Below are positions 1-64,000 of a stretch of DNA of 64,000 nucleotides, in pieces. This DNA is from Methylocystaceae bacterium (GTDB lineage Bacteria; Pseudomonadota; Alphaproteobacteria; Rhizobiales; Beijerinckiaceae). A model generated the notes under the pieces. That model searched no databases, had not been told where the DNA came from, and saw only the letters and a program-made list of their open reading frames with translations. Within the stretch, counting starts at the first letter, position 1. Every line of letters begins with the position of its first letter. The position numbers and the translations under genes were made by a program. Where the stretch lies: NCBI GenBank assembly GCA_009773555.1, contig WSXZ01000039.1, forward strand, positions 1 through 64,000. Reading direction: 5' to 3'.

Positions 1-294
1 TTCGATCGCGCAACCGTCAAGCGCGCCGGCAGGCGCTTCGGCGGGTTCGAAAGCGACGCCAGCCGCGCGCAGATTCGCCATGCAATCCTCGGCGGACTGT
101 GGCTCCGCTTGCGGCGGCTGGGCGCCGACGGCAGGCTTTGCCTCCGGTAAGGGGACGGTCTGAAATGCCGGTCGTCGTGGCGGCGACGGCGCGTCGAGCG
201 CCGCAACGGAAGTTGCGACAGCGCTTATCGCCAGGGCGAGCGCAACCTCGACTGTAAAGCGTACAAGCTCGCGAGACATCATCGTCATCGTCAT
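1..294 (-). CDS. Extensin-family protein, N-terminal fragment
   Basis: This is the first 98 codons of a gene that runs off the left edge of the window on the minus strand. Several in-frame ATG codons lie at 277-294, so the exact start is uncertain. The N-terminus carries a short hydrophobic stretch (about residues 15-32, VEVALALAISAVATSVAA) that looks like a signal peptide. A proline/alanine-rich linker follows. Then comes EDCMANLRAAGVAFEPAEAP and a Gly-Cys pair, which matches the start of the bacterial extensin-like C-terminal domain with its conserved first cysteine. The family is found in the envelope of Rhizobiales, and its function is not established. The call rests on this short piece only. 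Confidence 0.6.
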   Translation of the reverse strand, partial: MTMTMMSRELVRFTVEVALALAISAVATSVAALDAPSPPRRPAFQTVPLPEAKPAVGAQPPQAEPQSAEDCMANLRAAGVAFEPAEAPAGALDGCAIE

Positions 295-362
295 CGCCTT
301 TAGCCGCGCCATTCTTCTAATCCCGCAGAGAGCGCCTACATTGGGGCGAGTGGAGGAAGCCT

Positions 363-716
363 ATGTCGAACGCCATCACCGTCACAGTGCCGCACGATCT
401 CGGCGTCGAAACGGCGAAAGCCCGCGTCTCCGAACAGCTGTCGAAGATGCAACGCGAATATGTGGACAAGGTCGCGCATTCCGAAGTCACCTGGGCCGGC
501 GACGTCGGAACGGTTCGCGTGACGGCGCTCGGCCAGACGGCGACGGCGCAGATCACGGTGCTGAAGGACTTGCTGCGCATCGACGTTCAGCTGCCCTGGG
601 TGTTGGCGGCCCTTTCCGGCAAGCTGCAGCAGTTCATCTCGAGCAACGCCGGCGACGCCTTGCGCATCGGCCACGCGCCGAAAAACGACGCTAGCGCCGC
701 GCGTAAAACACCGTGA
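363..716 (+). CDS. Polyhydroxyalkanoic acid system (PHA_gran_rgn-type) protein
   Basis: A 117-residue protein resembling the small PHA-granule-associated regulator family (PF09650 type). Features are the opening segment ITVTVPHDLGVETAKARV, a central beta-rich part (VTWAGDVGTVRVTALGQTA) and the tail segment LPWVLAALSGKLQQFI. Family members are linked by name and context to polyhydroxyalkanoate storage, but their biochemical role is poorly defined. No phaC or phaZ gene is nearby, so context neither supports nor opposes the name. The 3' end overlaps the convergent methyltransferase gene by 26 bp. The start at ATG 363 gives the expected family N-terminus. Confidence 0.65.
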   Translation: MSNAITVTVPHDLGVETAKARVSEQLSKMQREYVDKVAHSEVTWAGDVGTVRVTALGQTATAQITVLKDLLRIDVQLPWVLAALSGKLQQFISSNAGDALRIGHAPKNDASAARKTP

Positions 717-1386
717 AGCGGTGGCGCTTCCAACCGACGTCCGCATAGCGGAACCCGGCCTCTTCAAGCCAGGCGATCTGATCTGCGAAGGTCGCGCTGC
801 GATCGAGCTCCGCGCGCTTTCTCGCCGCCGCGAAATCATCGGCAGCGATTCCGGAGCCTCGGACGTCCGCTTCCCAGCGGCGCTGATAGGCCTCCTCGAT
901 TTCACCGGTCGTACCGAGCGACTGATCGGCGTTGATGAAAATGCCGCCGGGTCGCAGCGCATCATGAATCCGCCGGAAGAGGCGGCGCTTCGCTTCGTGA
1001 TCGAGATGGTGGATGGAGAGCGCCGAGACGACGGCGTCGAGCGGCCCCGGGAGCGGCGCGGTTGCATAGTCCGCGAGCGACAGGCGCAGGCGCGCGCCGT
1101 AAATCGCGAGCCGTTCGCGCGCCGCATCGAGCATCTTCGGCGCGAGATCGACGCCTTCGACCTGCGCGCCGGGAAACCGGTTGAGAATCATTTCCGACAA
1201 GAGACCGGTGCCGACGCCAAGGTCGACGCATCGAAATTCTCCCTCGCCAACGGCCTCTTCGAGAAGGTCGAGCGCGGTCCCGTAGAAGGCGTCGAAATGC
1301 GGAATGAGTTTGCGCCGTAGCGCGTCATAGCCGGGAACGGCGTTTTCGAAAGCGGCGCGCAGCGCGTCGAAATTCGCTTCGGTCAT
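691..1386 (-). CDS. Class I SAM-dependent methyltransferase
   Basis: A 231-residue Rossmann-fold methyltransferase. Motif I is VDLGVGTGLLSEMI (about residues 53-66), followed by the acidic strand end VEGVDLAPKML. The post-II region FSLAD/DAVVSALSIHHLDHEAK is typical of methyltransferase type 11/12 domains. The substrate cannot be told from sequence. An ATG at 1386 preceded by GGGGA is chosen over an upstream in-frame start at 1452, which would add 22 basic, non-conserved residues. It lies downstream of tyrA on the same strand with about 40 bp between them, so cotranscription is possible. Its 3' end overlaps the convergent PHA-type gene. Confidence 0.8.
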   Translation of the reverse strand: MTEANFDALRAAFENAVPGYDALRRKLIPHFDAFYGTALDLLEEAVGEGEFRCVDLGVGTGLLSEMILNRFPGAQVEGVDLAPKMLDAARERLAIYGARLRLSLADYATAPLPGPLDAVVSALSIHHLDHEAKRRLFRRIHDALRPGGIFINADQSLGTTGEIEEAYQRRWEADVRGSGIAADDFAAARKRAELDRSATFADQIAWLEEAGFRYADVGWKRHRFTVFYARR

Positions 1387-1426
1387 ATGTGATCCCCGCG
1401 TCGATCGGGCCGTGGCGAGACGGGCT

Positions 1427-2350
1427 TCACCGCCCTTCCACGCGCCGACCAAAATCCGGCGCAGCCGTGTCCTGACCCTGCTCGATGATCGAGCGGCGGA
1501 TGTCGCGGGTGCGCGAGAAGAATTCCAGCAGCCCTTCCCCGTCGCCCCGCCGGATCATCCGCTGCAGCACGCTGAGATCCTCATTGAAGCGTCCGAGCAT
1601 CTGCAGGACGGCGTCCTTATTGGCGAGGAAGATGTCTCGCCACATGATGGGATCCGACGCGGCGATGCGCGTGAAATCGCGAAAGCCCGACGCTGAGAAT
1701 TTGATGACCTCGGAACGCGTCTCATCGCCGAAATCATCCGCCGTGCCGACGATATTATAAGCGATGAGATGCGGCAGATGGCTCGTGAGCGCGAGCACGG
1801 CGTCGTGATGCGCGACGCTCATCGTCTCGACGTTGGCGCCCAGACGCATCCAGAATTTCGTCAGCTTGTCCACGGCTGCGGCGTCGGCGTTGTCGGGCGG
1901 CGTGAGAATGCACCAACGATTTTGAAACAGCGTGGCGAATCCTGCGTCCGGCCCGGAGAACTCCGTGCCGGCGATCGGATGGGCGGGAATGAAGCGCGCT
2001 GGTTCGGTAAGATGCGGCGTCATCTGCGCGACGACGGCGCCTTTCACCGAGCCGACGTCGGAAAGAACGGCGCCCTTTTGCAGATGCGGCGCGAGGCTTT
2101 GCGCAACACCGCCGCAAGCGCCGACAGGCGTGCACACGATGACAAGATCGGCTCCACCAACCGCCTGCGCATAATCTTGTGTCGCAACGTCGGCGAGACC
2201 GAGTTCGCTGGCGCGGCCGACGACCTCTTGCGATGAATCCATCACGGCGACATGCCGCGCCGCGCCGAATTGGCGCGCCGCGCGCGCGATCGACGAGCCG
2301 ATGAGCCCGACGCCGATCAGCGCCAAGCGTTCACACGCAGGATCAGCCAT
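1427..2350 (-). CDS. tyrA: Prephenate/arogenate dehydrogenase
   Basis: A 307-residue TyrA-family enzyme that oxidatively decarboxylates prephenate or arogenate in tyrosine synthesis. The NAD(P)-binding loop [17 protein letters not shown] is at the N-terminus. The catalytic region [13 protein letters not shown] with the conserved His lies near residue 125. The helical C-terminal dimer domain contains [14 protein letters not shown] and [15 protein letters not shown]. The start ATG at 2350 overlaps the 3' end of hisC by 8 bp, so the two are translationally coupled. A longer in-frame start at 2473 lies inside hisC and adds non-conserved sequence. In relatives this hisC-tyrC pair serves aromatic and histidine synthesis; cofactor and substrate preference cannot be read from sequence. 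Confidence 0.9.
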
Positions 2351-3473
2351 GAACGCCTGCTTGCGCGTCTTGCCGCACGCGGGCGCTCTGCATGAATTCA
2401 GCAAGCGCTTCGACGACGCGTTCATTCGCCTCCTGCGCGCCGACGGTGAGCCGCAGGAAGTCCGCCATGCCATAGGCGCCGATGGCGCGCAGCACCAACC
2501 CGCGCGACATGAGGAAGCGATCGGCGTCGAGGGCCGTCAATCCCGGCGCCTCAGGGAAACGTATGGCGACGAAATTGGCGACGCTCGGCAGAACGTCGAG
2601 GCCGAGCGCGGAAATTTCTCGCGAGAGCCACGGCAGCCAGCGGTCATTGTGCGCGATCGCCGCGTCGAGATGGGCGCGATCCGACAGCGCCGCGATCGCC
2701 GCTGCTGAACCCGCGCTCGAGACATTGAAGGGCGAGCGGATTCGGTTCAGCGCGTCGATCACATGTGCGGGTCCATAGGCCCAGCCAACGCGCAGGGCCG
2801 CGAGGCCGTAAATTTTCGAGAAGGTGCGGGTCATCACGACATTTTCATGCGCATCGACCAACGCGACGCCCGCTTCGTAATCCTCGCGCAGGACATATTC
2901 GGCATAGGCGGAGTCGAGCACGAGCAGCACATGCGCGGGCAGTGAACGCGCCAGCCTCGAGACTTCATTCGCCGGCACGAACGTTCCCGTCGGATTATTC
3001 GGATTGGCGAGAAAAACGATCTTTGTTCTCTCGCTCACACAGGCAAGCAGCGCGTCAACGTCTGCTGTGTAGTTCGTTTCGGGAGCGACGACCGGCGTTC
3101 CCCCCGCGGCAAGCGTGACGATCTTGTATTCGAGAAACCCATGCTGGCTGTAGACGCCCTCGTCGCCTGGCCCGATGTAGGCGAGCGCAAGCAGCTCCAG
3201 AAGATTGTCCGAGCCGGCGCCGGCGATGATCCGGTCTGGGTTTAGCGCGTAACGCGCGCCGATCGCCTCGCGCAGGGCGCGCGACGAGCCTTCGGGATAC
3301 AGCGCGATCTCGCCGGCCATGTTGCGCAGGGCCTCCACCGCGCGCGGAGATGGCCCCAGCGGCGTCTCATTGGCCGACAGTTTGAACACGCGCGCGGCGC
3401 CCGGCGCGGCGCTCCTGCCGGGCACGTAAGCGTCGATCGCGAGAACGGTTGAACGGGGGGTGGGCTTCGTCAT
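2343..3473 (-). CDS. hisC: Histidinol-phosphate / aromatic aminotransferase
   Basis: A 376-residue fold-type I PLP aminotransferase of the HisC family. Visible features are the substrate-binding start [14 protein letters not shown], the phosphate-contacting [14 protein letters not shown], the [10 protein letters not shown] loop, DSAYAEYV with the PLP-contacting Asp/Tyr, and [18 protein letters not shown] with the Schiff-base lysine. In alphaproteobacteria this HisC paralogue next to tyrA and chorismate mutase may act on imidazole-acetol phosphate and on aromatic keto acids. The chorismate mutase gene lies upstream on the same strand but is separated from hisC by a DUF7662-VapC module on the other strand, so the usual operon is interrupted here. 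Confidence 0.9.
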
Positions 3474-3555
3474 CTTGTCTTTTTTCGGCGGCGCAACGAG
3501 AGGCGTTCTCTCATAAGCCTTGGCGCACTGAGCGCAAAGCCTTTCGACAAGCCTC

Positions 3556-3586
3556 TTGACAACTACTGTGTAGTTTTATATACACA
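3556..3586 (+). promoter_or_regulatory. Sigma-70-like promoter with overlapping inverted-repeat operator
   Basis: TTGACA at 3556-3561 is followed after 17 bp by TATACA at 3579-3584, a near-consensus housekeeping promoter facing the DUF7662-VapC genes. A perfect inverted repeat TGTGTA-N8-TACACA (3567-3586) covers the spacer and the -10 box. That is the usual arrangement for autorepression of a toxin-antitoxin operon. The repeat and boxes are seen directly; repression is inference. Confidence 0.65.
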
Positions 3587-3616
3587 CTACCTCCTCCGCA
3601 GGGGAGAAGAACGCAC

Positions 3617-4120
3617 ATGTCCAAATACGCGCCTCTGACTGCTTACCTGCGCGAACAGCCTTACCGCGAGGTCAGACTCAGGTTCCGTGATCTTGAGAAA
3701 ATTCTTGGATTTCCCCTCCCATCTTCGGCGTGCCAGCACCGCGCTTGGTGGTCGAACAACGGCTCGAATAATGTGATGACGAAGGCGTGGTTGAGCGCCG
3801 GTTACCGCACGCGCGACGTCGATATGGAGAGCGAGCGCTTGACATTCGAGCGCGTCGAGGCGAGGCCGCCCGACCCCGAACCCACAGCTCCTTCGCCACG
3901 GCCGCCGGACGATCTCGCGCTTGTCCAGCGGGTGCTGGAGGTTCTGCGCGGCGATGACGAACATCACGCGCATAAGCTTCGACGCGCGATCATCGCCGCG
4001 CTAGCGACGCCAAAGACCGAATCCGCTCTCGATATTTTTGCGTCCGACCTGCCTGAAGACGCGTTCGAAGAAGTCTTCCCGGACCGAGGTGAAAACGGCT
4101 GGCGCGAGATTGATCTGTGA
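3617..4120 (+). CDS. DUF7662-domain protein, probable antitoxin
   Basis: A 167-residue protein with two parts. Residues about 1-75 match the small DUF7662 domain (KYAPLTAYLREQ, a FRDLEKILGFPLP segment, then HRAWWSNN and a RTRDVDMESERLTFERV strand). The C-terminal half has a proline-rich linker, a short helical stretch (LALVQRVLEVL) and an acidic tail ending GENGWREIDL, which resembles toxin-wrapping tails of antitoxins. The stop overlaps the downstream VapC start as GTGA, the coupling typical of antitoxin-toxin pairs. A GGGGAGAAG ribosome site precedes the ATG, and a promoter with an inverted-repeat operator lies just upstream. The antitoxin role is inferred from position and tail; DUF7662 itself has no known function to me. 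Confidence 0.65.
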   Translation: MSKYAPLTAYLREQPYREVRLRFRDLEKILGFPLPSSACQHRAWWSNNGSNNVMTKAWLSAGYRTRDVDMESERLTFERVEARPPDPEPTAPSPRPPDDLALVQRVLEVLRGDDEHHAHKLRRAIIAALATPKTESALDIFASDLPEDAFEEVFPDRGENGWREIDL

Positions 4121-4542
4121 AATTTCTCCTCGATACGAATGTCATCTCGGAATTGCGGAAAGGAACGCGCGCGCATCCCAACGTCGCCGCTTGGGCGCAG
4201 TCCCTCGACCCGCGCGATCTCGGAACGAGCGTCCTCGTGCTCGCCGAGATTCGCCGCGGCGTCGAGTTGAAGCGATTGAAAGACCCGGCTCAGGCGGACA
4301 AGCTCGATGCGTGGTTCGCACGCATGCGCGATAAATTGGAAGACCGCGTCCTCCCAGTCGACGAAGCGGTCGCCGATCGCTGGGCGCGGCTGAACATTCC
4401 CAATCCCCTGCCCTTCGTCGACGGCCTGATGGCGGCGACGGCTTTGGCGCGCGGACTCGTTCTTGTAACGCGCAATATACGCGACGTCGCCGTCACCGGC
4501 GCACAGTTGCTGGATCCTTTTGCCTATCTAGGCGAGGCCTAA
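4117..4542 (+). CDS. vapC: VapC/FitB-type PIN-domain ribonuclease toxin
   Basis: A 141-residue PIN-domain protein, the right length for a VapC/FitB toxin. The metal-binding residues are all visible: Asp6 in LLDTNVISE, Glu44 in VLAEIRRG, Asp102 in PFVDGLMAATA and the TRN motif ending at Asn120. Such toxins cleave RNA with Mg2+ and are held inactive by a cognate antitoxin. Translation starts at GTG 4117, overlapping the stop of the DUF7662 gene. Its 3' end overlaps the end of the convergent chorismate mutase gene by 4 bp, so the module fills the gap between chorismate mutase and hisC exactly. Confidence 0.88.
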   Translation: MKFLLDTNVISELRKGTRAHPNVAAWAQSLDPRDLGTSVLVLAEIRRGVELKRLKDPAQADKLDAWFARMRDKLEDRVLPVDEAVADRWARLNIPNPLPFVDGLMAATALARGLVLVTRNIRDVAVTGAQLLDPFAYLGEA

Positions 4543-5411
4543 GGCGCGAAGACGCCGCTGCGCGCGTCGTTAAGCTGGAAGCGCATCGCATGGCTGCCGA
4601 TCACGTCGACGCGCGCGCCCTCCACCCCTGCTTCGGCCAATGCTTTGGCGAAGGACTGGGCGTCAGCGTCGCCGGCGGCCGCGACAAGCAGCGCGAGCCC
4701 TTCCGGATGGGGGGCGCTAGCGAGGATTTCACCTTTGAGCGTCTGGAAAGCGGCGGGCAGCGCGTGCGTCCAGCGCGCGAGGCCGACCGCGTAAAGCGTC
4801 ACGCCATGCGCCATTGCGTCGGCCGGAAGCCGCGCGACGACGAACATCGGCAGACCCGCGGGATGATTGGGCCGCTCGACGAAAGGCAGGCGCGCGATGA
4901 TCTTGGGGGCGTCTTCGGCAACCAGGCGCATCCACCAGGCGCCATCCGATAGCCCGCCCGTCGCGCGCAGAATCCCAAGATCGCCGGTCGAGGCGGCGAC
5001 CGCGTCGATCACCGCGCCAGCGCCGTGATGCGCGACATAAGGAACGGTGAACCCGAAGTGGAAGCGCGCCGAATCGCGCATCTGCGCGTCGCCGCCGGAA
5101 TCATCCGCATGCACCGAATAATTCGCCTGAACATAGGTGAAGGTCGAGACGATGACGCGCCAAACGCCTTCGACGGCGTCGAGCGGCAGGAGCCCCTGGT
5201 GACGCTCGACCAGCGCGCGCATCATCTGCGCCTCGCGATCGGGTCGAAAGGCGCAGCCGAGGCCCTGCGCGCGCTTCACGGCGATCAGCCGGTCGATGAT
5301 CTCGCCGCGCTCCATCAACAGCCGATGCATGTCGCGATCGATCCGGTCGATCTCATCGCGCAATTCGGCAAGCGTGTCCGCGGCGGGCATGAGCAAAGGC
5401 GCATTCTGCAT
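4539..5411 (-). CDS. Chorismate mutase with degenerate C-terminal domain
   Basis: A 290-residue protein. Residues about 12-95 form an AroQ-type chorismate mutase helix bundle (LAELRDEIDRIDRDMHRLLM, then IAVKRAQG and REAQMMRALVERHQG), which converts chorismate to prephenate. The remaining about 190 residues look like a P-protein-style region, but I find no prephenate dehydratase TRF signature, so dehydratase activity is unlikely. The same two-part architecture occurs in Rhizobiales beside hisC and tyrA. Here the three genes share a strand but the toxin-antitoxin module lies between this gene and hisC. The ATG at 5411 gives a normal N-terminus. Confidence 0.85.
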   Translation of the reverse strand: MQNAPLLMPAADTLAELRDEIDRIDRDMHRLLMERGEIIDRLIAVKRAQGLGCAFRPDREAQMMRALVERHQGLLPLDAVEGVWRVIVSTFTYVQANYSVHADDSGGDAQMRDSARFHFGFTVPYVAHHGAGAVIDAVAASTGDLGILRATGGLSDGAWWMRLVAEDAPKIIARLPFVERPNHPAGLPMFVVARLPADAMAHGVTLYAVGLARWTHALPAAFQTLKGEILASAPHPEGLALLVAAAGDADAQSFAKALAEAGVEGARVDVIGSHAMRFQLNDARSGVFAP

Positions 5412-5462
5412 GGCGCACTCTCTTAGGCCAGCGCGGGACAGGAGGCAACGAAAGGTCGGGGT

Positions 5463-5789
5463 TCACACGATGCCAAGAAAAAGCGCGAGCGCCCTGTTTA
5501 CCCGCAACAGCAGCGCATCGTCAGCCTCCCCAATCACTTCTCCGATTTTTGACGACGGGAGGACCGTGAGCTTGTCGACGGCAATCTGAGACGCTTGTCG
5601 CAGCCCGTTGCCAGCAGAAGGCTCGACATCAAGGCGGAATAAGTCTGCATCGTCACGCAGAGTAGTGGTCAATGGGCAAATCACGACTGACGGCAGTTCC
5701 GCGAAGAGATCGCTTTGCACGACCAGAGCGGGGCGCGGCTTGCCGTAGTCTCCCGAGGTCGCGACAACAACGAATGCGCCACGCCGCAT
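5463..5789 (-). CDS. MazF/PemK-family endoribonuclease toxin
   Basis: A 108-residue MazF-like toxin. Family motifs are RRGAFVVVATSGDYGKPRPALV at the start (split here by the loop), VICPLTTTLRDD in the middle and SQIAVDKLTVLP toward the end. Relatives cleave single-stranded RNA at short sequences. The start ATG at 5789 forms a TAATG junction with the stop of the upstream antitoxin, so it is preferred to an in-frame start at 5804. The module lies between the chorismate mutase gene and recN, on the same strand as both. Confidence 0.85.
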   Translation of the reverse strand: MRRGAFVVVATSGDYGKPRPALVVQSDLFAELPSVVICPLTTTLRDDADLFRLDVEPSAGNGLRQASQIAVDKLTVLPSSKIGEVIGEADDALLLRVNRALALFLGIV

Positions 5790-6025
5790 TAGTCCTCGGG
5801 CCACTCATACATGCTTGCCACAAATTGCATGATCTCGTCGCCGGCCGGATCATGAACGGCGACAGCGCGGGCCTGCCGATAGCACTTTTCAATAAAATCC
5901 GGTGAGCGGCTGTCCGGCGCCCAGATTTGCACCGGCCGCAATCCAGCGGCGCGCATCCTTTGGCGGTAGCTGGCCATCCGAGTGCGCGGAGAGACGGGTT
6001 GGTCGTTCTTAGGCCGGCGGGACAT
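5789..6025 (-). CDS. MazE-like (DUF3018-type) antitoxin
   Basis: A 78-residue basic protein resembling the DUF3018 antitoxins that pair with MazF in alphaproteobacteria. Residues 15-35 (RTRMASYRQRMRAAGLRPVQ) form a helix-rich DNA-binding-like start. The stretch PDSRSPDFIEKCYRQARAVA follows, and the tail ends with FVASMYEWPED, an acidic end suited to toxin contact. The stop codon shares one base with the toxin start. A perfect 12-bp palindrome overlapping the predicted -10 box lies 20 bp upstream, which fits autorepression. Confidence 0.78.
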   Translation of the reverse strand: MSRRPKNDQPVSPRTRMASYRQRMRAAGLRPVQIWAPDSRSPDFIEKCYRQARAVAVHDPAGDEIMQFVASMYEWPED

Positions 6026-6044
6026 GCCAACGATCCAGGTTATC

Positions 6045-6078
6045 GTAACATGTTACTCCAAGCCATTATCTTTGTCAC
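6045..6078 (-). promoter_or_regulatory. Promoter and palindromic operator of the MazEF-like module
   Basis: Read on the minus strand, GTGACA (6073-6078) and TAACAT (6050-6055) are separated by 17 bp, giving a plausible sigma-70 promoter. The perfect palindrome GTAACATGTTAC occupies 6045-6056 and covers the -10 box. Repression by the antitoxin or toxin-antitoxin complex is inferred. Confidence 0.6.
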
Positions 6079-6108
6079 CGTCAAATCTGCGACGGCGCCT
6101 GTTCCTTT

Positions 6109-7788
6109 TCAGCCTGCCCCCTCCAGCAGCCGCGCCGCGGCGGCGCGGGCCTCCTCGGTGATGGCGGCGCCTGACAGCATGCGGGCGATCTCCTCGCGCC
6201 GCTCGCCCTCGGCGAGCACCGCGACGCTGGTCGCGACTCGCTTGTCCTTGCCGGTCTTCGCCGGCGCGCCCTTGCTGATGCGCAGATGCTGGCCGGCGCG
6301 CGCGGCGACTTGCGGCGCATGGGTGACGGCGAGCACCTGCGCGCGCGCGGCGAGACGCGCCAGCCGCTGACCGATGGCGTCGGCCACGGCGCCGCCAACG
6401 CCCGTGTCGATTTCGTCGAAAACGAGCGTCGGGGCCGAGCCGCGATCGGCGAGCACGACCTTCAGCGCCAGCATGAAGCGCGCGAGTTCGCCGCCCGAGG
6501 CGACTTTCGTCAGCGGACCGGGGCGCGAGCCCGGATTGGTCTGCACCCAGAATTCGACGCGGTCGATTCCTTCCGGTCCGGCGGACTCCGAATCGCTCGT
6601 CACCTGCGTCGAAAAATGCGCGCCCTCCAGTCGCAGCGGCTTTAGCTCGGCGTCGACCAGCGCATCGAGTTTCTTCGCCGCTGCGCGGCGCGCCGCGGAC
6701 AGGGCCAAGGCCGCCTCGTCATAGGACTGCTTGGCGTCCGCAACCGCGCGCCCCAGCGCGACCAGCCGCGCTTCGGACGCATCGAGCGCGGCGATGTCAT
6801 GGGCGAATTTTTCTTCAAGCTTCGCAAGGTCGGCGACCGCGACCTGATGCTTGCGCGCGGCGCCGCGCAGCGCGAACAGCCGCTCCTCGACCCGCTCCAA
6901 TTCCGCCGGATCGAACTTCGTTTCCGCAAGCGCCTGTTCAAGCGCGTCCTCGGCAAGACCCAGCGCGTCGACCGCATGGGTCAGGGCGCGCGCGGGCGCA
7001 TCCAGCAGTTGCGGCGCCTGCGTCAGACGCCGCTCCAATCGCCGTGCGGCCTTAGCGATTTCCTGCGCCGGAGACGCATCAGTGGAAAAAGCCGAGAGCG
7101 CGTCGGAAATATCCGAAGCGACCTTTTCGGCGCGCTGCATGAAGAGCCGCCGTTCGGCGAGCGTTTCTTCCTCGCCCTCCTGCGGCGCCAGCTCCGAAAG
7201 CTCGGCGTGCGCATGGCGCAGGTAGTCGGCGTCGGCGCGCGCCTTGGCGATGCGCGCGTCTTCTTCCGCCAACGCGCGGCGCGCCGCCTGCCACGCGCCA
7301 TAGCGCGCGCGTACGCCCGTCGCTTGCGCGACAAGGCCGCCATGCGCGTCGACGAGCGCGCGATGCGCGTTCGGATCGACGAGCGCGCGTTCGTCGTGCT
7401 GACAGTGGATCTCGACGAGTTCGCGCCCAATCGCGCGCAGCGCCTGCGCCGTCGCCGGCTGGTCGTTCACAAAGGCGCGGGTTCGGCCGTCCGCCGCCTG
7501 CACGCGGCGCAATACAAGCTCGTCCTCGCTCGCCAATCCGAATTCGCGCGCCGCAAGATGCGCGGGATGATTGGCCGGCGTGTCGAATGCCGCCGTCACC
7601 TGGCCCTGTTCGCAGCCGGCGCGCACGAGCGACGCGTCGCCGCGCCCGCCGAGCGCCAGCACGAAGGCGTCGAGCAGGATCGACTTTCCCGCCCCGGTCT
7701 CTCCCGTGAGCGTCGTCAGGCCCGGCGCGAATTCCAGGTCGAGCGCGTCGATCAGCACGATGTCGCGAATGGAAAGACGGACCAGCAT
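6109..7788 (-). CDS. recN: DNA repair protein RecN
   Basis: A 559-residue SMC-like ATPase, the usual RecN length. Walker A is GETGAGKSILLDAF near residue 30. A long central coiled coil rich in Ala, Glu and Arg follows. The C-terminal half holds the ABC signature VASGGELARFMLALKV, Walker B TLVFDEIDTGVGG and the VTHAPQVAARAGQHL switch region. RecN helps hold sister DNA together and supports recombinational repair of double-strand breaks in the cytoplasm. The ATG at 7788 gives the classic MLVRLSIRDIVLID start; an upstream in-frame start at 7821 adds non-family residues. It follows bamD and lpxC on the same strand, an arrangement common in this order. Confidence 0.95.
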   Translation of the reverse strand: MLVRLSIRDIVLIDALDLEFAPGLTTLTGETGAGKSILLDAFVLALGGRGDASLVRAGCEQGQVTAAFDTPANHPAHLAAREFGLASEDELVLRRVQAADGRTRAFVNDQPATAQALRAIGRELVEIHCQHDERALVDPNAHRALVDAHGGLVAQATGVRARYGAWQAARRALAEEDARIAKARADADYLRHAHAELSELAPQEGEEETLAERRLFMQRAEKVASDISDALSAFSTDASPAQEIAKAARRLERRLTQAPQLLDAPARALTHAVDALGLAEDALEQALAETKFDPAELERVEERLFALRGAARKHQVAVADLAKLEEKFAHDIAALDASEARLVALGRAVADAKQSYDEAALALSAARRAAAKKLDALVDAELKPLRLEGAHFSTQVTSDSESAGPEGIDRVEFWVQTNPGSRPGPLTKVASGGELARFMLALKVVLADRGSAPTLVFDEIDTGVGGAVADAIGQRLARLAARAQVLAVTHAPQVAARAGQHLRISKGAPAKTGKDKRVATSVAVLAEGERREEIARMLSGAAITEEARAAAARLLEGAG

Positions 7789-7900
7789 GAGGCGTTGCTC
7801 AAATGCCCTGGGCGCGCACATGCGCCGGAAGCCGCGCGTCGGCGACGCGCGGACGGCCCTCGATTATAGTCGCCAGCGCCCTTTTCCAAACGGAGATTTT

Positions 7901-8836
7901 ATGGCTGATCTCGGCATCGACGACATTCGCACGCTGCTGAGCGCAAAACCGCGACCCGTCGGCTGGCCGGCGCGGCGCGCGCGCATCGAGGAAGTCGGCG
8001 CCGCTTGGCCGAGCGCGCCGGATATCTCATTGGCGCGCGCGTCGATCGACGGCATGGCCGCCGAATGGTCTTGCGCGCCAACGAGCGACCCCTCGCGCGC
8101 GCTGCTGTTCTTCCATGGCGGCGGCTATTGCTCCGGCTCGATCGTCAGCCACCGCCGCATGGCCACTGAAGCCGGACGCGCCGCGCGCGCCCGCGCGCTC
8201 GCCGTCGAATTCAGACTCGCGCCCGAGCATCCGTTTCCCGCCGCCTATGACGACGCGCTCGCGGCCTGGCGATTTCTTCGGGAACAGGGGTTTGCCGCGC
8301 GCCAGATCGCGGTCGGCGGCGACAGCGCCGGCGCCGGCCTGACGCTTGCCTTGCTGATGCGGCTGCGTGATCTGAAGGAGCCGCTCCCCGCCTGCGCCTG
8401 GCTCGTTTCGCCTTGGACCGATCTCACCCTCTCCGGCCAAACGCTGATCACGAAAGACGACGCCGACCCGCTGCTGCACAAGGCCTATCTCGAGGAACTC
8501 GCGCAGGCATATGTCCCGGCGGGAGTCGATCGCCATGATCCGCGCGTCTCGCCGCTTTTCGGCGATCTCCGCGACTTGCCGCCGCTGATGATCCAGGTGG
8601 GCTCGAACGAAACGCTGCTTGCCGATTCGACGCGACTCGCCGCGGCGGCCGGCGCGGCCGACGTCTCGGTCACGCTGGAGATCTGGCCGCGCATGATCCA
8701 TGCGTGGCCCTTATGGAATGCAAGGCTTGAGGAGGGCCGGCGCGCGCTCGCGCATGCCGGCGCATTCATCCAGGCGCGACTATTGGAGGACGGCCAGATT
8801 CGCGTGGAGCGACTTTCCGATCTTCGAGAGCCATGA
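7901..8836 (+). CDS. Alpha/beta hydrolase, HSL-type esterase
   Basis: A 311-residue hormone-sensitive-lipase-family hydrolase. The oxyanion-hole motif FFHGGGYCSGS is near residues 71-80 and the nucleophile elbow VGGDSAGAG puts the catalytic Ser at about 142. A later Asp (in MIQVGSNETLLADS) and His (MIHAW) complete the likely triad. Such enzymes hydrolyse short-chain esters or lactones; the natural substrate is unknown. The ATG at 7901 follows a CGGAGA ribosome site. It is the only plus-strand gene between recN and bamD, and its last 57 bp overlap the 3' end of convergent bamD. Confidence 0.85.
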   Translation: MADLGIDDIRTLLSAKPRPVGWPARRARIEEVGAAWPSAPDISLARASIDGMAAEWSCAPTSDPSRALLFFHGGGYCSGSIVSHRRMATEAGRAARARALAVEFRLAPEHPFPAAYDDALAAWRFLREQGFAARQIAVGGDSAGAGLTLALLMRLRDLKEPLPACAWLVSPWTDLTLSGQTLITKDDADPLLHKAYLEELAQAYVPAGVDRHDPRVSPLFGDLRDLPPLMIQVGSNETLLADSTRLAAAAGAADVSVTLEIWPRMIHAWPLWNARLEEGRRALAHAGAFIQARLLEDGQIRVERLSDLREP

Positions 8837-9580
8837 ATCTGTGTATTCGTGCGGCTCGAGACCGTCGCTTTGCAGCAGTGCGTGAGCGTCCTTATACCAC
8901 TGCGAATCCGGGTAATTATGTCCCAGGATGGCGGCGGCGGTCTGCGCTTCATTGGTGACGCCCATCGCGAGATAGGCTTCGGTGAGGCGATAGAGCGCCT
9001 CTTCGGTATGGCGCGTCATCTGATATTTGCCGAGAACGTCATGGAATCGGTTGATCGCGGCGGGGTAATTCTTGCGAAGCAGATAGAAGCGTCCGACGTT
9101 CATCTCCTTGGCGGCGAGCTGGTCTCGCGTCACCTGCATTTTGTATTTGGCGTCGTTCACATATTCCGACTTCGGAAATTTCTGTACGAGCTGCGTGAAA
9201 ACCTCCAGCGCCTTCTCAGCCGACTGCTGATCGCGCATGACGTCCGGCACCTGATTATAGAAGGACATGCCGGCGAGGTAGTAGACATAGGGCGTATCGG
9301 CGGAGTTCGGATAAAGGCCGATGTAGCGCATCGCCGACTGCACGGCGTCGTCATATTTGGGATGCTCGTACTGCGCGAATGTCGTCATTAGCAGCCCTTT
9401 GCGGGACCAGTCCGATGACGGATATTGCTTTTCCAATTCGCCAAATTTCTTGGCTGCTCCCTCGTAATCCTTGGCCTTCAGCCGCGCCAGACCGGCGTTA
9501 TAGAGATCCTCGGCCGGCGCGCCGATCGACAAGGCCGACGCCAAAGCCAACACTCTGATTGAACGATCGAAAACCGACAT
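8780..9580 (-). CDS. bamD: Outer membrane assembly factor BamD, without a visible lipobox
   Basis: A 266-residue tetratricopeptide-type protein matching BamD/ComL. The N-terminal repeat is EDLYNAGLARLKAKDYEGAA, followed by FGELEKQYPSSDWSRKG, then AMRYIGLYPNSADTPYVYYLAG with FYNQVPDVMRDQ and KFPKSEYVNDAK. BamD is normally a lipoprotein of the BAM complex that inserts beta-barrel proteins into the outer membrane. Here the hydrophobic start (VFDRSIRVLALASALSIGAP) contains no cysteine and runs straight into PAEDLYN, so the lipobox and the usual linker are missing. An in-frame deletion near 9514-9525 is likely. The start ATG at 9580 is preferred to one at 9649. Confidence 0.88.
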   Translation of the reverse strand: MSVFDRSIRVLALASALSIGAPAEDLYNAGLARLKAKDYEGAAKKFGELEKQYPSSDWSRKGLLMTTFAQYEHPKYDDAVQSAMRYIGLYPNSADTPYVYYLAGMSFYNQVPDVMRDQQSAEKALEVFTQLVQKFPKSEYVNDAKYKMQVTRDQLAAKEMNVGRFYLLRKNYPAAINRFHDVLGKYQMTRHTEEALYRLTEAYLAMGVTNEAQTAAAILGHNYPDSQWYKDAHALLQSDGLEPHEYTDSWLSKIGKSLHANLAVLQ

Positions 9581-9751
9581 GTGTTGCCCCATTGCGGCGC
9601 TGCGCGACGCTCGCGCGGTCCCGGCGCCCTCTAAGCTCAATAAAGCCAAATGGCGTTGCTGGACGCCCCTTGCCCTGCCCTGACGACGGCGGGCGGCGCA
9701 CCGATCCCGCCTTTGCGGTCGGCTGAAAGAAGAACCTTCGATCTGGCGAGA

Positions 9752-10747
9752 TTATGGCGACAGGCTTCGGCCTGTCGCACTCACGCCTTCGTTATGCCCG
9801 CTGTCGAGTTCGAGCGCCAGGGCGCCCGCGCGCGCCGCAGCTTCGAGGAGCGCGAGGTTGAGGCTATGGCCGCCGCGATAGGAGCGGAAGGCGCCTATGA
9901 TCGGCGCCCCGGCCAGCGCCAGATCGCCGACGACGTCGAGCATCTTGTGGCGCACGCATTCGTCGGCGAATCGCTCCCCCTGCGGATTGATCGCGGCGCG
10001 CGCGTCAAAGACGAGCGTATTGTCGAGATTGGCGCCAAGCGCCAGACCTTCTCGCCACAGCCGCTCGGCGTCGCGCAGGAATCCGAAGCTGCGAGCTCCG
10101 GCCAGTTCGCGCCGGAACGTCTCCGGCGTCAGATCAAGCGCCAGGCGTTGGCGGCCGACTGGACTGGGAAAGGCGATCTCCACATCCAGATGGAGGCCGG
10201 ATTCTGCCGGCCGCAGCTCCGCCCAGCCGGCCCCGTCGGATACGCGCGCCGGAGTGACGACGCGCCACACGCGCCGAGGCGCAGTAAGCGCCACGACGCC
10301 GGCCTCGTCGATCGCTAAGACGAAGTCTCGGGCCGAGCCGTCCATCGCTGGAACCTCGTCGCCTTCGAGCAAAACCAGCGCATTGTCGACGCGAAGCGCC
10401 GCAAGCGCGGCCATCACATGCTCGACCGTCGACACGCTCGCGCCATCGCCGGCGAGCTGTGTGCGCAAAGTCGATGCATCGACGCGCGACCAATGCGCTT
10501 CGATATCGGCTCCAGCGACGCTGAAAACGATCCCAACATCGGCGCCGGCCGGCGCGAGCGTCATGCTGGCGGGACGACCGCCATGCACGCCCTGGCCGGT
10601 TAACGTGAAGCTTCGTGCGAGCGTCTGCTGAACCGCTGGCGCGGCCGCGTTCCCGGGACGCGCAGCGCGGCGCGCGCGCAACGCAGGTCGGCGTGAATCC
10701 GAACGAATGGCGCAACCCTCCCCTAAAGCCCGGACGAACGATAGCAA
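9752..10747 (-). CDS. lpxC: UDP-3-O-acyl-N-acetylglucosamine deacetylase
   Basis: A 331-residue LpxC, the zinc deacetylase that commits UDP-GlcNAc to lipid A synthesis. Family motifs appear in order: QQTLARSFTLTGQGVHGG, STVEHVMAALAAL with a zinc His, VPAMDGSARDFV, RHKMLDVVGDLALAGAPI with further zinc ligands, and the catalytic YRGGHSLN. The first 40 residues are basic and not family-like; ATG 10747 is the only ATG in frame, so the true start may be a weaker codon nearer QQTLARS. The gene lies downstream of ftsZ, separated from it by a strong terminator, as in many relatives. Confidence 0.93.
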   Translation of the reverse strand: MLSFVRALGEGCAIRSDSRRPALRARRAARPGNAAAPAVQQTLARSFTLTGQGVHGGRPASMTLAPAGADVGIVFSVAGADIEAHWSRVDASTLRTQLAGDGASVSTVEHVMAALAALRVDNALVLLEGDEVPAMDGSARDFVLAIDEAGVVALTAPRRVWRVVTPARVSDGAGWAELRPAESGLHLDVEIAFPSPVGRQRLALDLTPETFRRELAGARSFGFLRDAERLWREGLALGANLDNTLVFDARAAINPQGERFADECVRHKMLDVVGDLALAGAPIIGAFRSYRGGHSLNLALLEAAARAGALALELDSGHNEGVSATGRSLSP

Positions 10748-10811
10748 ATCCGGGCGCCGACGCTCCAGTCACGCTTTCTTACAGTTTGTTACAAGACCCG
10801 GCGGCCAAAAT

Positions 10812-10840
10812 GAAAAGGCCCGCGCGAGGCGGGCCTTTTC
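10812..10840 (-). terminator. Intrinsic terminator after ftsZ
   Basis: The sequence gaaaaggcccgc-gcgag-gcgggccttttc forms a long GC stem flanked by A and T runs, so it could end transcription in both directions. It lies 18 bp past the ftsZ stop and just upstream of lpxC, separating the two transcription units. Confidence 0.85.
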
Positions 10841-10857
10841 CGATTGTCGAGAATGTT

Positions 10858-12504
10858 TCAGTGGTTGGCCTGGCGACGCAGGAAGGCCGGGATCTCCAGA
10901 TGGTCCTCCTCGGACGGGCGCGGCTGCAGGGCGCGACGACCGTGCGGATCGAGCGCAGCATGTCCGCCGGCGCCGACCGGCGCCGGAGCGGCCGGCCGCT
11001 TGCCATATTCGGCGTGCGTCGCCGAAGGCTGGCCGTTGGGAGCCATTTGCGGGCGCGGGGCCGGCGCCGCGGGTCCGCCATGCATCGAGCCATGCATCGA
11101 ATCTTCCTGACGGCTCGCCCCGAAGGAGGCGAGGCGCTCGAAAATCGATTTACGGCGAGGATCGCCAGCGCCCATCTGCTGACGCAGCTGTTCCTGGATG
11201 GGCTGGGGAAAATCCTCGATCTGAGGCATGCGCGGCGCACGCGGCTGCTCGGGCGCCGGAGGCACATAGGCGACCGCCGGCGCTTCGTGACGCTCGGCTT
11301 CGTACCTCGGCTCGCCATAGGCGAGACGCGGCGGCGCCGGCTCGAGGTAAATGCCATGCGGCGGCGCCTGCTCAGAATAATAGCCAGCGGCAGCCTGCGG
11401 CTCTTCGCGATGACGCAGAACCGGCGCGGCCTCGACGGCCGGCGCCTGCTGGGCGCGCGCCTGCTGCAATTGGGCGCGCAGGCGCTCGGCGGCCTCGGCG
11501 AGACGCGATTCGCTCGTCGGATCATCGGCCGTGATCGCGGTCAGGTCGATGCCCGTCGCGACGACGGAGACGCGCACCACGCCTTCAAGCGACGAGTCGA
11601 ATGTCGCGCCCAGAATGATGTTGGCGTCCTCGTCGACCTCCTGGCGAATACGACTCGCGGCCTCGTCGACTTCGTAGAGCGTCAGATCGTGGCCGCCGGT
11701 GATCGAGATCAGCAGGCCGCGCGCGCCCTTCATCGACACTTCGTCAAGCAGCGGATTCGCAATCGCGGCTTCCGCGGCAAGATTGGCGCGATTTTCGCCC
11801 GTGGCTTCGCCGGTGCCCATCATCGCCTTGCCCATGCCGCGCATGATGGAGCGAACGTCAGCAAAATCGAGATTGATGAGGCCTTCCTTGACCATCAAAT
11901 CCGTAACCGACGCGACTCCCGAATAGAGAACCTGGTCGGCCATGGCGAAGGCGTCGGCGAAGGTCGTCTTCTCCGTGGCGATGCGGAAGAGATTCTGATT
12001 CGGGATGACGATCAGCGTATCGACGCATTTTTGCAGTTCGGAGATGCCCGATTCGGCGATGCGCAGGCGCCGCTGACCTTCGAAGTGGAACGGCTTGGTG
12101 ACGACGCCGACGGTGAGAATGCCCATTTCGCGCGCGATCTGCGCGATCACCGGCGCGGCGCCCGTGCCGGTGCCGCCGCCCATGCCGGCGGTGACGAAGC
12201 ACATATGCGCGCCGGAGAGATGCTCGCGAATTTCTTCGCGCGCTTCTTCCGCGGCGGCGCGGCCGACTTCGGGCTGAGCGCCGGCGCCCAGTCCTTCCGT
12301 CACCTGCAGGCCCATTTGAATGATTCGCTCGGCCTGCGACGACGCGAGCGCCTGGGCGTCAGTATTGGCGACAAGGAAATCGACGCCCGACAGACCAGAG
12401 GTGATCATATTGTTGACGGCGTTGCAGCCGCCGCCGCCGACGCCGCAAACCATGATGCGGGGCTTCAATTCCCTGAGTTCGGGAGCTTTAAGGTTGATCG
12501 TCAT
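10858..12504 (-). CDS. ftsZ: Cell division GTPase FtsZ
   Basis: A 548-residue FtsZ. The N-terminal GTPase core shows [15 protein letters not shown], the signature [15 protein letters not shown] near residue 110 and the synergy-loop region [18 protein letters not shown] variable linker of roughly 200 residues, rich in Pro, Ala and Gln, follows and explains the extra length over enterobacterial FtsZ. The C-terminal peptide EIPAFLRRQ that binds FtsA is intact. FtsZ polymerises into the cytokinetic ring at mid-cell. It is the last gene of the dcw cluster here and is followed by a terminator; 147 bp separate it from ftsA. Confidence 0.97.
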
Positions 12505-12651
12505 CTGCCAGGCCTCTCACCAATGCGTTCACAACTCGGCGCCCGTTGTCCTTCGCCCTTGGACGCCCGGTCGCCGAACGCGTCGTCCTTGGCAATCATC
12601 CCCGGCGCATCGAAGGGCGCGCCGGGTCGAAAGAATCACTTTCACGCGATA

Positions 12652-13962
12652 CTAGAAGCTTTCTCTTAACCATCTCCCTACGCGCGAGATGTATCCGTCA
12701 GTTCCCGTCGCCGCGCGCTCGATCCGTCGCGGCTCGAAATATTCATGCGCGGCGACTTGCGGATAGACGAGCAGCCCGGCCGCGGCCGCGAAGGCGGGGC
12801 TCTTCGAGGAATCCGGCAAGCCCTCGACGCCGATCGGACGTCCGACCCGAACCTGTCCGCCGAGAATGCGGCGCGCCGCTTCGGCGACGCCTGTGAGCTG
12901 GCTGGCGCCGCCGGTCAGCACGATGCGGCGGCCGGGACCGCTCGGATGGCCGGCCTTCGCCAAGCGATCGCGCAGGAATTCCAGCGTTTCCTCTATTCGC
13001 GGGCGGATGATGCGCACGAGATGCGATTTAGGCGCATGCGCTTTGTGATCGCTCTCACCGACGTGATCGAAGGAAATGGTTTCGCGCTCGTCTGATGTCG
13101 AAGCGATCGCCGAGCCGTGAAAGGTCTTCAGCCGCTCCGCGTCGGAGAGCCGCGCATCGAGTCCACGCGCGATGTCCATCGTGACGTGGGCGCCGCCAAG
13201 CGTGACGGCGTCAAGGTGAATCATCTCGCCCCGGGCGAAGACGGCCAAGGATGTTGATCCAGCGCCCATGTCGATGACCACGACGCCCATTTCGGCCTCG
13301 TCGGGTTCGAGCGTGGAGAGTCCCGCGACATAAGGCGTGGCGGCCATGGCTTCGACGCTGAGATGGCTGCGCTCGACGGCGACGAGAAGATTGCGGGCGG
13401 CGGCCTGATCGCAGGTCGCGACGTGGAGATCGACCGCGAGCTCTTCGCCGATCATGTCCTTGGGCTCTCGGATGCCGGACACGCCGTCGAGCGAAAAGCC
13501 CGTCGGCAACGAGTGTACGGCGACTCGGCCGCGCTGGAGATGATGCGCGGCCGAAGCCTCGAGCACCCGATGAATGTCGTGTTCGGCGACTTCACGGCCG
13601 CCAATGACGCGTTTCGCCTGAAAATGCTGCGAGGACAGTCGGCCGCCCGACGCCGTGACAATGACGCGCTCCACCTGCATGCCGGCCATGCGCTCGGCGG
13701 CGTCGACGGTTTGCCGGATCGCGGCGTCGGCGGCGTCCATGTCGACCACGAGGCCGTTCTTCACGCCCAGAGAGCGCTGATGGCCAATGCCAACGACGCG
13801 AACGCGATGCGTGCGCCAATCGCCGGGCGCGACCGCGCCAAGCGGGGTCAGCCGCGCGATCAGGCAGGCGATCTTCGACGTGCCGACGTCAAGCGCCGCG
13901 AACGTCGCGGAGCGACGCGGCGAGAGCGGCTTCATGCGCGGTGGGACACCAGGGGAAATCAT
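12652..13962 (-). CDS. ftsA: Cell division protein FtsA
   Basis: A 436-residue actin-fold ATPase that tethers FtsZ to the membrane. The phosphate-1 motif ATFAALDVGTSKIACL is near residue 20, phosphate-2 is VVVIDMGAGSTSLAVF, and the adenosine motif RIVLTGGASQLTGV precedes the AKSPAF-like segment. The C-terminus ends RVGRWLRESF, a short amphipathic helix expected to bind the membrane. The ATG at 13962 lies 5 bp after the ftsQ stop and is favoured over 14001, which would overlap ftsQ; 13935 is an alternative. Confidence 0.95.
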   Translation of the reverse strand: MISPGVPPRMKPLSPRRSATFAALDVGTSKIACLIARLTPLGAVAPGDWRTHRVRVVGIGHQRSLGVKNGLVVDMDAADAAIRQTVDAAERMAGMQVERVIVTASGGRLSSQHFQAKRVIGGREVAEHDIHRVLEASAAHHLQRGRVAVHSLPTGFSLDGVSGIREPKDMIGEELAVDLHVATCDQAAARNLLVAVERSHLSVEAMAATPYVAGLSTLEPDEAEMGVVVIDMGAGSTSLAVFARGEMIHLDAVTLGGAHVTMDIARGLDARLSDAERLKTFHGSAIASTSDERETISFDHVGESDHKAHAPKSHLVRIIRPRIEETLEFLRDRLAKAGHPSGPGRRIVLTGGASQLTGVAEAARRILGGQVRVGRPIGVEGLPDSSKSPAFAAAAGLLVYPQVAAHEYFEPRRIERAATGTDGYISRVGRWLRESF

Positions 13963-13966
13963 GCAG

Positions 13967-14980
13967 CTAACCACCACTCTTGGTCGACTTGCGCGGCGCA
14001 AGCTGCGCTTCGCGCGCCGCAGCGGCCTCTTCCGTCAGCCTGACGCTGACGCGGTCGGGAATGCGCAAGTCGATGAACATGACGTCCTTGTCGAGGATCC
14101 GCGCCTCTCGCTGCAGCCGCGCGAGCGTCTCCAGCGCGCCGGATGGATCGATCTCCGGCAGTTTCACCGTGACGCCATTCGTCACCTCGAAGTTCCAGCG
14201 GCGTCCCGCGACGAGCACGCCAGCCTTGATGCGATGCGCAAGGTCGCCGGCCTTCGTCATCAGCATGAGAAATTCGAGCAGCCGCTTCTGCGCGCCCTCG
14301 CCGACGACAAACGGCAGACCGAGATAGCGCTGGTCGCGCAACTCATCGATCGGCACGCCGTCTTCGGAAATGACGGCGACGCGTCCGTCGCGCTGCCACA
14401 AGGCGCTTGGCTGCCGCTCTTCGATCGCGACGACCAGGCGATCGGGGTACAGCTTCATCACCCGCGCGGTTTTGACGAGGGGGACCTGCATCAGCCGGTC
14501 GCGCACCGCCGTCGCATCGAGAAAAGGCAAGGAGTTTCGCGGCCCGACGCCCGCGGCCTCGAGAAGTTCGCGTTCGGTCAAACGCGATTGACCGGTGATG
14601 GTGACGGCGGAAATCGGAAACCCGGCGACGCGCGCCGCGATGTCGTAGAGCTCGCCCTCGCTTGCGACGAGAGCGGCGTAGCCGCCGTTCTCGACGAATC
14701 CCGCCGCGCCGATAGCGGCGAAGAGCGCAAGCGTCGCTAGAGCGCCAACGCCGGGACGGCCCAGCAGGGCGAGGCGCGAAAGGAGGCGTTCACCGCGGGT
14801 TCTACGCGCCGACGCGCGCGGAGCGACCGCCGCGGCGGCGGGAACGGCTGCCGGCGGGATGGAGACGACAGCGGCCGCCGCCAAGGCGTATGGGGCTTCT
14901 CCGGGAACGATGGGGACGAGCGAGTGCCGAGCCGAAAATGACTCTCTCAACGATCGCAGGATGCGTCTTCCACCATCCAT
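13967..14980 (-). CDS. ftsQ: Cell division protein FtsQ
   Basis: A 337-residue bitopic division protein. A long Ala/Pro-rich cytoplasmic region (about residues 1-75) precedes one membrane segment (GALATLALFAAIGAAGFV, about 79-96). The periplasmic POTRA domain starts at FPISAVTITGQSRLTERELL, and the beta domain continues with KTARVMKLYPDRLVVAIEER. FtsQ links early and late divisome proteins. Its start overlaps the 3' end of ddl by 34 bp, indicating coupled translation. The tail ends in a basic segment (APRKSTKSGG). Confidence 0.92.
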   Translation of the reverse strand: MDGGRRILRSLRESFSARHSLVPIVPGEAPYALAAAAVVSIPPAAVPAAAAVAPRASARRTRGERLLSRLALLGRPGVGALATLALFAAIGAAGFVENGGYAALVASEGELYDIAARVAGFPISAVTITGQSRLTERELLEAAGVGPRNSLPFLDATAVRDRLMQVPLVKTARVMKLYPDRLVVAIEERQPSALWQRDGRVAVISEDGVPIDELRDQRYLGLPFVVGEGAQKRLLEFLMLMTKAGDLAHRIKAGVLVAGRRWNFEVTNGVTVKLPEIDPSGALETLARLQREARILDKDVMFIDLRIPDRVSVRLTEEAAAAREAQLAPRKSTKSGG

Positions 14981-15870
14981 CTGACCAACTCGCCGAATGA
15001 AAAACCTGCGTATGCCGCCATTTCTGGCACGAGCGAGGTCTCCGTCATTCCCGGCTGCGTGTTCACCTCCAATACGACGAGTTCGCCCGTACCTCCGGGG
15101 CGGTCGTCGTATCGGAAGTCCGCGCGGCTTACGCCGCGACAGCCGAGAGCTCGGTGAGCCTCAAGGGCCAAATGTTGGACCTCTTGGTAAATATTCAGTT
15201 TAAGATTTGCCGGAAGGACGTGTTTCGAGCCGCCCTTGGCGTATTTGGCGTGATAATCGTACCAGCCGCCGTCGGCCGCGAGAATTTCGATCACATCAAG
15301 AGCCTTGTCGTTCATGACGGCGCATGTGAGTTCGCGCCCGGCGATGAACTGCTCCGCCAGCATCATGTCGCCATGAGTCCAATCCTCGCGCCATAATTCC
15401 TGCGGGGGATGCTCTTGGCCCTCGCTAACGATGAAGACGCCGAAGGAAGAGCCTTCGGAGACGGGCTTCAGGACATAAGGCGGGGGCAGCGCGTGCGCTT
15501 TGGCGGCGTCCAGCCTGTGCAGAACGCGCCCTTTTGGCGTCGGAACGCCGGCCGCCGCCATCACCGTCTTCGCGATATCCTTTTTCATCGCCACCGAAGA
15601 GGCGAGCACGCCCGAGTGCGTATAGGGGATGCACAGAAGCTCCAGCGCGCCCTGAATGCAGCCGTCCTCGCCAAACTTGCCGTGGAGCGCGTTGAAGGCG
15701 ACATCGGGTTTGAGCGCCGCAAGAACATTCGCGACGTCATGCCCCGCGTCGACGCGGGACACTTGAAATCCCTGCTCTTCGAGGGCTTTCGCGCAGGCCT
15801 CGCCCGAGCGCAAGGAAATTTCGCGTTCGGCGGAAAGTCCGCCCATTAGAACGGCGACGTGCTTGGTCAT
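14947..15870 (-). CDS. ddl: D-alanine--D-alanine ligase
   Basis: A 307-residue ATP-grasp ligase that joins two D-alanines for the peptidoglycan stem peptide. It starts KHVAVLMGGLSAEREISLRS, the glycine-rich Ddl signature. PDVAFNALHGKFGEDG and the ATP-binding PYVLKPVSEGSSFGVFIV follow. The metal site EVNTQPGMTETSLVPE is near the C-terminus. Length and motifs are complete. It sits between a small open reading frame and ftsQ in the dcw run. The start ATG at 15870 is 26 bp from the upstream small gene. Confidence 0.95.
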   Translation of the reverse strand: MTKHVAVLMGGLSAEREISLRSGEACAKALEEQGFQVSRVDAGHDVANVLAALKPDVAFNALHGKFGEDGCIQGALELLCIPYTHSGVLASSVAMKKDIAKTVMAAAGVPTPKGRVLHRLDAAKAHALPPPYVLKPVSEGSSFGVFIVSEGQEHPPQELWREDWTHGDMMLAEQFIAGRELTCAVMNDKALDVIEILAADGGWYDYHAKYAKGGSKHVLPANLKLNIYQEVQHLALEAHRALGCRGVSRADFRYDDRPGGTGELVVLEVNTQPGMTETSLVPEMAAYAGFSFGELVRWMVEDASCDR

Positions 15871-15895
15871 GTGCTCTCGACTTGAAAAATGCCAA

Positions 15896-16108
15896 CTAGA
15901 GATCCGAATAGGCGGCTTCGTCGGCTTCCGAAGCCCATTCGGTGAACGTCGCGAAAGGACAGAGCGAGTGGCTCAACGCGCCTGACGCTGGCGAAACTCG
16001 ATCTTCGACCGAAGGACTCTTCTTCGGTCCCTGCTCGTCGCCGCTTTTCGACGTGGACGCCGTTTCAGTAGCGTCCGAGGATCGGTGAGATTCTTTACGA
16101 GGCGGCAC
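15896..16108 (-). CDS. Small hypothetical protein between murB and ddl
   Basis: A 70-residue protein of unknown function. It begins at GTG 16108, placed 7 bp after a strong AGGAG ribosome site (16117-16121), so translation is likely. The first 45 residues are hydrophilic and low in complexity (Ser, Thr, Lys, Glu). The last 21 residues contain CPFATFTEWASEADE followed by AAYSDL. This aromatic-acidic ending is reminiscent of the C-termini of some small antitoxins, but there is no toxin gene beside it. It is cotranscribed with murB and ddl by position. I cannot assign a role. Confidence 0.6.
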   Translation of the reverse strand: MPPRKESHRSSDATETASTSKSGDEQGPKKSPSVEDRVSPASGALSHSLCPFATFTEWASEADEAAYSDL

Positions 16109-16178
16109 GACTGAATCTCCTCAAGCGTCCACGCTAAGATCTCAGCAGCGACGACGCAATCTCATTGCGCCGCTCATC

Positions 16179-17099
16179 TCAAGCGACGCCGATGCGCTTG
16201 ATCTCCCAATGCAGTTCGACGCCGCTCGTCTCGCGCACGCGCCTGCGGACCTCTTCGCCAAGCGCCTCGATGTCGGCGGCGCTCGCACGGCCACGGTTGA
16301 TGAGAAAATTGCAGTGCATCTCGCTCACCTGCGCATCACCGACGACGAGTCCGCGACAGCCGGCGGCGTCAATCAATTGCCATGCCTTGCGGCCGTCCGG
16401 GTTCTTGAAGGTCGAGCCGCCGGTCTTTTCCTTGATCGGCTGCGAGGCCTCACGCGCGGCGGTAATGCGCTCCATCTCGGCGACGATCGTCTTAGGATCG
16501 CCGGGTCGTCCTTGATAAAGCGCCTGCGTGAAGATCACGTCGTCGGGGGCGGAACAATGGCGATAGGCGTAGCCCATATCGGCGACGCCAAAGACCCGGA
16601 CGTCGCCGGCGCGGTCGACTCCGCGCGCTTCAATCAGCGCGTCCTTCGTTTCGCCGCCATGTGCGCCGGCATTCATGCGCAACGCGCCGCCGATGGCGCC
16701 GGGGATGCCGCGATAGAAGGCGAGTCCGTCCACGCCCGCTTCGGCGGCGGCGCGCGCCGCCTTCACGTCGGGAACCGCGGCGCCGACGCGCAGCCTGCAG
16801 CCGTCCTCGACGACGATCTCGCCAAAACCCTTGGCCGACAGGCGTATGACGACGCCTTCGACGCCGCCGTCGCGCACGATGAGATTGGAGCCAAGGCCGA
16901 CGACCGTCACGGCAATCTCTCGCGGCAATCGGGCGAGGAAATAGGCGAGATCTGATTCATCGGCCGGCATGAACAGGATCTGCGCCGGCCCGCCGACGCG
17001 AAACCATGTGTAGGGCGCGAGCGGCTCATTCGCCGTGATGCGCCCGCGCAATTGCGGCATCGCGGAGAGTATGTCCGCGGAAATGTCGGGGAAGCTCAT
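16179..17099 (-). CDS. murB: UDP-N-acetylenolpyruvoylglucosamine reductase
   Basis: A 306-residue type II MurB, the FAD enzyme that reduces UDP-GlcNAc-enolpyruvate to UDP-MurNAc. Motifs are [19 protein letters not shown] at the FAD site, [20 protein letters not shown], the [22 protein letters not shown] loop (split here at the G pair), and [12 protein letters not shown] with the catalytic Ser. The C-terminal glutamate region ([17 protein letters not shown]) is intact. It follows murC in usual dcw order, but a toxin-antitoxin pair and repeats now lie between them. Confidence 0.95.
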
Positions 17100-17128
17100 C
17101 TGCGGCTTTCGGCTAGATCGACGCTACA

Positions 17129-17593
17129 TCATAGCTCGGCGATTTGGACGACACGCACGCCATGACTCGAGCGGAAGCGGCGATCGTTGGTGACGAAGAT
17201 ATCGCATTGCGCGGCCAACGCCGTTCGAAAATGCACCGCGTCTATCAGTCTTAGGCCGAGATCGGCGCCGAGGCGCGCCGCCCCGACGAGAGTATCGAGG
17301 TCCACAGCCCGAATGTCGAAGGCCCTCTCCTCAAAGAACAGTCGATCGTAACCGTTTGCGAGCACCTCACTCTGACGTCTGAAGGCGCCGTAAAAGCATT
17401 CCGCAATGCAGATTTCGCTAGTGACAAAGGTCATGTTTCGTTCGATGAGGGCATACCAGAGGCTGGAGATCTTCGAATGAAACTCCGGATTCGCCTCGAT
17501 GAAATAGATGACCGAGTTTGCGTCGAAATAGGCCCGCCCGCCTTCGACCGGAAGCGACTCATACGACATCCGCTTGAACGGCTCGGCTGTCAT
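17129..17593 (-). CDS. PIN-domain toxin (VapC-like)
   Basis: A roughly 150-residue PIN-domain protein. Metal-site residues are visible in AYFDANSVIYFIE (first Asp), TSEICIAECFYG (Glu), LRLIDAVHFRTAL (Asp) and IFVTNDRRFR (last acidic/Asn position). A ribonuclease toxin role is expected from the family. The start is uncertain: ATG 17593 lies inside an inverted-repeat element, and ATG 17569 (MSYESLPVEGG) lies just outside it. The ribbon-helix-helix gene upstream on the same strand is the likely antitoxin, but the repeat separates them, so the normal stop-start overlap is lost. Confidence 0.75.
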   Translation of the reverse strand: MTAEPFKRMSYESLPVEGGRAYFDANSVIYFIEANPEFHSKISSLWYALIERNMTFVTSEICIAECFYGAFRRQSEVLANGYDRLFFEERAFDIRAVDLDTLVGAARLGADLGLRLIDAVHFRTALAAQCDIFVTNDRRFRSSHGVRVVQIAEL

Positions 17594-17696
17594 TCCCGAC
17601 GCGCGCAACGCGCGCGATCGGGAATCCAGAGCAAGACCAGCGTTCGTGGATTGGCTCTGGATTCCCGGTCAGGCCTGCGGCCTGCCGGGAATGACA
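17588..17696. repeat. 109-bp palindromic repeat element
   Basis: The ends TGTCATTCCCG (17588-17598) and CGGGAATGACA (17686-17696) are perfect inverted repeats. Inside them, GGGAATCCAGAGC and GCTCTGGATTCCC form a second inverted pair. The form resembles short dispersed palindromic elements of alphaproteobacterial intergenic DNA. It lies between the antitoxin and toxin genes and reaches the toxin's first codons. No coding capacity of its own is seen. Confidence 0.8.
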
Positions 17697-17729
17697 AGGT
17701 CCATGCGAACGGATCAGGCGGAATTCGTT

Positions 17730-18011
17730 TCATTCATCGCCGCGGAACTCACGGATGCGCGCGTCGATCTCCTCAATGGATTGCGGTCCGACGAGCCGGT
17801 GGCCGATGCCCTCCAACTCCTTCAGGCGACGAATGCGCTCTTGCGGCGAAGGCTGGGTTTCCTTTTGCACGATGCGCGGAAGAAACTGCTTCAGCGTTTC
17901 CTCAACGAGATAAGAACGCGAGCGGCGCGTGCGCCGCGCCGCCTCGTCGAGGATTTTGCGCGTTTCGTCGGTCAGACGAACGGATGTGGGCGTGGGCGCG
18001 GCGGATTTCAT
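17730..18011 (-). CDS. Ribbon-helix-helix antitoxin-like protein
   Basis: A 93-residue protein. The start PTSVRLTDETRKILDEAARR with TRRSRSYLVEETLKQFL is a clear ribbon-helix-helix DNA-binding fold. The C-terminal half (QERIRRLKELEGIGHRL, then IDARIREFRGDE) is helical and acidic, as in antitoxin tails. The ATG at 18011 is preferred to 18089 because the longer form adds non-family residues and would cover the operator-like palindrome at 18027-18041. It pairs with the PIN gene downstream on the same strand. Confidence 0.78.
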   Translation of the reverse strand: MKSAAPTPTSVRLTDETRKILDEAARRTRRSRSYLVEETLKQFLPRIVQKETQPSPQERIRRLKELEGIGHRLVGPQSIEEIDARIREFRGDE

Positions 18012-18026
18012 GACTCGGAGAGGATT

Positions 18027-18041
18027 GACTACGATGTAGTC
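18027..18041 (-). promoter_or_regulatory. Palindromic operator upstream of the RHH antitoxin
   Basis: GACTAC-GAT-GTAGTC is a perfect palindrome 15 bp upstream of the antitoxin start, with a further GTAGT half site just beyond (18045-18049). Ribbon-helix-helix antitoxins commonly autoregulate through such sites; binding here is inferred. Confidence 0.55.
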
Positions 18042-18207
18042 GAATGTAGTAGCGATTCTGCGGAAGTCAATCACGCCACATAAATTCACGTCACTTCGTC
18101 ACGAGCTACGAAGCGTCCAACCCTGCCCCGCTCCGCGGGAGAGGGAGTAGATCACGCGCTTCATCCAGATTGCGCAAGAGCCGCTCGTTAGGGTCCCCTC
18201 TCCCGTT

Positions 18208-18266
18208 CGAAGTCGGCTGTTGCCGACTTCGGAGTCGATGCGCAAACCGGGAACACCCGGTTTGCG
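18208..18266. repeat. Double-hairpin intergenic repeat downstream of murC
   Basis: Two perfect hairpins sit side by side: CGAAGTCGGC-TGTT-GCCGACTTCG (18208-18231) and CGCAAACCGGG-AACA-CCCGGTTTGCG (18241-18266). They are flanked by CCCTCTCCCG on one side and GCGGGGGAGGGACAGGGAGG on the other. A further CCCGCTCCGCGGGAGAGGGAG stretch lies near 18126-18146. The layout suggests a dispersed palindromic element. It lies just past the murC stop, so the hairpins may also stabilise the murC 3' end. Confidence 0.65.
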
Positions 18267-18302
18267 AAGCGGGGGAGGGACAGGGAGGGGGCAAGAGCAA
18301 AT

Positions 18303-19712
18303 TCAACTCCCCTGCCCCGCCGCGAGTTGCTCCGGCAGCGCATAGGCCCATTGCGTGATATTGCCGGCGCCAAGACACACGACATAATCGCCAGGCGCGA
18401 CGATCTCGCGAACCATCGCCGCCAGCACTTCGGGAGAGGGCAGCCCCATCGCGCGGCGATGGCCGTGCGCCTTGATGGCGGACACGAGCGCGTCGCGATC
18501 GACGCCCTCGATCGGCTGCTCGCCTGCGGAATAGACGTCGGCGATGATGACCACGTCGGCGTCGTTGAAGCAGGTGGCGAATGCATCAAAGAGCGACTGC
18601 AGCCGCGAATAGCGATGCGGCTGCATCAGCGCGACGACCTTGCCCTTGGTGGAGGCTCGCGCCGCGCGCAGCACGGCGGCGATTTCGACTGGATGATGTC
18701 CATAGTCGTCGAAAATCTGCACGCCGTTCCATTCGCCAGTCTTGGTGAAGCGCCGCTTCACGCCGCCAAAGCCGGCAAGCGCCTTGCGAATTTGTTCGGG
18801 CGACAGGCCGAGCTGATTGGCGACGGCGATCGCCGCCGTCGCATTCAACGCATTGTGATGGCCAGGCATCGGCAGGACGAGATCTTCAAGATAGATCGCC
18901 TGCGACGTTTTTCGGTCGCGCAACAGGACGTTGAATTTGCACACGCCGCCCTCGAGATCGACGTCGAGCAGACGCACGTCGGCCTGCGGATTTTCGCCAT
19001 AGGTGATGACGCGGCGGTCCTCGATGCGGCCGACGAGCTCCTGCACGGTCGGATGATCGAGGCACATCACCGCGAAGCCGTAGAAGGGAATATTCTCGAC
19101 GAAGTTGCGAAAGGCTTCCTTGATCGCGTCGAATGTATGGAAATGGTCGAGATGTTCGGGATCGATATTGGTGACGATGGCGACGTCCGCCGGCAGTTTG
19201 AGAAACGTGCCATCGCTTTCGTCGGCCTCCACCACCATCCAGTCGCCGGCGCCCAGACGCGCATTCGTGCCATAGGCGTTGATGATGCCGCCGTTGATCA
19301 CGGTCGGATCGAGGCCGCCGGCGTCGAGCAGCGTCGCAACGAGCGAGGTCGTCGTCGTCTTGCCATGCGTGCCGGCGATGGCGACGCATTGCTTGAGGCG
19401 CATCAGCTCGGCCAGCATTTCAGCGCGACGCACGACCGGCAGACGTTTTTCGCGCGCCAAGACAAGTTCGGGATTGTCGCGCTTTATTGCGGTCGAGACG
19501 ACGACGACGGCGGCGTCGCCGAGATTTTTCGCGTCATGTCCGATGCTGATCGTCGCGCCTTTGTCGACAAGCCGCTTGACGTTGGCGTTTTCCCCCGCGT
19601 CCGATCCCTGCACCTTGTAGCCGAGATTGAGCAGCACTTCGGCGATTCCAGACATGCCGATGCCGCCGATGCCGACGAAATGAATCGGGCCCAACTCTTT
19701 CGGCAGTTTCAT
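18303..19712 (-). CDS. murC: UDP-N-acetylmuramate--L-alanine ligase
   Basis: A 469-residue Mur ligase that adds L-Ala to UDP-MurNAc. It has the N-terminal [18 protein letters not shown] Rossmann motif, the P-loop [19 protein letters not shown] near residue 117, [12 protein letters not shown], the [10 protein letters not shown] segment and the C-terminal [14 protein letters not shown]. All domains are complete. The ATG at 19712 lies 2 bp from the murG stop; an upstream start at 19823 would add an arginine-rich, non-conserved leader. The gene after it in usual order, murB, is displaced by a toxin-antitoxin pair and repeats. Confidence 0.96.
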
Positions 19713-19714
19713 TC

Positions 19715-20824
19715 CTAGCTCCGTTTCGTAGCGCCTGTCCGCGCCACGTCGATGATCAGATCGGCGAGACGATCGGCGGCGTCGGCGACGCCGACGCGTC
19801 TGGCGGCTTCGGCGCGCGCGCAAAGCTGCGCCGGCGCATTGATGAGGTCACAAAGCCGCCGCGTCAAAAATTCCGGCGTGAAGTCGCTCTGCCGCACGGT
19901 TTCCGCGCCGCCAGCCTGCTCCAGAAAGGCGGCGTTCGCCGCCTGATCCTGGTCGAGCGCATGCGGCAGCGGCACCAGCATCGCCGGTCGCCCGATGACC
20001 GCAAGTTCGGAGACCGTCGACGCGCCGGCGCGGGTGATGACGAAATGCGCCGCAGCGAGCCGCGCCGGGAAATCGGCGAAAAAGGGCGCAATCTCGGCGC
20101 CGACCCCAGCGCCGGCGTAGATCGCCTCGACCCGCGCGATATCTTCAGGACGCGCCTGTTGAACGACGGAGATTTTCGCCCGCAGCGCGTCGGGGAGCGC
20201 CGCGAGCGCCGCCGGCACAATGTCCGCCATGACGCGCGCGCCCTGCGAGCCGCCGGCGACAAGCAGCCGGAACATTCCATCATCGAACGAAGGATAGGGC
20301 GTTTCGGCGGCCTCGAGCACATTGGGACGCACCGGATTGCCGGTGACGACGAGCTTGCTCTGCAGGGCCGCCGGCACAGCGAGAGTCGGCAGGCCGGCGG
20401 CGATCCTGTCGACGCGGCCGGCGAGGAAGCGATTGGCCTTGCCCATGACGCCGTTCGCTTCGTGCAAAGCGCTCGGCATGCCGAGATAGGACGCCGCGAG
20501 CAAGGGCGGGACGGTCGGATAACCGCCGAAACCGATCACCGCGGCCGGTTTGACCTGGCGCAGCAGCGCGGCCGCCTGCGCCGTGCCGAGGGCGAGACGC
20601 GCGACCGCCTGGGCCTTGGCCAGCAGCGAGCCGCCCCGCGGCGTGCCGGCGGGGATCACATGCATGGCTCGCGCCGGAAAGCCGCCGCCGTAGCGCAGGG
20701 CGCGCTCCTCGGTGACGAGCTCCACCGCCAGCCCGCGGGCGGCGAGCGCATGCGCAAGCGCCTCGGCCGGAAAAAGATGGCCGCCGGTGCCGCCGGCGGC
20801 GAGGAGAATCGGCGAATCGATCAT
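19715..20824 (-). CDS. murG: UDP-N-acetylglucosamine--MurNAc-(pentapeptide) pyrophosphoryl-undecaprenol GlcNAc transferase
   Basis: A 369-residue GT28 transferase that converts lipid I to lipid II at the inner membrane face. The N-terminal loop [19 protein letters not shown] and second G-loop [16 protein letters not shown] are clear. The C-terminal domain has [13 protein letters not shown] and the UDP-GlcNAc-binding [19 protein letters not shown], followed by [13 protein letters not shown]. Start ATG at 20824 gives the normal N-terminus. It lies 13 bp from the ftsW stop. Confidence 0.96.
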
Positions 20825-20837
20825 ACCGAGGCTTTTA

Positions 20838-21992
20838 TCACGCGGCGGCGGGCGCGCCCGTCGCGGCGAGCTCACTCAGCACGCGGGACCGCGGCCGCTT
20901 GCGCGTGACGGCGAGCAGAAAGCCCATGCCGAGCGACAGCGAAATAAGCGAAGAGCCGCCATAGGAGACGAAGGGCAGCGTCATGCCCTTGGCGGGCATG
21001 AGATGCACGTTCACCGCCATATTGATGCAGCTCTGCAGGCCAAACAGCATCACGAGTCCCGCCGTCGCAAAACGACAGAAGGGATCGCTGTTGTGCGCCG
21101 CCGAGAACAACCCCCGCACCACGACGAAGGCGAAGAGCGCGGCAAGCGCGATGCAGACAAGAACGCCGAATTCCTCGCCGATGACCGCGAAGATGAAATC
21201 CGTGTGGGAGTCGGGCAGGATGCGCTTGATAACCCCTTCGCCTGGCCCCTTGCCGAACCAGGATCCGGCGATGAAGCTCTCCAGCGCCGTCTCCGACTGG
21301 AAATTCGCGGGCACGCCCGCGACCGGCGGCGGCGGCTCCAAGAAAGAATCGACGCGCGCATGAACATGCGGCACGAACTTATAGGCGAGCAGCGCCGAGA
21401 CGCCGCCAAGCCCGCCCAATCCGACAACCCAGATCCAGTGCAAGCCGGCCATGAAAAACAGCGCCGCCCAGACGATCGAAATCAGCATCGTCTGGCCGTA
21501 GTCCGGCTGCATCATCAGCGGCACGATCGCGATCGGCAGGAGCAGAAGCGCGATCAGATTGCCTGGAACGTCCTTGCGACGCGCCCCTTCGGAGAAAGCC
21601 CAGGCGACGAGCACGACGAAGGCGGGCTTCAAGAATTCAGAGGGCTGAACGCCGAAGATCCATCGCTTCGCGCCCTTCACTTCCTGACCGTAGAAGATGG
21701 TGGCGAAGACGAGCGCGAGAGAGGCGATGAAGATCACGAGCGCCAGTCGGCGCACGTGACGCGGCGAAAGAAACGACGTCGCAATCATCAAGACGAGCGC
21801 CGGCAGAAGATAGAGCACCTGCCGGTTGACGAAGTGGAAGGTCGGCAGATGCAGCCGCTCCGCGACGGGCGGGCTGCCGGCCATGGCGAAGACGAGGCCG
21901 GCGACGATCAGCAGGGCGAGGCTTGCAAGCAGCCAGCGATCCACCGTCCACGCCCAGTCGGAGAATAACGATCGTTCGGCGCGCGAGATCAT
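20838..21992 (-). CDS. ftsW: Peptidoglycan polymerase FtsW
   Basis: A 384-residue SEDS-family membrane protein with about ten hydrophobic segments. Signatures include [66 protein letters not shown] and the late [17 protein letters not shown]. FtsW polymerises glycan strands at the septum with FtsI. Its start overlaps the murD stop as ATGA, so the genes are coupled. The sequence appears complete. Confidence 0.95.
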
Positions 21993-23416
21993 GTCTCATC
22001 TCCTTTTCGCGCCGCGATCACGGCGGGAAGCCCCTCGACGAGGCCGCGAAACGCGTCGCCCCGCGCCTCGAAATTGGCGAACTGGTCATAGGAGGCGCAG
22101 GCCGGCGACAGCAGCACGACCGGCTCGGGGGCGCCTTCGGCAAGCGCGTCGCGCGCCGCGCGCGTCGTCGCGACGTCGAGCGTTCCGCAATGTTCGAAAG
22201 GCAGCGCGCCTTCCAGCGTGCGCGCAAAATCGCCCGCGGCCTCGCCGATCAGATAGGCTTTGCGGATGCGCGAGAAATGCGGACGCAGCGGTTCGACGCC
22301 GCCCTCTTTCGATCGGCCCCCGAGAATCCAGTAGATATCGGTAAAGCTCACCAAGGCCTTTTCGGCGGCGTCGGCGTTGGTCGCCTTCGAGTCGTTGACG
22401 AACAGCGCGCGCTCGATGCGCCGGACTTCCTCCATCCGATGCGGCAGGCCGGGGAAGCTCAACAATCCGCGCAGGATCTCGTCGTCGTCCAATCCGCATT
22501 CCCACGCGGCGGCGGCGGCGAAGGCGGCGTTCTGCGCGTTATGCGCGCCGCGAAGCGCGCGTGCGCCTTCGAGCGAACCGATCAGCTCGACCTCCTCGGG
22601 CGGATGTCCCTGCTCGCGGAAATAGACGCTTCGATCCTCGACATAGAACCCCCAGTCGAGCGCACGCTTCCCGGAGACCGGCACGACGCGCCGCTCGGGG
22701 GACTCGGCTTCAACGAGGCGCGCGCCGACCGCATGGCAATAGGCGTCGTCGACGCCGACCAGAGCCACTTCCGCCGCGGCGACGAGCCGCTCCTTGATCG
22801 CTGCGTAATTTTCGATTGTCCCGTGACGATCGATATGGTCCGGCGTGACGTTGATCAGCACGCCGATGGTGGGCGCCAGCGAGGGCGCGAGATCGATCTG
22901 GAACGACGAACATTCGATGACGTGAATGCGCTCGTCCGACGGCGGCTCGAGGTCGAGAATCGGCACGCCGATGTTGCCGCCGAGCTGAACGTCGCGGCCG
23001 GCCTCGCGCAAGATATGCGCGATCAGCGCCGTGGTCGTCGATTTGCCGTTTGTGCCGGTGATGGCGATGAAGGGCGATCCCCCGGCGCGCGCTTCGCGTT
23101 CGCGGCAGAACAGTTCGACGTCGCCGATGATCTCGACTCCGGCGGCCTTCGCCGCCTGCACCGCCCAATGCGGCTCGGGATGGGTCAGCGGCACGCCGGG
23201 AGAGAGAATGAGCGCATCGAAGCCGCTCCAATCCGCCGCCGCGAGATCCTCGAGCGCTACGCCTTGCGCGACGGCCTTGAGTCGGCCGGCTTCGCCATCG
23301 TCCCAGGCGGCGACCTGCGCGCCGCCGGCGATCAGCGCGCGGGCCGTCGACAGGCCCGAACCGCCTAATCCGAAAAGCGCGACGCGCTTGCCCTTGAACG
23401 TCTCGACCGGCGTCAT
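21989..23416 (-). CDS. murD: UDP-N-acetylmuramoyl-L-alanine--D-glutamate ligase
   Basis: A 475-residue Mur ligase. The N-terminal domain begins [20 protein letters not shown]. The P-loop [17 protein letters not shown] follows near residue 117, then [13 protein letters not shown] and [14 protein letters not shown]. The C-terminal domain shows [20 protein letters not shown], and the tail has [20 protein letters not shown]. These are the expected MurD signatures for adding D-Glu. ATG 23416 is 2 bp after the mraY stop; a longer start at 23506 would lie inside mraY. Confidence 0.96.
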
Positions 23417-23418
23417 CG

Positions 23419-24501
23419 TCACCTCAGCTTCAAGGTCGAGAGGCCCATCAGGGCCAGGACGAAGGCGATGATCCAGAAGCGGATGACGATCTGCGGCTCC
23501 TTCCACCCCTTCTGTTCAAAATGATGATGGATCGGCGCCATCAGGAAGATGCGCTTGCCGGTCAGCTTGTAATAGACCACCTGGATGATGACTGACGCGC
23601 CTTCGATAACAAAGAGGCCGCCGACGATGACCAGCACGAACTCCTGCTTCACCGCCACCGCCACGGAGCCGACGAGCCCGCCCAGCGCCAGAGACCCGGT
23701 GTCTCCCATGAAGATTTGCGCCGGGGGCGCGTTGAACCATAAAAAGCCGAGCCCTGCGCCGATGAAGGCCGAGCAGACGATCGTCAATTCGCCAACGCCC
23801 GCCACGTAATTGACGCCGAGATAATTCGAAAAGATCGAATTGCCGACGAGATACGCGAAGATTGCAAAGGCGCCGGCGGCGATCATCGACGGCACGATGG
23901 CGAGGCCGTCGAGTCCATCCGTGAGATTGACGCAATTGCCCGCGGCGACGATGACGAAAGCGCCAAACAGGATGAAGAGCGGACCCAGCGTCGCGACATA
24001 GCCCCGCACCATGGGGAAGGCGAGCTTCGTCATGTTGTCGCCGCCGGTTTCCATCAACGCGTAGCAGGCCAGGCCGGCAATCATAAACTCCAGCGCCAAT
24101 CGCATCTTGCCCGAGAAGCCCGCGTGCGACTGCTTGGTGACCTTGAGATAGTCGTCATAAAAGCCGATGAGGCCAAAGCTGACGGTGACAAAGAGCACGA
24201 TCCACACATAGGCATTGCGCAAATTCGCCCAGAGCAGCGTCGCCGCGACCAGTCCCGAGAGGATCATCAGGCCGCCCATCGTCGGCGTGCCTTTTTTGGT
24301 CACAAGATGCGACGCCGGTCCGTCCTCGCGGATCGGCTGGCCCTTGCCTTGTTTGATGCGCAACGCGGCGATCACGCCCGGTCCGAAGAAGAAGACGAAA
24401 AACAGCGCGGTCGCCGCCCCCATAGCGGCGCGAAAAGTGATGTAACGGAAGACGTTTAGCGGACTGTAAAGATAAGAGAAGTCCGCAAGCAGCGTCAGCA
24501 T
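23419..24501 (-). CDS. mraY: Phospho-N-acetylmuramoyl-pentapeptide transferase
   Basis: A 360-residue polytopic membrane enzyme that makes lipid I from UDP-MurNAc-pentapeptide and undecaprenyl phosphate. Conserved parts are [31 protein letters not shown] with the metal-binding Asp pair, [33 protein letters not shown], and the [17 protein letters not shown] loop. About ten hydrophobic segments are visible. It follows murF by 9 bp and precedes murD by 2 bp. Confidence 0.96.
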
Positions 24502-24510
24502 CGTCTCTCC

Positions 24511-25891
24511 TCAGCTCGCCTTTTCGGGGGCGAATGCGCTTTTCAAGGCCGAGACGATCCGCGCCATCCGCGAACCATTGGAGCCTTTCACCATCACCAC
24601 GTCGCCGGCACGAACCGCTGCAAGAACGGCCTCTTCCAGCTCCAGCGGCGTCGCCCGATGCGCGGCGCGCATCGAATCAGGCGCAGCGTAACTCAAGCGT
24701 GACATTAACGGTCCCGAGGTGAATAGCAGATCGACATTGGCGTCGATAAGATCCGGAGCGAGCTCCGCGTGCAGTTCGGCCGCCTGAGGCCCGAGTTCCA
24801 GCATGTCGCCGAGAACGGCGATGCGCCGGCCTCCAGGTCCTGTGGCCGCGCCGCCGAGCAGCTGCAGCGCCGCCCGCATCGAGGTCGGGTTGGCGTTGTA
24901 GCTTTCGTCGATAAGCGTAAACGCGCCCTCTGGCGTCGCGATTTTCTCGCGCTGACCACGTCCGGAGGGCGGCGTGAATTCGCTGAAGGCCGCCGCAGCT
25001 TCCTCCAAATCCACGTCGAAAACGACGCCCACGAGCAGCGCCGCGAGCGCGTTCATGGCGATATGCTTGCCTGGGGCGCCGATGCGAAAGCGCAGGCGCC
25101 GCTCGAGAATTTCCGCCTCGACCAGCGCGCCTTCGCCGGCGGGTTCGTAAGACAGGAGCCGCGCATGCGCGCCTTCCGTCTCGCCGAAACCAAAGACATG
25201 GCTGGCGGTTGGCGCGGCCGCCGCGGCGAGACGTTCGTAAAATCCATCGTCGCGGTTGATGATCGCGACGCCGCCATCGAGCGCGGAAAAGATTTCCGCC
25301 TTGGCGTCCGCGATCTTCTCGATGGATCCGAAATATTCGAGATGAACCGGGGCGATGCGGGTCACGACGGCGACGTGGGGGATTCATGCCGAGTTCGAAT
25401 ACGCCGAAGCGCGACTCCGCCGGCATGCGCGCAAGCGTCAACGGCACGCCCCAGTGATTGTTGTAAGACGCCGTCGAGGCATGCGTTTCGCCAAAACGCG
25501 ACAGCATCAGCCGGATCATGTCTTTCGTCGAGGTCTTGCCGACGGAGCCGGTGACGGCGGCGATGAAGGCGGCGCTTCGTTCGCGCGCCCGCGCACCCAG
25601 CGACTCGAGCGACTGCTGCACGTCTTTGACAACGAACAGCGGCCCGGCGCCTGAGAACTCAGCCGCATGCGCTTCGTCGATGACCGCCGCCGCCGCGCCC
25701 TTCTCAAACGCCATCCGCACGAAGTCGTGACCGTCGCGCGTCTCGCCCTTGATGGCGATAAAAAGATCGCCCGGCTGAAGCGTTCGCGTGTCGATGGAAA
25801 CGCCGGCGGCTTCGCGCGCAAGGCCGCCACTCGCGCGCGCCCGCAGCGCGCCGACCAGCGCCAATCCCGACCATAATGGCCTCTTGGTCAT
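24511..25891 (-). pseudogene. murF: murF, disrupted by a frameshifting internal deletion
   Basis: UDP-MurNAc-tripeptide--D-Ala-D-Ala ligase in two frames. From 25891 the frame is normal through the P-loop VTGSVGKTSTKDMIRLML and ends its homology at RFGVFELGMN near 25382. The next frame resumes at PHVAVVTRIAPVHLEYFGS and continues through LIDESYNANPTSMRAAL to the usual C-terminus at 24511. The conserved H-x-G-E-I segment that normally follows GMN is absent: only one extra C (in the five-C run at 25377-25381) replaces it, consistent with loss of about 38 nt. MurF is essential and the rest of the cluster is intact, so an assembly error is likelier than true gene loss. It overlaps murE as ATGA. 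Confidence 0.85.
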
Positions 25892-27339
25892 GGATGATTC
25901 TCCTTGAGCGCCTGCGCAATCGCCTCATGATCGGAGAAGGGCAAAACGCGGTCGCCGACGATCTGCCCGGTTTCGTGGCCCTTTCCAGCCACGACGAGCG
26001 CATCGCCCGCTTCAAGCCCCGCGATCGCGTTGGCGATCGCCGCGCGCCGGTCTCCGATCTCGATGATGTGCGCCGCGCCGCTACGGGTTCCTTCGAGAAT
26101 TTCTGCGCGAATGGCGGCGGCGTCCTCGCTGCGCGGATTGTCGTCCGTGACGATGGCGACATCCGCCGCGCGGGCGACGATGTCCCCCATCAGCGGGCGC
26201 TTGCCACGATCACGATCGCCGCCGCACCCGAAGACGACAATCAGGCGTTTTTTTGTCAGCGGCCGTAAAGTGGCGAGCACTTTCTCCAGCGCGTCGGGCT
26301 TATGCGCGTAATCTACGAAAATCGGCGCGCCATGACGCTGGCCGACGAGTTCGAGCCGCCCCGGCGCGCCCTTGAGCGCGTCGAGCGCCGCAAAGACCGG
26401 CCCCGGATCATCGCCGCCGGCGATGGCCAGCCCGGCGGCGACAAGCGCGTTCGAAACCTGGAAGGCGCCGGCAAGCGGCAGATTGACCTCATAGTCGGCG
26501 CCCTTATGGCGGAGCCGCAGCGACGTCGCTAAGGCGGACGGCGTCGCCGAAAGGAGCCTTATCGTCTCTCCCTTCGAACCGACGCCAAAGATTGTGAGGC
26601 CCCTCGCGCGGCAAATGTCGATGACGCGGGACGCAACGTCGCTGTCGGCGTCGATCACCGCCGTCTGGCCGGGGTGCAGCAGCGTGTCGAAGAGCCGCAT
26701 CTTCGCCGCGAAATAGTCCTCCATGTCGGCGTGATGGTCGAGATGATCGCGGGAGAAATTGGTGAAGCCCGCGACGTCGACGCGCATCCCGTCGAGCCGC
26801 CGCTGATCGATCCCGAGCGACGACGCCTCCATCGCGAGATGCGTCACGCCGCGTCCGGCAAGTTCGTCCAGCGTTCGGTGCAGTTCGACGGGTCCGGGCG
26901 TCGTCAGCGCTCCGTAATGCGCGCCGCGGGAATCGACGATTCCAACGGTGCCAAGCGACGCCGCCTCATGTCCAAGCGCAGCCCAGATCTGGCGCAAGAA
27001 GGCCACCACTGACGTCTTGCCGCTCGTTCCCGTAACCGCCGCGATCATCGACGGCTGACGAGAAAAGAAGCGCGCCGCGGCGAGGGCCAGGGCGCGCCGA
27101 ACGTCATCGACGACGACGACCGGCAACGGGCTGTCAGCTCGCTGTTGAGCGACGACGACGCAGGCGCCGCGCGACTTCGCGTCGGCGACATAGGACAGGC
27201 CGTCGCCGGCGTGGCCCGGGATGGCGAAAAAAGCAAAGCCGCCGCGCGCCATCCGACTGTCAGCCGTCAGGCCGGAGACAGCAAGCCCGCGCAAGGCGGG
27301 CTCAAGGTCTGGCGTCGCAAGCAGTTCCGAAAGCAGCAT
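25888..27339 (-). CDS. murE: UDP-MurNAc-L-alanyl-D-glutamate--2,6-diaminopimelate ligase
   Basis: A 483-residue Mur ligase. The P-loop IAAVTGTSGKTSVVAFLRQI lies near residue 108. TTPGPVELHRTLDEL and MEASSLGIDQRRLDG mark the substrate domain, then NFSRDHLDHHADMEDYFAAK. The DNPRSEDAAAI motif selects meso-diaminopimelate rather than lysine. The ATG at 27339 shares one base with the ftsI stop (TGATG), so it is taken over the TTG one codon upstream. The end overlaps murF by 4 bp. Confidence 0.96.
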   Translation of the reverse strand: MLLSELLATPDLEPALRGLAVSGLTADSRMARGGFAFFAIPGHAGDGLSYVADAKSRGACVVVAQQRADSPLPVVVVDDVRRALALAAARFFSRQPSMIAAVTGTSGKTSVVAFLRQIWAALGHEAASLGTVGIVDSRGAHYGALTTPGPVELHRTLDELAGRGVTHLAMEASSLGIDQRRLDGMRVDVAGFTNFSRDHLDHHADMEDYFAAKMRLFDTLLHPGQTAVIDADSDVASRVIDICRARGLTIFGVGSKGETIRLLSATPSALATSLRLRHKGADYEVNLPLAGAFQVSNALVAAGLAIAGGDDPGPVFAALDALKGAPGRLELVGQRHGAPIFVDYAHKPDALEKVLATLRPLTKKRLIVVFGCGGDRDRGKRPLMGDIVARAADVAIVTDDNPRSEDAAAIRAEILEGTRSGAAHIIEIGDRRAAIANAIAGLEAGDALVVAGKGHETGQIVGDRVLPFSDHEAIAQALKENHP

Positions 27340-29114
27340 CAATGTCCTCCGCCGCCGCGGGCCGGAACATTGGCATAGCCATAACCCAATTTTGCGAGGA
27401 GCGGGAAAGGCTGGTGCGGCGGCTCGAAACGCGGCGCAAGGCCGAGAATCGGACCGACGCGCTCGATGATCTCGCCCGTTACATGTCCCGCATTATAGGC
27501 CGCCGTGGCGTAGCCGCCGGTTTCCGGCAAGCCCTGCGGTTCGTCCATGATGGTCAGGAACAGATATTTCGGCTTGTCGGACGGCGCGACGGCCATGAAG
27601 GTGTTAAACAGCTTGCTCTTGGAATAATGGCCGTTGACGACCTTTTCCGCGGTGCCGGTTTTGCCGCCGACGTAATAGCCGGGGACGTTCACCTTCCGCG
27701 CCGTGCCGATTTCGGCGTTGAGGCGCATGAGATAGCGCATCGCCTCGCTCGTCTCAGGCTTCACGACGCGTTCGGCGCCCGCCTTCGCTTCCTCCTCACT
27801 GCGCTTGATGAAGGTCGGCGTGATCAGATAGCCGCCATTCATCAGCGCGCCGACGGCCATCATCGCCTGAAGCGGCGCCACAGCAAGGCCATGACCGAAA
27901 GCGATGGTCATGGTGTTCAACTCGCCCCAATTTCTTGGCACGATGGGTTCGGCGCTTTCCGGCAGTTCAGTGCGCATGCGCGTCAGCTGGCCCATCTTGC
28001 GCAAAAACGCCTTGTGCCGCTCCACGCCCTGCCCCATCGCCATGCGCGCGGTGCCGACATTGGAGGAATAGGTGAAGACCTCTGGCAGTGTGAGCGCGCG
28101 ATTTTGCGCGTGATAGTCATGGATTTTGAAGCGCCCGAAAGAGAGCACGCCGCGCGCGTCGAGCCGTGAATTCAGATTGACCTTGCCGGAGTCGAGCGCC
28201 ATCGCGATGGTCAGCGCCTTGAAGGTCGAGCCCATCTCATAAACGCCGACGCTCATGCGGTTGATGTGGATAGGATCGAGCGCTTCGGTCGGCTTGTTCG
28301 GATCGTAGTCGGGAAGCGACGCGAGCGCGATCACCTCGCCGGTGTTGACGTCCAAGATCGCCGCGGCGCCTGCCTTCGCCTTAAAGTGGGTTACGCCCTT
28401 TTCGAGTTCGTCGCGCAACGCATGCGTGGCCCGAATGTCGAGCGAAAGCGACACGGGTTTGAGTTCCTCGGGCGTCACGCCGAAGCCGGCGCCGTGCAAA
28501 TCGGCGAGACCCTGCCCGTCGATGTATTTTTCGATGCCGGCGATGCCCTGATTGTCCACATTGGCGAAGCCGAGCACATGCGCGCCGATCGGTCCGTTGG
28601 GATAAACGCGCTTATTTTCGGCGATCAGTCCGACGCCCGGCAGTCCGAGATGGAAGACTTCGTCGCGCTGATGCGACGTCACCTCGCGCTTCACCCAAAC
28701 GAAGCCTTTCTTGGAGCCGAGCCGCTCGCGCAAATCGCGGGCGTCGAGGCCGGGCAAAACCGCCGTCAAAAGCTCGGTCGCTTCGTCCTTGTCGATGATG
28801 CGGCGCGGCTCGGCGAACACCGACATCACCTTGACGTCGCTTGCCAGCGCCTCGCCATTGCGATCGATGATGTCCGGGCGGGACGCCGCGACCGCCTCGG
28901 CGGCGGCGCGCCGCGACGTCGCCGCCTCCGGCTTAAATGCGAGATAGACGAGCTTAATCGAAATCACCGCGTAGAGCGCGAGAAAAGCCAGCGCCGCGAG
29001 CCGCATACGCGACGCGCTCAGCGCGAGACTCGTCGAAAACAGCGCGCGCAGCATCGCGCGTATTTTGCCGTTCGGCGGCGGCGAAGGTTGCGTGTCGCGC
29101 ATCGTCTGCGTCAT
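27339..29114 (-). CDS. ftsI: Septal transpeptidase FtsI (PBP3)
   Basis: A 591-residue class B penicillin-binding protein. A cytoplasmic tail of about 36 residues precedes one membrane segment (MRLAALAFLALYAVISIKL). The dimerisation domain carries RPDIIDRNGEALA and GLPGVGLIAENKRVYPNG. The transpeptidase has the active Ser296 in GSTFKALTIAMA, the SSN motif in FTYSSNVGTARMA and KTG in VGGKTGTAEKV. It cross-links septal peptidoglycan in the periplasm with FtsW. The start overlaps the ftsL stop (ATGA). Confidence 0.96.
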   Translation of the reverse strand: MTQTMRDTQPSPPPNGKIRAMLRALFSTSLALSASRMRLAALAFLALYAVISIKLVYLAFKPEAATSRRAAAEAVAASRPDIIDRNGEALASDVKVMSVFAEPRRIIDKDEATELLTAVLPGLDARDLRERLGSKKGFVWVKREVTSHQRDEVFHLGLPGVGLIAENKRVYPNGPIGAHVLGFANVDNQGIAGIEKYIDGQGLADLHGAGFGVTPEELKPVSLSLDIRATHALRDELEKGVTHFKAKAGAAAILDVNTGEVIALASLPDYDPNKPTEALDPIHINRMSVGVYEMGSTFKALTIAMALDSGKVNLNSRLDARGVLSFGRFKIHDYHAQNRALTLPEVFTYSSNVGTARMAMGQGVERHKAFLRKMGQLTRMRTELPESAEPIVPRNWGELNTMTIAFGHGLAVAPLQAMMAVGALMNGGYLITPTFIKRSEEEAKAGAERVVKPETSEAMRYLMRLNAEIGTARKVNVPGYYVGGKTGTAEKVVNGHYSKSKLFNTFMAVAPSDKPKYLFLTIMDEPQGLPETGGYATAAYNAGHVTGEIIERVGPILGLAPRFEPPHQPFPLLAKLGYGYANVPARGGGGH

Positions 29115-29524
29115 GGCTTGCGTCGCTCTTGGCTTTGTCCCTGCGCTTTGGGCGTGGTCGTCGGCGCGCTGCCGGGGACGGGCGGCGTCGCTGGCATGCT
29201 CAATCCGAGCGCATCAAGCTTATTGCCGATGGAGTCGATACGCGGCGATCTCTCGGGAAGCGATTGCGCTGCGACGATCTGGGTCGCTTCAAGCTGTTTC
29301 ATGCCGGGCAGATAAGCGTCGGCGAGCTGCTGAATGCGCTCAGGCCGCGTCATATAAGCCCATTCGGCGCGCAGCACCGCAATTGCGTCGCGCTCCTGCC
29401 TGATCTCGATCTTGGTCTTCGCGATCTGCTCGGCGCGATAGCTCGTCTGATATTTGATCGAATAGGCGTAAACCGCCGAACCGACGAGCACGAGAACCGC
29501 AAGGATATTGAGGAGCCGCAGCAT
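29111..29524 (-). CDS. ftsL: Cell division protein FtsL
   Basis: A 137-residue bitopic protein. The start MLRLLNILAVLVLVGSAVYA is a membrane segment, followed by the coiled-coil-like AEQIAKTKIEIRQERDAIAV and LRAEWAYMTRPERIQQLADA, typical of alphaproteobacterial FtsL. The C-terminus is Pro/Thr-rich and disordered. It acts in the FtsQBL complex. ATG 29524 shares one base with the rsmH stop; a longer in-frame start at 29695 lies inside rsmH and is rejected. Confidence 0.9.
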   Translation of the reverse strand: MLRLLNILAVLVLVGSAVYAYSIKYQTSYRAEQIAKTKIEIRQERDAIAVLRAEWAYMTRPERIQQLADAYLPGMKQLEATQIVAAQSLPERSPRIDSIGNKLDALGLSMPATPPVPGSAPTTTPKAQGQSQERRKP

Positions 29525-30528
29525 CAGGCTTTTCCCTTGTCGCGATCGGGCAGGCGAGCGAGACGCGCGAGCCTTTCGTCGAGCGGATACGGCGCCGCCG
29601 CCGTGCGCGTCGCGTAGCGCAGTTTGGCCGAACGCGCGCGCGGATTGGCCGCCGTCTCGGCGGGCGCAGGCGTCACCGGTTGGCGACCTTCGCAAACGAA
29701 GCTCGGCGGCGGCGGCGGCGTTTCGCCGGGAAGGCGGCGCGAGCCGGTTTCGCCGCGGCCGCAGCGTTCGGCGAGAAACTGCTTGACGATACGATCCTCA
29801 AGCGAGTGGAACGTCACGACGACAAGACGACCGCCCTCAGTGAGAAGCCGTTCCGCGCCAAGCAGCCCCTTCAGCAATTCCTGAAGCTCGTCATTGACGG
29901 CGATGCGCAGCGCCTGAAAGCTTTTGGTCGCCGGATGAATGTCGCTGGCGCGATTGGGAGCGACGCGCGCGATCATTTCGGCCAGCGCTCTTGTCGTTGT
30001 GAAAGGCGCAATCTCACGGTCGTGAACGATGGCGCGCGCGATGCGGCGCGCGGCGCGCTCCTCGCCGTAGAAATACAGAATGTCCGCGAGCGTCTCCGCA
30101 TCCGCTTCATTGACGATGTCGGCGGCGCTGCGCCCACGCCCCTCCATGCGCATGTCGAGCGGTCCCTCGGCGCGGAAGGAAAAGCCGCGCGCGGCTTGGT
30201 CGAACTGCATCGACGAGACGCCGATGTCGAAGACGACGCCGTCAAGCGGGGCGAAGCCTTGCCTGCGCGCGATGTCCTCGAGTTGAGAAAAGCGCGCGTC
30301 AACGAGCGTCAACCGTCCGCTCATCTCGTCGACAAGCGTCTGACCGGCTTTGACGGCGGTCTGGTCACGATCGAACGCGAGCACGCGCGTTTCCGGCTGC
30401 GCTAAGATGGCGCGCGTATAGCCGCCGGCGCCGAAAGTGGCGTCGATATAGCGGCCGCCACGATGGACGCCGAGGGCGGCGATCGCCTCCTCGCGCAGCA
30501 CCGGAATATGCGTCCCAGCGGACGTCAT
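29524..30528 (-). CDS. rsmH: 16S rRNA (cytosine1402-N4)-methyltransferase
   Basis: A 334-residue RsmH/MraW that methylates 16S rRNA C1402. It begins TSAGTHIPVLREEAIAAL, followed by the SAM loop YIDATFGAGGYTRAIL and LAFDRDQTAV, GVVFDIGVSSMQFDQAARG, and later TFHSLEDRIVKQFL. ATG 30528 is placed 7 bp after a clear GAGGAG ribosome site; an in-frame ATG at 30675 would add about 49 basic, non-family residues. It is the first gene of the dcw run. No mraZ precedes it; a divergent GNAT gene is found instead. Confidence 0.94.
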   Translation of the reverse strand: MTSAGTHIPVLREEAIAALGVHRGGRYIDATFGAGGYTRAILAQPETRVLAFDRDQTAVKAGQTLVDEMSGRLTLVDARFSQLEDIARRQGFAPLDGVVFDIGVSSMQFDQAARGFSFRAEGPLDMRMEGRGRSAADIVNEADAETLADILYFYGEERAARRIARAIVHDREIAPFTTTRALAEMIARVAPNRASDIHPATKSFQALRIAVNDELQELLKGLLGAERLLTEGGRLVVVTFHSLEDRIVKQFLAERCGRGETGSRRLPGETPPPPPSFVCEGRQPVTPAPAETAANPRARSAKLRYATRTAAAPYPLDERLARLARLPDRDKGKA

Positions 30529-30731
30529 CGGCATGCTCCTCACCAGACGCGCGGCGCGAGGCCGACGCGATCCTGTGCGCCCGACGAGCGCTGGCTCGTC
30601 GAGACGACTCAATTGCGGCTGGGCGGTCTGTATCGACATGGAACCGCGAGGCGTCGGAAGCAGGCTGGTCGCCACGCGCCGATCGGCAACCGGCCTTATT
30701 AGGCTTTTTTATCGTTAAGGGAGCGTTTACG

Positions 30732-31319
30732 GTGGCGCGAATTTGGCGGCCTCAAGGCGGCGCAAGCAGAATGACGCAAAGCTTTCTGATCCGGCCGACG
30801 CCCCTTTTTCGCGAAAGCTATCTCGAAGCGCTGCGGGAGGGGCTGTCCGTCGGCGGCCGGCGCATTTACGACGCAATGGAAATCGCAGCCGTAGAGCAGG
30901 ATTTCGCGGGCCACCTCGCGGGTCTCGACCGCGACGGACAAAGCCCTGTGGCGTTCGGCGAGCGAATGCTGCCGAGCGTTCCCGCCAACGCCTTCTGGCT
31001 CGTTGAAGGAAACAACTTCATCGGCGGCATCACGATCCGCGCGCGCATCGACACTCATTTGCTGGCGCATTTTAGCGGCCATCTTGGCTATGGGGTGCGG
31101 CCATCCATGCAGCGGCGCGGCTACGGCAAGCGCCAGCTGGCGCTTGCTTTGGACATTTGCCGAGGCATGGGAATCGGAATAGCTCGGTTAAGCTGCGACG
31201 TCGACAATATCGCGTCTCGCCACGTCATCGAGGCCAATGGCGGCGTGCTGCTGCGTCAATGCGCGCCGTCCTGGTTCGCCAAATCCCCTTATCTCCTCTA
31301 TGAAATTCCCCTGATTTAA
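30732..31319 (+). CDS. GNAT-family N-acetyltransferase
   Basis: A 195-residue acetyltransferase. The core has FWLVEGNNFIGGITIRARID, then LGYGVRPSMQRRGYGKRQLA, the acetyl-CoA-binding loop, and the late segment DVDNIASRHVIEANGGVLLR typical of GNAT proteins acting on small molecules or protein N-termini. The substrate is unknown. GTG 30732 has a GGGAG site 8 bp before it; ATG 30771 is a shorter alternative. It is transcribed divergently from rsmH and converges on rnpB. It occupies the place where mraZ usually stands. Confidence 0.8.
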   Translation: MARIWRPQGGASRMTQSFLIRPTPLFRESYLEALREGLSVGGRRIYDAMEIAAVEQDFAGHLAGLDRDGQSPVAFGERMLPSVPANAFWLVEGNNFIGGITIRARIDTHLLAHFSGHLGYGVRPSMQRRGYGKRQLALALDICRGMGIGIARLSCDVDNIASRHVIEANGGVLLRQCAPSWFAKSPYLLYEIPLI

Positions 31320-31320
31320 C

Positions 31321-31703
<383 letters not shown>

Positions 31704-31864
31704 TGAGGGATAGGCGCCCTCGCGACGGAATGCAAGAACGGCGTCAAAACGTCGCCTTGGAAAGCTGAGCAATAGTCGCCATCTCTTAAATTGGTTCTTC
31801 GCCTTGGCTAATGCTGAGGGGCGCCGAGCCGAGACCTAAGAGAAATGCGATAAGGGAGAATATA

Positions 31865-32227
31865 ATGCTGTCACGTCGTTCGATTTTCGCCGCTTTAGCC
31901 GTCGCAACCGCTTTTCTCGTGACGCCGCATATGGCGTTGGCGCGAAGCGATAGCGAGCATCTGACTCAGGCGATCGAGGAGACCAATGAGGCGATCAAGG
32001 AAGGCAAGCAGCATAATGCCTCCTCCTTCGCCGAGCATGCGCATAACGCCTGGGATCACGCCAAGGCGGCCAGCGGGGAAGACCCCAAGGGCCACATCAA
32101 GACGGCGATGAAGCATCTCAGTCAGGCGCTCAAGACGGCCAAGCGCACCCACCACGCCAGCCGGATTGACAAAGGCGTCCGTCATGCCGAAACCGCGCTC
32201 ATTCATTTGAAGGCGGCAAATCAATAA
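31865..32227 (+). CDS. SmbP-like small metal-binding protein, secreted
   Basis: A 120-residue protein with a signal peptide (MLSRRSIFAALAVATAFLV to about ALA at residue 27). The mature part has repeated helical units with His, Glu and Lys: SEHLTQAIEETNEAIKEGKQ, then SSFAEHAHNAWDHAKAA, then KTAMKHLSQALKTAKRTHHA, then GVRHAETALIHLKAANQ. This pattern matches SmbP, a periplasmic protein known to bind copper and other divalent metals. Nine or more His in short spacing support metal binding. A GGGAG ribosome site precedes the ATG at 31865. It has no clear operon partner. Confidence 0.75.
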   Translation: MLSRRSIFAALAVATAFLVTPHMALARSDSEHLTQAIEETNEAIKEGKQHNASSFAEHAHNAWDHAKAASGEDPKGHIKTAMKHLSQALKTAKRTHHASRIDKGVRHAETALIHLKAANQ

Positions 32228-32235
32228 TGCGATGG

Positions 32236-32264
32236 GCCGCGATGCGCATGCTGCGCGTCGCGGC
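32236..32264 (+). terminator. Possible hairpin terminator after the SmbP-like gene
   Basis: GCCGCGATGCGC-ATGCT-GCGCGTCGCGGC forms a strong stem with one mismatch 9 bp past the stop codon. No T run follows, so its role as a terminator is uncertain. Confidence 0.4.
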
Positions 32265-32481
32265 TCTCCCAAGCTGAAGCGTACATTCACCGATCCATAA
32301 GCTGATCATTTTAATTTCCGGGTCGGACCGCGCCAGCGTTACGGCCTGCACCGTTTGAGTTTGTTGCTTTGTATGTCGGCGAGACGGCGTCGGCGAGGCT
32401 GGAACCTTGGGGCGTTTGACGGCTTAATCTTGAGTCGCGATGGGCGGGCTGCCCAATCTCGCCTGCCGGGGACGGTTCATC

Positions 32482-33738
32482 ATGCAGCACAGCAGCGCCG
32501 CCGAACGCCAACCTCGCGTCGTCATCATCGGCGGCGGCTTCGCCGGGATTGCGACTGCGCAGGCGCTTGCTGGCGCCGGAGCGCGCATCTTCATCCTCGA
32601 CAGCAACAATCATCATTGCTTTCAGCCCCTGCTCTATCAGGTCGCGACGGCGGCGCTTGCTTCGCCTGATGTCGCCTGGCCGATACGCCACATCGTGCGG
32701 CGCCAGAAGGATGTGACCGTCCTGATGCTCACGGTTGAAAGCGTCGACGCCGCCCGCAAAGTCGTGAAGACCGACAAATGCGAGATCGGCTATGACTTCC
32801 TGGTTGTGGCGACAGGAGCCACCCACTCATACTTCGGTCATAACTGGGCGGGTTTGGCTCCGGGCCTGAAATCCATTTCAGACGCGACGCTCATCCGCCG
32901 CCGGCTGCTTCTCGCATTCGAACGCGCAGAGGTCAGCGTCGATCCCGTCGAGCGCGAGAGACTGCTCACGATCATCATCGTCGGGGGCGGTCCGACGGGA
33001 GTCGAACTCGCCGGCGCGATTTCCGAACTCGCCCGGCGAACGCTTCCGCCGGAGTTTCGCCGCGCCGATCCACGGAAGGCGCGCATCATTTTGCTCGAGG
33101 CGGGGCCCCGCATTCTTGCAAGCTTTCCCGAACGGCTTTCGAACTACGCGCGCGATTCGCTCGAAGCAAAGGGCGTCGACGTGCGCACGGACATGCCCGT
33201 CGACCAGATCTTCGAGGACCGCCTCGTCGCTGGAGAAAAGGAGATTCCCGCCGGCGTCATCCTCTGGGCGGCTGGCGTGCGGGCGTCGCCCGCGGCGAAT
33301 TGGCTGGGCGTCGAAGGCGATCGCACGGGACGCATTCCGGTCGGCGGAGACCTGACGGTTGCCGCCCTTCCCGACGTCTATGTGGTTGGAGATCTCGCTC
33401 TCCTGACCGGTCCTGATGGCGCGCCGGTTCCGGCGCTCGCCGCTTCCGCCAAGCAAATGGGCAAATACGCCGGACGCGTCATCCGACTCCGTCTGAAAGG
33501 GCGCTCTCCGCGCAAACCCTTCCGCTATCGGGACTACGGCAATTTGGCGACGATCGGCCGCAACTCGGCGATCGTTAAACTCGGCCGGCTGGAACTGACC
33601 GGCTTTCCAGGTTGGCTCTTCTGGAGCGTGGTGCACATTTATTTTCTGGTGAATTTGCGCAGCCGCATCCTTGTCGCGATCAGCTGGATCGCGACCTATC
33701 TGACGGGCAATCGAGGCTCGCGACTGATTACGCGCTAA
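32482..33738 (+). CDS. ndh: Type II NADH:quinone oxidoreductase (NDH-2)
   Basis: A 418-residue two-dinucleotide-fold flavoprotein. The FAD loop PRVVIIGGGFAGIATAQALA opens the protein, followed by HCFQPLLYQVATAAL. The NADH loop is IIIVGGGPTGVELAGAISEL near residue 165, and the second FAD segment is DVYVVGDLALLTG. A hydrophobic C-terminal region (LTGFPGWLFWSVVHIYFLV) suits membrane attachment. NDH-2 passes electrons from NADH to quinone without pumping protons. ATG 32482 follows a GGGGACGG site; an in-frame start at 32440 is less likely. Confidence 0.9.
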   Translation: MQHSSAAERQPRVVIIGGGFAGIATAQALAGAGARIFILDSNNHHCFQPLLYQVATAALASPDVAWPIRHIVRRQKDVTVLMLTVESVDAARKVVKTDKCEIGYDFLVVATGATHSYFGHNWAGLAPGLKSISDATLIRRRLLLAFERAEVSVDPVERERLLTIIIVGGGPTGVELAGAISELARRTLPPEFRRADPRKARIILLEAGPRILASFPERLSNYARDSLEAKGVDVRTDMPVDQIFEDRLVAGEKEIPAGVILWAAGVRASPAANWLGVEGDRTGRIPVGGDLTVAALPDVYVVGDLALLTGPDGAPVPALAASAKQMGKYAGRVIRLRLKGRSPRKPFRYRDYGNLATIGRNSAIVKLGRLELTGFPGWLFWSVVHIYFLVNLRSRILVAISWIATYLTGNRGSRLITR

Positions 33739-33765
33739 GTCAGCGCCGACATTTGGCCGGAGTCG

Positions 33766-34257
33766 CTACCTTAGCTCTAGCTCTTCTCCGCCCAGAAGCG
33801 CGCGAGACGCCGCTGCGCCGCAAGCCAGACCGACCGCCAAGGCGGCAAAGGCCGCAACCATCGAGCGGTCCGACAAGGCGAACTCCCAGCCTGGCGTGAT
33901 CCGCTTGGGCGCGAGGCCATAATCGACGGTGGCGGCGATTCCCGACATCATCGCCGCATCGCCGATCAGCTCGAACGTTGAGCGCGGCGGCTGAACCGCT
34001 AGCCAGGCCTCGAAGGGCAAGGCCCAGAAGACCGCCGATGCGTGATGCGTCGCGTAGCCCACGCCGGTGTATGCGGCGTCGACGTCGCGCCGCCCGCGCG
34101 ATTTGCGCCCCCAAAGCCAATGGCTGGTGGCGTTGGTGGGCTCGAGCGCGCCCCTGCCTTCTAGCTTTGCGAGCGCCGCCAGGGCGGCGGTGGAGATGAC
34201 GCTTGCGACGCTTCCCGTCACGAGCGCTGACAGACCGATGCGCGACAATTTTTCCAT
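33766..34257 (-). CDS. Hypothetical membrane protein
   Basis: A 163-residue protein with hydrophobic segments near residues 8-30 (LSALVTGSVASVISTAALAA), 68-84, 100-115 and 133-153 (MVAAFAALAVGLACGAAAS). Between them are NATSHWLWG and AYTGVGYATHHASAVFWALP, whose histidines and aromatics look conserved in character. I recognise the general type as an uncharacterised proteobacterial membrane protein but can assign no function. ATG 34257 starts a normal membrane N-terminus; a longer frame to 34602 would overlap the divergent priA gene. Confidence 0.6.
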   Translation of the reverse strand: MEKLSRIGLSALVTGSVASVISTAALAALAKLEGRGALEPTNATSHWLWGRKSRGRRDVDAAYTGVGYATHHASAVFWALPFEAWLAVQPPRSTFELIGDAAMMSGIAATVDYGLAPKRITPGWEFALSDRSMVAAFAALAVGLACGAAASRALLGGEELELR

Positions 34258-34356
34258 CGAAGGCTCCGTGGAGAGGTTGTGATACTCGAACCCGGTCGCG
34301 CGCCGCTTCGTTCCAGAAAATTTTCGTGAGGACCGGAAATGGATTAAGCCCTGGGC

Positions 34357-36600
34357 ATGAGCGCGGCGCAGGACGAGGAAGAAAGAGCGCGAGTCGTCGA
34401 GATCTTGGCGCCCGTCGCGGTCGATTCGACCTATTCCTACCTCGCCCCGGCGGCGATGCGGCTGCGCCCGGGCGACAGCGTCACGGCGCCGCTGGGGCGC
34501 CGGGAGGCTTATGGCGTCGTCTGGTCGATCGACGGCGGCTCCGGCCCGGGGGGGAATCTCAAGACGGTCAGCGCCCGTCTCGATCGGCCGCCGCTTTCGC
34601 AAAAGCTGCGCGGCTTCATAGACTGGCTCGCGCGCTACACGCTGACGCCGCGCGGCATGGCGCTACGGCTCGCCACGCGCGCGGCCGAAGACGCGGGGCC
34701 AGAGTCGCCGCGCATGCTCTATCGCGCGACGGGCAATGTCCCGGAACGATTGACGCCGACGCGCGCCCGCGTCCTCAAAGCCGCGGAAGGCGGCGTTGCT
34801 TTCGCCAAGAAAGCGCTGGCGGAAGCCGCCGCCTGCTCATTGGGCGTCATCGACGCGCTTGTCGATGAGGGCGCGCTGGAGGCGATCGCCGGGCCGCCGC
34901 AGCCGATCGCGCCGCCCCTCGACCCGCTGTTCGCCGCGCCCGCTTTGGAGCCCGCGCAGCAGGACGCCGCCGACGCGCTGAAGGCGTCGCTTTCACCGCG
35001 GGCGTTCAAGCCATTTCTGCTCGAAGGCGTCACAGGCTCAGGTAAAACCGAGGTCTATTTCGAGGCGATCGCCCAGGCCCTGGAGGCAGGCGGACAGGCG
35101 CTCGTCATGATGCCGGAAATCGCGCTCACGACTCAATTTCTTGAGCGTTTCGCCGACCGTTTCGGCGAAAAGCCCGCCGAGTGGCATTCCGGCGTCGGGG
35201 CGCGCAAACGCGCGCGCATCTGGCGCGGCTGCGCGACGGGCGAAGTCCGAGTGGTCGTCGGCGCGCGCTCGGCGCTGTTCCTGCCCTTTTCGGATCTACG
35301 GCTGATCGTCGTCGATGAGGAACATGAAGGCGCCTACAAGCAAGACGACGGCGTCAGCTATCACGCGCGCGACATGGCGGTCGTGCGCGCGCGGATGGAG
35401 GAGGCCACGATCGTTCTCGCCTCGGCGACCCCCTCCATCGAAACCCGCGTCAACGCCATGCGCGGGCGCTACGGTTATCTGAGACTCGATTCGCGGGCGC
35501 GCGCGCGGTTGATGCCGACGCTCGAAGCGATCGACATGCGCAAGGAAGGCCCCCCGCGTGGCCGATGGATCGCGCCGCGGCTTGCTTTGGCGGTGGGCGA
35601 AGCGATCGCGCGCGGCGAACAGGCGCTGCTCTTTCTCAATCGGCGGGGCTATGCGCCGCTGACAGTTTGCCGCACATGCGGCCATCGCTTCCGCTGCGAA
35701 CATTGCGACGCGTGGCTCGTCGAGCATCGTTTTCGGCGTGCGCTGATGTGCCATCATTGCGGCCATGTCGAGCGTCGTCCGCACGCGTGCCCTGAGTGCG
35801 GCAGCGAGGACTCGCTCGCCGCTTGCGGACCGGGGGTCGAGCGACTCGCCGAGGAAGCGGCGACGCTCTTTCCAGATGCGCGCATACTCGTTCTCTCATC
35901 GGATTTTCCTGGCGGCGCCGACCGGCTGCGGCGTGAATTGGAGGAGATTGCGAAAGGAGCCTTCGACATCGTCATCGGCACCCAACTCGTCGCCAAGGGC
36001 CACAATTTTCCCTTTCTCACGCTTGTCGGCGTCGTCGACGCGGATCTGGGCTTGGGCAGCGGCGATCCGCGCGCCGCCGAGCGCACATTTCAGCTGCTCA
36101 ACCAGGTCACAGGGCGCGCCGGGCGCGGCAACAAGCCCGGCCATGCGCTGATCCAGACGTTTCACCCGGCGCATCCGGTGATCGCGGCGCTTCTCTCGGG
36201 AGACGCGGAAAAATTCTACGAACAGGAGATCGCCATACGCGAGCGGGCGGGACTTCCGCCTTTCGGCCGTCTCGCCGCGCTGATCGTTTCCGCCAAGGAC
36301 GCCGCCACGGCGGAAGCGCATGCGCGCGCGCTCGCTCGCACGGCGCATGAACTGCCGCCATCGCCGCGCTACAGAGTCGCCGCACCGGGCGCCTGGCCCG
36401 AGCAGAATGAAATCGCGCTGCTTGGTCCAGCGGAGGCGCCCATTGCGCTGATCCGCGGCCGTTACCGATTCCGCTTGCTGGCCAAAGGACCGCGAACCGC
36501 CGACATGCAGGCCTTTCTGCGCGACATGCTCGCCGCCGGACCGAAGGAGCGAGGCGGCGTGCGCGTTCAGATCGACGTCGACCCGCAAAATTTCTCGTAA
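34357..36600 (+). CDS. priA: Primosomal protein N' (replication restart helicase PriA)
   Basis: A 747-residue superfamily 2 helicase. The 3'-DNA-binding domain starts ARVVEILAPVAVDSTYSYLA. Walker A is LLEGVTGSGKTEVYFEAI, Walker B is LRLIVVDEEHEGAYKQDD and motif III is LASATPSIETRVNAM. The zinc-binding insert is CRTCGHRFRCEHCDAWL with CHHCGH and CPECGS further on. The C-terminal helicase motif LNQVTGRAGRGNKPGHAL is intact. PriA reloads the replisome at stalled forks. ATG 34357 gives the expected N-terminus. The gene converges with hrcA. Confidence 0.95.
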   Translation: MSAAQDEEERARVVEILAPVAVDSTYSYLAPAAMRLRPGDSVTAPLGRREAYGVVWSIDGGSGPGGNLKTVSARLDRPPLSQKLRGFIDWLARYTLTPRGMALRLATRAAEDAGPESPRMLYRATGNVPERLTPTRARVLKAAEGGVAFAKKALAEAAACSLGVIDALVDEGALEAIAGPPQPIAPPLDPLFAAPALEPAQQDAADALKASLSPRAFKPFLLEGVTGSGKTEVYFEAIAQALEAGGQALVMMPEIALTTQFLERFADRFGEKPAEWHSGVGARKRARIWRGCATGEVRVVVGARSALFLPFSDLRLIVVDEEHEGAYKQDDGVSYHARDMAVVRARMEEATIVLASATPSIETRVNAMRGRYGYLRLDSRARARLMPTLEAIDMRKEGPPRGRWIAPRLALAVGEAIARGEQALLFLNRRGYAPLTVCRTCGHRFRCEHCDAWLVEHRFRRALMCHHCGHVERRPHACPECGSEDSLAACGPGVERLAEEAATLFPDARILVLSSDFPGGADRLRRELEEIAKGAFDIVIGTQLVAKGHNFPFLTLVGVVDADLGLGSGDPRAAERTFQLLNQVTGRAGRGNKPGHALIQTFHPAHPVIAALLSGDAEKFYEQEIAIRERAGLPPFGRLAALIVSAKDAATAEAHARALARTAHELPPSPRYRVAAPGAWPEQNEIALLGPAEAPIALIRGRYRFRLLAKGPRTADMQAFLRDMLAAGPKERGGVRVQIDVDPQNFS

Positions 36601-36643
36601 CGCTATCGCTGTTTGCGCTTAGAGACCGACCCGGCGCGACGCT

Positions 36644-37729
36644 TTACCCGCCGATGACGCGCGCCACGACCTTGGCCGTATAGTCGACCATCGGAACGAT
36701 CCGCGCGTAGTTGATCCGGGTCGGGCCGATGACGCCGAGCGCGCCGATGATCCGGCGTTCGCTGTCGCGCAGCGGCGCCGCGATCATCGATGAGCCTGAA
36801 AGCGAGAACAGCTTGTTCTCCGAGCCGATGAAGATGCGGACCCCTTCGCCCTGCTCCGCCCGCTCCAGCAGGTCGATGACCTCCGTCTTAGTTTCCAAAT
36901 CGGCGAACAGGAGTCGAACGCGTTCGAGGTCGACGGCGGCGGTCAAGTCCTCGAGAAGATGCGCCTGCCCGCGCACGATGAGCTGCCGCGATTCGCCCAT
37001 GGCGCCCGCCCAGGTCGCCAGTCCGGCTTCGACAATCCGCGCGGCGAGTTCGTCGAGTTCCTGTTGCGCGGCTCGGTGCGAGGCCTCAATGTTCTCGCGA
37101 GCTTCGGCGATCGTCCGTCCGGAGACGCGCGCGTTCAGATAATTGGCGGCTTCCGTCAGCGCGGACGCCGGAAGATCGCGCGCGACGGGAATCACGCGGT
37201 TTTCGACCGATCCGTCATCGGCGACGAGAATGACCAGAGCCCGCTCCGGCTCGAGCCGCACGAAATCGATCTGCTTCAACCGCACATTGTCCTTGGACGC
37301 GACGACGACGCCGGCGACGCGCGTCAGTCCCGACAGCAGACTCGTCGCTTCCGCAAGGACGCCGGGAAAATCATGGTCTTTGGACGCCGCTTCGACCTCG
37401 GCGGCGATGCGCGCGCGCTCGTTCTCCTCGACGTCGCCGATCTGCAGCATGGAATCGACGAAAAAACGCAGGCCAAGCTCGGTCGGAAGACGTCCGGCGC
37501 TCGTATGCGGCGCATAGATGAGCCCGAGTTCCTCCAGATCCTGCATGACATTGCGCACCGAGGCGGGCGAGAGCGTCATCGGCAGGAGCCGGGCGAGATT
37601 GCGCGAGCCCACCGGATCGCCTGAGGCGAGATAGGTGTCGACGATATGCCTGAAAATTTCGCGGGAGCGCTCGCTGAGTTGCACGAGACTGAGAGCCGAT
37701 GTGTGGGTAAGCGGGCCGCTGCGGATCAT
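36644..37729 (-). CDS. hrcA: Heat-inducible transcription repressor HrcA
   Basis: A 361-residue repressor. The N-terminal winged helix reads [40 protein letters not shown] and [20 protein letters not shown]. The dimerisation/GAF-like part has [17 protein letters not shown] and later [20 protein letters not shown], then [20 protein letters not shown]. HrcA represses chaperone genes by binding CIRCE elements. No CIRCE inverted repeat and no grpE or dnaK gene are visible here, so its targets lie elsewhere. A terminator separates it from the porin gene upstream. Confidence 0.93.
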
Positions 37730-37758
37730 ACCTTGAGAATATCACATCGAAGCCCCAA

Positions 37759-37789
37759 CAAAAAAAGCCCGGCCGCGAGGCCGGGCTTT
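37759..37789 (-). terminator. Intrinsic terminator after the porin gene
   Basis: On the minus strand, AAAGCCCGGCC-TCGC-GGCCGGGCTTT is followed by a run of T. It is placed between the outer membrane protein gene and hrcA and should end the porin transcript. Confidence 0.88.
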
Positions 37790-37813
37790 GTCGACGTCGG
37801 GGAGGACGATCGA

Positions 37814-38599
37814 TCAGATTCCGAGATTTTCCATGCCGATCAGCGCGCCGAAGCTCTTGACCTGATAATTCACGCCGATGCGCGCGATGTGGGTGTCGAG
37901 GTTGTTGCCGGTCGTGACGCGGTAAGCGAAGGGGAAGCCGATGCTCGCGCCGGAAGCGCCCTTCATGCGGGTGAAGAGATACTCCGCCTTGACGGTCCAG
38001 TTGTCGAAAACGGCGTATTCCACGCCGGCGCCGACGGTGAAACCCGCCTGCCATACGGCCCGGCTGGACGGGAACACCGATCCATTCGCCCATTGCTGGC
38101 CGTAGGGACTCACCTTGCCATAGGCCAAGCCGCCGGTGATGTATGGGAGGATCCGGCCGAAGGCGTAACCGAAGCGTAAACGCTCCGCGCCGAACCACTG
38201 CAGACGGCTGCTGGCGCCGACGCCGGTAAGAAAGCCGCTCGTATTCGTCGCTCGAACGTTGGCGTAGTTGAATTCGCTTTCGTAGCCGACCACGATACGG
38301 TTGGCGAACACCCAGTTATAACCATTCTGATAGCCGACCATGTATCCGCTCGTGCCGATCGAATTCGACGTCGGGAACGCGAGGAAGGATCCGGGCTGCA
38401 GCGCGTAAAGGTTCGAATACTGGCTGGAGACGCCGCCGGCATAGGAACCGCTGACGCCGATGTGGAAGCCTTCCCAGCTGAAGGGCGGCGGAAGCGGAGG
38501 CGGCGGCGGCGCCTTGTAGCTCGGAAGGTCAGCCGCCGAAGCGGCGCTGACCGCCAAGATTGACGCAAAGGCGCCGAAAATAAAAGCTCTGAAAGTCAT
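37814..38599 (-). CDS. Omp25/31-type outer membrane beta-barrel protein
   Basis: A 261-residue exported barrel protein. The signal peptide is MTFRAFIFGAFASILAVSAA with cleavage near ASA-ADLP. A proline run (YKAPPPPPLPPPF) leads to FSWEGFHIGVSGSYAGGVSS, the typical first strand of Rhizobiales Omp25/31 proteins. Later strands include LQWFGAERLRFGYAFGRILP, YITGGLAYGKVS, then VGAGVEYAVFDNWTVKAEYL, and the end reads IARIGVNYQVKSFG. A few residues follow the last strand, which is unusual for a barrel ending in an aromatic residue. It likely forms an abundant surface protein or porin. Its own terminator indicates a single-gene unit. Confidence 0.88.
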   Translation of the reverse strand: MTFRAFIFGAFASILAVSAASAADLPSYKAPPPPPLPPPFSWEGFHIGVSGSYAGGVSSQYSNLYALQPGSFLAFPTSNSIGTSGYMVGYQNGYNWVFANRIVVGYESEFNYANVRATNTSGFLTGVGASSRLQWFGAERLRFGYAFGRILPYITGGLAYGKVSPYGQQWANGSVFPSSRAVWQAGFTVGAGVEYAVFDNWTVKAEYLFTRMKGASGASIGFPFAYRVTTGNNLDTHIARIGVNYQVKSFGALIGMENLGI

Positions 38600-38767
38600 T
38601 CGAGGCGCCTCCAATAAGCTCGTCCTCCTGGGACGAACGGCAGTTTCGAATGCTAAAGTATCACCTTCAAACCTAAGACGTAATTAGCGCCAAGGGTTCC
38701 GACCACGTTTTTCCGGCGCCGTTGCCGATGAGACACACCTCCCCACAACGTACTGATTCTTTGGAAT

Positions 38768-40039
38768 CTACTCCCCAGATCCGGCGCTGATCAGCGCGGC
38801 CGCGAGAACGCCGAGGCTCGCCTTGTACGCCGCGAGCGAAAGCCGCGACTCGTAATAGCGGCGCGCCGGGCTGCCGCGCCGCCGCGCCTCGTCCAAAGGC
38901 GCGCTGACCGCCGCCGCCCGGTTCAGCGCGTCGGCGAATTCTTCAGCCGAACTGACAATGACGACTCCAGGAAGGCTCAACGCTTCCTCATCCATCCCAC
39001 GCATCGCCTGGGTGGTGGCGATCAGCGGCAGGCCGCTCGACAGCGCTTCGACCGTTTTGATCGAAAGTCCAGTGCCGCTGATCGTCGGAAGCAACGCAAG
39101 GCGGGCGTTCGCGTAGACGACGCCGGGATCTTCGACCCGGCCCAAAAACCAGTCCTTATAGGCGGCGTATTGCTCCGGCGCTTTTGATCGCACGCCGGCG
39201 TCGACGTTGCCGACGATCTTCACTGTGACGCCCGGCGCTTTCGGCGCGACTTCGCGCAGAAACCAGATGACGCTCTCGACATTGGCGGTGTTGTTGCTCG
39301 CGACAAGAATGATGTCCGGACCGCCAGGACCGGTCGGCGCCTCAGGTGTTGCGGGATAGAGCAGCGCATGCGCCTTCTCAGGAATCAGAGCGCGAAAGTC
39401 TTCGGCCTCCTGCGCATTAAGATGCAGCAGCAGATCGGCGCCGCGCATCGCCTCAAGTTCCTGCGCCAGCATCGATTCGTAGGAGGCGCGCGGCGCAAGC
39501 CAGAGCTTTGTCTCGTTGATCAGCGCGAACTGCCGCGCCTGCAAATCATGCGTGTCGAGCAGGATCGGCGCGCCGCCGCCCGCAAGACGGCGCGCGATCG
39601 GCATCAGAAAAAAGTGGTTGCAATGAACGAGATCGAAAGTCGCGCCCTCGATGGCCGGCGATAGCCGCGCGCGCTCCGCCATGCCAAGACGGATCACCGC
39701 CTGATCGCCATGGAGATAGGGCCACAACACGTCACGCAAAAATTGGGGCGAGAGCATCGCGTGGAACGGCGCGCCGCCGTAATAGCGCGCGCCGTCATCA
39801 AGTTCCGGAGTCGCCTGGTTGAAGGATTTCCAAATCCAGTTCCGACCCGGAACGAAGCCTGGATCGGAACTGATCGCGATCGGAAAAACTTCGGCTCCCA
39901 AAGCGTGATAGGCGGCGATCTGACCAAGGACGACGCGATAGGTGCCGCAGGAGTGCCAAGCCGGGTGGATCAGCGCGACGCGCCGGCCAAGAAGCGGACG
40001 CTGGGCGCAGGCGAAGCAATCAGTCGATGCAACGCTCAA
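38768..40039 (-). CDS. Glycosyltransferase, GT4-like
   Basis: A 423-residue GT-B glycosyltransferase. The N-terminal domain has RRVALIHPAWHSCGTYRVVL, which suits a nucleotide-sugar or acceptor loop, and FDLVHCNHFFLMPIARRLAG. The C-terminal half has ILVASNNTANVESVIWFLRE, a VKIVGNVDAGVR strand and ARLALLPTISGTGLSIKTVE, the donor-binding end typical of GT4-family enzymes. The upstream glycosyltransferase gene on the same strand is clearly paralogous (shared WHSCG, QIAAY, HGDQA and GLSIK segments). The pair probably builds a surface glycan exported by the nearby ABC transporter; sugar and linkage are unknown. Confidence 0.82.
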   Translation of the reverse strand: MSVASTDCFACAQRPLLGRRVALIHPAWHSCGTYRVVLGQIAAYHALGAEVFPIAISSDPGFVPGRNWIWKSFNQATPELDDGARYYGGAPFHAMLSPQFLRDVLWPYLHGDQAVIRLGMAERARLSPAIEGATFDLVHCNHFFLMPIARRLAGGGAPILLDTHDLQARQFALINETKLWLAPRASYESMLAQELEAMRGADLLLHLNAQEAEDFRALIPEKAHALLYPATPEAPTGPGGPDIILVASNNTANVESVIWFLREVAPKAPGVTVKIVGNVDAGVRSKAPEQYAAYKDWFLGRVEDPGVVYANARLALLPTISGTGLSIKTVEALSSGLPLIATTQAMRGMDEEALSLPGVVIVSSAEEFADALNRAAAVSAPLDEARRRGSPARRYYESRLSLAAYKASLGVLAAALISAGSGE

Positions 40040-40215
40040 CCCGTTCCTCCAGCTGGCGCGAACCGCAGCCTAAGCAGAGTTCGACCGCCCCGACAATCGC
40101 TTTAGCGCGGAACTGCTGCAACGTGGCGCATTTGCGCGCAGGCGCCGTCCAAAGGAGTTACGGTCTATGCTCGCGATCGCGCAAGCGGCGAATTTGGCGC
40201 TTATGCCGAGTCAGC

Positions 40216-41358
40216 TTAGAGCGCTGCGGCGGCCATGGCCAGAGCGCGCGCATAAGCCTCTGGGCTGAACGCGTCTTCGTACAGGCGGCGCGTGTCGCTT
40301 CGCTCCGGCTCTGCAGCTTCTCCGCTGACGGCGTGCGCCTGGGCTTCGCGCCATAAGGCTGCATATTGCCTGGCGTTTTCGGCGAGAGCTACATTTCCGA
40401 GTTTGGCGGGATCGACTTGCATGCCGCGAAACGCCAGCGGCGTCGCGACGAGAGGCGCGCCGCAAGATAGCGCCTCGACCGCCTTGATCGACAGACCGTG
40501 GCCTTCAACGGTCGGGAGCAGCACGCAGCCGGCGTTGGCGTAGACCGCGCCGATGTCGTCGACGCGGCCCTTGAACAAGGCGCGATGCGACTCATAGAGC
40601 GCCGCGTCGCGTCTCTTCATGGCGCCGTCGATATTGCCGTAAATCGCGACGCGGGCGTCGCCCGCAAAGGGCATGACCTCCTGCAGGAACCAGCGGAGGC
40701 TCATGTAATTGGCGTAATTGTCGCTCGCCACGATGATGATGTCGCGGCCGCGCGCCAAGGGCGCCGACGCCACCGCCGGGTAAATGAGCGCATGTCGCAA
40801 CTCCGGCAGGAGCTTTTGAAAATCACGATGCTCCTCCTCATTGAGATGCGCGCAAAGATCGGCGCGGCGCATCCACGCGAGTTCGACCTCGAGCATGCCG
40901 TCGTAGGTCGAATAAGGCGGAATGAAGAATCCGCCCTTGTTGCGCAACACATATTGGCGCGCCTGAATGTCCTGCGTCTCCAGAACGACCGGAACTTTAC
41001 GGCCGCGCATCAGCCGTTCCGCGAAGGGCAGCGTGAAGTAATGATTGGCGTGAATGAAGTCGATCGACTCGCTCTCGAATCCCTCGGGCAAGGGCGCGCG
41101 CTTTGCGAGTTCGATGAGCCACGACGCCTGATCGCCGTGGATCAACCGCCACCAGCCATCGACAAGCAGTCGAGACGCCAAGGCGGAGAACGGCGCGCCC
41201 GAATAAAAGCGACGGTCGGCGCCGATGTCGCGCGACGCGTCAATATAGGCTGGCCAGCGCCCACCAAGCGGCGGACGGGGGGCGAGATCGTCCATCATCG
41301 CGACAGACACGACGCGCGCGCCCAGCGCCTTATAGGCGGCGATCTGACTGACGTTCAC
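40216..41358 (-). CDS. Glycosyltransferase, GT4-like, N-terminus probably disrupted
   Basis: The frame encodes 380 residues beginning NVSQIAAYKALGARV, paralogous to the gene at 38768-40039. The donor-site region GCVLLPTVEGHGLSIKAVEA is intact, as is IDFIHANHYFTLPFAERL. The open frame continues upstream into RRWHSCGSYQV, which matches WHSCGTYRV of the paralogue, but no start codon with a family-like N-terminus is found in this frame. In the next frame an ATG at 41441 begins MSDTMGDISSSAARGAQTAG. The two halves look joined by a short frameshifting deletion near 41380-41385 that removes the first beta strand. It starts a polysaccharide group and is divergent from the transferase at 41612. Confidence 0.7.
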   Translation of the reverse strand: MNVSQIAAYKALGARVVSVAMMDDLAPRPPLGGRWPAYIDASRDIGADRRFYSGAPFSALASRLLVDGWWRLIHGDQASWLIELAKRAPLPEGFESESIDFIHANHYFTLPFAERLMRGRKVPVVLETQDIQARQYVLRNKGGFFIPPYSTYDGMLEVELAWMRRADLCAHLNEEEHRDFQKLLPELRHALIYPAVASAPLARGRDIIIVASDNYANYMSLRWFLQEVMPFAGDARVAIYGNIDGAMKRRDAALYESHRALFKGRVDDIGAVYANAGCVLLPTVEGHGLSIKAVEALSCGAPLVATPLAFRGMQVDPAKLGNVALAENARQYAALWREAQAHAVSGEAAEPERSDTRRLYEDAFSPEAYARALAMAAAAL

Positions 41359-41611
41359 CTGATAACTGCCGCAACTGTGCCACCTGCGGTCTGTGCCCCG
41401 CGCGCCGCGGATGACGAAATATCGCCCATCGTATCAGACATCGTGCTGCAACATCGTCGATCGTTCTCAAATACCTGACGAGAATCGCACGCTCGGCCTC
41501 TCAGGCGCGCCGCATCGCTGCTGTTTCACATTGAGGCGTCCCGACCCGCATCTTTCCTCAATACCGAGCCGCCCCTTGCTTTTGCCCGACATTTTCAAAT
41601 ACATCCCCTAT

Positions 41612-42517
41612 ATGAGGCTTCGCGTTCCAAATCCAGTCTTATCGCCCGAAGGCGCCGCGGCGGCCAGCCCCGCGCCCACCCCCGCCCCCGCCAAGCGCTA
41701 CGGCGTCGCCATCGTCGGCAACGACAAGATCATCGATTGGCTGCTCCCTTTTCTCGAAAGCTATCGAGACACCAATTCCGGGCTGCCGCTTTATCTCATT
41801 CCCTATGACGACAATGTCGTCATGACGCGCCGCGCGGCGGAAATTTACGGGGCGCATTACGTTGGCGAAGAGCCGACCGAAATCGACAAGCTCTCGCATG
41901 AACTTTACCCCGGCATCTTCAACACCAACCGCCGTCGGCTAAGAAAGCTGCAAGCGCTCGCGCTGCCGCTCGATGAAGTCGTCTATGTCGACGTGGACGT
42001 CATTCTGTTTCGCGACTTCACGCCGCTGTTCGGCCGTTTAGACAAAGGCAAGACGGAGTTCATCGTCGCCTCTCCGAGCTTCGAATATGTCTACAACGAC
42101 AGGCGCGACCACTATCCGTTTTTGAAGGACGCGCTCCTTTTCAATGACGGCTTCTGGGTCACCTCGAACCAATATCTGAAGCTGTCCGATTTCATGGATA
42201 CAATCCGCGACGACGCCGTCATTTTCCATGACGTGCGCAAGCGCGGTCAGCTCTTCGCCCAGCCGCTCGTCAATTTCGTCACGCACCGCCGCGGCCTGAA
42301 AATCGAGCTTTTGCCGAACGTCATCGCGGGCGCCTCCCACGAAAGCTTCTACAAGGCGCCAGGCGTCGAATTTAAGAACGGCAAGCCCGTCGACTACGAA
42401 GGCAAGGAGATCTATTTCGCGCATTGGGCCGGCGCGACAGCGCTGCCGAAGAATGGCGTGTTCGATGAGGCGTGGACGCACTATTCGCAGGCCGCCTGGG
42501 CGAGGTTCAAGCAATGA
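41612..42517 (+). CDS. Putative nucleotide-sugar-dependent glycosyltransferase (GT-A type)
   Basis: A 301-residue protein. A Pro/Ala-rich start leads into KRYGVAIVGNDKIIDWLLPF, then VYVDVDVILFRDFTPLFGRL, whose D-x-D metal motif is typical of GT-A transferases, and a FLKDALLFNDGFWVTSNQYL segment. The C-terminal part has YFAHWAGATALPKNG, a conserved-looking acceptor loop. It resembles the nucleotide-diphospho-sugar transferase group. ATG 41612 is chosen because earlier in-frame sequence is low-quality and overlaps the divergent gene's leader. The donor and acceptor are unknown; the context implies surface polysaccharide. Confidence 0.68.
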   Translation: MRLRVPNPVLSPEGAAAASPAPTPAPAKRYGVAIVGNDKIIDWLLPFLESYRDTNSGLPLYLIPYDDNVVMTRRAAEIYGAHYVGEEPTEIDKLSHELYPGIFNTNRRRLRKLQALALPLDEVVYVDVDVILFRDFTPLFGRLDKGKTEFIVASPSFEYVYNDRRDHYPFLKDALLFNDGFWVTSNQYLKLSDFMDTIRDDAVIFHDVRKRGQLFAQPLVNFVTHRRGLKIELLPNVIAGASHESFYKAPGVEFKNGKPVDYEGKEIYFAHWAGATALPKNGVFDEAWTHYSQAAWARFKQ

Positions 42518-42641
42518 CGCGCGGCGGCGTTTCGCATCGTGCGCGCCTTTGCGCCGACGCGCCGCTCCGCCGCTTAGGCGTCGTGATGCGGATTTTCTTT
42601 GCCGCTCGGCGCGACGCCGAGCGATAGCGCGGAGCCCCGCC

Positions 42642-43808
42642 ATGCCGCGCCTGTTGTTCCGCTATCTGTTCAAGCGCATCGGGTTCGGCGTGCTCATCGT
42701 GCAGTTCGCGCTCTCCATTCCCGTCGTCTTGTCATATCTGCTTTACCAACTGCCGCCCGCTGCGGTGCGCGGCGGCCTTGTCATTCCCGCTTTGATCGGG
42801 GTGACGCCGACGGTGGCTTATGTGACTTTGCCGATGGCGGTGGGCGTCGCCACCGCGCTCGAGTTCGGCCGCATGGCGAGCGAAGGCATGATCGCCGTTC
42901 TCTACGCGCTGCGCCTTTCCGTCTGGGCCATCTGCCGCCCGGCGCTGGTCTTGGCGGCCGGCGTCGTCGTCCTCGGCTATCTGCTCGCCAATTTCGCAGC
43001 GCCCTACTATTCGAGCGGCATGCAGGACGTGCTCAATGTCGTGCGCAATTCGCTCAACCATCGCATGCTCGACGCGGCGCGTTTCTACACCTTCGACAAT
43101 GGCGTGAAGACGCTCTACATCGAGCGTTGGGAGACGCCAGACCTTGCGGTCAATCTGTTCGTGCGTCAGCTTTCGATCGAAAAGATGCAGGAAGAGACGG
43201 TGACGGCGGCGCGCGCCGAATTTCGCCGCAATGAATCCGGGGTCATCGTCGCGCTCTCCAACGGCAGCATCCAGACGCGCTCATTGACGACAGGCGACGT
43301 GCGCATCGCCAATTTCGATGAATACGCCATGGCGTTGCCGATGCAGGGCAGCGCATCGCTGCCCGACCGGGGCTGGCGCGGCGTCTATGAATTGTCGGCC
43401 GGCGCCTTTCTCGCCAATTACGCCGCCGCGCGGCGCGATCCGCGCCAGCTTGGAGAGTGGACGGCGGAGGCGGCGAAGCGTTTCGGCGTGCCGGCGCTCG
43501 CGATCGCCCATACGCTCCTTGCGATGGCCCTCGTCCTGACATTCGGGAATATCACTGGCCGGCGCGGAGCGGCGGGCGGCCTCGCCACGATTGCGGTTCC
43601 AGCCGTGCACATCGGCTTTCTCGTCGCGCTTGAGTCGCTTCTGCGCATCAGTGGGTTGTTCGTCTTGCTGCTTGCCGCGCTCGCGCTCGCCGAAGTCGGC
43701 GTTTCGCTTTGGCTCCTTGCCCGGCTCAACCGCAGCCCCAAGCCCAAGCGCCTGTTCGACGCACGCGCTTCATCCGCGCGGGACGCCTACGCCACGCCGC
43801 TCGCCTGA
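42642..43808 (+). CDS. LptF/LptG-family LPS export permease
   Basis: A 388-residue membrane protein of the YjgP/YjgQ family. It starts PRLLFRYLFKRIGFGVLIVQ, with three hydrophobic segments before residue about 120 (including LPMAVGVATALEFGRMASEG). A periplasmic beta-jellyroll middle follows (ARFYTFDNGVKTLYIERWE). Three more membrane segments end the protein (LAIAHTLLAMALVLTFG, LATIAVPAVHIGFLVAL, LFVLLLAALALAEVG). LptFG extract lipopolysaccharide from the inner membrane. The partner is not adjacent. Its 3' end overlaps the convergent Wzt gene by 22 bp. The start at 42642 gives a typical N-terminus. Confidence 0.82.
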   Translation: MPRLLFRYLFKRIGFGVLIVQFALSIPVVLSYLLYQLPPAAVRGGLVIPALIGVTPTVAYVTLPMAVGVATALEFGRMASEGMIAVLYALRLSVWAICRPALVLAAGVVVLGYLLANFAAPYYSSGMQDVLNVVRNSLNHRMLDAARFYTFDNGVKTLYIERWETPDLAVNLFVRQLSIEKMQEETVTAARAEFRRNESGVIVALSNGSIQTRSLTTGDVRIANFDEYAMALPMQGSASLPDRGWRGVYELSAGAFLANYAAARRDPRQLGEWTAEAAKRFGVPALAIAHTLLAMALVLTFGNITGRRGAAGGLATIAVPAVHIGFLVALESLLRISGLFVLLLAALALAEVGVSLWLLARLNRSPKPKRLFDARASSARDAYATPLA

Positions 43809-44548
43809 CCCTCTTCGGCGCGCATCGCCTTACGGTATTCTGCGACCACCTTCTGCGGATCGCCCATCTCGCGCACGACGCCGCCCTCAAGCCAGAGCAC
43901 GCGATTGCACAGAGAGGCGAGAAAGTTGAGATCGTGCGACACCATCAAAATGGTGCCGGTTTTGGCAAATTCGGCGATGTATTTCTCGCACTTACGCTGA
44001 AAGATTTCATCGCCGACCGATAGCGCTTCATCGACGATGAGCACGTCGGCTTTGGCGTGGGCGCAGATCGCGAAAGCCACTCGCGCGATCATGCCCATCG
44101 AATAGGTGCGCATCGGTTGCTCGAAAAACGACCCGATGTCGGCGAAGGCGGCGATGTCGTCGATGCAGGCGTCGACCTCCTTGCGCGACAGTCCCAGGAT
44201 CGCCGCGCCGATGCGGGCGTTTTCGCGCCCCGTCAGCAGCCCGTCGAAGCCCGAGCCGAGCGCCAAGATCGGCGCGATACGGCCGCTGACCCTGAAATCG
44301 CCCTTCGTTGGCTGGGTAATGCCGCACAAAATCTGCAGAAGCGTTGTCTTGCCGGCGCCATTGCGTCCCACGATGCCGACGCGCTCGCCTCTCTCGACCG
44401 TGAAATTGACGTCATGCAGGACCCATTTGTCCTTATAGAATTTCTTCCATAGGCCAAACAGGATCTGCTTGAGCTGGTCGTTCTGATGCGCATAGAGCTG
44501 GAAAGCCTTGCCGACGCCCGCGCAGCTGATGGAGGGCTCAGATGACAT
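43787..44548 (-). CDS. Polysaccharide ABC exporter, ATP-binding subunit (Wzt/KpsT type)
   Basis: A 253-residue ATPase. Walker A is GIVGRNGAGKTTLLQILCGI. The MRTYSMGMIARVAFAICAHA segment contains the degenerate signature (S-M-G-M) usual in this subfamily, Walker B is VLIVDEALSVGDEIF and the H-loop is ILMVSHDLNFLASLC. The absence of a long C-terminal carbohydrate-binding domain suggests the KpsT/short-Wzt form. Its start overlaps the permease stop by 11 bp. The pair likely exports the glycan made by the adjacent glycosyltransferases. Confidence 0.88.
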   Translation of the reverse strand: MSSEPSISCAGVGKAFQLYAHQNDQLKQILFGLWKKFYKDKWVLHDVNFTVERGERVGIVGRNGAGKTTLLQILCGITQPTKGDFRVSGRIAPILALGSGFDGLLTGRENARIGAAILGLSRKEVDACIDDIAAFADIGSFFEQPMRTYSMGMIARVAFAICAHAKADVLIVDEALSVGDEIFQRKCEKYIAEFAKTGTILMVSHDLNFLASLCNRVLWLEGGVVREMGDPQKVVAEYRKAMRAEEGQASGVA

Positions 44549-45416
44549 CGACGATGACCGATTTGTAGCGCATGAAGAACTGATAGCCGCCAAGGAACAC
44601 GGCGTAGGAGACCGCGACAAGCGCGATATAGCCGAAGACGTTTGGAAGTGTTCCATCAAGAGCAAGGGAGCGCAGCATCTCGATGTAATCCCCGACGATG
44701 TTGAAACGCAGCCAGAAGGCGGCCGATTTCGACATCGCGGCGATCTGGTCCAGGCGATAGAAGATCGGCGTCGCGAACATGAGCACTGGCACGATCGAGG
44801 CCATGATATGGGCGACGTCGCGCGTGAACGCCCCGAGCGCCATCAGAAACCACACTACGCCGATGATGAAGAGGAAAAAGGGCGCGATCAGGAACGGCGT
44901 CAGCACGATCGTTAAGGGAATGGTTCCGGCTGTTAGCAACCGGAAGACGATGTAGACGGCAAAGCCCACGCCGCCGTAGGTGAATGCCCGGATCGTCGCC
45001 GTCCAGGCGATGGTTTCGCTCGGGAAAATCGACTTCTTCACGAAGTTGACATGCTCGTGCAGAAGCATTGGCGCCCGATAGGCGAGTTCGCTAAACAGAT
45101 TGAAGACAATAAGCCCGATGAAAATCGAGCTTGCGTAGTCGGTGACGCTCACGCCGGCGGAAAGCTGCGGCACCGTGATCGAGAACAGCGCCGTGTAGGT
45201 GAGCAGCATGAACAGCGGCGAGAGCACCGCCCAGAGCGGTCCGAGCGCCGAGCCTCGAAATCGGGAAATGAACTCGCGCCGCACAACGGCGCGGATAAGC
45301 TCCCGGTTGCGCCAAGCCCGTTCGAAGGGCGCGACATAGACGGGAGGGATCGAGGCGAGCAAGTGTCGGCGCGTCCTTAGGTTCAGACCATGATTTCGAA
45401 AAGCGCGAGTCGTCAC
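44538..45416 (-). CDS. Polysaccharide ABC exporter, membrane subunit (Wzm/KpsM type)
   Basis: A 292-residue ABC-2-type permease. The amphipathic start REFISRFRGSALGPLWAVLS is typical of Wzm/KpsM. Membrane segments follow at FMLLTYTALFSITVPQL, SIFIGLIVFNLFSELAY, GVGFAVYIVFRLLTAG, IAPFFLFIIGVVWFLMAL and VFGYIALVAVSYAVFLGG. The LMFATPIFYRLDQI loop matches the family. It works with the ATPase downstream to move undecaprenyl- or lipid-linked glycan across the inner membrane. Both run toward lptF and are divergent from the flavoprotein gene. Confidence 0.88.
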   Translation of the reverse strand: MTTRAFRNHGLNLRTRRHLLASIPPVYVAPFERAWRNRELIRAVVRREFISRFRGSALGPLWAVLSPLFMLLTYTALFSITVPQLSAGVSVTDYASSIFIGLIVFNLFSELAYRAPMLLHEHVNFVKKSIFPSETIAWTATIRAFTYGGVGFAVYIVFRLLTAGTIPLTIVLTPFLIAPFFLFIIGVVWFLMALGAFTRDVAHIMASIVPVLMFATPIFYRLDQIAAMSKSAAFWLRFNIVGDYIEMLRSLALDGTLPNVFGYIALVAVSYAVFLGGYQFFMRYKSVIVDVI

Positions 45417-45564
45417 TGGGACAGAATCATGCGCCGATCGAGCATTCTCGCGCCGGGCGCGGCGTCGTCCGCATAGACCAGTTCAGCCCGCCCCCTGTCA
45501 ATGGCGACGCTCACCCTGACTGGAACAGCATGCATTATCGAGCTTATTGTCTTTGGAAGCGGCT

Positions 45565-47064
45565 ATGGTGACGCGTCGTGCGACCATCGCTGGTCTGGGC
45601 GCGCTGGCGACGCAGTTGGTCCTGCCAAGCGCCGAAGCGGCGCAAGAGCCGCCCTATCGACTGGGCGAATGGACGGGCGACAGTTTCGCGCCCATGCACG
45701 CGATTCGCGACGGGCTTTGGCGCGCGCCGCTTTCGCCCCCCGAGCGGCGCGTCGACGTCGTCGTCATCGGCGGCGGAATCGCCGGCCTCGCCGTCGCGGC
45801 GCTGCTACGGGATCGCGACGTGCTGGTCCTGGAGCGCGAGTCCGATCCTGGAGGCGTCGCCAAATCGGGCCGCTGGCGCGATGTCGATTATGCGCTCGGA
45901 TCAGCCTATATCGTTGACTTATCTGATCCTTTCAGGGCGTTCTACGAGACGCTGGGCCTCGCGCCGCGCCCGGTCAGCGAACCGGTCGACAGAGCGCTGT
46001 CCGGGGTGGCCGGCGCGGAGGATCCAAGGGACGGGGAATGGCGCGGCGCCTATGAGCGGCTGAAGAAACTTCTGCGCCGCCTCGGCGAGAGTCCGGACTT
46101 TCCCAAGATCCCAATCGCCGAGGCGTCGGCGCCCGCGCTTGCCCTGGACGGGCTGTCGCTCCTCGACTTCCTCCGGCGCGAGCATATCGACGCCGAACTC
46201 TTCGGCCTGCTCGACGCCTACTGCCTCTCGGCGCTCGGCGCGCCCACAGCCGAAATCTCCGCCTATGCGGGCGTCAATTTTCTTTCGGAGATCAACGCGC
46301 CGATCTACGCTTTCCCAGGAGGCAACGGCGCGATCGCCCGCGCTATGGCCGCGCGCCTGTCGCGCGCCGGCGAAGGACGCATCGTCACCGGCGCCGCGGT
46401 TTACGCTATTGAGCCGGCGGAAGGCGGCTACGCCCGCGTGGGCTGGTTCGACGCGCAACACCCTGGGGAGCCCCGCTGTCTTGAGGCGCGCTGGGCGGTC
46501 GTCGCCGCGCCTTACTTTTTCGCCGGCCGTATTCTGCGCGGGGTCGATCCGGCGGCGACGGCGCGAATGACCGGACTGCGGCAGGGTAGCTACCTCGTCG
46601 CCAATTGCTGCTTCGAGGGGACGCCGCAGGAGCTGCCTTATGACAGCTGGGCCCTGGGCGCCCAGAGCTTCAGTGACGCGATCAGCGCGACGGCAATCCT
46701 GCCCGCCGCCGAGCGGCCCAAGGATCACAGCGTCCTGACCGTCTACGCGCCGTTCCGCGACCCTGGCGCGGGGCGGGCGCGCCTCCTCGCCGGCGACCGC
46801 GCCGCCTTCGCCGCGCCGATCGTTGAAGAGTTACGACGTTTTATGCCGGAGGCGCTCGGCAGGGCGCGGCTCGCGGAGGTGCGGCTGACGCGCTGGGGCC
46901 ACCATCACCTCATCGCCGCGCCGGGGATCGTCGCCACGATGCGCGCCTTGCCGAAGCGCTTCGGCAATGTGCTGCTCGCCCATTCCGACGGACAGGGCAT
47001 GCCGGCCGTCGAGAGCGCCATCGTCGAAGCGCAGAACGCCGTCGAAATCATAAAAAGGAGCTGA
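45565..47064 (+). CDS. TAT-exported FAD-dependent amine-oxidase-like protein
   Basis: A 499-residue flavoprotein. The N-terminus MVTRRATIAGLGALATQLVL with cleavage near AEA resembles a twin-arginine signal. The dinucleotide motif is DVVVIGGGIAGLAVAALL near residue 64, followed by VLERESDPGGVAKSG, the glycine-rich continuation seen in amine oxidase/phytoene-desaturase folds. A late SDGQGMPAVESAIVEAQNA completes the FAD site. The substrate is unknown. ATG 45565 is chosen over a TTG at 45547 because it starts the TAT signal. It is convergent with glmS. Confidence 0.75.
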   Translation: MVTRRATIAGLGALATQLVLPSAEAAQEPPYRLGEWTGDSFAPMHAIRDGLWRAPLSPPERRVDVVVIGGGIAGLAVAALLRDRDVLVLERESDPGGVAKSGRWRDVDYALGSAYIVDLSDPFRAFYETLGLAPRPVSEPVDRALSGVAGAEDPRDGEWRGAYERLKKLLRRLGESPDFPKIPIAEASAPALALDGLSLLDFLRREHIDAELFGLLDAYCLSALGAPTAEISAYAGVNFLSEINAPIYAFPGGNGAIARAMAARLSRAGEGRIVTGAAVYAIEPAEGGYARVGWFDAQHPGEPRCLEARWAVVAAPYFFAGRILRGVDPAATARMTGLRQGSYLVANCCFEGTPQELPYDSWALGAQSFSDAISATAILPAAERPKDHSVLTVYAPFRDPGAGRARLLAGDRAAFAAPIVEELRRFMPEALGRARLAEVRLTRWGHHHLIAAPGIVATMRALPKRFGNVLLAHSDGQGMPAVESAIVEAQNAVEIIKRS

Positions 47065-47069
47065 GCGCC

Positions 47070-48899
47070 CTATTCCACCGTCACGCTCTTGGCGAGATTG
47101 CGCGGCTGATCCACGTCTTTGCCCATGAATGTCGCGACGTGATAGGCGAGGAGTTGCGCCGGAACGGCATAGACGATGACCGCAAACGGGCCCGCGACGC
47201 TTTCCGGCATCTCGATGAAACCGGCGAGTTCGGCGGCCGCGGCGTCCCGAGCGTGCGGCGAGCCAATCAAGATTAAGTGACCGCCGCGCGCTGCGACTTC
47301 CTGAAGATTGGAGACAGTCTTTTCCAGGCTCGCGTCGGGCGGCGCCAGCACGATCACCGGCATGGCGTAGTCGATCAGCGCGATGGGCCCGTGCTTCAGT
47401 TCGCCGGCGGCATAGCCCTCCGCGTGGATATAGGAAAGCTCCTTGAGCTTCAGCGCGCCTTCGAGCGCCAGAGGAAAGGCCGGTCCACGCCCGAGATAGA
47501 GCACGCTCGAAGCCCGCGCCACGTCACGCGCCACGGGTTCGATCTGCGCCTCATGAGCGAGCGCCTGCGCCATCTGCCCCGGCGCGGCGACGAGTTCGGC
47601 GACCAGTTCGCGTTCGCGCTCCTTGCTCAGCACGCCGCGCGCGCGGCCCAACGCCAATGCCAGACAAGCGAAAACCACGAGCTGACAGGTGAAGGCCTTC
47701 GTCGAGGCGACCCCGATCTCCGGTCCCGCCAATGTCTGCGCCACCGTGTCGCTCTCGCGGGCGATCGTCGAGGTCTCGACATTGACGATCGAGAGAATGT
47801 GCTGGCCCTGCTCGCGAGCGTAGCGCAGCGCGGCGAGCGTGTCGGCCGTTTCGCCGGACTGGGAGACCAGAATCGTCAATCCATTCTCGGGCAGCGGCGC
47901 CTCGCGGTAGCGAAACTCCGACGCGATATCGATTTCGACCGAAAGACGGGCGAAGCGCTCCAGCCAATAACGCGCCACGAGGCCGGCGTAATAGGCGGTG
48001 CCGCAGGCCGAAATGGTCACGCGCGAGAGCGTCCGCGGATCGAATTTGAACTCGAACGGCAGGCGCACGACGCCCTCGGCGAGATCGAGGTAATGCGCGA
48101 GCGTGCGGCCGACGACCTCCGGCTGCTCGTGGATCTCCTTGGCCATGAAATGACGATAGTTGCCCTTGTCGACCAGGAAGGAACCGGCCAGCAGCGGCTG
48201 GAAGCGCCTCTCGACGAGATTGTCATTGGCGTCATGGAAACGCGCGCCTTCGCGCGTCAGCGTCACCCAGTCGCCTTCGTCCAGATAGGCGATGGAGGTC
48301 GCGAATGGCGCGAGCGCCAAGGCGTCGGAGCCGAGATAGGCGCCTTCGTCGCTCCAACCCACGGCGAGCGGCGAACCGCGCCGCGCGCCGATCAAAAGGT
48401 CGCTTTCGCCCTCGAATAGAAACGCCAGCGCAAAGGCGCCCTTGAGCCGCTTCAGCGCCGCCGCGACGGCTTTTTCCGGCGTCGCGCCATTGCGCAGTTC
48501 GTCGGCGACGAGATGGACGACGGCCTCGGAGTCGGTCTCGCTCGAAAAGACATGGCCCTTCGCCGTCAGCTCGGCGCGCAGCTCGCGGAAATTTTCAATG
48601 ATGCCATTATGAACCACCGCGACGCGGTCGTTGGCGTGCGGGTGGGCGTTGTTCTCGGTGGGGCGGCCATGGGTCGCCCAGCGCGTGTGGCCAATGCCAA
48701 TGGCGCCCGAGAGCGGCGCGGCTGCGAGCTTCTCTTCGAGGTTCTTCAGCTTGCCGCTCGCCCGCACACGAGTGAGCCTGCCGTTCTCCAGAGTGGCGAT
48801 CCCGGCCGAATCATAGCCCCGATATTCGAGACGCCTCAGCGATTCGACGATCTTGCCGGCGACCGGACCTGTTCCGATGATTCCCACAATGCCGCACAT
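47070..48899 (-). CDS. glmS: Glutamine--fructose-6-phosphate aminotransferase
   Basis: A 609-residue GlmS that makes glucosamine-6-phosphate. Met1 is followed by the catalytic Cys2 (MCGIVGIIGTGPVAGKIVES). GIGHTRWATHGRPTENNAHP lies in the glutaminase domain. Two sugar-isomerase domains follow, with SACGTAYYAGLVARYWLERF, SQSGETADTLAALRYAREQG and the end QPRNLAKSVTVE. The protein is complete. Its product feeds GlmU, encoded upstream on the same strand but interrupted by a vapBC module and itself damaged. ATG 48899 is the only start giving Cys2. Confidence 0.96.
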   Translation of the reverse strand: MCGIVGIIGTGPVAGKIVESLRRLEYRGYDSAGIATLENGRLTRVRASGKLKNLEEKLAAAPLSGAIGIGHTRWATHGRPTENNAHPHANDRVAVVHNGIIENFRELRAELTAKGHVFSSETDSEAVVHLVADELRNGATPEKAVAAALKRLKGAFALAFLFEGESDLLIGARRGSPLAVGWSDEGAYLGSDALALAPFATSIAYLDEGDWVTLTREGARFHDANDNLVERRFQPLLAGSFLVDKGNYRHFMAKEIHEQPEVVGRTLAHYLDLAEGVVRLPFEFKFDPRTLSRVTISACGTAYYAGLVARYWLERFARLSVEIDIASEFRYREAPLPENGLTILVSQSGETADTLAALRYAREQGQHILSIVNVETSTIARESDTVAQTLAGPEIGVASTKAFTCQLVVFACLALALGRARGVLSKERERELVAELVAAPGQMAQALAHEAQIEPVARDVARASSVLYLGRGPAFPLALEGALKLKELSYIHAEGYAAGELKHGPIALIDYAMPVIVLAPPDASLEKTVSNLQEVAARGGHLILIGSPHARDAAAAELAGFIEMPESVAGPFAVIVYAVPAQLLAYHVATFMGKDVDQPRNLAKSVTVE

Positions 48900-49010
48900 G
48901 ACGACCTCCGAACGCATAATAGCAAGAGCGCCGCCAAAGCGAATGGGCGCGAGTAAAGACGGGAATCAGGGTTGAGGGAGGCTCCCGCTCGCTCGGCCTC
49001 GCCGCAAGCT

Positions 49011-49406
49011 TCATAAACGACAGGCGCGCACGTCGGTCGCCGAAAAGTCGGCGCCTTTGAAAAGCAGCGGGTAATCGAGGGTCTTGGCGAGCGCATAGGC
49101 GGCGCAATCGGCGAGATTGAGGCGCGCCTTGGGATCGACGCCCTTGCCGAAGCGCCCATAGGCGGCGATCGCCGCGCGCGCCTGCGCCGCGTCGAAGGGC
49201 GCAATCTCAATCTCGAATTCCGCCATAAGCCGCCACATGAGCGCAACGCCGTCCTCACCGAGTCGCGCGCGCAAAACGCACGCGGACTCATGCACATTGA
49301 CGGCCGACATCACGCCACGCTCGACGATGACGATGGCCTCGAACGCCTCCCTTTCCGGCTCGTTCAGGACGATGGCGATCAATGCCGAGCTATCGACGAC
49401 GATCAT
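49011..49406 (-). CDS. vapC: VapC-type PIN-domain toxin
   Basis: A 131-residue PIN-domain protein. The first acidic residue is in IVVDSSALIAIVLNEPE, the next in SAVNVHESACVLRARLG, and a third in KARLNLADCAAYALAKTLD. The PLLFKGADFSATDV end matches the VapC class with F-K-G-x-D-F. It probably cleaves a tRNA or other RNA. Its start overlaps the vapB stop (ATGA). The module lies in the glmU-glmS interval on the same strand as both. Confidence 0.87.
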   Translation of the reverse strand: MIVVDSSALIAIVLNEPEREAFEAIVIVERGVMSAVNVHESACVLRARLGEDGVALMWRLMAEFEIEIAPFDAAQARAAIAAYGRFGKGVDPKARLNLADCAAYALAKTLDYPLLFKGADFSATDVRACRL

Positions 49407-49675
49407 AGCTCGTTGATGTCGTCCATGATTTCCTGCGGAGAACGCGGATCGAGGATTGGCAAGGCGGCAATTTCGGCGACGAGTTGGTCGATGCGCGCTT
49501 TTTTCGCGGCGATTTCGGCGTCGCTCACCGCGCGCGCGGATCGCTGCGCCGGCGCCACGCCCGCCGCCCGCGCAGACGCTTCCAGCGCCTGACGCACGGC
49601 CTCATCGACCGAGACCCGCCGGGCGGCCGCGAGGCGCTCAGCCAAGACCTCGGTCTCTCGGGAAAGCGTAATCAT
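49403..49675 (-). CDS. vapB: VapB-type antitoxin
   Basis: A 90-residue antitoxin. The start MITLSRETEVLAERLAAARR with VSVDEAVRQALEASARAAG fits a ribbon-helix-helix-like PSK/VapB domain. The C-terminal half (VSDAEIAAKKARIDQLVAEI, then DPRSPQEIMDDINEL) is helical and acidic and resembles toxin-binding antitoxin tails. It overlaps vapC by 4 bp. It lies 38 bp after the glmU stop, leaving little room for its own promoter, so it may be read from the glmU promoter. ATG 49675 is favoured; 49684 is possible. Confidence 0.82.
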   Translation of the reverse strand: MITLSRETEVLAERLAAARRVSVDEAVRQALEASARAAGVAPAQRSARAVSDAEIAAKKARIDQLVAEIAALPILDPRSPQEIMDDINEL

Positions 49676-49713
49676 CGCCCGCAATTTAGCATGAGCGTGA
49701 AAGAAAGTCCGGC

Positions 49714-51054
<1,341 letters not shown>

Positions 51055-51251
51055 TCAGGCTGCGGTTCTGGCAGATTCGCGCGGCGGAGCGCAAGCCGCC
51101 GCGGCTTTCGCGCGCAGCCCTCAAAAACCGCCAAGAAAACCATTTTGTCTCCTTAGCTTTCTTGTATAGAGGGGCTGTCGCCAGCCCAGCGCCGCAAAAA
51201 GGCTCAGTCACACGTTCATGGACCGCGCGGATCGGCCTCCTTCGGTAGCTC

Positions 51252-52796
51252 ATGTTTGAACGTCGAGATGTTTTGAAAGCGGGCTTGAGCGCAATCGCGG
51301 CGGGTATCGTTCCGCCGCCGTCGAGCGCGGGAACCGCCAGTCAAGCAGAGCCCCCGACTGTTCAGAAGTCTGCGCCATTCTCGCGCGACATGGTCGTCGA
51401 ACTTGCCCGCGCACTGGCCGCGAAGCCTTATACGCCGCCGCGAACTGACCTGCCTGAACCCTTCGCCAATCTCTCCTACGAACAATTCGTCGGGATCAAG
51501 ACAAAGCCAGATGCGGCGATTTGGCGTCACGACAATACGGGTTTCAGCATCGAGCCGCTTCACCGCGGCCATATTTTTGCGGCTGCTGTGGATATTTACG
51601 TCGTGGAGAACGGCGCCGCCGCGCGACTGCCTTATGAGGCGAGCCGCTTCGACTATGGCGCGCTCAATGTCCCGGAGACGCTTCCCGACCTCCGCTTTTC
51701 GGGCTTTCGGGTGCTTCACGCCCAAAATGGCGACGCCGAAGCGGAGCTGGCCATATTTCAGGGGGCGAGCTTTTATCGGGCCGTCGCGCGCGGGCAGAAT
51801 CTCGGCGTGACCGCGCGCGGCCTCTCCATTCGAACGGCCGATCCGCGCGGCGAGGAATTCCCCGCCTTCCGCAGCTTCTGGATCGAAAAGCCCGCGCTCA
51901 GCGACAACGCGCTCGTCATCCATGCTCTGCTCGATTCGCCAAGCGTCGCCGGCGTCTATCGCTTCACGCTGCGGCCGGGCGAAGCGACGCTCATCGACAC
52001 CGAATTGACGCTCTATCCGCGCACGGCGGTCGATCATTTAGGAATCGCCGGTTTTGCCGGAGCTTCGCTCTTTACGCCGCTCGACCGTCCCAGGCTCGAC
52101 GATTGGCGGCCGATGGTCGCCGACATCAACGGCATTCAGATGCTCAGCGGCCAGGGCGAATGGCTCTGGCGACCCGTGTCGAACCGCGAAAGTCTGCAGT
52201 TCTCCTCCTTTGTCGACGACAATCCGCAGGGCTTTGGCTCGCTGATCCGGCAGCGCGACATTGACGATTATCAGGACGACCAGCAGCACTGGGAACGCCG
52301 TCCCTCGCTGTGGGTCGAACCGCTTGGCGAATGGGGCGAAGGCGCCCTGCAGCTCGTCGAAATTCCCTCGGAATCCGAAATCAACGCCAATATCGTCGCC
52401 TATTGGCGGCCCAAGAACGCTCTCGTCGCCGGCAAGGAGATGTCCTTCGCCTATCGGCAGTTCTGGTGCTGGGAGCCGCCGACGCGGCCGCCGCTGGCGA
52501 TCGCCGTGCGCGCGCGCTCGGGCCGTGCGCCGGGCGCCAAGCTCCGCCGTTTTATTGTCGTGTTTTCCGGCGACGTGTTGGCGGACCCTCAACGCACAAC
52601 GCAGCTGAAAGCGGCGTTGACGACCTCTCCGGGATTGGCGACGAATATTCGGACCTATTTAAATCCGTCGGCAAAGTCCTGCCGCGTCGCCTTCGACGTA
52701 GACCCTGCCGGCGAGAACTACTGCGAGCTTCGGCTCGTTTTGCAGTCCGACGAGCGACCGATCAGCGAGACCTGGCTTTATCGATGGACGTCGTGA
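51252..52796 (+). CDS. mdoG: Periplasmic glucan biosynthesis protein OpgG/MdoG
   Basis: A 514-residue exported protein of the OpgG/OpgD family. The N-terminus ERRDVLKAGLSAIAAGIVPP looks like a twin-arginine signal. The mature part has VVELARALAAKPYTPPRTDL, NLSYEQFVGIKTKPDAAIW, a beta-sandwich middle, WIEKPALSDNALVIHALLDS and SGQGEWLWRPVSNRESLQ. The C-terminal Ig-like domain has KLRRFIVVFSGDVLADP. It modifies or branches osmoregulated periplasmic glucans. It overlaps mdoH by 13 bp, so the two are one operon. ATG 51252 gives the export signal. Confidence 0.92.
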   Translation: MFERRDVLKAGLSAIAAGIVPPPSSAGTASQAEPPTVQKSAPFSRDMVVELARALAAKPYTPPRTDLPEPFANLSYEQFVGIKTKPDAAIWRHDNTGFSIEPLHRGHIFAAAVDIYVVENGAAARLPYEASRFDYGALNVPETLPDLRFSGFRVLHAQNGDAEAELAIFQGASFYRAVARGQNLGVTARGLSIRTADPRGEEFPAFRSFWIEKPALSDNALVIHALLDSPSVAGVYRFTLRPGEATLIDTELTLYPRTAVDHLGIAGFAGASLFTPLDRPRLDDWRPMVADINGIQMLSGQGEWLWRPVSNRESLQFSSFVDDNPQGFGSLIRQRDIDDYQDDQQHWERRPSLWVEPLGEWGEGALQLVEIPSESEINANIVAYWRPKNALVAGKEMSFAYRQFWCWEPPTRPPLAIAVRARSGRAPGAKLRRFIVVFSGDVLADPQRTTQLKAALTTSPGLATNIRTYLNPSAKSCRVAFDVDPAGENYCELRLVLQSDERPISETWLYRWTS

Positions 52797-55012
52797 CCCT
52801 CGCTCCTTCAGACGATCCGCCGCGGGCAAGCGAATGGCGGACCGCCAGCTCCGATCCCGCCGCCGCGCCGCCGACTCCGCTCGAGAGCCGGCTGTCGATG
52901 CCGGCGCAAAACCTTTTTAAATTCGACAAGCGGCAGCAGCGCAAAGCCGAAGCGCCTTGGCTGTGGCGCACGCCATGGCTTGCGAGGATCGTCACCTTTG
53001 GCGGCGGTCTGGCGCTGACGGCCTATGGCGCGCACGAGATGTATAAGGTCGTCGACGTCGGCGGGGTGACCACATTGAAGTGGGCGCTGCTGGGGTTGTT
53101 CGTGCTGAACTTCTCCTGGATCGCGCTGTCCTTCACGAGCTGCGTCGTTGGCTTCGCCCTGCTGATGCGCCAGCGCCGGCGCCCGGCTCTGCCGACGGCG
53201 CTCGCCGAGACCACCGCCGTCGTCATGCCGATCTATAATGAGGCGCCGAGCCGGGTCTTCGCCGCTCTGCAGACGATCTACGAAGACGTGCAAGCGACCG
53301 GCCTTGGCGCGCATTTCGATTGGTTCTTCCTCTCCGACACCACCAATCCCGACATCTGGATCGCCGAAGAGCGCGCCTTCATCGGCATTCGCCGTCGGCT
53401 CGGCCCACAGGCGCGAATCTTTTACCGCCGGCGTGAAAAGAACACCGGACGCAAGGCGGGCAATATTGAAGACTTCGTCTCGCGCTGGGGCGGCGCCTAT
53501 AAGCATATGGTGGTGCTCGACGCCGACAGTCTGATGAGCGGGCCGACCATCGTTCAGCTCGCCGCCGCCATGGAGGCGGACCCCGACAGCGGCATCATCC
53601 AGACCCTGCCGCTGATCATCAATCGGAACACGCTCTTCGCCCGGGTCCAGCAATTCGCCGCGCGCATCTATGGGCCCGTCATCGCGATGGGGCTAACGGC
53701 CTGGATGGGCCGCGACGGCAATTATTGGGGGCATAACGCGATCATCCGCACCGAGGCCTTCGCCCGATACTGCGGCCTGCCCGACCTGCGCGGCCGGCCG
53801 CCCTGGGGCGGCCATATCCTGAGCCATGACTTCGTCGAAGCCGCGCTTATCCGCCGCGCCGGATATGCGGTCTACATGACGCCGACGCTCGGCGGCTCCT
53901 ATGAGGAAAGCCCGCCTTCGCTGATCGACCTGTCGATTCGCGACCGCCGCTGGTGTCAGGGCAATCTGCAGCATGCGCGCGTGTTGAGCGCCAAAGGCTT
54001 TCACTGGGCGTCGCGGCAGCATTTTCTCACCGGCATCTTCGGCTATCTGACATCGCCGCTCTGGCTGCTGCAACTTCTCATCGGCATCGTCATCGTCTTC
54101 CAGGCGAGCTATTTCCGACCGGAATATTTTACCGGCGAATTTGCGCTCTTTCCGACCTTCCCGCGGTTCGACGCCGAACGGTCGCTCGAACTCTTCGGAC
54201 TGACGATGGGCATTCTGCTCGCCCCCAAGATGCTGGGCCTGATCGTCGCCATCTATGAGCCGGAAACGCGCAAAGGCTCCGGCGGCGTGATCATGCTGCT
54301 GATCTCGACCCTTTTCGAAGTCGTGCTGTCCGCCCTGCTCGCGCCGATCATGATGCTGATTCAGACCGGCCATGTGCTGCACATCGTTTTTGGTTTTGAC
54401 ACCGGTTGGGATCCGCAGCGCCGCGACGACGGCTCCGTGCCGTTTGCCGATATCGTCCGCCGCCACATGTGGCACGTGGCGCTGGGCGTCTTAAGCCTCG
54501 TCGCAGGCTTCATGATTTCGCCCTCGCTCGTCGCCTGGATGTCGCCGACGATCGCCGGCCTCGTGCTCGCGATCCTTATTTCCTGGGCGACGAGTCAACG
54601 TTGGCTCGGCCTGATGTTTCGTCGCGCCGGCGTGCTGACGACTCCCGAAGAAACCACGACGCCGCCGATCGCCAAGCGCGGCAAGGCGCTTTCCAAGGCG
54701 CTGGCGCGCGCCGCCGAAGATGACGTCAACGGGCTGCTGGCGCTCCACGCCGATCCGGAGTTGCGCGCGCTGCACGAAAGCTGGCTGCCGACGCGACGCC
54801 CGAGGCAGCGCGGGCAGATCAGCGCGGACCGCGCCTTGGCCGAAACGAAAATCGCCGACGCCGAGACGATCGAGGACGCGGTCAATTGGCTGAACCGCGG
54901 CGAGCGGCTTGTGGCGCTCTCCGACCGTGCGCTCATCGGCATGATCGCGCGTCTGCCGCGCCGCGCCGCGCTGGCGGCATCTGCGCAGAAAACCCCGCGC
55001 GCCGCAGAGTGA
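52784..55012 (+). CDS. mdoH: Glucans biosynthesis glucosyltransferase OpgH/MdoH
   Basis: A 742-residue membrane GT2 glucosyltransferase. After a hydrophilic start come segments at ARIVTFGGGLALTAYGAH and WALLGLFVLNFSWIAL. The catalytic domain has VVMPIYNEAPSRVFAALQTI, FFLSDTTNPDIWIAEE, YKHMVVLDADSLMSG with the D-x-D-like site and DRRWCQGNLQHARVL with the processivity Q-x-x-R-W-like motif. Several more membrane segments follow. It polymerises glucose from UDP-glucose across the inner membrane. ATG 52784 lies within the mdoG 3' end; a longer in-frame opening is only mdoG's shadow. Confidence 0.94.
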   Translation: MDVVTLAPSDDPPRASEWRTASSDPAAAPPTPLESRLSMPAQNLFKFDKRQQRKAEAPWLWRTPWLARIVTFGGGLALTAYGAHEMYKVVDVGGVTTLKWALLGLFVLNFSWIALSFTSCVVGFALLMRQRRRPALPTALAETTAVVMPIYNEAPSRVFAALQTIYEDVQATGLGAHFDWFFLSDTTNPDIWIAEERAFIGIRRRLGPQARIFYRRREKNTGRKAGNIEDFVSRWGGAYKHMVVLDADSLMSGPTIVQLAAAMEADPDSGIIQTLPLIINRNTLFARVQQFAARIYGPVIAMGLTAWMGRDGNYWGHNAIIRTEAFARYCGLPDLRGRPPWGGHILSHDFVEAALIRRAGYAVYMTPTLGGSYEESPPSLIDLSIRDRRWCQGNLQHARVLSAKGFHWASRQHFLTGIFGYLTSPLWLLQLLIGIVIVFQASYFRPEYFTGEFALFPTFPRFDAERSLELFGLTMGILLAPKMLGLIVAIYEPETRKGSGGVIMLLISTLFEVVLSALLAPIMMLIQTGHVLHIVFGFDTGWDPQRRDDGSVPFADIVRRHMWHVALGVLSLVAGFMISPSLVAWMSPTIAGLVLAILISWATSQRWLGLMFRRAGVLTTPEETTTPPIAKRGKALSKALARAAEDDVNGLLALHADPELRALHESWLPTRRPRQRGQISADRALAETKIADAETIEDAVNWLNRGERLVALSDRALIGMIARLPRRAALAASAQKTPRAAE

Positions 55013-55043
55013 CTCGGCGCGGGATGCATAGGGCGGTGGGCCG

Positions 55044-55388
55044 GTGACTCACATCTACAAAATCGTTTCGCAATCCGAGTGGCGCGCGGCGGAAGCGGCG
55101 GGCGTCTTTAGCGGCGCGGCGGTCGATCTCGCCGACGGCTTCATTCATTTTTCTGCCGCGGATCAGGTCGAGGAAACAGCGGCGAAATATTTCGCCGGCC
55201 AAACCGATCTGCTGCTTGTCACGGTGAACGCCGCCGCGCTCGGCGACGCGCTCAGATGGGAGGCGTCGCGCGGCGGCGCGCTCTTCCCGCATCTCTATGC
55301 CCCGCTTTCGCTCGAGACGGTGGCGAACGTCGAGCCGCTGCTCCTCGGCGCAGACGGACGGCATGATTTTTCCAGCCTCCACAAATGA
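55044..55388 (+). CDS. DUF952-family protein
   Basis: A 114-residue protein matching DUF952. Family features are [59 protein letters not shown] and [19 protein letters not shown]. The fold is thought to be related to NAD-dependent toxins or ribosyltransferases, but no activity is established that I can cite. GTG at 55044 begins the family N-terminus. It overlaps pyrD by 4 bp (ATGA), so it is cotranscribed with it, and this pairing also occurs in relatives. Confidence 0.85.
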
Positions 55389-56437
55389 CGGACGCCTTCG
55401 CGATCGCATCGCCGTTTTTGCGTCTGCTCGACGCTGAAACGGCGCACCATGCGACGATCGCGGCGCTGAAACTGCTGCCCCGTCGTGCGCCGCCGGCGGA
55501 TGATCCACGCCTCGCGGTTCACGCCTTCGGTCTCGACTTTCCCCATCCGATCGGCCTCGCGGCAGGCTTCGACAAAAATGCCGAAGTCGCCGACGCGATG
55601 CTCGGTTTCGGATTTGGCTTTGTCGAAGTCGGCACGCTGACGCCGCGCGCGCAACTCGGCAATCCGCGTCCCCGCGCCTTTCGACTCATCGAGGACCACG
55701 CGGTCATCAATCGCTACGGTTTCAACAATGAGGGCCATGCGCCGGCGCTGGCGCGTCTGTCGAAGCGCGCGCGCCGAGGAATCGTCGGCGTGAATGTCGG
55801 CGCCAACAAGGACGCTGGCGATCGCGTCGCCGACTATGTCGCGGGCGTCAGCGCCTTCGCCGACGTCGCGAGCTATTTCACGATCAATGTGAGTTCGCCG
55901 AATACGCCGGGCCTGCGCGATCTTCAGGAGCCCGCGGCGCTTTCAGATTTGCTGGCGCGCGTCATCGAGGCGCGCGACGCGGCGCCGGTTCGGCGCCCCC
56001 TGCTCCTGAAAATCGCGCCGGATCTCACGCTCGAGCAGCTCGACGCCATCGTGCGCGTCGCGCGCGATCGGCGCATCGATGGCATGATCGTGTCGAACAC
56101 GACGATTTCGCGGCCCCTAACGCTGCGCTCGCATTTTGCGAAGGAGAGCGGCGGCCTCTCCGGCGCGCCCTTGTTCGACCTTTCAACGCGCATGCTCGCG
56201 CACACATTTTTGCGCGTTGAAGGACAGTTTCCGCTGATCGGCGTTGGCGGCGTCGACAGCGCGGATGCGGCGCTCGCCAAAATCGAAGCCGGGGCGACGC
56301 TGGTGCAGCTTTATTCCGCGCTTGTTTATGAAGGGCCAGGGTTGGTCACGCGGATCAAGCGCGGATTGGTGGAAACGCTCGCGCGAGACAGAGAGGCGCT
56401 GGCCGCAAGGATCGGCAAAAGGGCGAAATCGTTTTAG
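55385..56437 (+). CDS. pyrD: Dihydroorotate dehydrogenase (quinone), class 2
   Basis: A 350-residue class 2 PyrD that oxidises dihydroorotate to orotate and passes electrons to quinone. Features are the N-terminal amphipathic region [40 protein letters not shown], the [15 protein letters not shown] loop, [27 protein letters not shown] with the catalytic Ser, and [20 protein letters not shown] for FMN phosphate. Complete and coupled to the DUF952 gene by a 4-bp overlap. Confidence 0.95.
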
Positions 56438-56483
56438 CGCCGGATTGAACGCTCGGCGGGGTTTCTCTTGCAATTCTCCACCG

Positions 56484-56867
56484 CTACTCGCCCTGCGGGG
56501 GATGCTGCGCACGCTGACCGCGCGCCGTCAGGCGCACGATTGAGCCGCCCGGACGCGGAAATACGAGCTGCAAACAATCTCCCGGTCCGTTGGTGATTTC
56601 CCACGGATGAGTCAGATAGGTGCTGATCGTTTTGCGCTCTCCAGGATTAAGACCGCCATAGCTCTTGTCGCCGCCAGAGAAGTCCTTCCAGTAAATGCCG
56701 CGATATTCGCCGGACTGGTTGACGAAGGTGATCGTCGTCGCGACGTCGCTGTTTTGCGAACGCGCGCGCGGACAACCAGCACGCGCCGAGGTTGCGGCTC
56801 CTAGGGAGGCAGCCGCAACAATCGCGACGCACAGCCGTAACGACGACCGAGTTGAAGTGTCTGTCAC
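56484..56867 (-). CDS. Secreted VHL-beta-domain-like protein
   Basis: A 127-residue exported protein. A signal peptide (SLRLCVAIVAAASLGAATSA) ends near ARA-GCPRA. The mature part reads ITFVNQSGEYRGIYWKDFSG, then KSYGGLNPGERKTISTYLTH with PWEITNGPGDCLQLVF. The order F-x-N-x-S, W-x-x-F, Y-x-x-L-x-P-G and Y-x-x-H-x-W matches the von Hippel-Lindau beta domain. Bacterial versions are known as predicted domains with no established role. Two or three cysteines could form a disulfide. GTG 56867 follows an AAGGGGAA site; earlier in-frame ATGs lack a signal peptide. Confidence 0.75.
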   Translation of the reverse strand: MTDTSTRSSLRLCVAIVAAASLGAATSARAGCPRARSQNSDVATTITFVNQSGEYRGIYWKDFSGGDKSYGGLNPGERKTISTYLTHPWEITNGPGDCLQLVFPRPGGSIVRLTARGQRAQHPPQGE

Positions 56868-57025
56868 AGGGTTCCCCTTCACGATGCGTGCATGTTGAGG
56901 GCGCGCGCCGCCTATCATGACGTGCGGCCGATGCGCCGGCAACGCCGCTCAGCAGGAGGATCGCCGGCTTCCATGTGACGGCGCGCGATGCTATCGAGCC
57001 CTCGATCAACGCAAGAGGAACGACG

Positions 57026-57568
57026 ATGACCGAGCATATCTGGCTGGCGACGGGCGAAGCGACGGTTCTGGCCGCAGACGGACAATATACCGACGCCATG
57101 CCGGAGGTGATGATCGGCAACGTCAAGGGTCCGGTCGGGCATGCCTTCGCCAGCATGGCCGGCCAGGTCGCCGGCCATCCGCGCATGTTCGTCATCCGCG
57201 ACCTCAACCAGCAGGTGCGGCCGGCGACGATGATGACCACCAAAATGACGGTCAAATCGGAAGATTACGTCGAGCTTCTCGGCGGAGTCGTGCAGGCGGC
57301 GACCGGCGACGCCATCGTCGACTGCGTCGCGGAAGGGATTCTCCCCAAGGATCAGCTCAACGAACTCTGCATGATCATCATGGTCTGGCTCGATCCGCGT
57401 TGCGCCACCCATGCGGAGCTCGACAAGAAAGATCTCTATCGCACCAATTATGAAGCGACGAAGCTCGCGATCTCTCGCGCCATGAAGGGAGAGCCGACGG
57501 CCGACGAGCTTATCGCCAACCGCAAGAGCGTCCAGCACTACGCGCTTGAGGGCGTGTTCGAAGACTGA
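57026..57568 (+). CDS. Formaldehyde-activating enzyme homologue (Fae-like)
   Basis: A 180-residue protein of the Fae family. The start EHIWLATGEATVLAADGQYT leads to PEVMIGNVKGPVGHAFASMA, then VRPATMMTTKMTVKSEDYVE, DAIVDCVAEGILPKDQLNEL, YRTNYEATKLAISRAMKGEP and ELIANRKSVQHYALEG. Fae condenses formaldehyde with tetrahydromethanopterin in methylotrophs. By eye, the catalytic His of canonical Fae aligns with Met in YTDAMPEVMIG, so this is more likely a Fae2/Fae3-type homologue of unclear activity. An AAGAGGAA site precedes ATG 57026. It is a single gene, convergent with the RiPP operon and overlapping its end by 31 bp. Confidence 0.82.
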   Translation: MTEHIWLATGEATVLAADGQYTDAMPEVMIGNVKGPVGHAFASMAGQVAGHPRMFVIRDLNQQVRPATMMTTKMTVKSEDYVELLGGVVQAATGDAIVDCVAEGILPKDQLNELCMIIMVWLDPRCATHAELDKKDLYRTNYEATKLAISRAMKGEPTADELIANRKSVQHYALEGVFED

Positions 57569-58377
57569 TCGTCTTCGCGCACGCGCACGCCGATAATCAT
57601 GCCGTCCTCGAACCAGCTCGACAGACATTGCGCCAGCCGCTCTGGCGCAATCTCGCCCGCCTGCTGAAAGGCGGTCATCTGACAAATGTCCCCGAAGGCG
57701 TGGCCGGCGCGCGCTTCGGAAAGCGCGACATACTCGTCGGGCTCGAGCTGGCGGTAGGCGGATTCATGATCGACGCGCCATACGGCGGCATATTCGATGT
57801 GATCGCCCGCCGCGGGCTTATCGACGTTCGCCGGCGCCTCCTCGCTGATCGCCGCGCCATAGGCCTCGATCGTGCCGGCCGCGAGTTCGAGCAGCATTAG
57901 GCTCGGGTCGAATTCGAAGGCGAGCCGCGCCCAATCGTCGGGCGCAAATCCCGCCAGCGCCTGCACCGTCAACGGCGTTTCGTCGGCTGTGTCGAAGGCG
58001 TCGACCATGGCGCGCTCAAACAGCGCCATGGAGACGGCCGCAACATCGTCGCGCCAGCGCGCGTTTTCGCGCATGAAGTCCGGCAGTCCGGTCGTAAACC
58101 AGCGGGCGTTCGGATCGCGAGACGGACATTGGTCGATGTAGTCGTCGACCAGCGAGTCAAACGCCTCGTCCCCGAGAATCGCGCGCAGCCCCGGGTGATC
58201 CTGCGCAACAAAGTCCGCCAGCCGTATGCGGTAGCCCGTCTGATAGACGTCGAGCAGCGTCTCCGGCGCGGCGCCGCGCGGCGACGGCCGCAATTTTTTC
58301 AAGAGAGGCTTGTCCGCCTCTCCTGAGCCGGCCAGCACACGCTGCTGAAACAGAGACTGAAAATCGGCGAGCTTCAT
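57538..58377 (-). CDS. DUF2063 (HvfC/BufC-type) partner of an MNIO enzyme
   Basis: A 279-residue protein. The N-terminal DUF2063 domain reads KLADFQSLFQQRVLAG, ETLLDVYQTGYRIRLADFVA, HPGLRAILGDEAFDSLVDDY and LPDFMRENARWRD. The C-terminal half is less conserved (FEFDPSLMLLELAAGTIEAY). Proteins of this type partner DUF692 oxidases in bufferin and HvfABC systems, where they are thought to recognise the precursor peptide. The start overlaps the MNIO stop (ATGA). It is the last gene of the operon and overlaps the convergent Fae homologue. Confidence 0.85.
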   Translation of the reverse strand: MKLADFQSLFQQRVLAGSGEADKPLLKKLRPSPRGAAPETLLDVYQTGYRIRLADFVAQDHPGLRAILGDEAFDSLVDDYIDQCPSRDPNARWFTTGLPDFMRENARWRDDVAAVSMALFERAMVDAFDTADETPLTVQALAGFAPDDWARLAFEFDPSLMLLELAAGTIEAYGAAISEEAPANVDKPAAGDHIEYAAVWRVDHESAYRQLEPDEYVALSEARAGHAFGDICQMTAFQQAGEIAPERLAQCLSSWFEDGMIIGVRVREDDQSSNTPSSA

Positions 58378-59219
58378 GCCGCGCTGAGCGCTCGCTCTTT
58401 TGAGAGGCGGGCGTCGATGTCGCGCATATTCTGGAGTTCGTCGAGAAGCTCCGCAAGCGGCGGATAATTGTCGTCGCGCTCGATCATGGCGGAAACGTCG
58501 CCGCAGCGGCGACGCGCGTGCTCGTAGAGCGCCCAGACCTCATCACAGACCGGCTGGTCGTGTGTGTCCACGCGATGCGTCTCGTGATCGGTGTGACCCG
58601 CCATGTGAAATTGCACGACGCGATCGGCCGGAACGCCGTCGATGAAGGCGACCGGATCGAAGCCATGGTTGAAGCTCGAAACGAAAACATTGTTGACGTC
58701 GAGCAGCAACAGGCAGTCGGCGCGCTCGGCCATTTCGCGGACGAACTCGTGTTCGCTCATCTCTGAATCGACGAAGGACACGTAGGTTGAGGCGTTTTCA
58801 ACGACCAGCCGACGCTTGAGAAAATCCTGCACCCGCTGAATGCGCTCGACAATATGCGCAAGCGCTTCGCGCGTATAGGGAATGGGCAGCAGATCGTGGA
58901 GCGTCACCCCATGAACGCCTGTCCAGGCGACGTGATCTGAAACCCATGCCGGCTGAATGCGTTCAGCGAGCGCCTTCAATTGCCGCAAATAGTCGAAGTT
59001 GAGCGGGTCGGTTGACGCAAGCGACATCGAGACGCCATGCATGACGACGGGATAATCGGCGCGTATCCGCTCCAACATCGCCAGCGGCCGGCCGCCGGCG
59101 AGCATGTAGTTTTCAGAAATGATTTCGAACCAGTCGATCGGCGGGCGCGACGACAGGATCTCTTCATAATAGATCGGCCGCAGGCCCAAGCCGTAGCCAA
59201 GCGGCGGGGGCTTTTCCAT
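58374..59219 (-). CDS. DUF692 multinuclear non-heme iron oxidase (MNIO)
   Basis: A 281-residue TIM-barrel enzyme of the DUF692/MNIO family, the group of MbnB (methanobactin) and bufferin oxidases. The likely metal ligands are visible in order: WFEIISENYM, PVVMHGVSMSLA, AWVSDHVAWTG, RRLVVENASTYV, LLLDVNNVFVSS, VQFHMAGHTDHE and SAMIERDDNYPPL. Members use mixed-valent iron to convert peptide cysteines to oxazolone-thioamide or thiooxazole-type groups. ATG 59219 has an AGAGGGA site; 59240 is a possible longer start. It lies 89 bp after the precursor gene and is coupled to the DUF2063 gene. Confidence 0.92.
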   Translation of the reverse strand: MEKPPPLGYGLGLRPIYYEEILSSRPPIDWFEIISENYMLAGGRPLAMLERIRADYPVVMHGVSMSLASTDPLNFDYLRQLKALAERIQPAWVSDHVAWTGVHGVTLHDLLPIPYTREALAHIVERIQRVQDFLKRRLVVENASTYVSFVDSEMSEHEFVREMAERADCLLLLDVNNVFVSSFNHGFDPVAFIDGVPADRVVQFHMAGHTDHETHRVDTHDQPVCDEVWALYEHARRRCGDVSAMIERDDNYPPLAELLDELQNMRDIDARLSKERALSAA

Positions 59220-59308
59220 GACGTGTTCCCTCTCAGGCATCGCCGCTCATGCCGGAGCCGCATCGGCGTGGCGGGGACGGCCTTGAAAGCCGCCCCCGCA
59301 TAAGGCGA

Positions 59309-59539
59309 TTACTTGCTGTGGCAGCGGCTCTTCATGTTGCAGCGGCCCTTGTGATGGTGACACTGCGCCTTGTGGTGGCATTTGGCCATGTGGCGGCAGC
59401 TTCCCTTGGCGCCGCAATGAGTCTTCGCGTGGGTCGACTTCGCGGAATGCGCGTAGGCGGGCGCAACCGACGCGCCGCTCAGAGCAAGGGCGACGGCGGC
59501 GGCGGCGAGAGCCGAACCTGAAATAATATTCGTCTTCAT
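59309..59539 (-). CDS. Cys/His-rich secreted RiPP precursor (bufferin/HvfA-like)
   Basis: A 76-residue peptide. Residues 1-30 are a signal peptide (hydrophobic IISGSALAAAAVALALSGA, cleavage near AYA-H). The mature part has Cys at 42, 48, 54, 60, 67 and 73, almost all six apart, and ten His, with many Lys and Arg (core segments CGAKGSCRHMAKC, CHHKAQC, CHHHKGRC, CNMKSRC). It is directly upstream of the MNIO and DUF2063 genes, so it is the likely substrate. Known bufferins bind copper; here the His pairs strengthen a metal-binding idea. The core does not match the usual DUF2282 pattern that I know. A GAGGAGAAAGAG site precedes the ATG. Confidence 0.8.
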   Translation of the reverse strand: MKTNIISGSALAAAAVALALSGASVAPAYAHSAKSTHAKTHCGAKGSCRHMAKCHHKAQCHHHKGRCNMKSRCHSK

Positions 59540-59774
59540 CTCTTTCTCCTCTTTATATCCCTATCGCAACGACCGAAGTTCACTGGTCTTCGGCCAAGCG
59601 GCCCGGCGCCCATGTCGATCGGCGGATTCGACGCCGCTGACGTTCTGCGGCGCGCCGAAGCCTAGCAGTCGGCGCAGACTATGCGTGCGGCTGCGATTCC
59701 GCTAGGGAGAAATTCGCCAACAAATCAGCCTTTTTGAGTTATGATTATTATATTAAAACAGTATATTGTTAACT

Positions 59775-59789
59775 TATTGCAGTGCAATA
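59775..59789. promoter_or_regulatory. Perfect palindrome in AT-rich DNA
   Basis: TATTGCA-G-TGCAATA is a perfect 7+1+7 palindrome inside an AT-rich island about 240 bp upstream of either gene. It looks like an operator for a dimeric regulator; which gene it controls is unknown. Confidence 0.45.
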
Positions 59790-59865
59790 TCATGGCTTTG
59801 GGCAGGCGGTGCCGACTGTTTTCTTTTTGGCGCGCTTGCGAGGGCGGCGCGCCGCTGGTAGATAG

Positions 59866-59892
59866 GCCCCGCCTCGGTAACCAAGCCGGGGC
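59866..59892 (+). promoter_or_regulatory. Hairpin in the rpsA leader
   Basis: GCCCCG-CCTCGG-TAA-CCAAGC-CGGGGC can fold with two mismatches about 130 bp before rpsA. Ribosomal protein S1 often controls its own mRNA, so a leader structure is plausible, but this is inference from folding by eye. Confidence 0.35.
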
Positions 59893-60018
59893 ATTCGCTT
59901 TGGTTTTCGACATCGGGCCGCGCCGGCAGTTCGCTTAGCGAACTTTTCCGATACCGAAAGCCGATCTGCAACGCTAACCCTTGCCGGCGCCGCCCTCTCT
60001 GGGCTCTCAGGAGAACAA

Positions 60019-61764
60019 ATGTCCGCCACGACCGATCGCGCGCCTACGCGCGAAGATTTCGCCGCTCTGCTTGATGAAAGCTATGGCCAGAACGAGGCCT
60101 TCGAAGGCTCCGTCATCAAGGGCCGCGTCGTCGCCATCGAAAAGGATGTCGCCGTCATCGACATTGGCCTCAAGACCGAGGGCCGCGTCGCCATCAAGGA
60201 ATTCACCGGCTATGGCCGCGACCCCGCCCCCCAAGTGGGCGAAGAGGTCGAAGTCTACCTGGAGCGCGTCGAGAATGCGCTCGGCGAAGCCGTCATTTCG
60301 CGCGACAAGGCGCGGCGCGAAGAGAGCTGGGTCAAGCTCGAAAAGGCCTTCGAGACCAATGAAAAGGTCGAGGGCGTCATCTTCAATCAGGTCAAGGGCG
60401 GCTTCACCGTCGACCTCGACGGCGCCGTGGCCTTTCTGCCGCGCAGCCAGGTCGACATCCGACCGATCCGCGACGTCGGCCCGCTGATGAACGTGCCGCA
60501 GCCGTTCCACATCCTGAAGATGGACCGCCGGCGCGGCAATATCGTCGTCTCGCGCCGCACCGTGCTCGAAGAGAGCCGCGCCGAGCAGCGCCATGAGATC
60601 GTCGCCAACCTCGAAGAGGGACAGGTGATCGACGGCGTCGTGAAGAATATCACCGACTACGGCGCCTTCGTGGATCTCGGCGGCATCGACGGCCTGCTGC
60701 ATGTCACCGACATCGCCTGGCGCCGCGTCAATCATCCGTCCGAGGTGCTGACCATCGGTCAGACCGTCAAGGTGAAGATCATCAAGATCAATCACGAGAC
60801 GCACCGCATCTCGCTCGGCATGAAGCAGCTCCTCGAGGATCCCTGGCAGGGCATCGAGGCGAAATATCCGATCAGCGCCAGATTCCACGGCCGCGTGACC
60901 AACATCACCGACTACGGCGCTTTCGTCGAACTGGAGCCTGGCATCGAAGGCCTCGTCCATGTCTCGGAAATGAGCTGGACGAAAAAGAACGTCCATCCCG
61001 GCAAGATCGTCTCGACGAGCCAGGAAGTCGACGTTCAGGTGCTCGAGGTCGATCCGGTCAAACGTCGAATCTCGCTGGGCCTCAAGCAGTGCCTGCAGAA
61101 TCCGTGGGAGGCCTTCGCCGAAAAGCATCCGGTCGGCTCGACCGTCTCTGGCGAAGTGAAGAACAAGACCGAGTTCGGGCTCTTCATCGGGCTCGACGGC
61201 GACGTGGACGGCATGGTCCATCTTTCGGATCTCGACTGGAACCGTCCCGGCGAGCAGGTCATCGAGGAGTATAAGAAGGGCGACACGATCAACGCCCAGG
61301 TCCTCGACGTCGACGTCGAGAAGGAGCGCATTTCGCTTGGCGTCAAGCAGCTCGCAGGCGATCCGTTCGCTTCTGTCAGCGCCGAAGAAGGCGGCGAGCT
61401 CAGAAAGGGCCTCGTCATCACCTGCGAGGTGATCGAGGTGAAGGATTCCGGCATCGACGTAAAGATCACCGGCACCGATCTCTCCACCTTCATCAAGCGC
61501 AGCGAACTCGCTCGCGACCGCGCCGACCAGCGTCCCGAACGGTTCGCCGTCGGCGAGAAGGTCGACGCCCGCGTGACGCTGTTCGACCGCAAGGCCCGCA
61601 AGGTCTCCGTCTCGATCAAGGCGCTCGAAGTCGCTGAAGAGAAGGAGGCCATCGCGCAATATGGCTCGGCCGACTCCGGCGCTTCATTGGGCGACATCCT
61701 TGGCGCGGCGCTCAAAGCCCGCGAAGAGACGCCCAAGAAAGCCAAGAAGGACGAAGAGGAGTAA
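60019..61764 (+). CDS. rpsA: 30S ribosomal protein S1
   Basis: A 581-residue S1 with six OB-fold repeats. Each has the GxV-x-x-I-x-x-y-G-a-F-V pattern: SVIKGRVVAIEKDVAVIDIG, VEGVIFNQVKGGFTVDL, IDGVVKNITDYGAFVDLGG, FHGRVTNITDYGAFVELEPG, VSGEVKNKTEFGLFIGLDGD and ITCEVIEVKDSGIDVKITG. The C-terminus is acidic and Lys-rich (EETPKKAKKDEEE). S1 binds mRNA leaders for translation initiation. The usual neighbour cmk is not seen upstream. A strong terminator follows, so it is a single-gene unit. A GGAG site precedes ATG 60019. Confidence 0.96.
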   Translation: MSATTDRAPTREDFAALLDESYGQNEAFEGSVIKGRVVAIEKDVAVIDIGLKTEGRVAIKEFTGYGRDPAPQVGEEVEVYLERVENALGEAVISRDKARREESWVKLEKAFETNEKVEGVIFNQVKGGFTVDLDGAVAFLPRSQVDIRPIRDVGPLMNVPQPFHILKMDRRRGNIVVSRRTVLEESRAEQRHEIVANLEEGQVIDGVVKNITDYGAFVDLGGIDGLLHVTDIAWRRVNHPSEVLTIGQTVKVKIIKINHETHRISLGMKQLLEDPWQGIEAKYPISARFHGRVTNITDYGAFVELEPGIEGLVHVSEMSWTKKNVHPGKIVSTSQEVDVQVLEVDPVKRRISLGLKQCLQNPWEAFAEKHPVGSTVSGEVKNKTEFGLFIGLDGDVDGMVHLSDLDWNRPGEQVIEEYKKGDTINAQVLDVDVEKERISLGVKQLAGDPFASVSAEEGGELRKGLVITCEVIEVKDSGIDVKITGTDLSTFIKRSELARDRADQRPERFAVGEKVDARVTLFDRKARKVSVSIKALEVAEEKEAIAQYGSADSGASLGDILGAALKAREETPKKAKKDEEE

Positions 61765-61788
61765 GATCTCCTCGACCGCGAGTTTCGG

Positions 61789-61817
61789 GCCCGCGCCGCA
61801 AGGCGCGGGCTTTTCTT
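61789..61817 (+). terminator. Intrinsic terminator after rpsA
   Basis: GCCCGCGCC-GCAA-GGCGCGGGC followed by TTTTCTTT, 25 bp after the rpsA stop. The stem and T run are ideal. Confidence 0.9.
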
Positions 61818-61950
61818 TGCGCCTCGCGTAAACCTTTCATTCACCAAACCCCAATTCGCGCAGAGCCGTTAACGCTAACTTCTGAAACGACTGGGCAAAG
61901 TCGGCGTGTTTTCCGCCCGCGGCCGCCGCGGGCCGCCGGAGTCGCGTCCC

Positions 61951-62886
61951 ATGAGCGTTGCCGAATTCGACCCCAACTATAGGCGTTATGCGCAGCCGCT
62001 GCGCGCCCGCCCGGCGGGCGTTCGCGCAGCGATCGGAATGGGCGTCGGCGCGACGCTCATTCTCCTCGCCGCACTCGTCCTTCTTCCGCGCGGACCTCAG
62101 ATCCCAGAACCGAAAGTCGCGGCGAACGTCGAACAACCGCGCGTCCCTGTCGCGCCATCGCGCAAGATTTCCACCAAGGTTTCCGTCGAAGCCATCGAGG
62201 CCTCGGCGCTGATGGCGAAGCCCTTCAGCGCATTCGACATCGCCGCGCCGGAATTCGACCGGGAGAAAAAAACGCTCGCCGTGCGCGACAGCGAGAACGG
62301 CTCCGGCCGTATCGACACGATCGCCGTCGGGCAATTCGCCATGGGCGCGCCATTCATGCGCGTCGATATTCATCAGGATATCGTCGACAAGGAAAAGACG
62401 TCCGATTTCTTCCTCGACATGACCCGACACGCCGCCCAGGCCGGCCTTAACGTCGCGAAGATCGGCCAGCCGAGCGCGCTCATCACCAAATTCGGGGCGT
62501 TTGAGACGGCCGAAATACGGCTCTCGCAACCCGCATCCGAAGGCGTCGCGGCGAGCGAACGCAGCTGCCTTGCCGCACGTTTCATCGATGGGAAGCTCGC
62601 TCTCGAAATCGCCGGACTGGCCTGCGGCGAATCGGCGAAACCGATCGACCGGGTCGCGCTCGGCTGCATGTTGGACCACATCAACTACACGGCGAGTCCG
62701 GATAATCCGGCGCTGAACGACTTCTTCGCGCAAGCGGCGTCGACGCGCGCCATTGGCTGCGGCAACATCTCGCGCGACGACCTGACCGCGACCATCCCAT
62801 CGCAAAAGAACGCCGCGCGTCCGGCGCATGGCGCGCGCCGCGCGCATGCGCGGCCATCACGCCAAGGCGCAGAGATCACGCGCTAG
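61951..62886 (+). CDS. Hypothetical single-span membrane protein
   Basis: A 311-residue protein of unknown function. A short cytoplasmic start leads to one membrane segment (AAIGMGVGATLILLAALVLL, about residues 27-46). Most of the rest appears periplasmic: EFDREKKTLAVRDSENG, FMRVDIHQDIVDKEKT, ALITKFGAFETAEIRLSQ and SCLAARFIDGKLALEIAGL, with Cys in AGLACGES, GCMLDH and GCGNI that could form disulfides. The tail is Arg/His-rich and probably disordered. ATG 61951 is followed by a family-like MSVAEFDPNYRRYAQ start. Similar proteins occur in Rhizobiales as far as I recall, but I cannot name a family. Confidence 0.65.
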   Translation: MSVAEFDPNYRRYAQPLRARPAGVRAAIGMGVGATLILLAALVLLPRGPQIPEPKVAANVEQPRVPVAPSRKISTKVSVEAIEASALMAKPFSAFDIAAPEFDREKKTLAVRDSENGSGRIDTIAVGQFAMGAPFMRVDIHQDIVDKEKTSDFFLDMTRHAAQAGLNVAKIGQPSALITKFGAFETAEIRLSQPASEGVAASERSCLAARFIDGKLALEIAGLACGESAKPIDRVALGCMLDHINYTASPDNPALNDFFAQAASTRAIGCGNISRDDLTATIPSQKNAARPAHGARRAHARPSRQGAEITR

Positions 62887-63001
62887 GCGTTCCGCATTCA
62901 CCCTGACGGCGGATTGCTGGCGGGAAAAGCCCGCTTTAATTCGCTTTTGCAAAACGATCCGCTATTATGAGATACGGCGTTCAGTCCGAAAGGGGATCGT
63001 G

Positions 63002-63340
63002 ATGCGCAGGAATAAAGTGCTGTCGGCGGGGCTCGCCTGTCTGGTGTTGTTCGCGGCGGGCGATGCGCTCGCGAAGTCCCGCTATCGCGTCGCCTCGGGC
63101 GATGCGTGTTGCGGCCGCGGTCCGATCGACATCCAGCGCCGCAGCTGGCTCGATCCCGGCACCCAGGTGCCGGTCGGCAGCACCAACCGCTACATGGTCC
63201 AGCAGACCTACCTCAATCACGATCCGATCGAGCGCAACCAGCGCAGCTGGTATATGCAGGAGACGCTTCCGCAGCGGCCGCCCTACAACGCGAGCATGAT
63301 CGTGCCTTACGACGAGGGGTTCCCGTTCTGGTGGCCGTAA
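63002..63340 (+). CDS. Hypothetical secreted protein
   Basis: A 112-residue protein with a clear signal peptide (RRNKVLSAGLACLVLFAAG, cleavage near ALA-KSRYRV). The mature part contains SGDACCGRGPIDIQRRSWLD, GTQVPVGSTNRYMVQQTYLN and the aromatic end DEGFPFWWP. Two adjacent cysteines are near the start. The role is unknown. ATG 63002 follows AAGGGGATCG; the GTG one codon earlier is also possible. No operon partner is evident. Confidence 0.6.
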   Translation: MRRNKVLSAGLACLVLFAAGDALAKSRYRVASGDACCGRGPIDIQRRSWLDPGTQVPVGSTNRYMVQQTYLNHDPIERNQRSWYMQETLPQRPPYNASMIVPYDEGFPFWWP

Positions 63341-63621
63341 GTCGGGCTTTTTTTCAGAATCTTGACTTCAGGGGCGCTTTCCTTTAGCTCCCCACGAGCC
63401 TGACGCGGCCCGTTCGCGCCAGGCCAGCACCCGTGGCGTTTGCTGCAAACGCCTGTCGGCCGTTATGACGGCAGAGGAGGGCGCGTTCTTGAAGCCCCGG
63501 CGCTGGCCGGGGGCGGCGAGAGACGCGATCTGGACGACGTCCGAGCGCAACCGCTCCGGACGCATTTCGTCTTTCGCCTCTCGCACGCCACTAACGCGAC
63601 CATGAGAGGACGAGAGTCAAA

Positions 63622-64000
63622 GTGACGAAGCGCGCAGAATCAAAATATAAGCTCGACCGCCGCCTGGGCCAGAACATCTGGGGCCGGCCGAAGAGCCCCG
63701 TCAACCGCCGCGAATATGGTCCCGGCCAGCACGGACAGCGGCGCAAGGGCAAGCTCTCCGACTATGGCACGCAGCTCAAAGCCAAGCAGAAGCTCAAGGG
63801 CTATTACGGCAATATCTCCGAAAAGCAGTTTCGCAAATATTATGCGGAAGCGATCCGCTTGAAGGGCGACTCGGGCGATAATCTGATCGGCCTTTTGGAG
63901 CGGCGCCTTGACGCGATCGTCTATCGCGCGAAATTCGTTCCGACGGTTTTCGCCGCGCGCCAGTTCGTCAATCACGGCCACATCCGCGTCAACGGCAAGC
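63622..64000 (+). CDS. rpsD: 30S ribosomal protein S4, partial
   Basis: The first 126 codons of S4, cut by the right edge. GTG 63622 begins [20 protein letters not shown], followed by [58 protein letters not shown]-like residues and the S4 RNA-binding domain ([17 protein letters not shown]). S4 nucleates assembly of the small subunit. The 281 bp before it hold no gene; a GC-rich hairpin-prone leader lies there and may take part in autoregulation. Confidence 0.95.

Follow-up and report, generated by a model that had tools for sequence, protein, structure and literature searches.

A short Cys/His-rich peptide gene lies beside an MNIO gene and a DUF2063 gene in the DNA analysed here, a 64,000-nt stretch from a Methylocystaceae bacterium (hereafter, the window). 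The locus raises the question of whether the peptide represents a precursor family of its own or descends from a known bufferin, and whether the enzymes encoded next to it act on it.

Organization of the operon

The sequence-only reading had described three tandem genes, the last two overlapping as ATGA, with a 76-residue precursor, and had taken them for a bufABC-like MNIO/DUF2063 operon in a probable methylotroph or methanotroph. The open reading frames confirmed this arrangement, together with the six Cys residues (positions 42, 48, 54, 60, 67, and 73) and ten His residues of the precursor, and the operon assignment was supported, the host being a Methylocystis. The features of the locus are as follows.

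57026..57568, plus strand: convergent gene of the Fae type (formaldehyde-activating enzyme), a conserved locus marker (conserved neighbour)
57538..58377, minus strand: bufC2, DUF2063 partner of 279 aa with a possible RRE-like C-terminal half (ORF, Pfam, profile match, and model)
58374..59240, minus strand: bufB2, MNIO of 288 aa (PF05114) classed as a BufB equivalog and carrying ERDD, the Cys-Lys group motif (Pfam, NCBIfam, and alignment)
59309..59539, minus strand: precursor gene (bufA2-derived, type A), encoding 76 residues that include six Cys and ten His (ORF and sequence)
59312..59449, minus strand: predicted mature region, residues 31–76, a Cys/His-rich rewritten core predicted to be disordered (profile, codon, and AlphaFold analyses)
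59450..59539, minus strand: leader (predicted signal peptide), residues 1–30, Buf2-like (leader profile and dN/dS; putative cleavage after A30, from A-Y-A)
60019..61764, plus strand: divergent gene with six matches to the S1 domain, a conserved locus marker (domain matches and conserved neighbour), which from its domain make-up we take to be rpsA (ribosomal protein S1)

The overlap between bufB2 and bufC2 spans four bases (ATGA, 58374–58377), 68 nt separate the precursor and MNIO genes, and the 3' end of the Fae-type gene overlaps bufC2 by 31 nt. Of 99 related loci, 86 showed an overlap (ATGA or GTGA) between the end of the MNIO gene and the start of a frame exceeding 180 codons; 12 loci had another arrangement, and one ended before that point. 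Because this overlap is so widespread, and because the Cys spacing is invariant among 15 related precursors (see below), the operon is more than a chance juxtaposition. A plasmid-borne origin was rejected, as the gene had no match in the plasmid collection.

The MNIO matched the Pfam family MbnB_TglH_ChrH at 369.8 bits and the NCBIfam model MNIO_BufB at 376.7 bits (cut-off 310), and scored 276.4 on the HvfB model against a cut-off of 360 and 79.2 on the MbnB model against 325. The partner matched Pfam PF09836 (DUF2063) at 61.9 bits, above the threshold of 27.2, and scored 19.7 on the HvfC model against a cut-off of 142. Its AlphaFold model has a helical domain and an alpha/beta C-terminal part (pLDDT 72.9); a BufC2 profile matched 3dee_A at E = 0.016 only, and the single sequence had no match at E up to 1.

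A Buf2-type leader

The precursor appears to be of a secreted type, as suggested by K2, a hydrophobic stretch at about residues 8–22, A-Y-A at 28–30, and an AlphaFold helix at 8–20 modelled with low confidence; the predicted mature region had a mean pLDDT of 50.8, that is, it is disordered by prediction. On a profile of canonical Buf2 leaders, for which the segment scored ended six residues short of the first Cys, the window leader scored 39.9 bits. The leaders of 15 His-rich precursors of the same type (type A) scored 35.3–42.9 bits, and those of 24 precursors with rewritten cores of types A, B, and C scored 32.3–42.9 bits, whereas shuffled A/B/C leaders (50 each) reached at most 13.0 bits and none of 12 Buf1 leaders exceeded 2.4 bits. 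These scores led us to reject an unrelated new precursor family. A DUF2282 precursor was also rejected, there being no Pfam match to DUF2282 at E up to 1, as was an EGKCG (HvfA-type) precursor, the sequence containing no EGKCG repeats. In other words, the earlier view that the core is unlike that of DUF2282 bufferins stands, but not the separation from known bufferins: judged by the leader profile and the ERDD motif of the MNIO, the precursor belongs by descent to Buf2/BufA2, with the leader kept and only the core new.

A rewritten core

On the NCBIfam BufA2 model (NF050166), the window precursor scored 13.8 bits, below the cut-off of 60, and none of the further precursors of rewritten or type D form exceeded 25.4 bits, whereas canonical precursors passed (L015, 88.9; L054, 95.7; and an orphan precursor encoded elsewhere in the window genome, at 47899–48168 of contig C110, 97.4 bits). 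Scores below the cut-off say little, because a Buf1 precursor also obtained 20.9 bits. Six Cys residues at intervals of 5-5-6-5-12/13 occurred in 94 of 100 canonical precursors, and the residue following Cys was by far most commonly Lys (406 times). The window precursor departs from this canonical pattern, with intervals of 5-5-5-6-5 and no Cys-Lys. Its six Cys residues and their spacing were invariant in 15 distinct type-A precursors, in which Cys was followed by H, G, N, or R at all 90 positions counted.

When the window core was scored on a Buf2 core profile, 157 of 200 shuffles with fixed Cys positions scored at least as high as the real core; across type A, the number ranged from 17 to 183 of 200. 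The mature core thus seems to keep little or no memory of Buf2 beyond the Cys spacing. Meanwhile, related precursors form a series of motifs, from CMTPKNSCK in canonical precursors to CMTKKGVCK in type B; type C precursors have 8–9 Cys residues, and type A precursors share a tail, CHHKxxCHHxKGxCNMK, with the type C precursors of loci L050 and L051. Read from these motifs, types B, C, and A are intermediates in the change of a core at one conserved rpsA–fae locus. Since the core has none of the Cys-Lys contexts usual in BufA2, one modification per Cys, as proposed in the sequence-only reading, is less certain than first assumed.

The MNIO belongs among canonical BufB2 enzymes

Thirteen residues were identical in all 113 aligned MNIOs, including that of the window (E39, H68, H103, E148, E163, C176, D181, N184, H212, D225, H227, E254, and D256), and the MNIOs paired with types A, B, and C nested within the canonical BufB2 clade (100/97). 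The window MNIO carries the ERDD motif, as do all 21 MNIOs of the A/C clade. This motif matches the Asp that PMC13097082 describes for the Cys-Lys (BufB2) group, in which BufB2-Asp251 is modelled as touching the Lys of Cys-Lys. Eleven MNIO sites at first looked distinct, and nine of them, that is, all except Y16 and D276, were re-examined. None of the nine separated rewritten from canonical cores, because most are shared by Methylocystaceae with canonical precursors and V224 is restricted to the A/C clade. Co-evolution of enzyme and core at the active site was therefore rejected.

Distribution and selection

The order rpsA–precursor–bufB2–fae was found in 17/17 type-A genomes with an MNIO identity of at least 91%, each with an intact type-A precursor, and in at least one Methylocystis (G089), a canonical BufA2 occupies the same rpsA–fae locus. 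Of 31 Methylocystis-genus genomes, 28 have a rewritten precursor adjoining this BufB2 (22 with type A, five with type C but not A, and one with type B); the other three have a canonical precursor in this position. M. rosea SV97 is an example of a type-A strain. Within the samples searched, the His-rich gene was found only in this genus. Seven genomes (G114, G150, G152, G153, G157, G166, and G181) retain an A- or C-type operon in addition to a separate canonical bufA2B2 pair.

Among the 15 His-rich precursors, dN/dS (as a ratio of mean values) was 0.087 for the leader (residues 1–30), 0.26 for the spacer, and 0.15 for the core, and that of the MNIO was 0.075, values indicating that purifying selection acts on the His-rich gene. 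They also bear on the idea of a decayed or non-expressed locus whose core is drifting as relaxed sequence. Approximately 35–45 nt are absent upstream of the window precursor relative to close relatives, and the second canonical BufA2 of the window genome lacks its signal peptide. However, leader, core, and MNIO all have dN/dS values far below 1, the Cys residues are invariant and the His residues conserved amid synonymous third-position changes, and the locus is intact in every near genome, so that we find decay hardly credible.

Orphan canonical BufA2 and probable service in trans

Of the 24 genomes of the genus that have just one BufB2, 20 carry canonical BufA2 genes only elsewhere, without an adjoining BufB2; such orphans occur in all 15 single-BufB2 genomes of the type-A clade. 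In the complete genome G017, the sole MNIO is an 83% ortholog of the window MNIO, and an intact orphan BufA2 is present. Across the family sample, a BufB2 of at least 60% identity accompanied canonical BufA2 in 19/19 genomes, and BufA2 was absent from all 25 genomes in which the sole MNIO match was at most 47% identical. Because single-BufB2 genomes carry orphan BufA2, in G017 with one MNIO in all, the same BufB2C2 pair probably acts in cis on the rewritten precursor and in trans on canonical bufferins. That one leader-guided pair modifies a His/Cys core free of Cys-Lys in cis and canonical cores in trans after loss of the canonical pair is a tentative proposal, which we put somewhat below an even chance.

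The same observations could be explained if the cis peptide were exported as an unmodified Cys/His metal-binding peptide that retains the leader, with BufB2C2 kept for the orphan BufA2. Consistent with this, every Cys-Lys context is lost and yet ERDD is retained throughout the A/C clade, the window core is no better than its Cys-fixed shuffles, and no single-BufB2 genome of the type-A clade lacks an orphan. Against it, the rewritten precursor nearly always adjoins BufB2, the seven genomes with a separate canonical pair retain the rewritten operon, type-A precursors vary neither in how many Cys they have nor in how these are spaced, and within the precursor constraint is strongest on the leader. 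We consider an unmodified peptide less likely than a modified one, but a serious rival.

Proposed mechanism and significance

With moderate confidence, we favour a Buf2-type bufferin (captophorin) operon whose core-rewritten precursor is thiooxazole-modified, exported, and Cu(I)-buffering, and whose enzyme pair also acts in trans. BufC2 and BufB2 would bind the signal-peptide leader, and some or all core Cys residues would be oxidised by BufB2, each losing 4 H to become a 5-thiooxazole. The modified peptide would leave via Sec and, once periplasmic, buffer Cu(I) through its thiooxazole, thiol, and His ligands, and canonical BufA2 encoded elsewhere would be matured by the same pair. If it is chiefly the leader that is recognised, the core would be free to change; a preliminary statement in the portion of PMC12452194 consulted makes the signal peptide part of BufBC recognition. 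For the His-rich peptide itself, conversion to thiooxazoles, export, and copper binding are predictions. The related mmr operon of Microbulbifer was, according to a part of PMC12538549, neither expressed nor copper-responsive under the conditions tried, so copper induction should not be assumed.

A modified peptide might also serve mainly another end, such as handling another soft metal, supplying copper to particulate methane monooxygenase, or responding to envelope stress. The His-rich core and narrow distribution are unusual, and the genome already has two Buf1 (DUF2282) operons, an orphan BufA2, and a methanobactin locus. Nevertheless, the characterised relatives are tied to copper in the portions consulted of PMC12452194 and PMC13097082, and the sequence analysis found no specific sign of another metal; we regard such a role as quite improbable.

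Methane oxidation in such bacteria depends on copper. If one enzyme pair does modify both kinds of core, a RiPP core has evolved almost freely while leader and enzyme stayed fixed, and Methylocystis has a metallothionein-like thiooxazole peptide of which we found no description. No publication joining Methylocystis and bufferin was found in the main texts of open-licence papers, a scope that does not establish absence from print. In that literature, Methylocystis with DUF692 returned, by title and abstract, methanobactin papers only, and a term search of the available text of a Methylosinus copper transcriptome paper found nothing on the bufferin family. The natural series from canonical precursors through B and C to A bears on how much alteration next to the modified Cys an MNIO will accept, and complete methanotroph genomes with one MNIO pair and several precursors make in-trans bufferin maturation directly testable. 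A modified His-rich core would provide methane oxidisers with a new metal ligand set, thiooxazole plus His.

Comparison with known systems

The closest system is Buf2/BufA2 (NF050166, the Cys-Lys captophorins), with which the window operon shares the leader, the gene order ABC, a BufB-type MNIO with ERDD, the DUF2063 partner, six Cys residues, and the intervals 5-5-6-5, displaced by one Cys. It differs in lacking Cys-Lys, in an extra front interval, in the loss of the C-terminal WxPxKSxxAC part, and in its ten His residues. Buf1 (DUF2282) shares the enzyme class and operon logic, but its leader falls off the Buf2 leader profile and its core is different. The two Buf1 operons elsewhere in the window genome have precursors scoring 87.9 and 82.3 bits on DUF2282; their MNIOs have EWDN and ERDG where the window MNIO has ERDD, and that on contig C110 is 40% identical to it. 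The HvfA/oxazolin/fontiphorin systems (EGKCG group) resemble the window operon in their multi-Cys, low-complexity core and in pairing an MNIO with a DUF2063 partner, but the window precursor has no EGKCG repeats and the HvfB and HvfC models remained below their cut-offs. Finally, methanobactin (MbnABC) is likewise an MNIO-made copper peptide, insofar as the window peptide has the copper role proposed for it. The window genome has a separate mbn locus with a true MbnB/MbnC pair, whereas the operon described here has a DUF2063 partner rather than MbnC, a signal-peptide-like leader, another locus, and an MNIO of another family.

Operon and genomic context

The sequence-only reading had described a secreted-peptide gene, an MNIO gene and a DUF2063 partner gene in tandem, and all three ORFs were present at the coordinates claimed.

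59309–59539, minus strand: precursor
58374–59240, minus strand: bufB2 (MNIO)
57538–58377, minus strand: bufC2 (DUF2063 partner)
57026–57568, converging on bufC2: Fae-type gene (TIGR03126, 121.8 bits against 118.05)

By NCBIfam, the window MNIO is a BufB equivalog (376.7 bits against a cut-off of 310); it also matched PF05114 (369.8 bits), and its partner protein matched DUF2063 (61.9 bits). The 3′ ends of bufC2 and the convergent Fae-type gene overlap by 31 nt (57538–57568), and the divergent flanking gene, which encodes S1 domains, is presumably rpsA. Upstream of the precursor (59540–59800), the window lacks a stretch of approximately 35–45 nt that is present in close relatives and in most of them contains an inverted repeat with arms varying between strains. 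Farther upstream, the window shares GGAATC-N13-TAGTCT or a close match with 12 of 15 relatives; this motif could be an ECF-type promoter. The nearest solved MNIO by sequence was 3bww (164.4 bits). The predicted BufC2 model (pLDDT 72.9) was helical at the front and alpha/beta at the back, and a profile search gave a weak match of its C-terminal part to 3dee_A (E = 0.016), with no such match when the single BufC2 sequence was the query. The precursor model was disordered except for the signal helix (pLDDT 50.8).

Distribution of the precursor types

Relatives were taken from the best 80 of 113 loci in a named-genome scan. Among these 80, type A, the six-Cys, Cys/His-rich core of the window, was found in 13 loci (L036–L048; MNIO identity 92–98%), titled as ten Methylocystis and three unclassified Alphaproteobacteria bins; the nearest named record, Methylocystis sp. 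H62 (L036), had a 98% identical MNIO and an identical precursor. We take the host genus to be Methylocystis. Loci L049–L052 (MNIO 83–84%) held tandem mixtures of type A, 9-Cys type C, 5-Cys type B and 2–3-Cys type D, and L053 (Methylosinus) held a type B precursor. The remaining 62 of the best 80 loci (L054–L115), from Methylosinus sporium, Bradyrhizobium, Methylobacterium, Methylotenera and others, all had an upstream CKG-motif Buf2 precursor. In an order-wide sample of 347 genomes, type A protein matches (E up to 1e−6) occurred in two members of the same genus, namely the host genome and G017, the latter through its type C precursor; this sample is thin, and the restriction of type A to one genus holds for the searches made.

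The type D products are small secreted-type peptides with 2–3 Cys (e.g., KCGGKNGCPA) and Ala/Lys/Glu/Pro-rich tails, preceding the main precursor in tandem (L049–L052, L008, L009 and L015).

Retained leader and rewritten core

What raises this operon above the ordinary is a clean divide between a retained leader and a rewritten core. Profiles were built from 100 canonical precursors (BufA2, with Cys-Lys motifs) chosen by motif and split into leader and mature parts six residues before the first Cys. The leaders of 15 type A, six type B and three type C precursors scored 32.3–42.9 bits on the leader profile. Because their shuffled versions (50 each) reached at most 13.0 bits and 12 leaders of motif-chosen Buf1 (DUF2282) precursors at most 2.4 bits, the match exceeds generic signal-peptide likeness. 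Seven type D leaders were mixed (−0.8 to 26.5 bits).

The mature parts of types A, B and C scored −10.8 to 8.4 bits on the canonical mature profile. The window core was equalled or beaten by 38/200 full shuffles and 157/200 Cys-fixed shuffles; across type A the counts ranged from 0 to 67 and from 17 to 183 of 200, respectively, and a few members therefore retain slight similarity to the canonical core. Cys spacing was 5-5-6-5-12 or -13 in 94 of 100 canonical precursors and 5-5-5-6-5 in all 15 of type A, and the type A C2–C6 intervals repeat the canonical C1–C5 intervals, which is suggestive only. In canonical precursors Cys was followed most often by K, and in type A by H, G, N or R.

Precursor series at a conserved locus

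INTERMEDIATES

Canonical precursors adjoining BufB2 carry CMTPKNSCK (G089) or CMTPKNACK (G160), and CMTKKGVCK occurs in most type B precursors. In L050 and L051, type C combines a front resembling that of B with a CHHKxxCHHSKGACNMKSKCH tail; in type A, a similar tail follows an HCGxKxxC front, which lines up with the second Cys of B and C. We infer that change ran from canonical through B or C to A. The order rpsA-precursor-bufB2-fae was found in 17/17 type A genomes with MNIO identity of at least 91%; in G089, a canonical BufA2 sits between rpsA and fae, and within the stretch read, rpsA was visible in G160 and fae in G162 and G149. Over 31 genomes of the genus that have this BufB2, the adjoining precursor was type A in 22, type C without A in five, type B in one and canonical in three. 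The BufB2 of G105 (L011) carries ERDN, and no precursor was found beside it. In a tree of 58 MNIOs, the A/B/C enzymes were nested within the canonical BufB2 clade (32-row branch, 100/97; 21 A/B/C rows, 100/99), with the branching order inside the 32 rows not fixed and several canonical rows long-branched.

Enzyme site and selection

BufB2-Asp251 has been modelled in contact with the Lys that follows Cys (PMC13097082). The window MNIO carries a corresponding Asp (D257, following D256), as do 21/21 rows of the A/C clade and 70/72 canonical rows, with Glu in the L118 paralog; its retention is consistent with the enzyme still serving canonical BufA2. In type A, the Arg and His that follow Cys might still be able to pair with this Asp. 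None of nine enzyme sites examined tracked core type, which counts against enzyme-core co-adaptation.

Mean pairwise Nei-Gojobori values for type A were dS 0.67 and dN 0.058 for the leader (97/105 pairs usable) and dS 0.60 and dN 0.090 for the core (98/105), with a dN/dS ratio of 0.26 for the spacer; the MNIO ratio was 0.075 (120/120). The His columns of type A contained synonymous CAC/CAT changes.

Orphan canonical precursors

The host genome, a 4.0 Mb draft, also encodes a canonical BufA2 (C110:47899–48168; NF050166, 97.4 bits) that has no BufB2 beside it and adjoins ECF sigma/NrsF genes belonging to a Buf1 operon (DUF2282, 87.9 bits). Across the genus, canonical BufA2 occurred in 32/39 genomes, the same 32 that have BufB2; of the seven with neither, five were 64–81% complete and two 98–99%. 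A single BufB2 (E up to 1e−80) was found in 24 genomes; in 20 of them every canonical BufA2, of which each genome has at least one, lay more than 2.5 kb from it. By this distance, all 15 type A genomes with a single BufB2 had canonical BufA2 only away from it; in 13, one orphan lay approximately 2 kb away from another MNIO, in the same score class as the host's Buf1 MNIO, on the same contig, and in the other two they were on separate contigs. These are raw counts that ignore kinship, draft contigs can hide neighbours, and intactness was checked for part of the orphans; the best orphan of G171 is interrupted by an internal stop.

The two clearest cases are G158, a single contig with one BufB2 and two orphans, and G017, which is 100% complete on six contigs and has an intact orphan and exactly one MNIO (PF05114), 83% identical to that of the window and neighbouring an 8-Cys type C. 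The orphan arrangement, also above the ordinary, suggests that a single enzyme pair serves several substrates. Because BufA2 usually adjoins BufB2 outside the genus, the case for maturation in trans depends on genomes of the genus. A family sample comprised 149 genomes, 19 of which had canonical BufA2; all 19 belonged to the 20 genomes with a BufB2 of at least 60% identity, and none of the 25 whose sole MNIO match (E up to 1e−60) was at most 47% identical had one.

In G160, BufA2 and BufC persist and 9 of 13 invariant MNIO residues are changed or inside an internal deletion; this canonical-type locus (L204, G160:C7:1500–7500) has apparently been caught in decay. The match of the second BufB2 of G154 covers query residues 5–200 only. 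A second canonical BufA2 of the host (L194, G000:C51:18000–24500, at 3126–3281) lacks a signal peptide; its counterpart in G155 (L196) is intact, and a PepSY_TM gene adjoins the host copy, with a like gene beside that of G155.

Comparison with known MNIO systems

In another host locus (L003, G000:C21:22492–26268), one ORF (595–2307) encodes a TIGR04222 domain (79.8 bits) joined in the same frame to an MNIO (274.6 bits); other open frames in this score class were shorter (290–375 aa). TIGR04222 proteins are suspected MNIO substrates (PMC12452194), and for this reason the ORF may be a substrate-enzyme fusion, or else a local frame fusion. A methanobactin locus (L005, G000:C11:51117–54354) encodes MbnB (450.7 bits) and MbnC (293 bits), so the genome combines bufferin and methanobactin systems.

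The window operon is real and well conserved, and it is a variant of the bufferins rather than a new class. The captophorin paper groups precursors as DUF2282, a 5-mer repeat with Lys-Cys, or multiple Cys-Lys motifs (PMC13097082); because type A has one Lys-Cys outside a 5-mer repeat and no Cys-Lys, we assign it to none of these three groups as described there.
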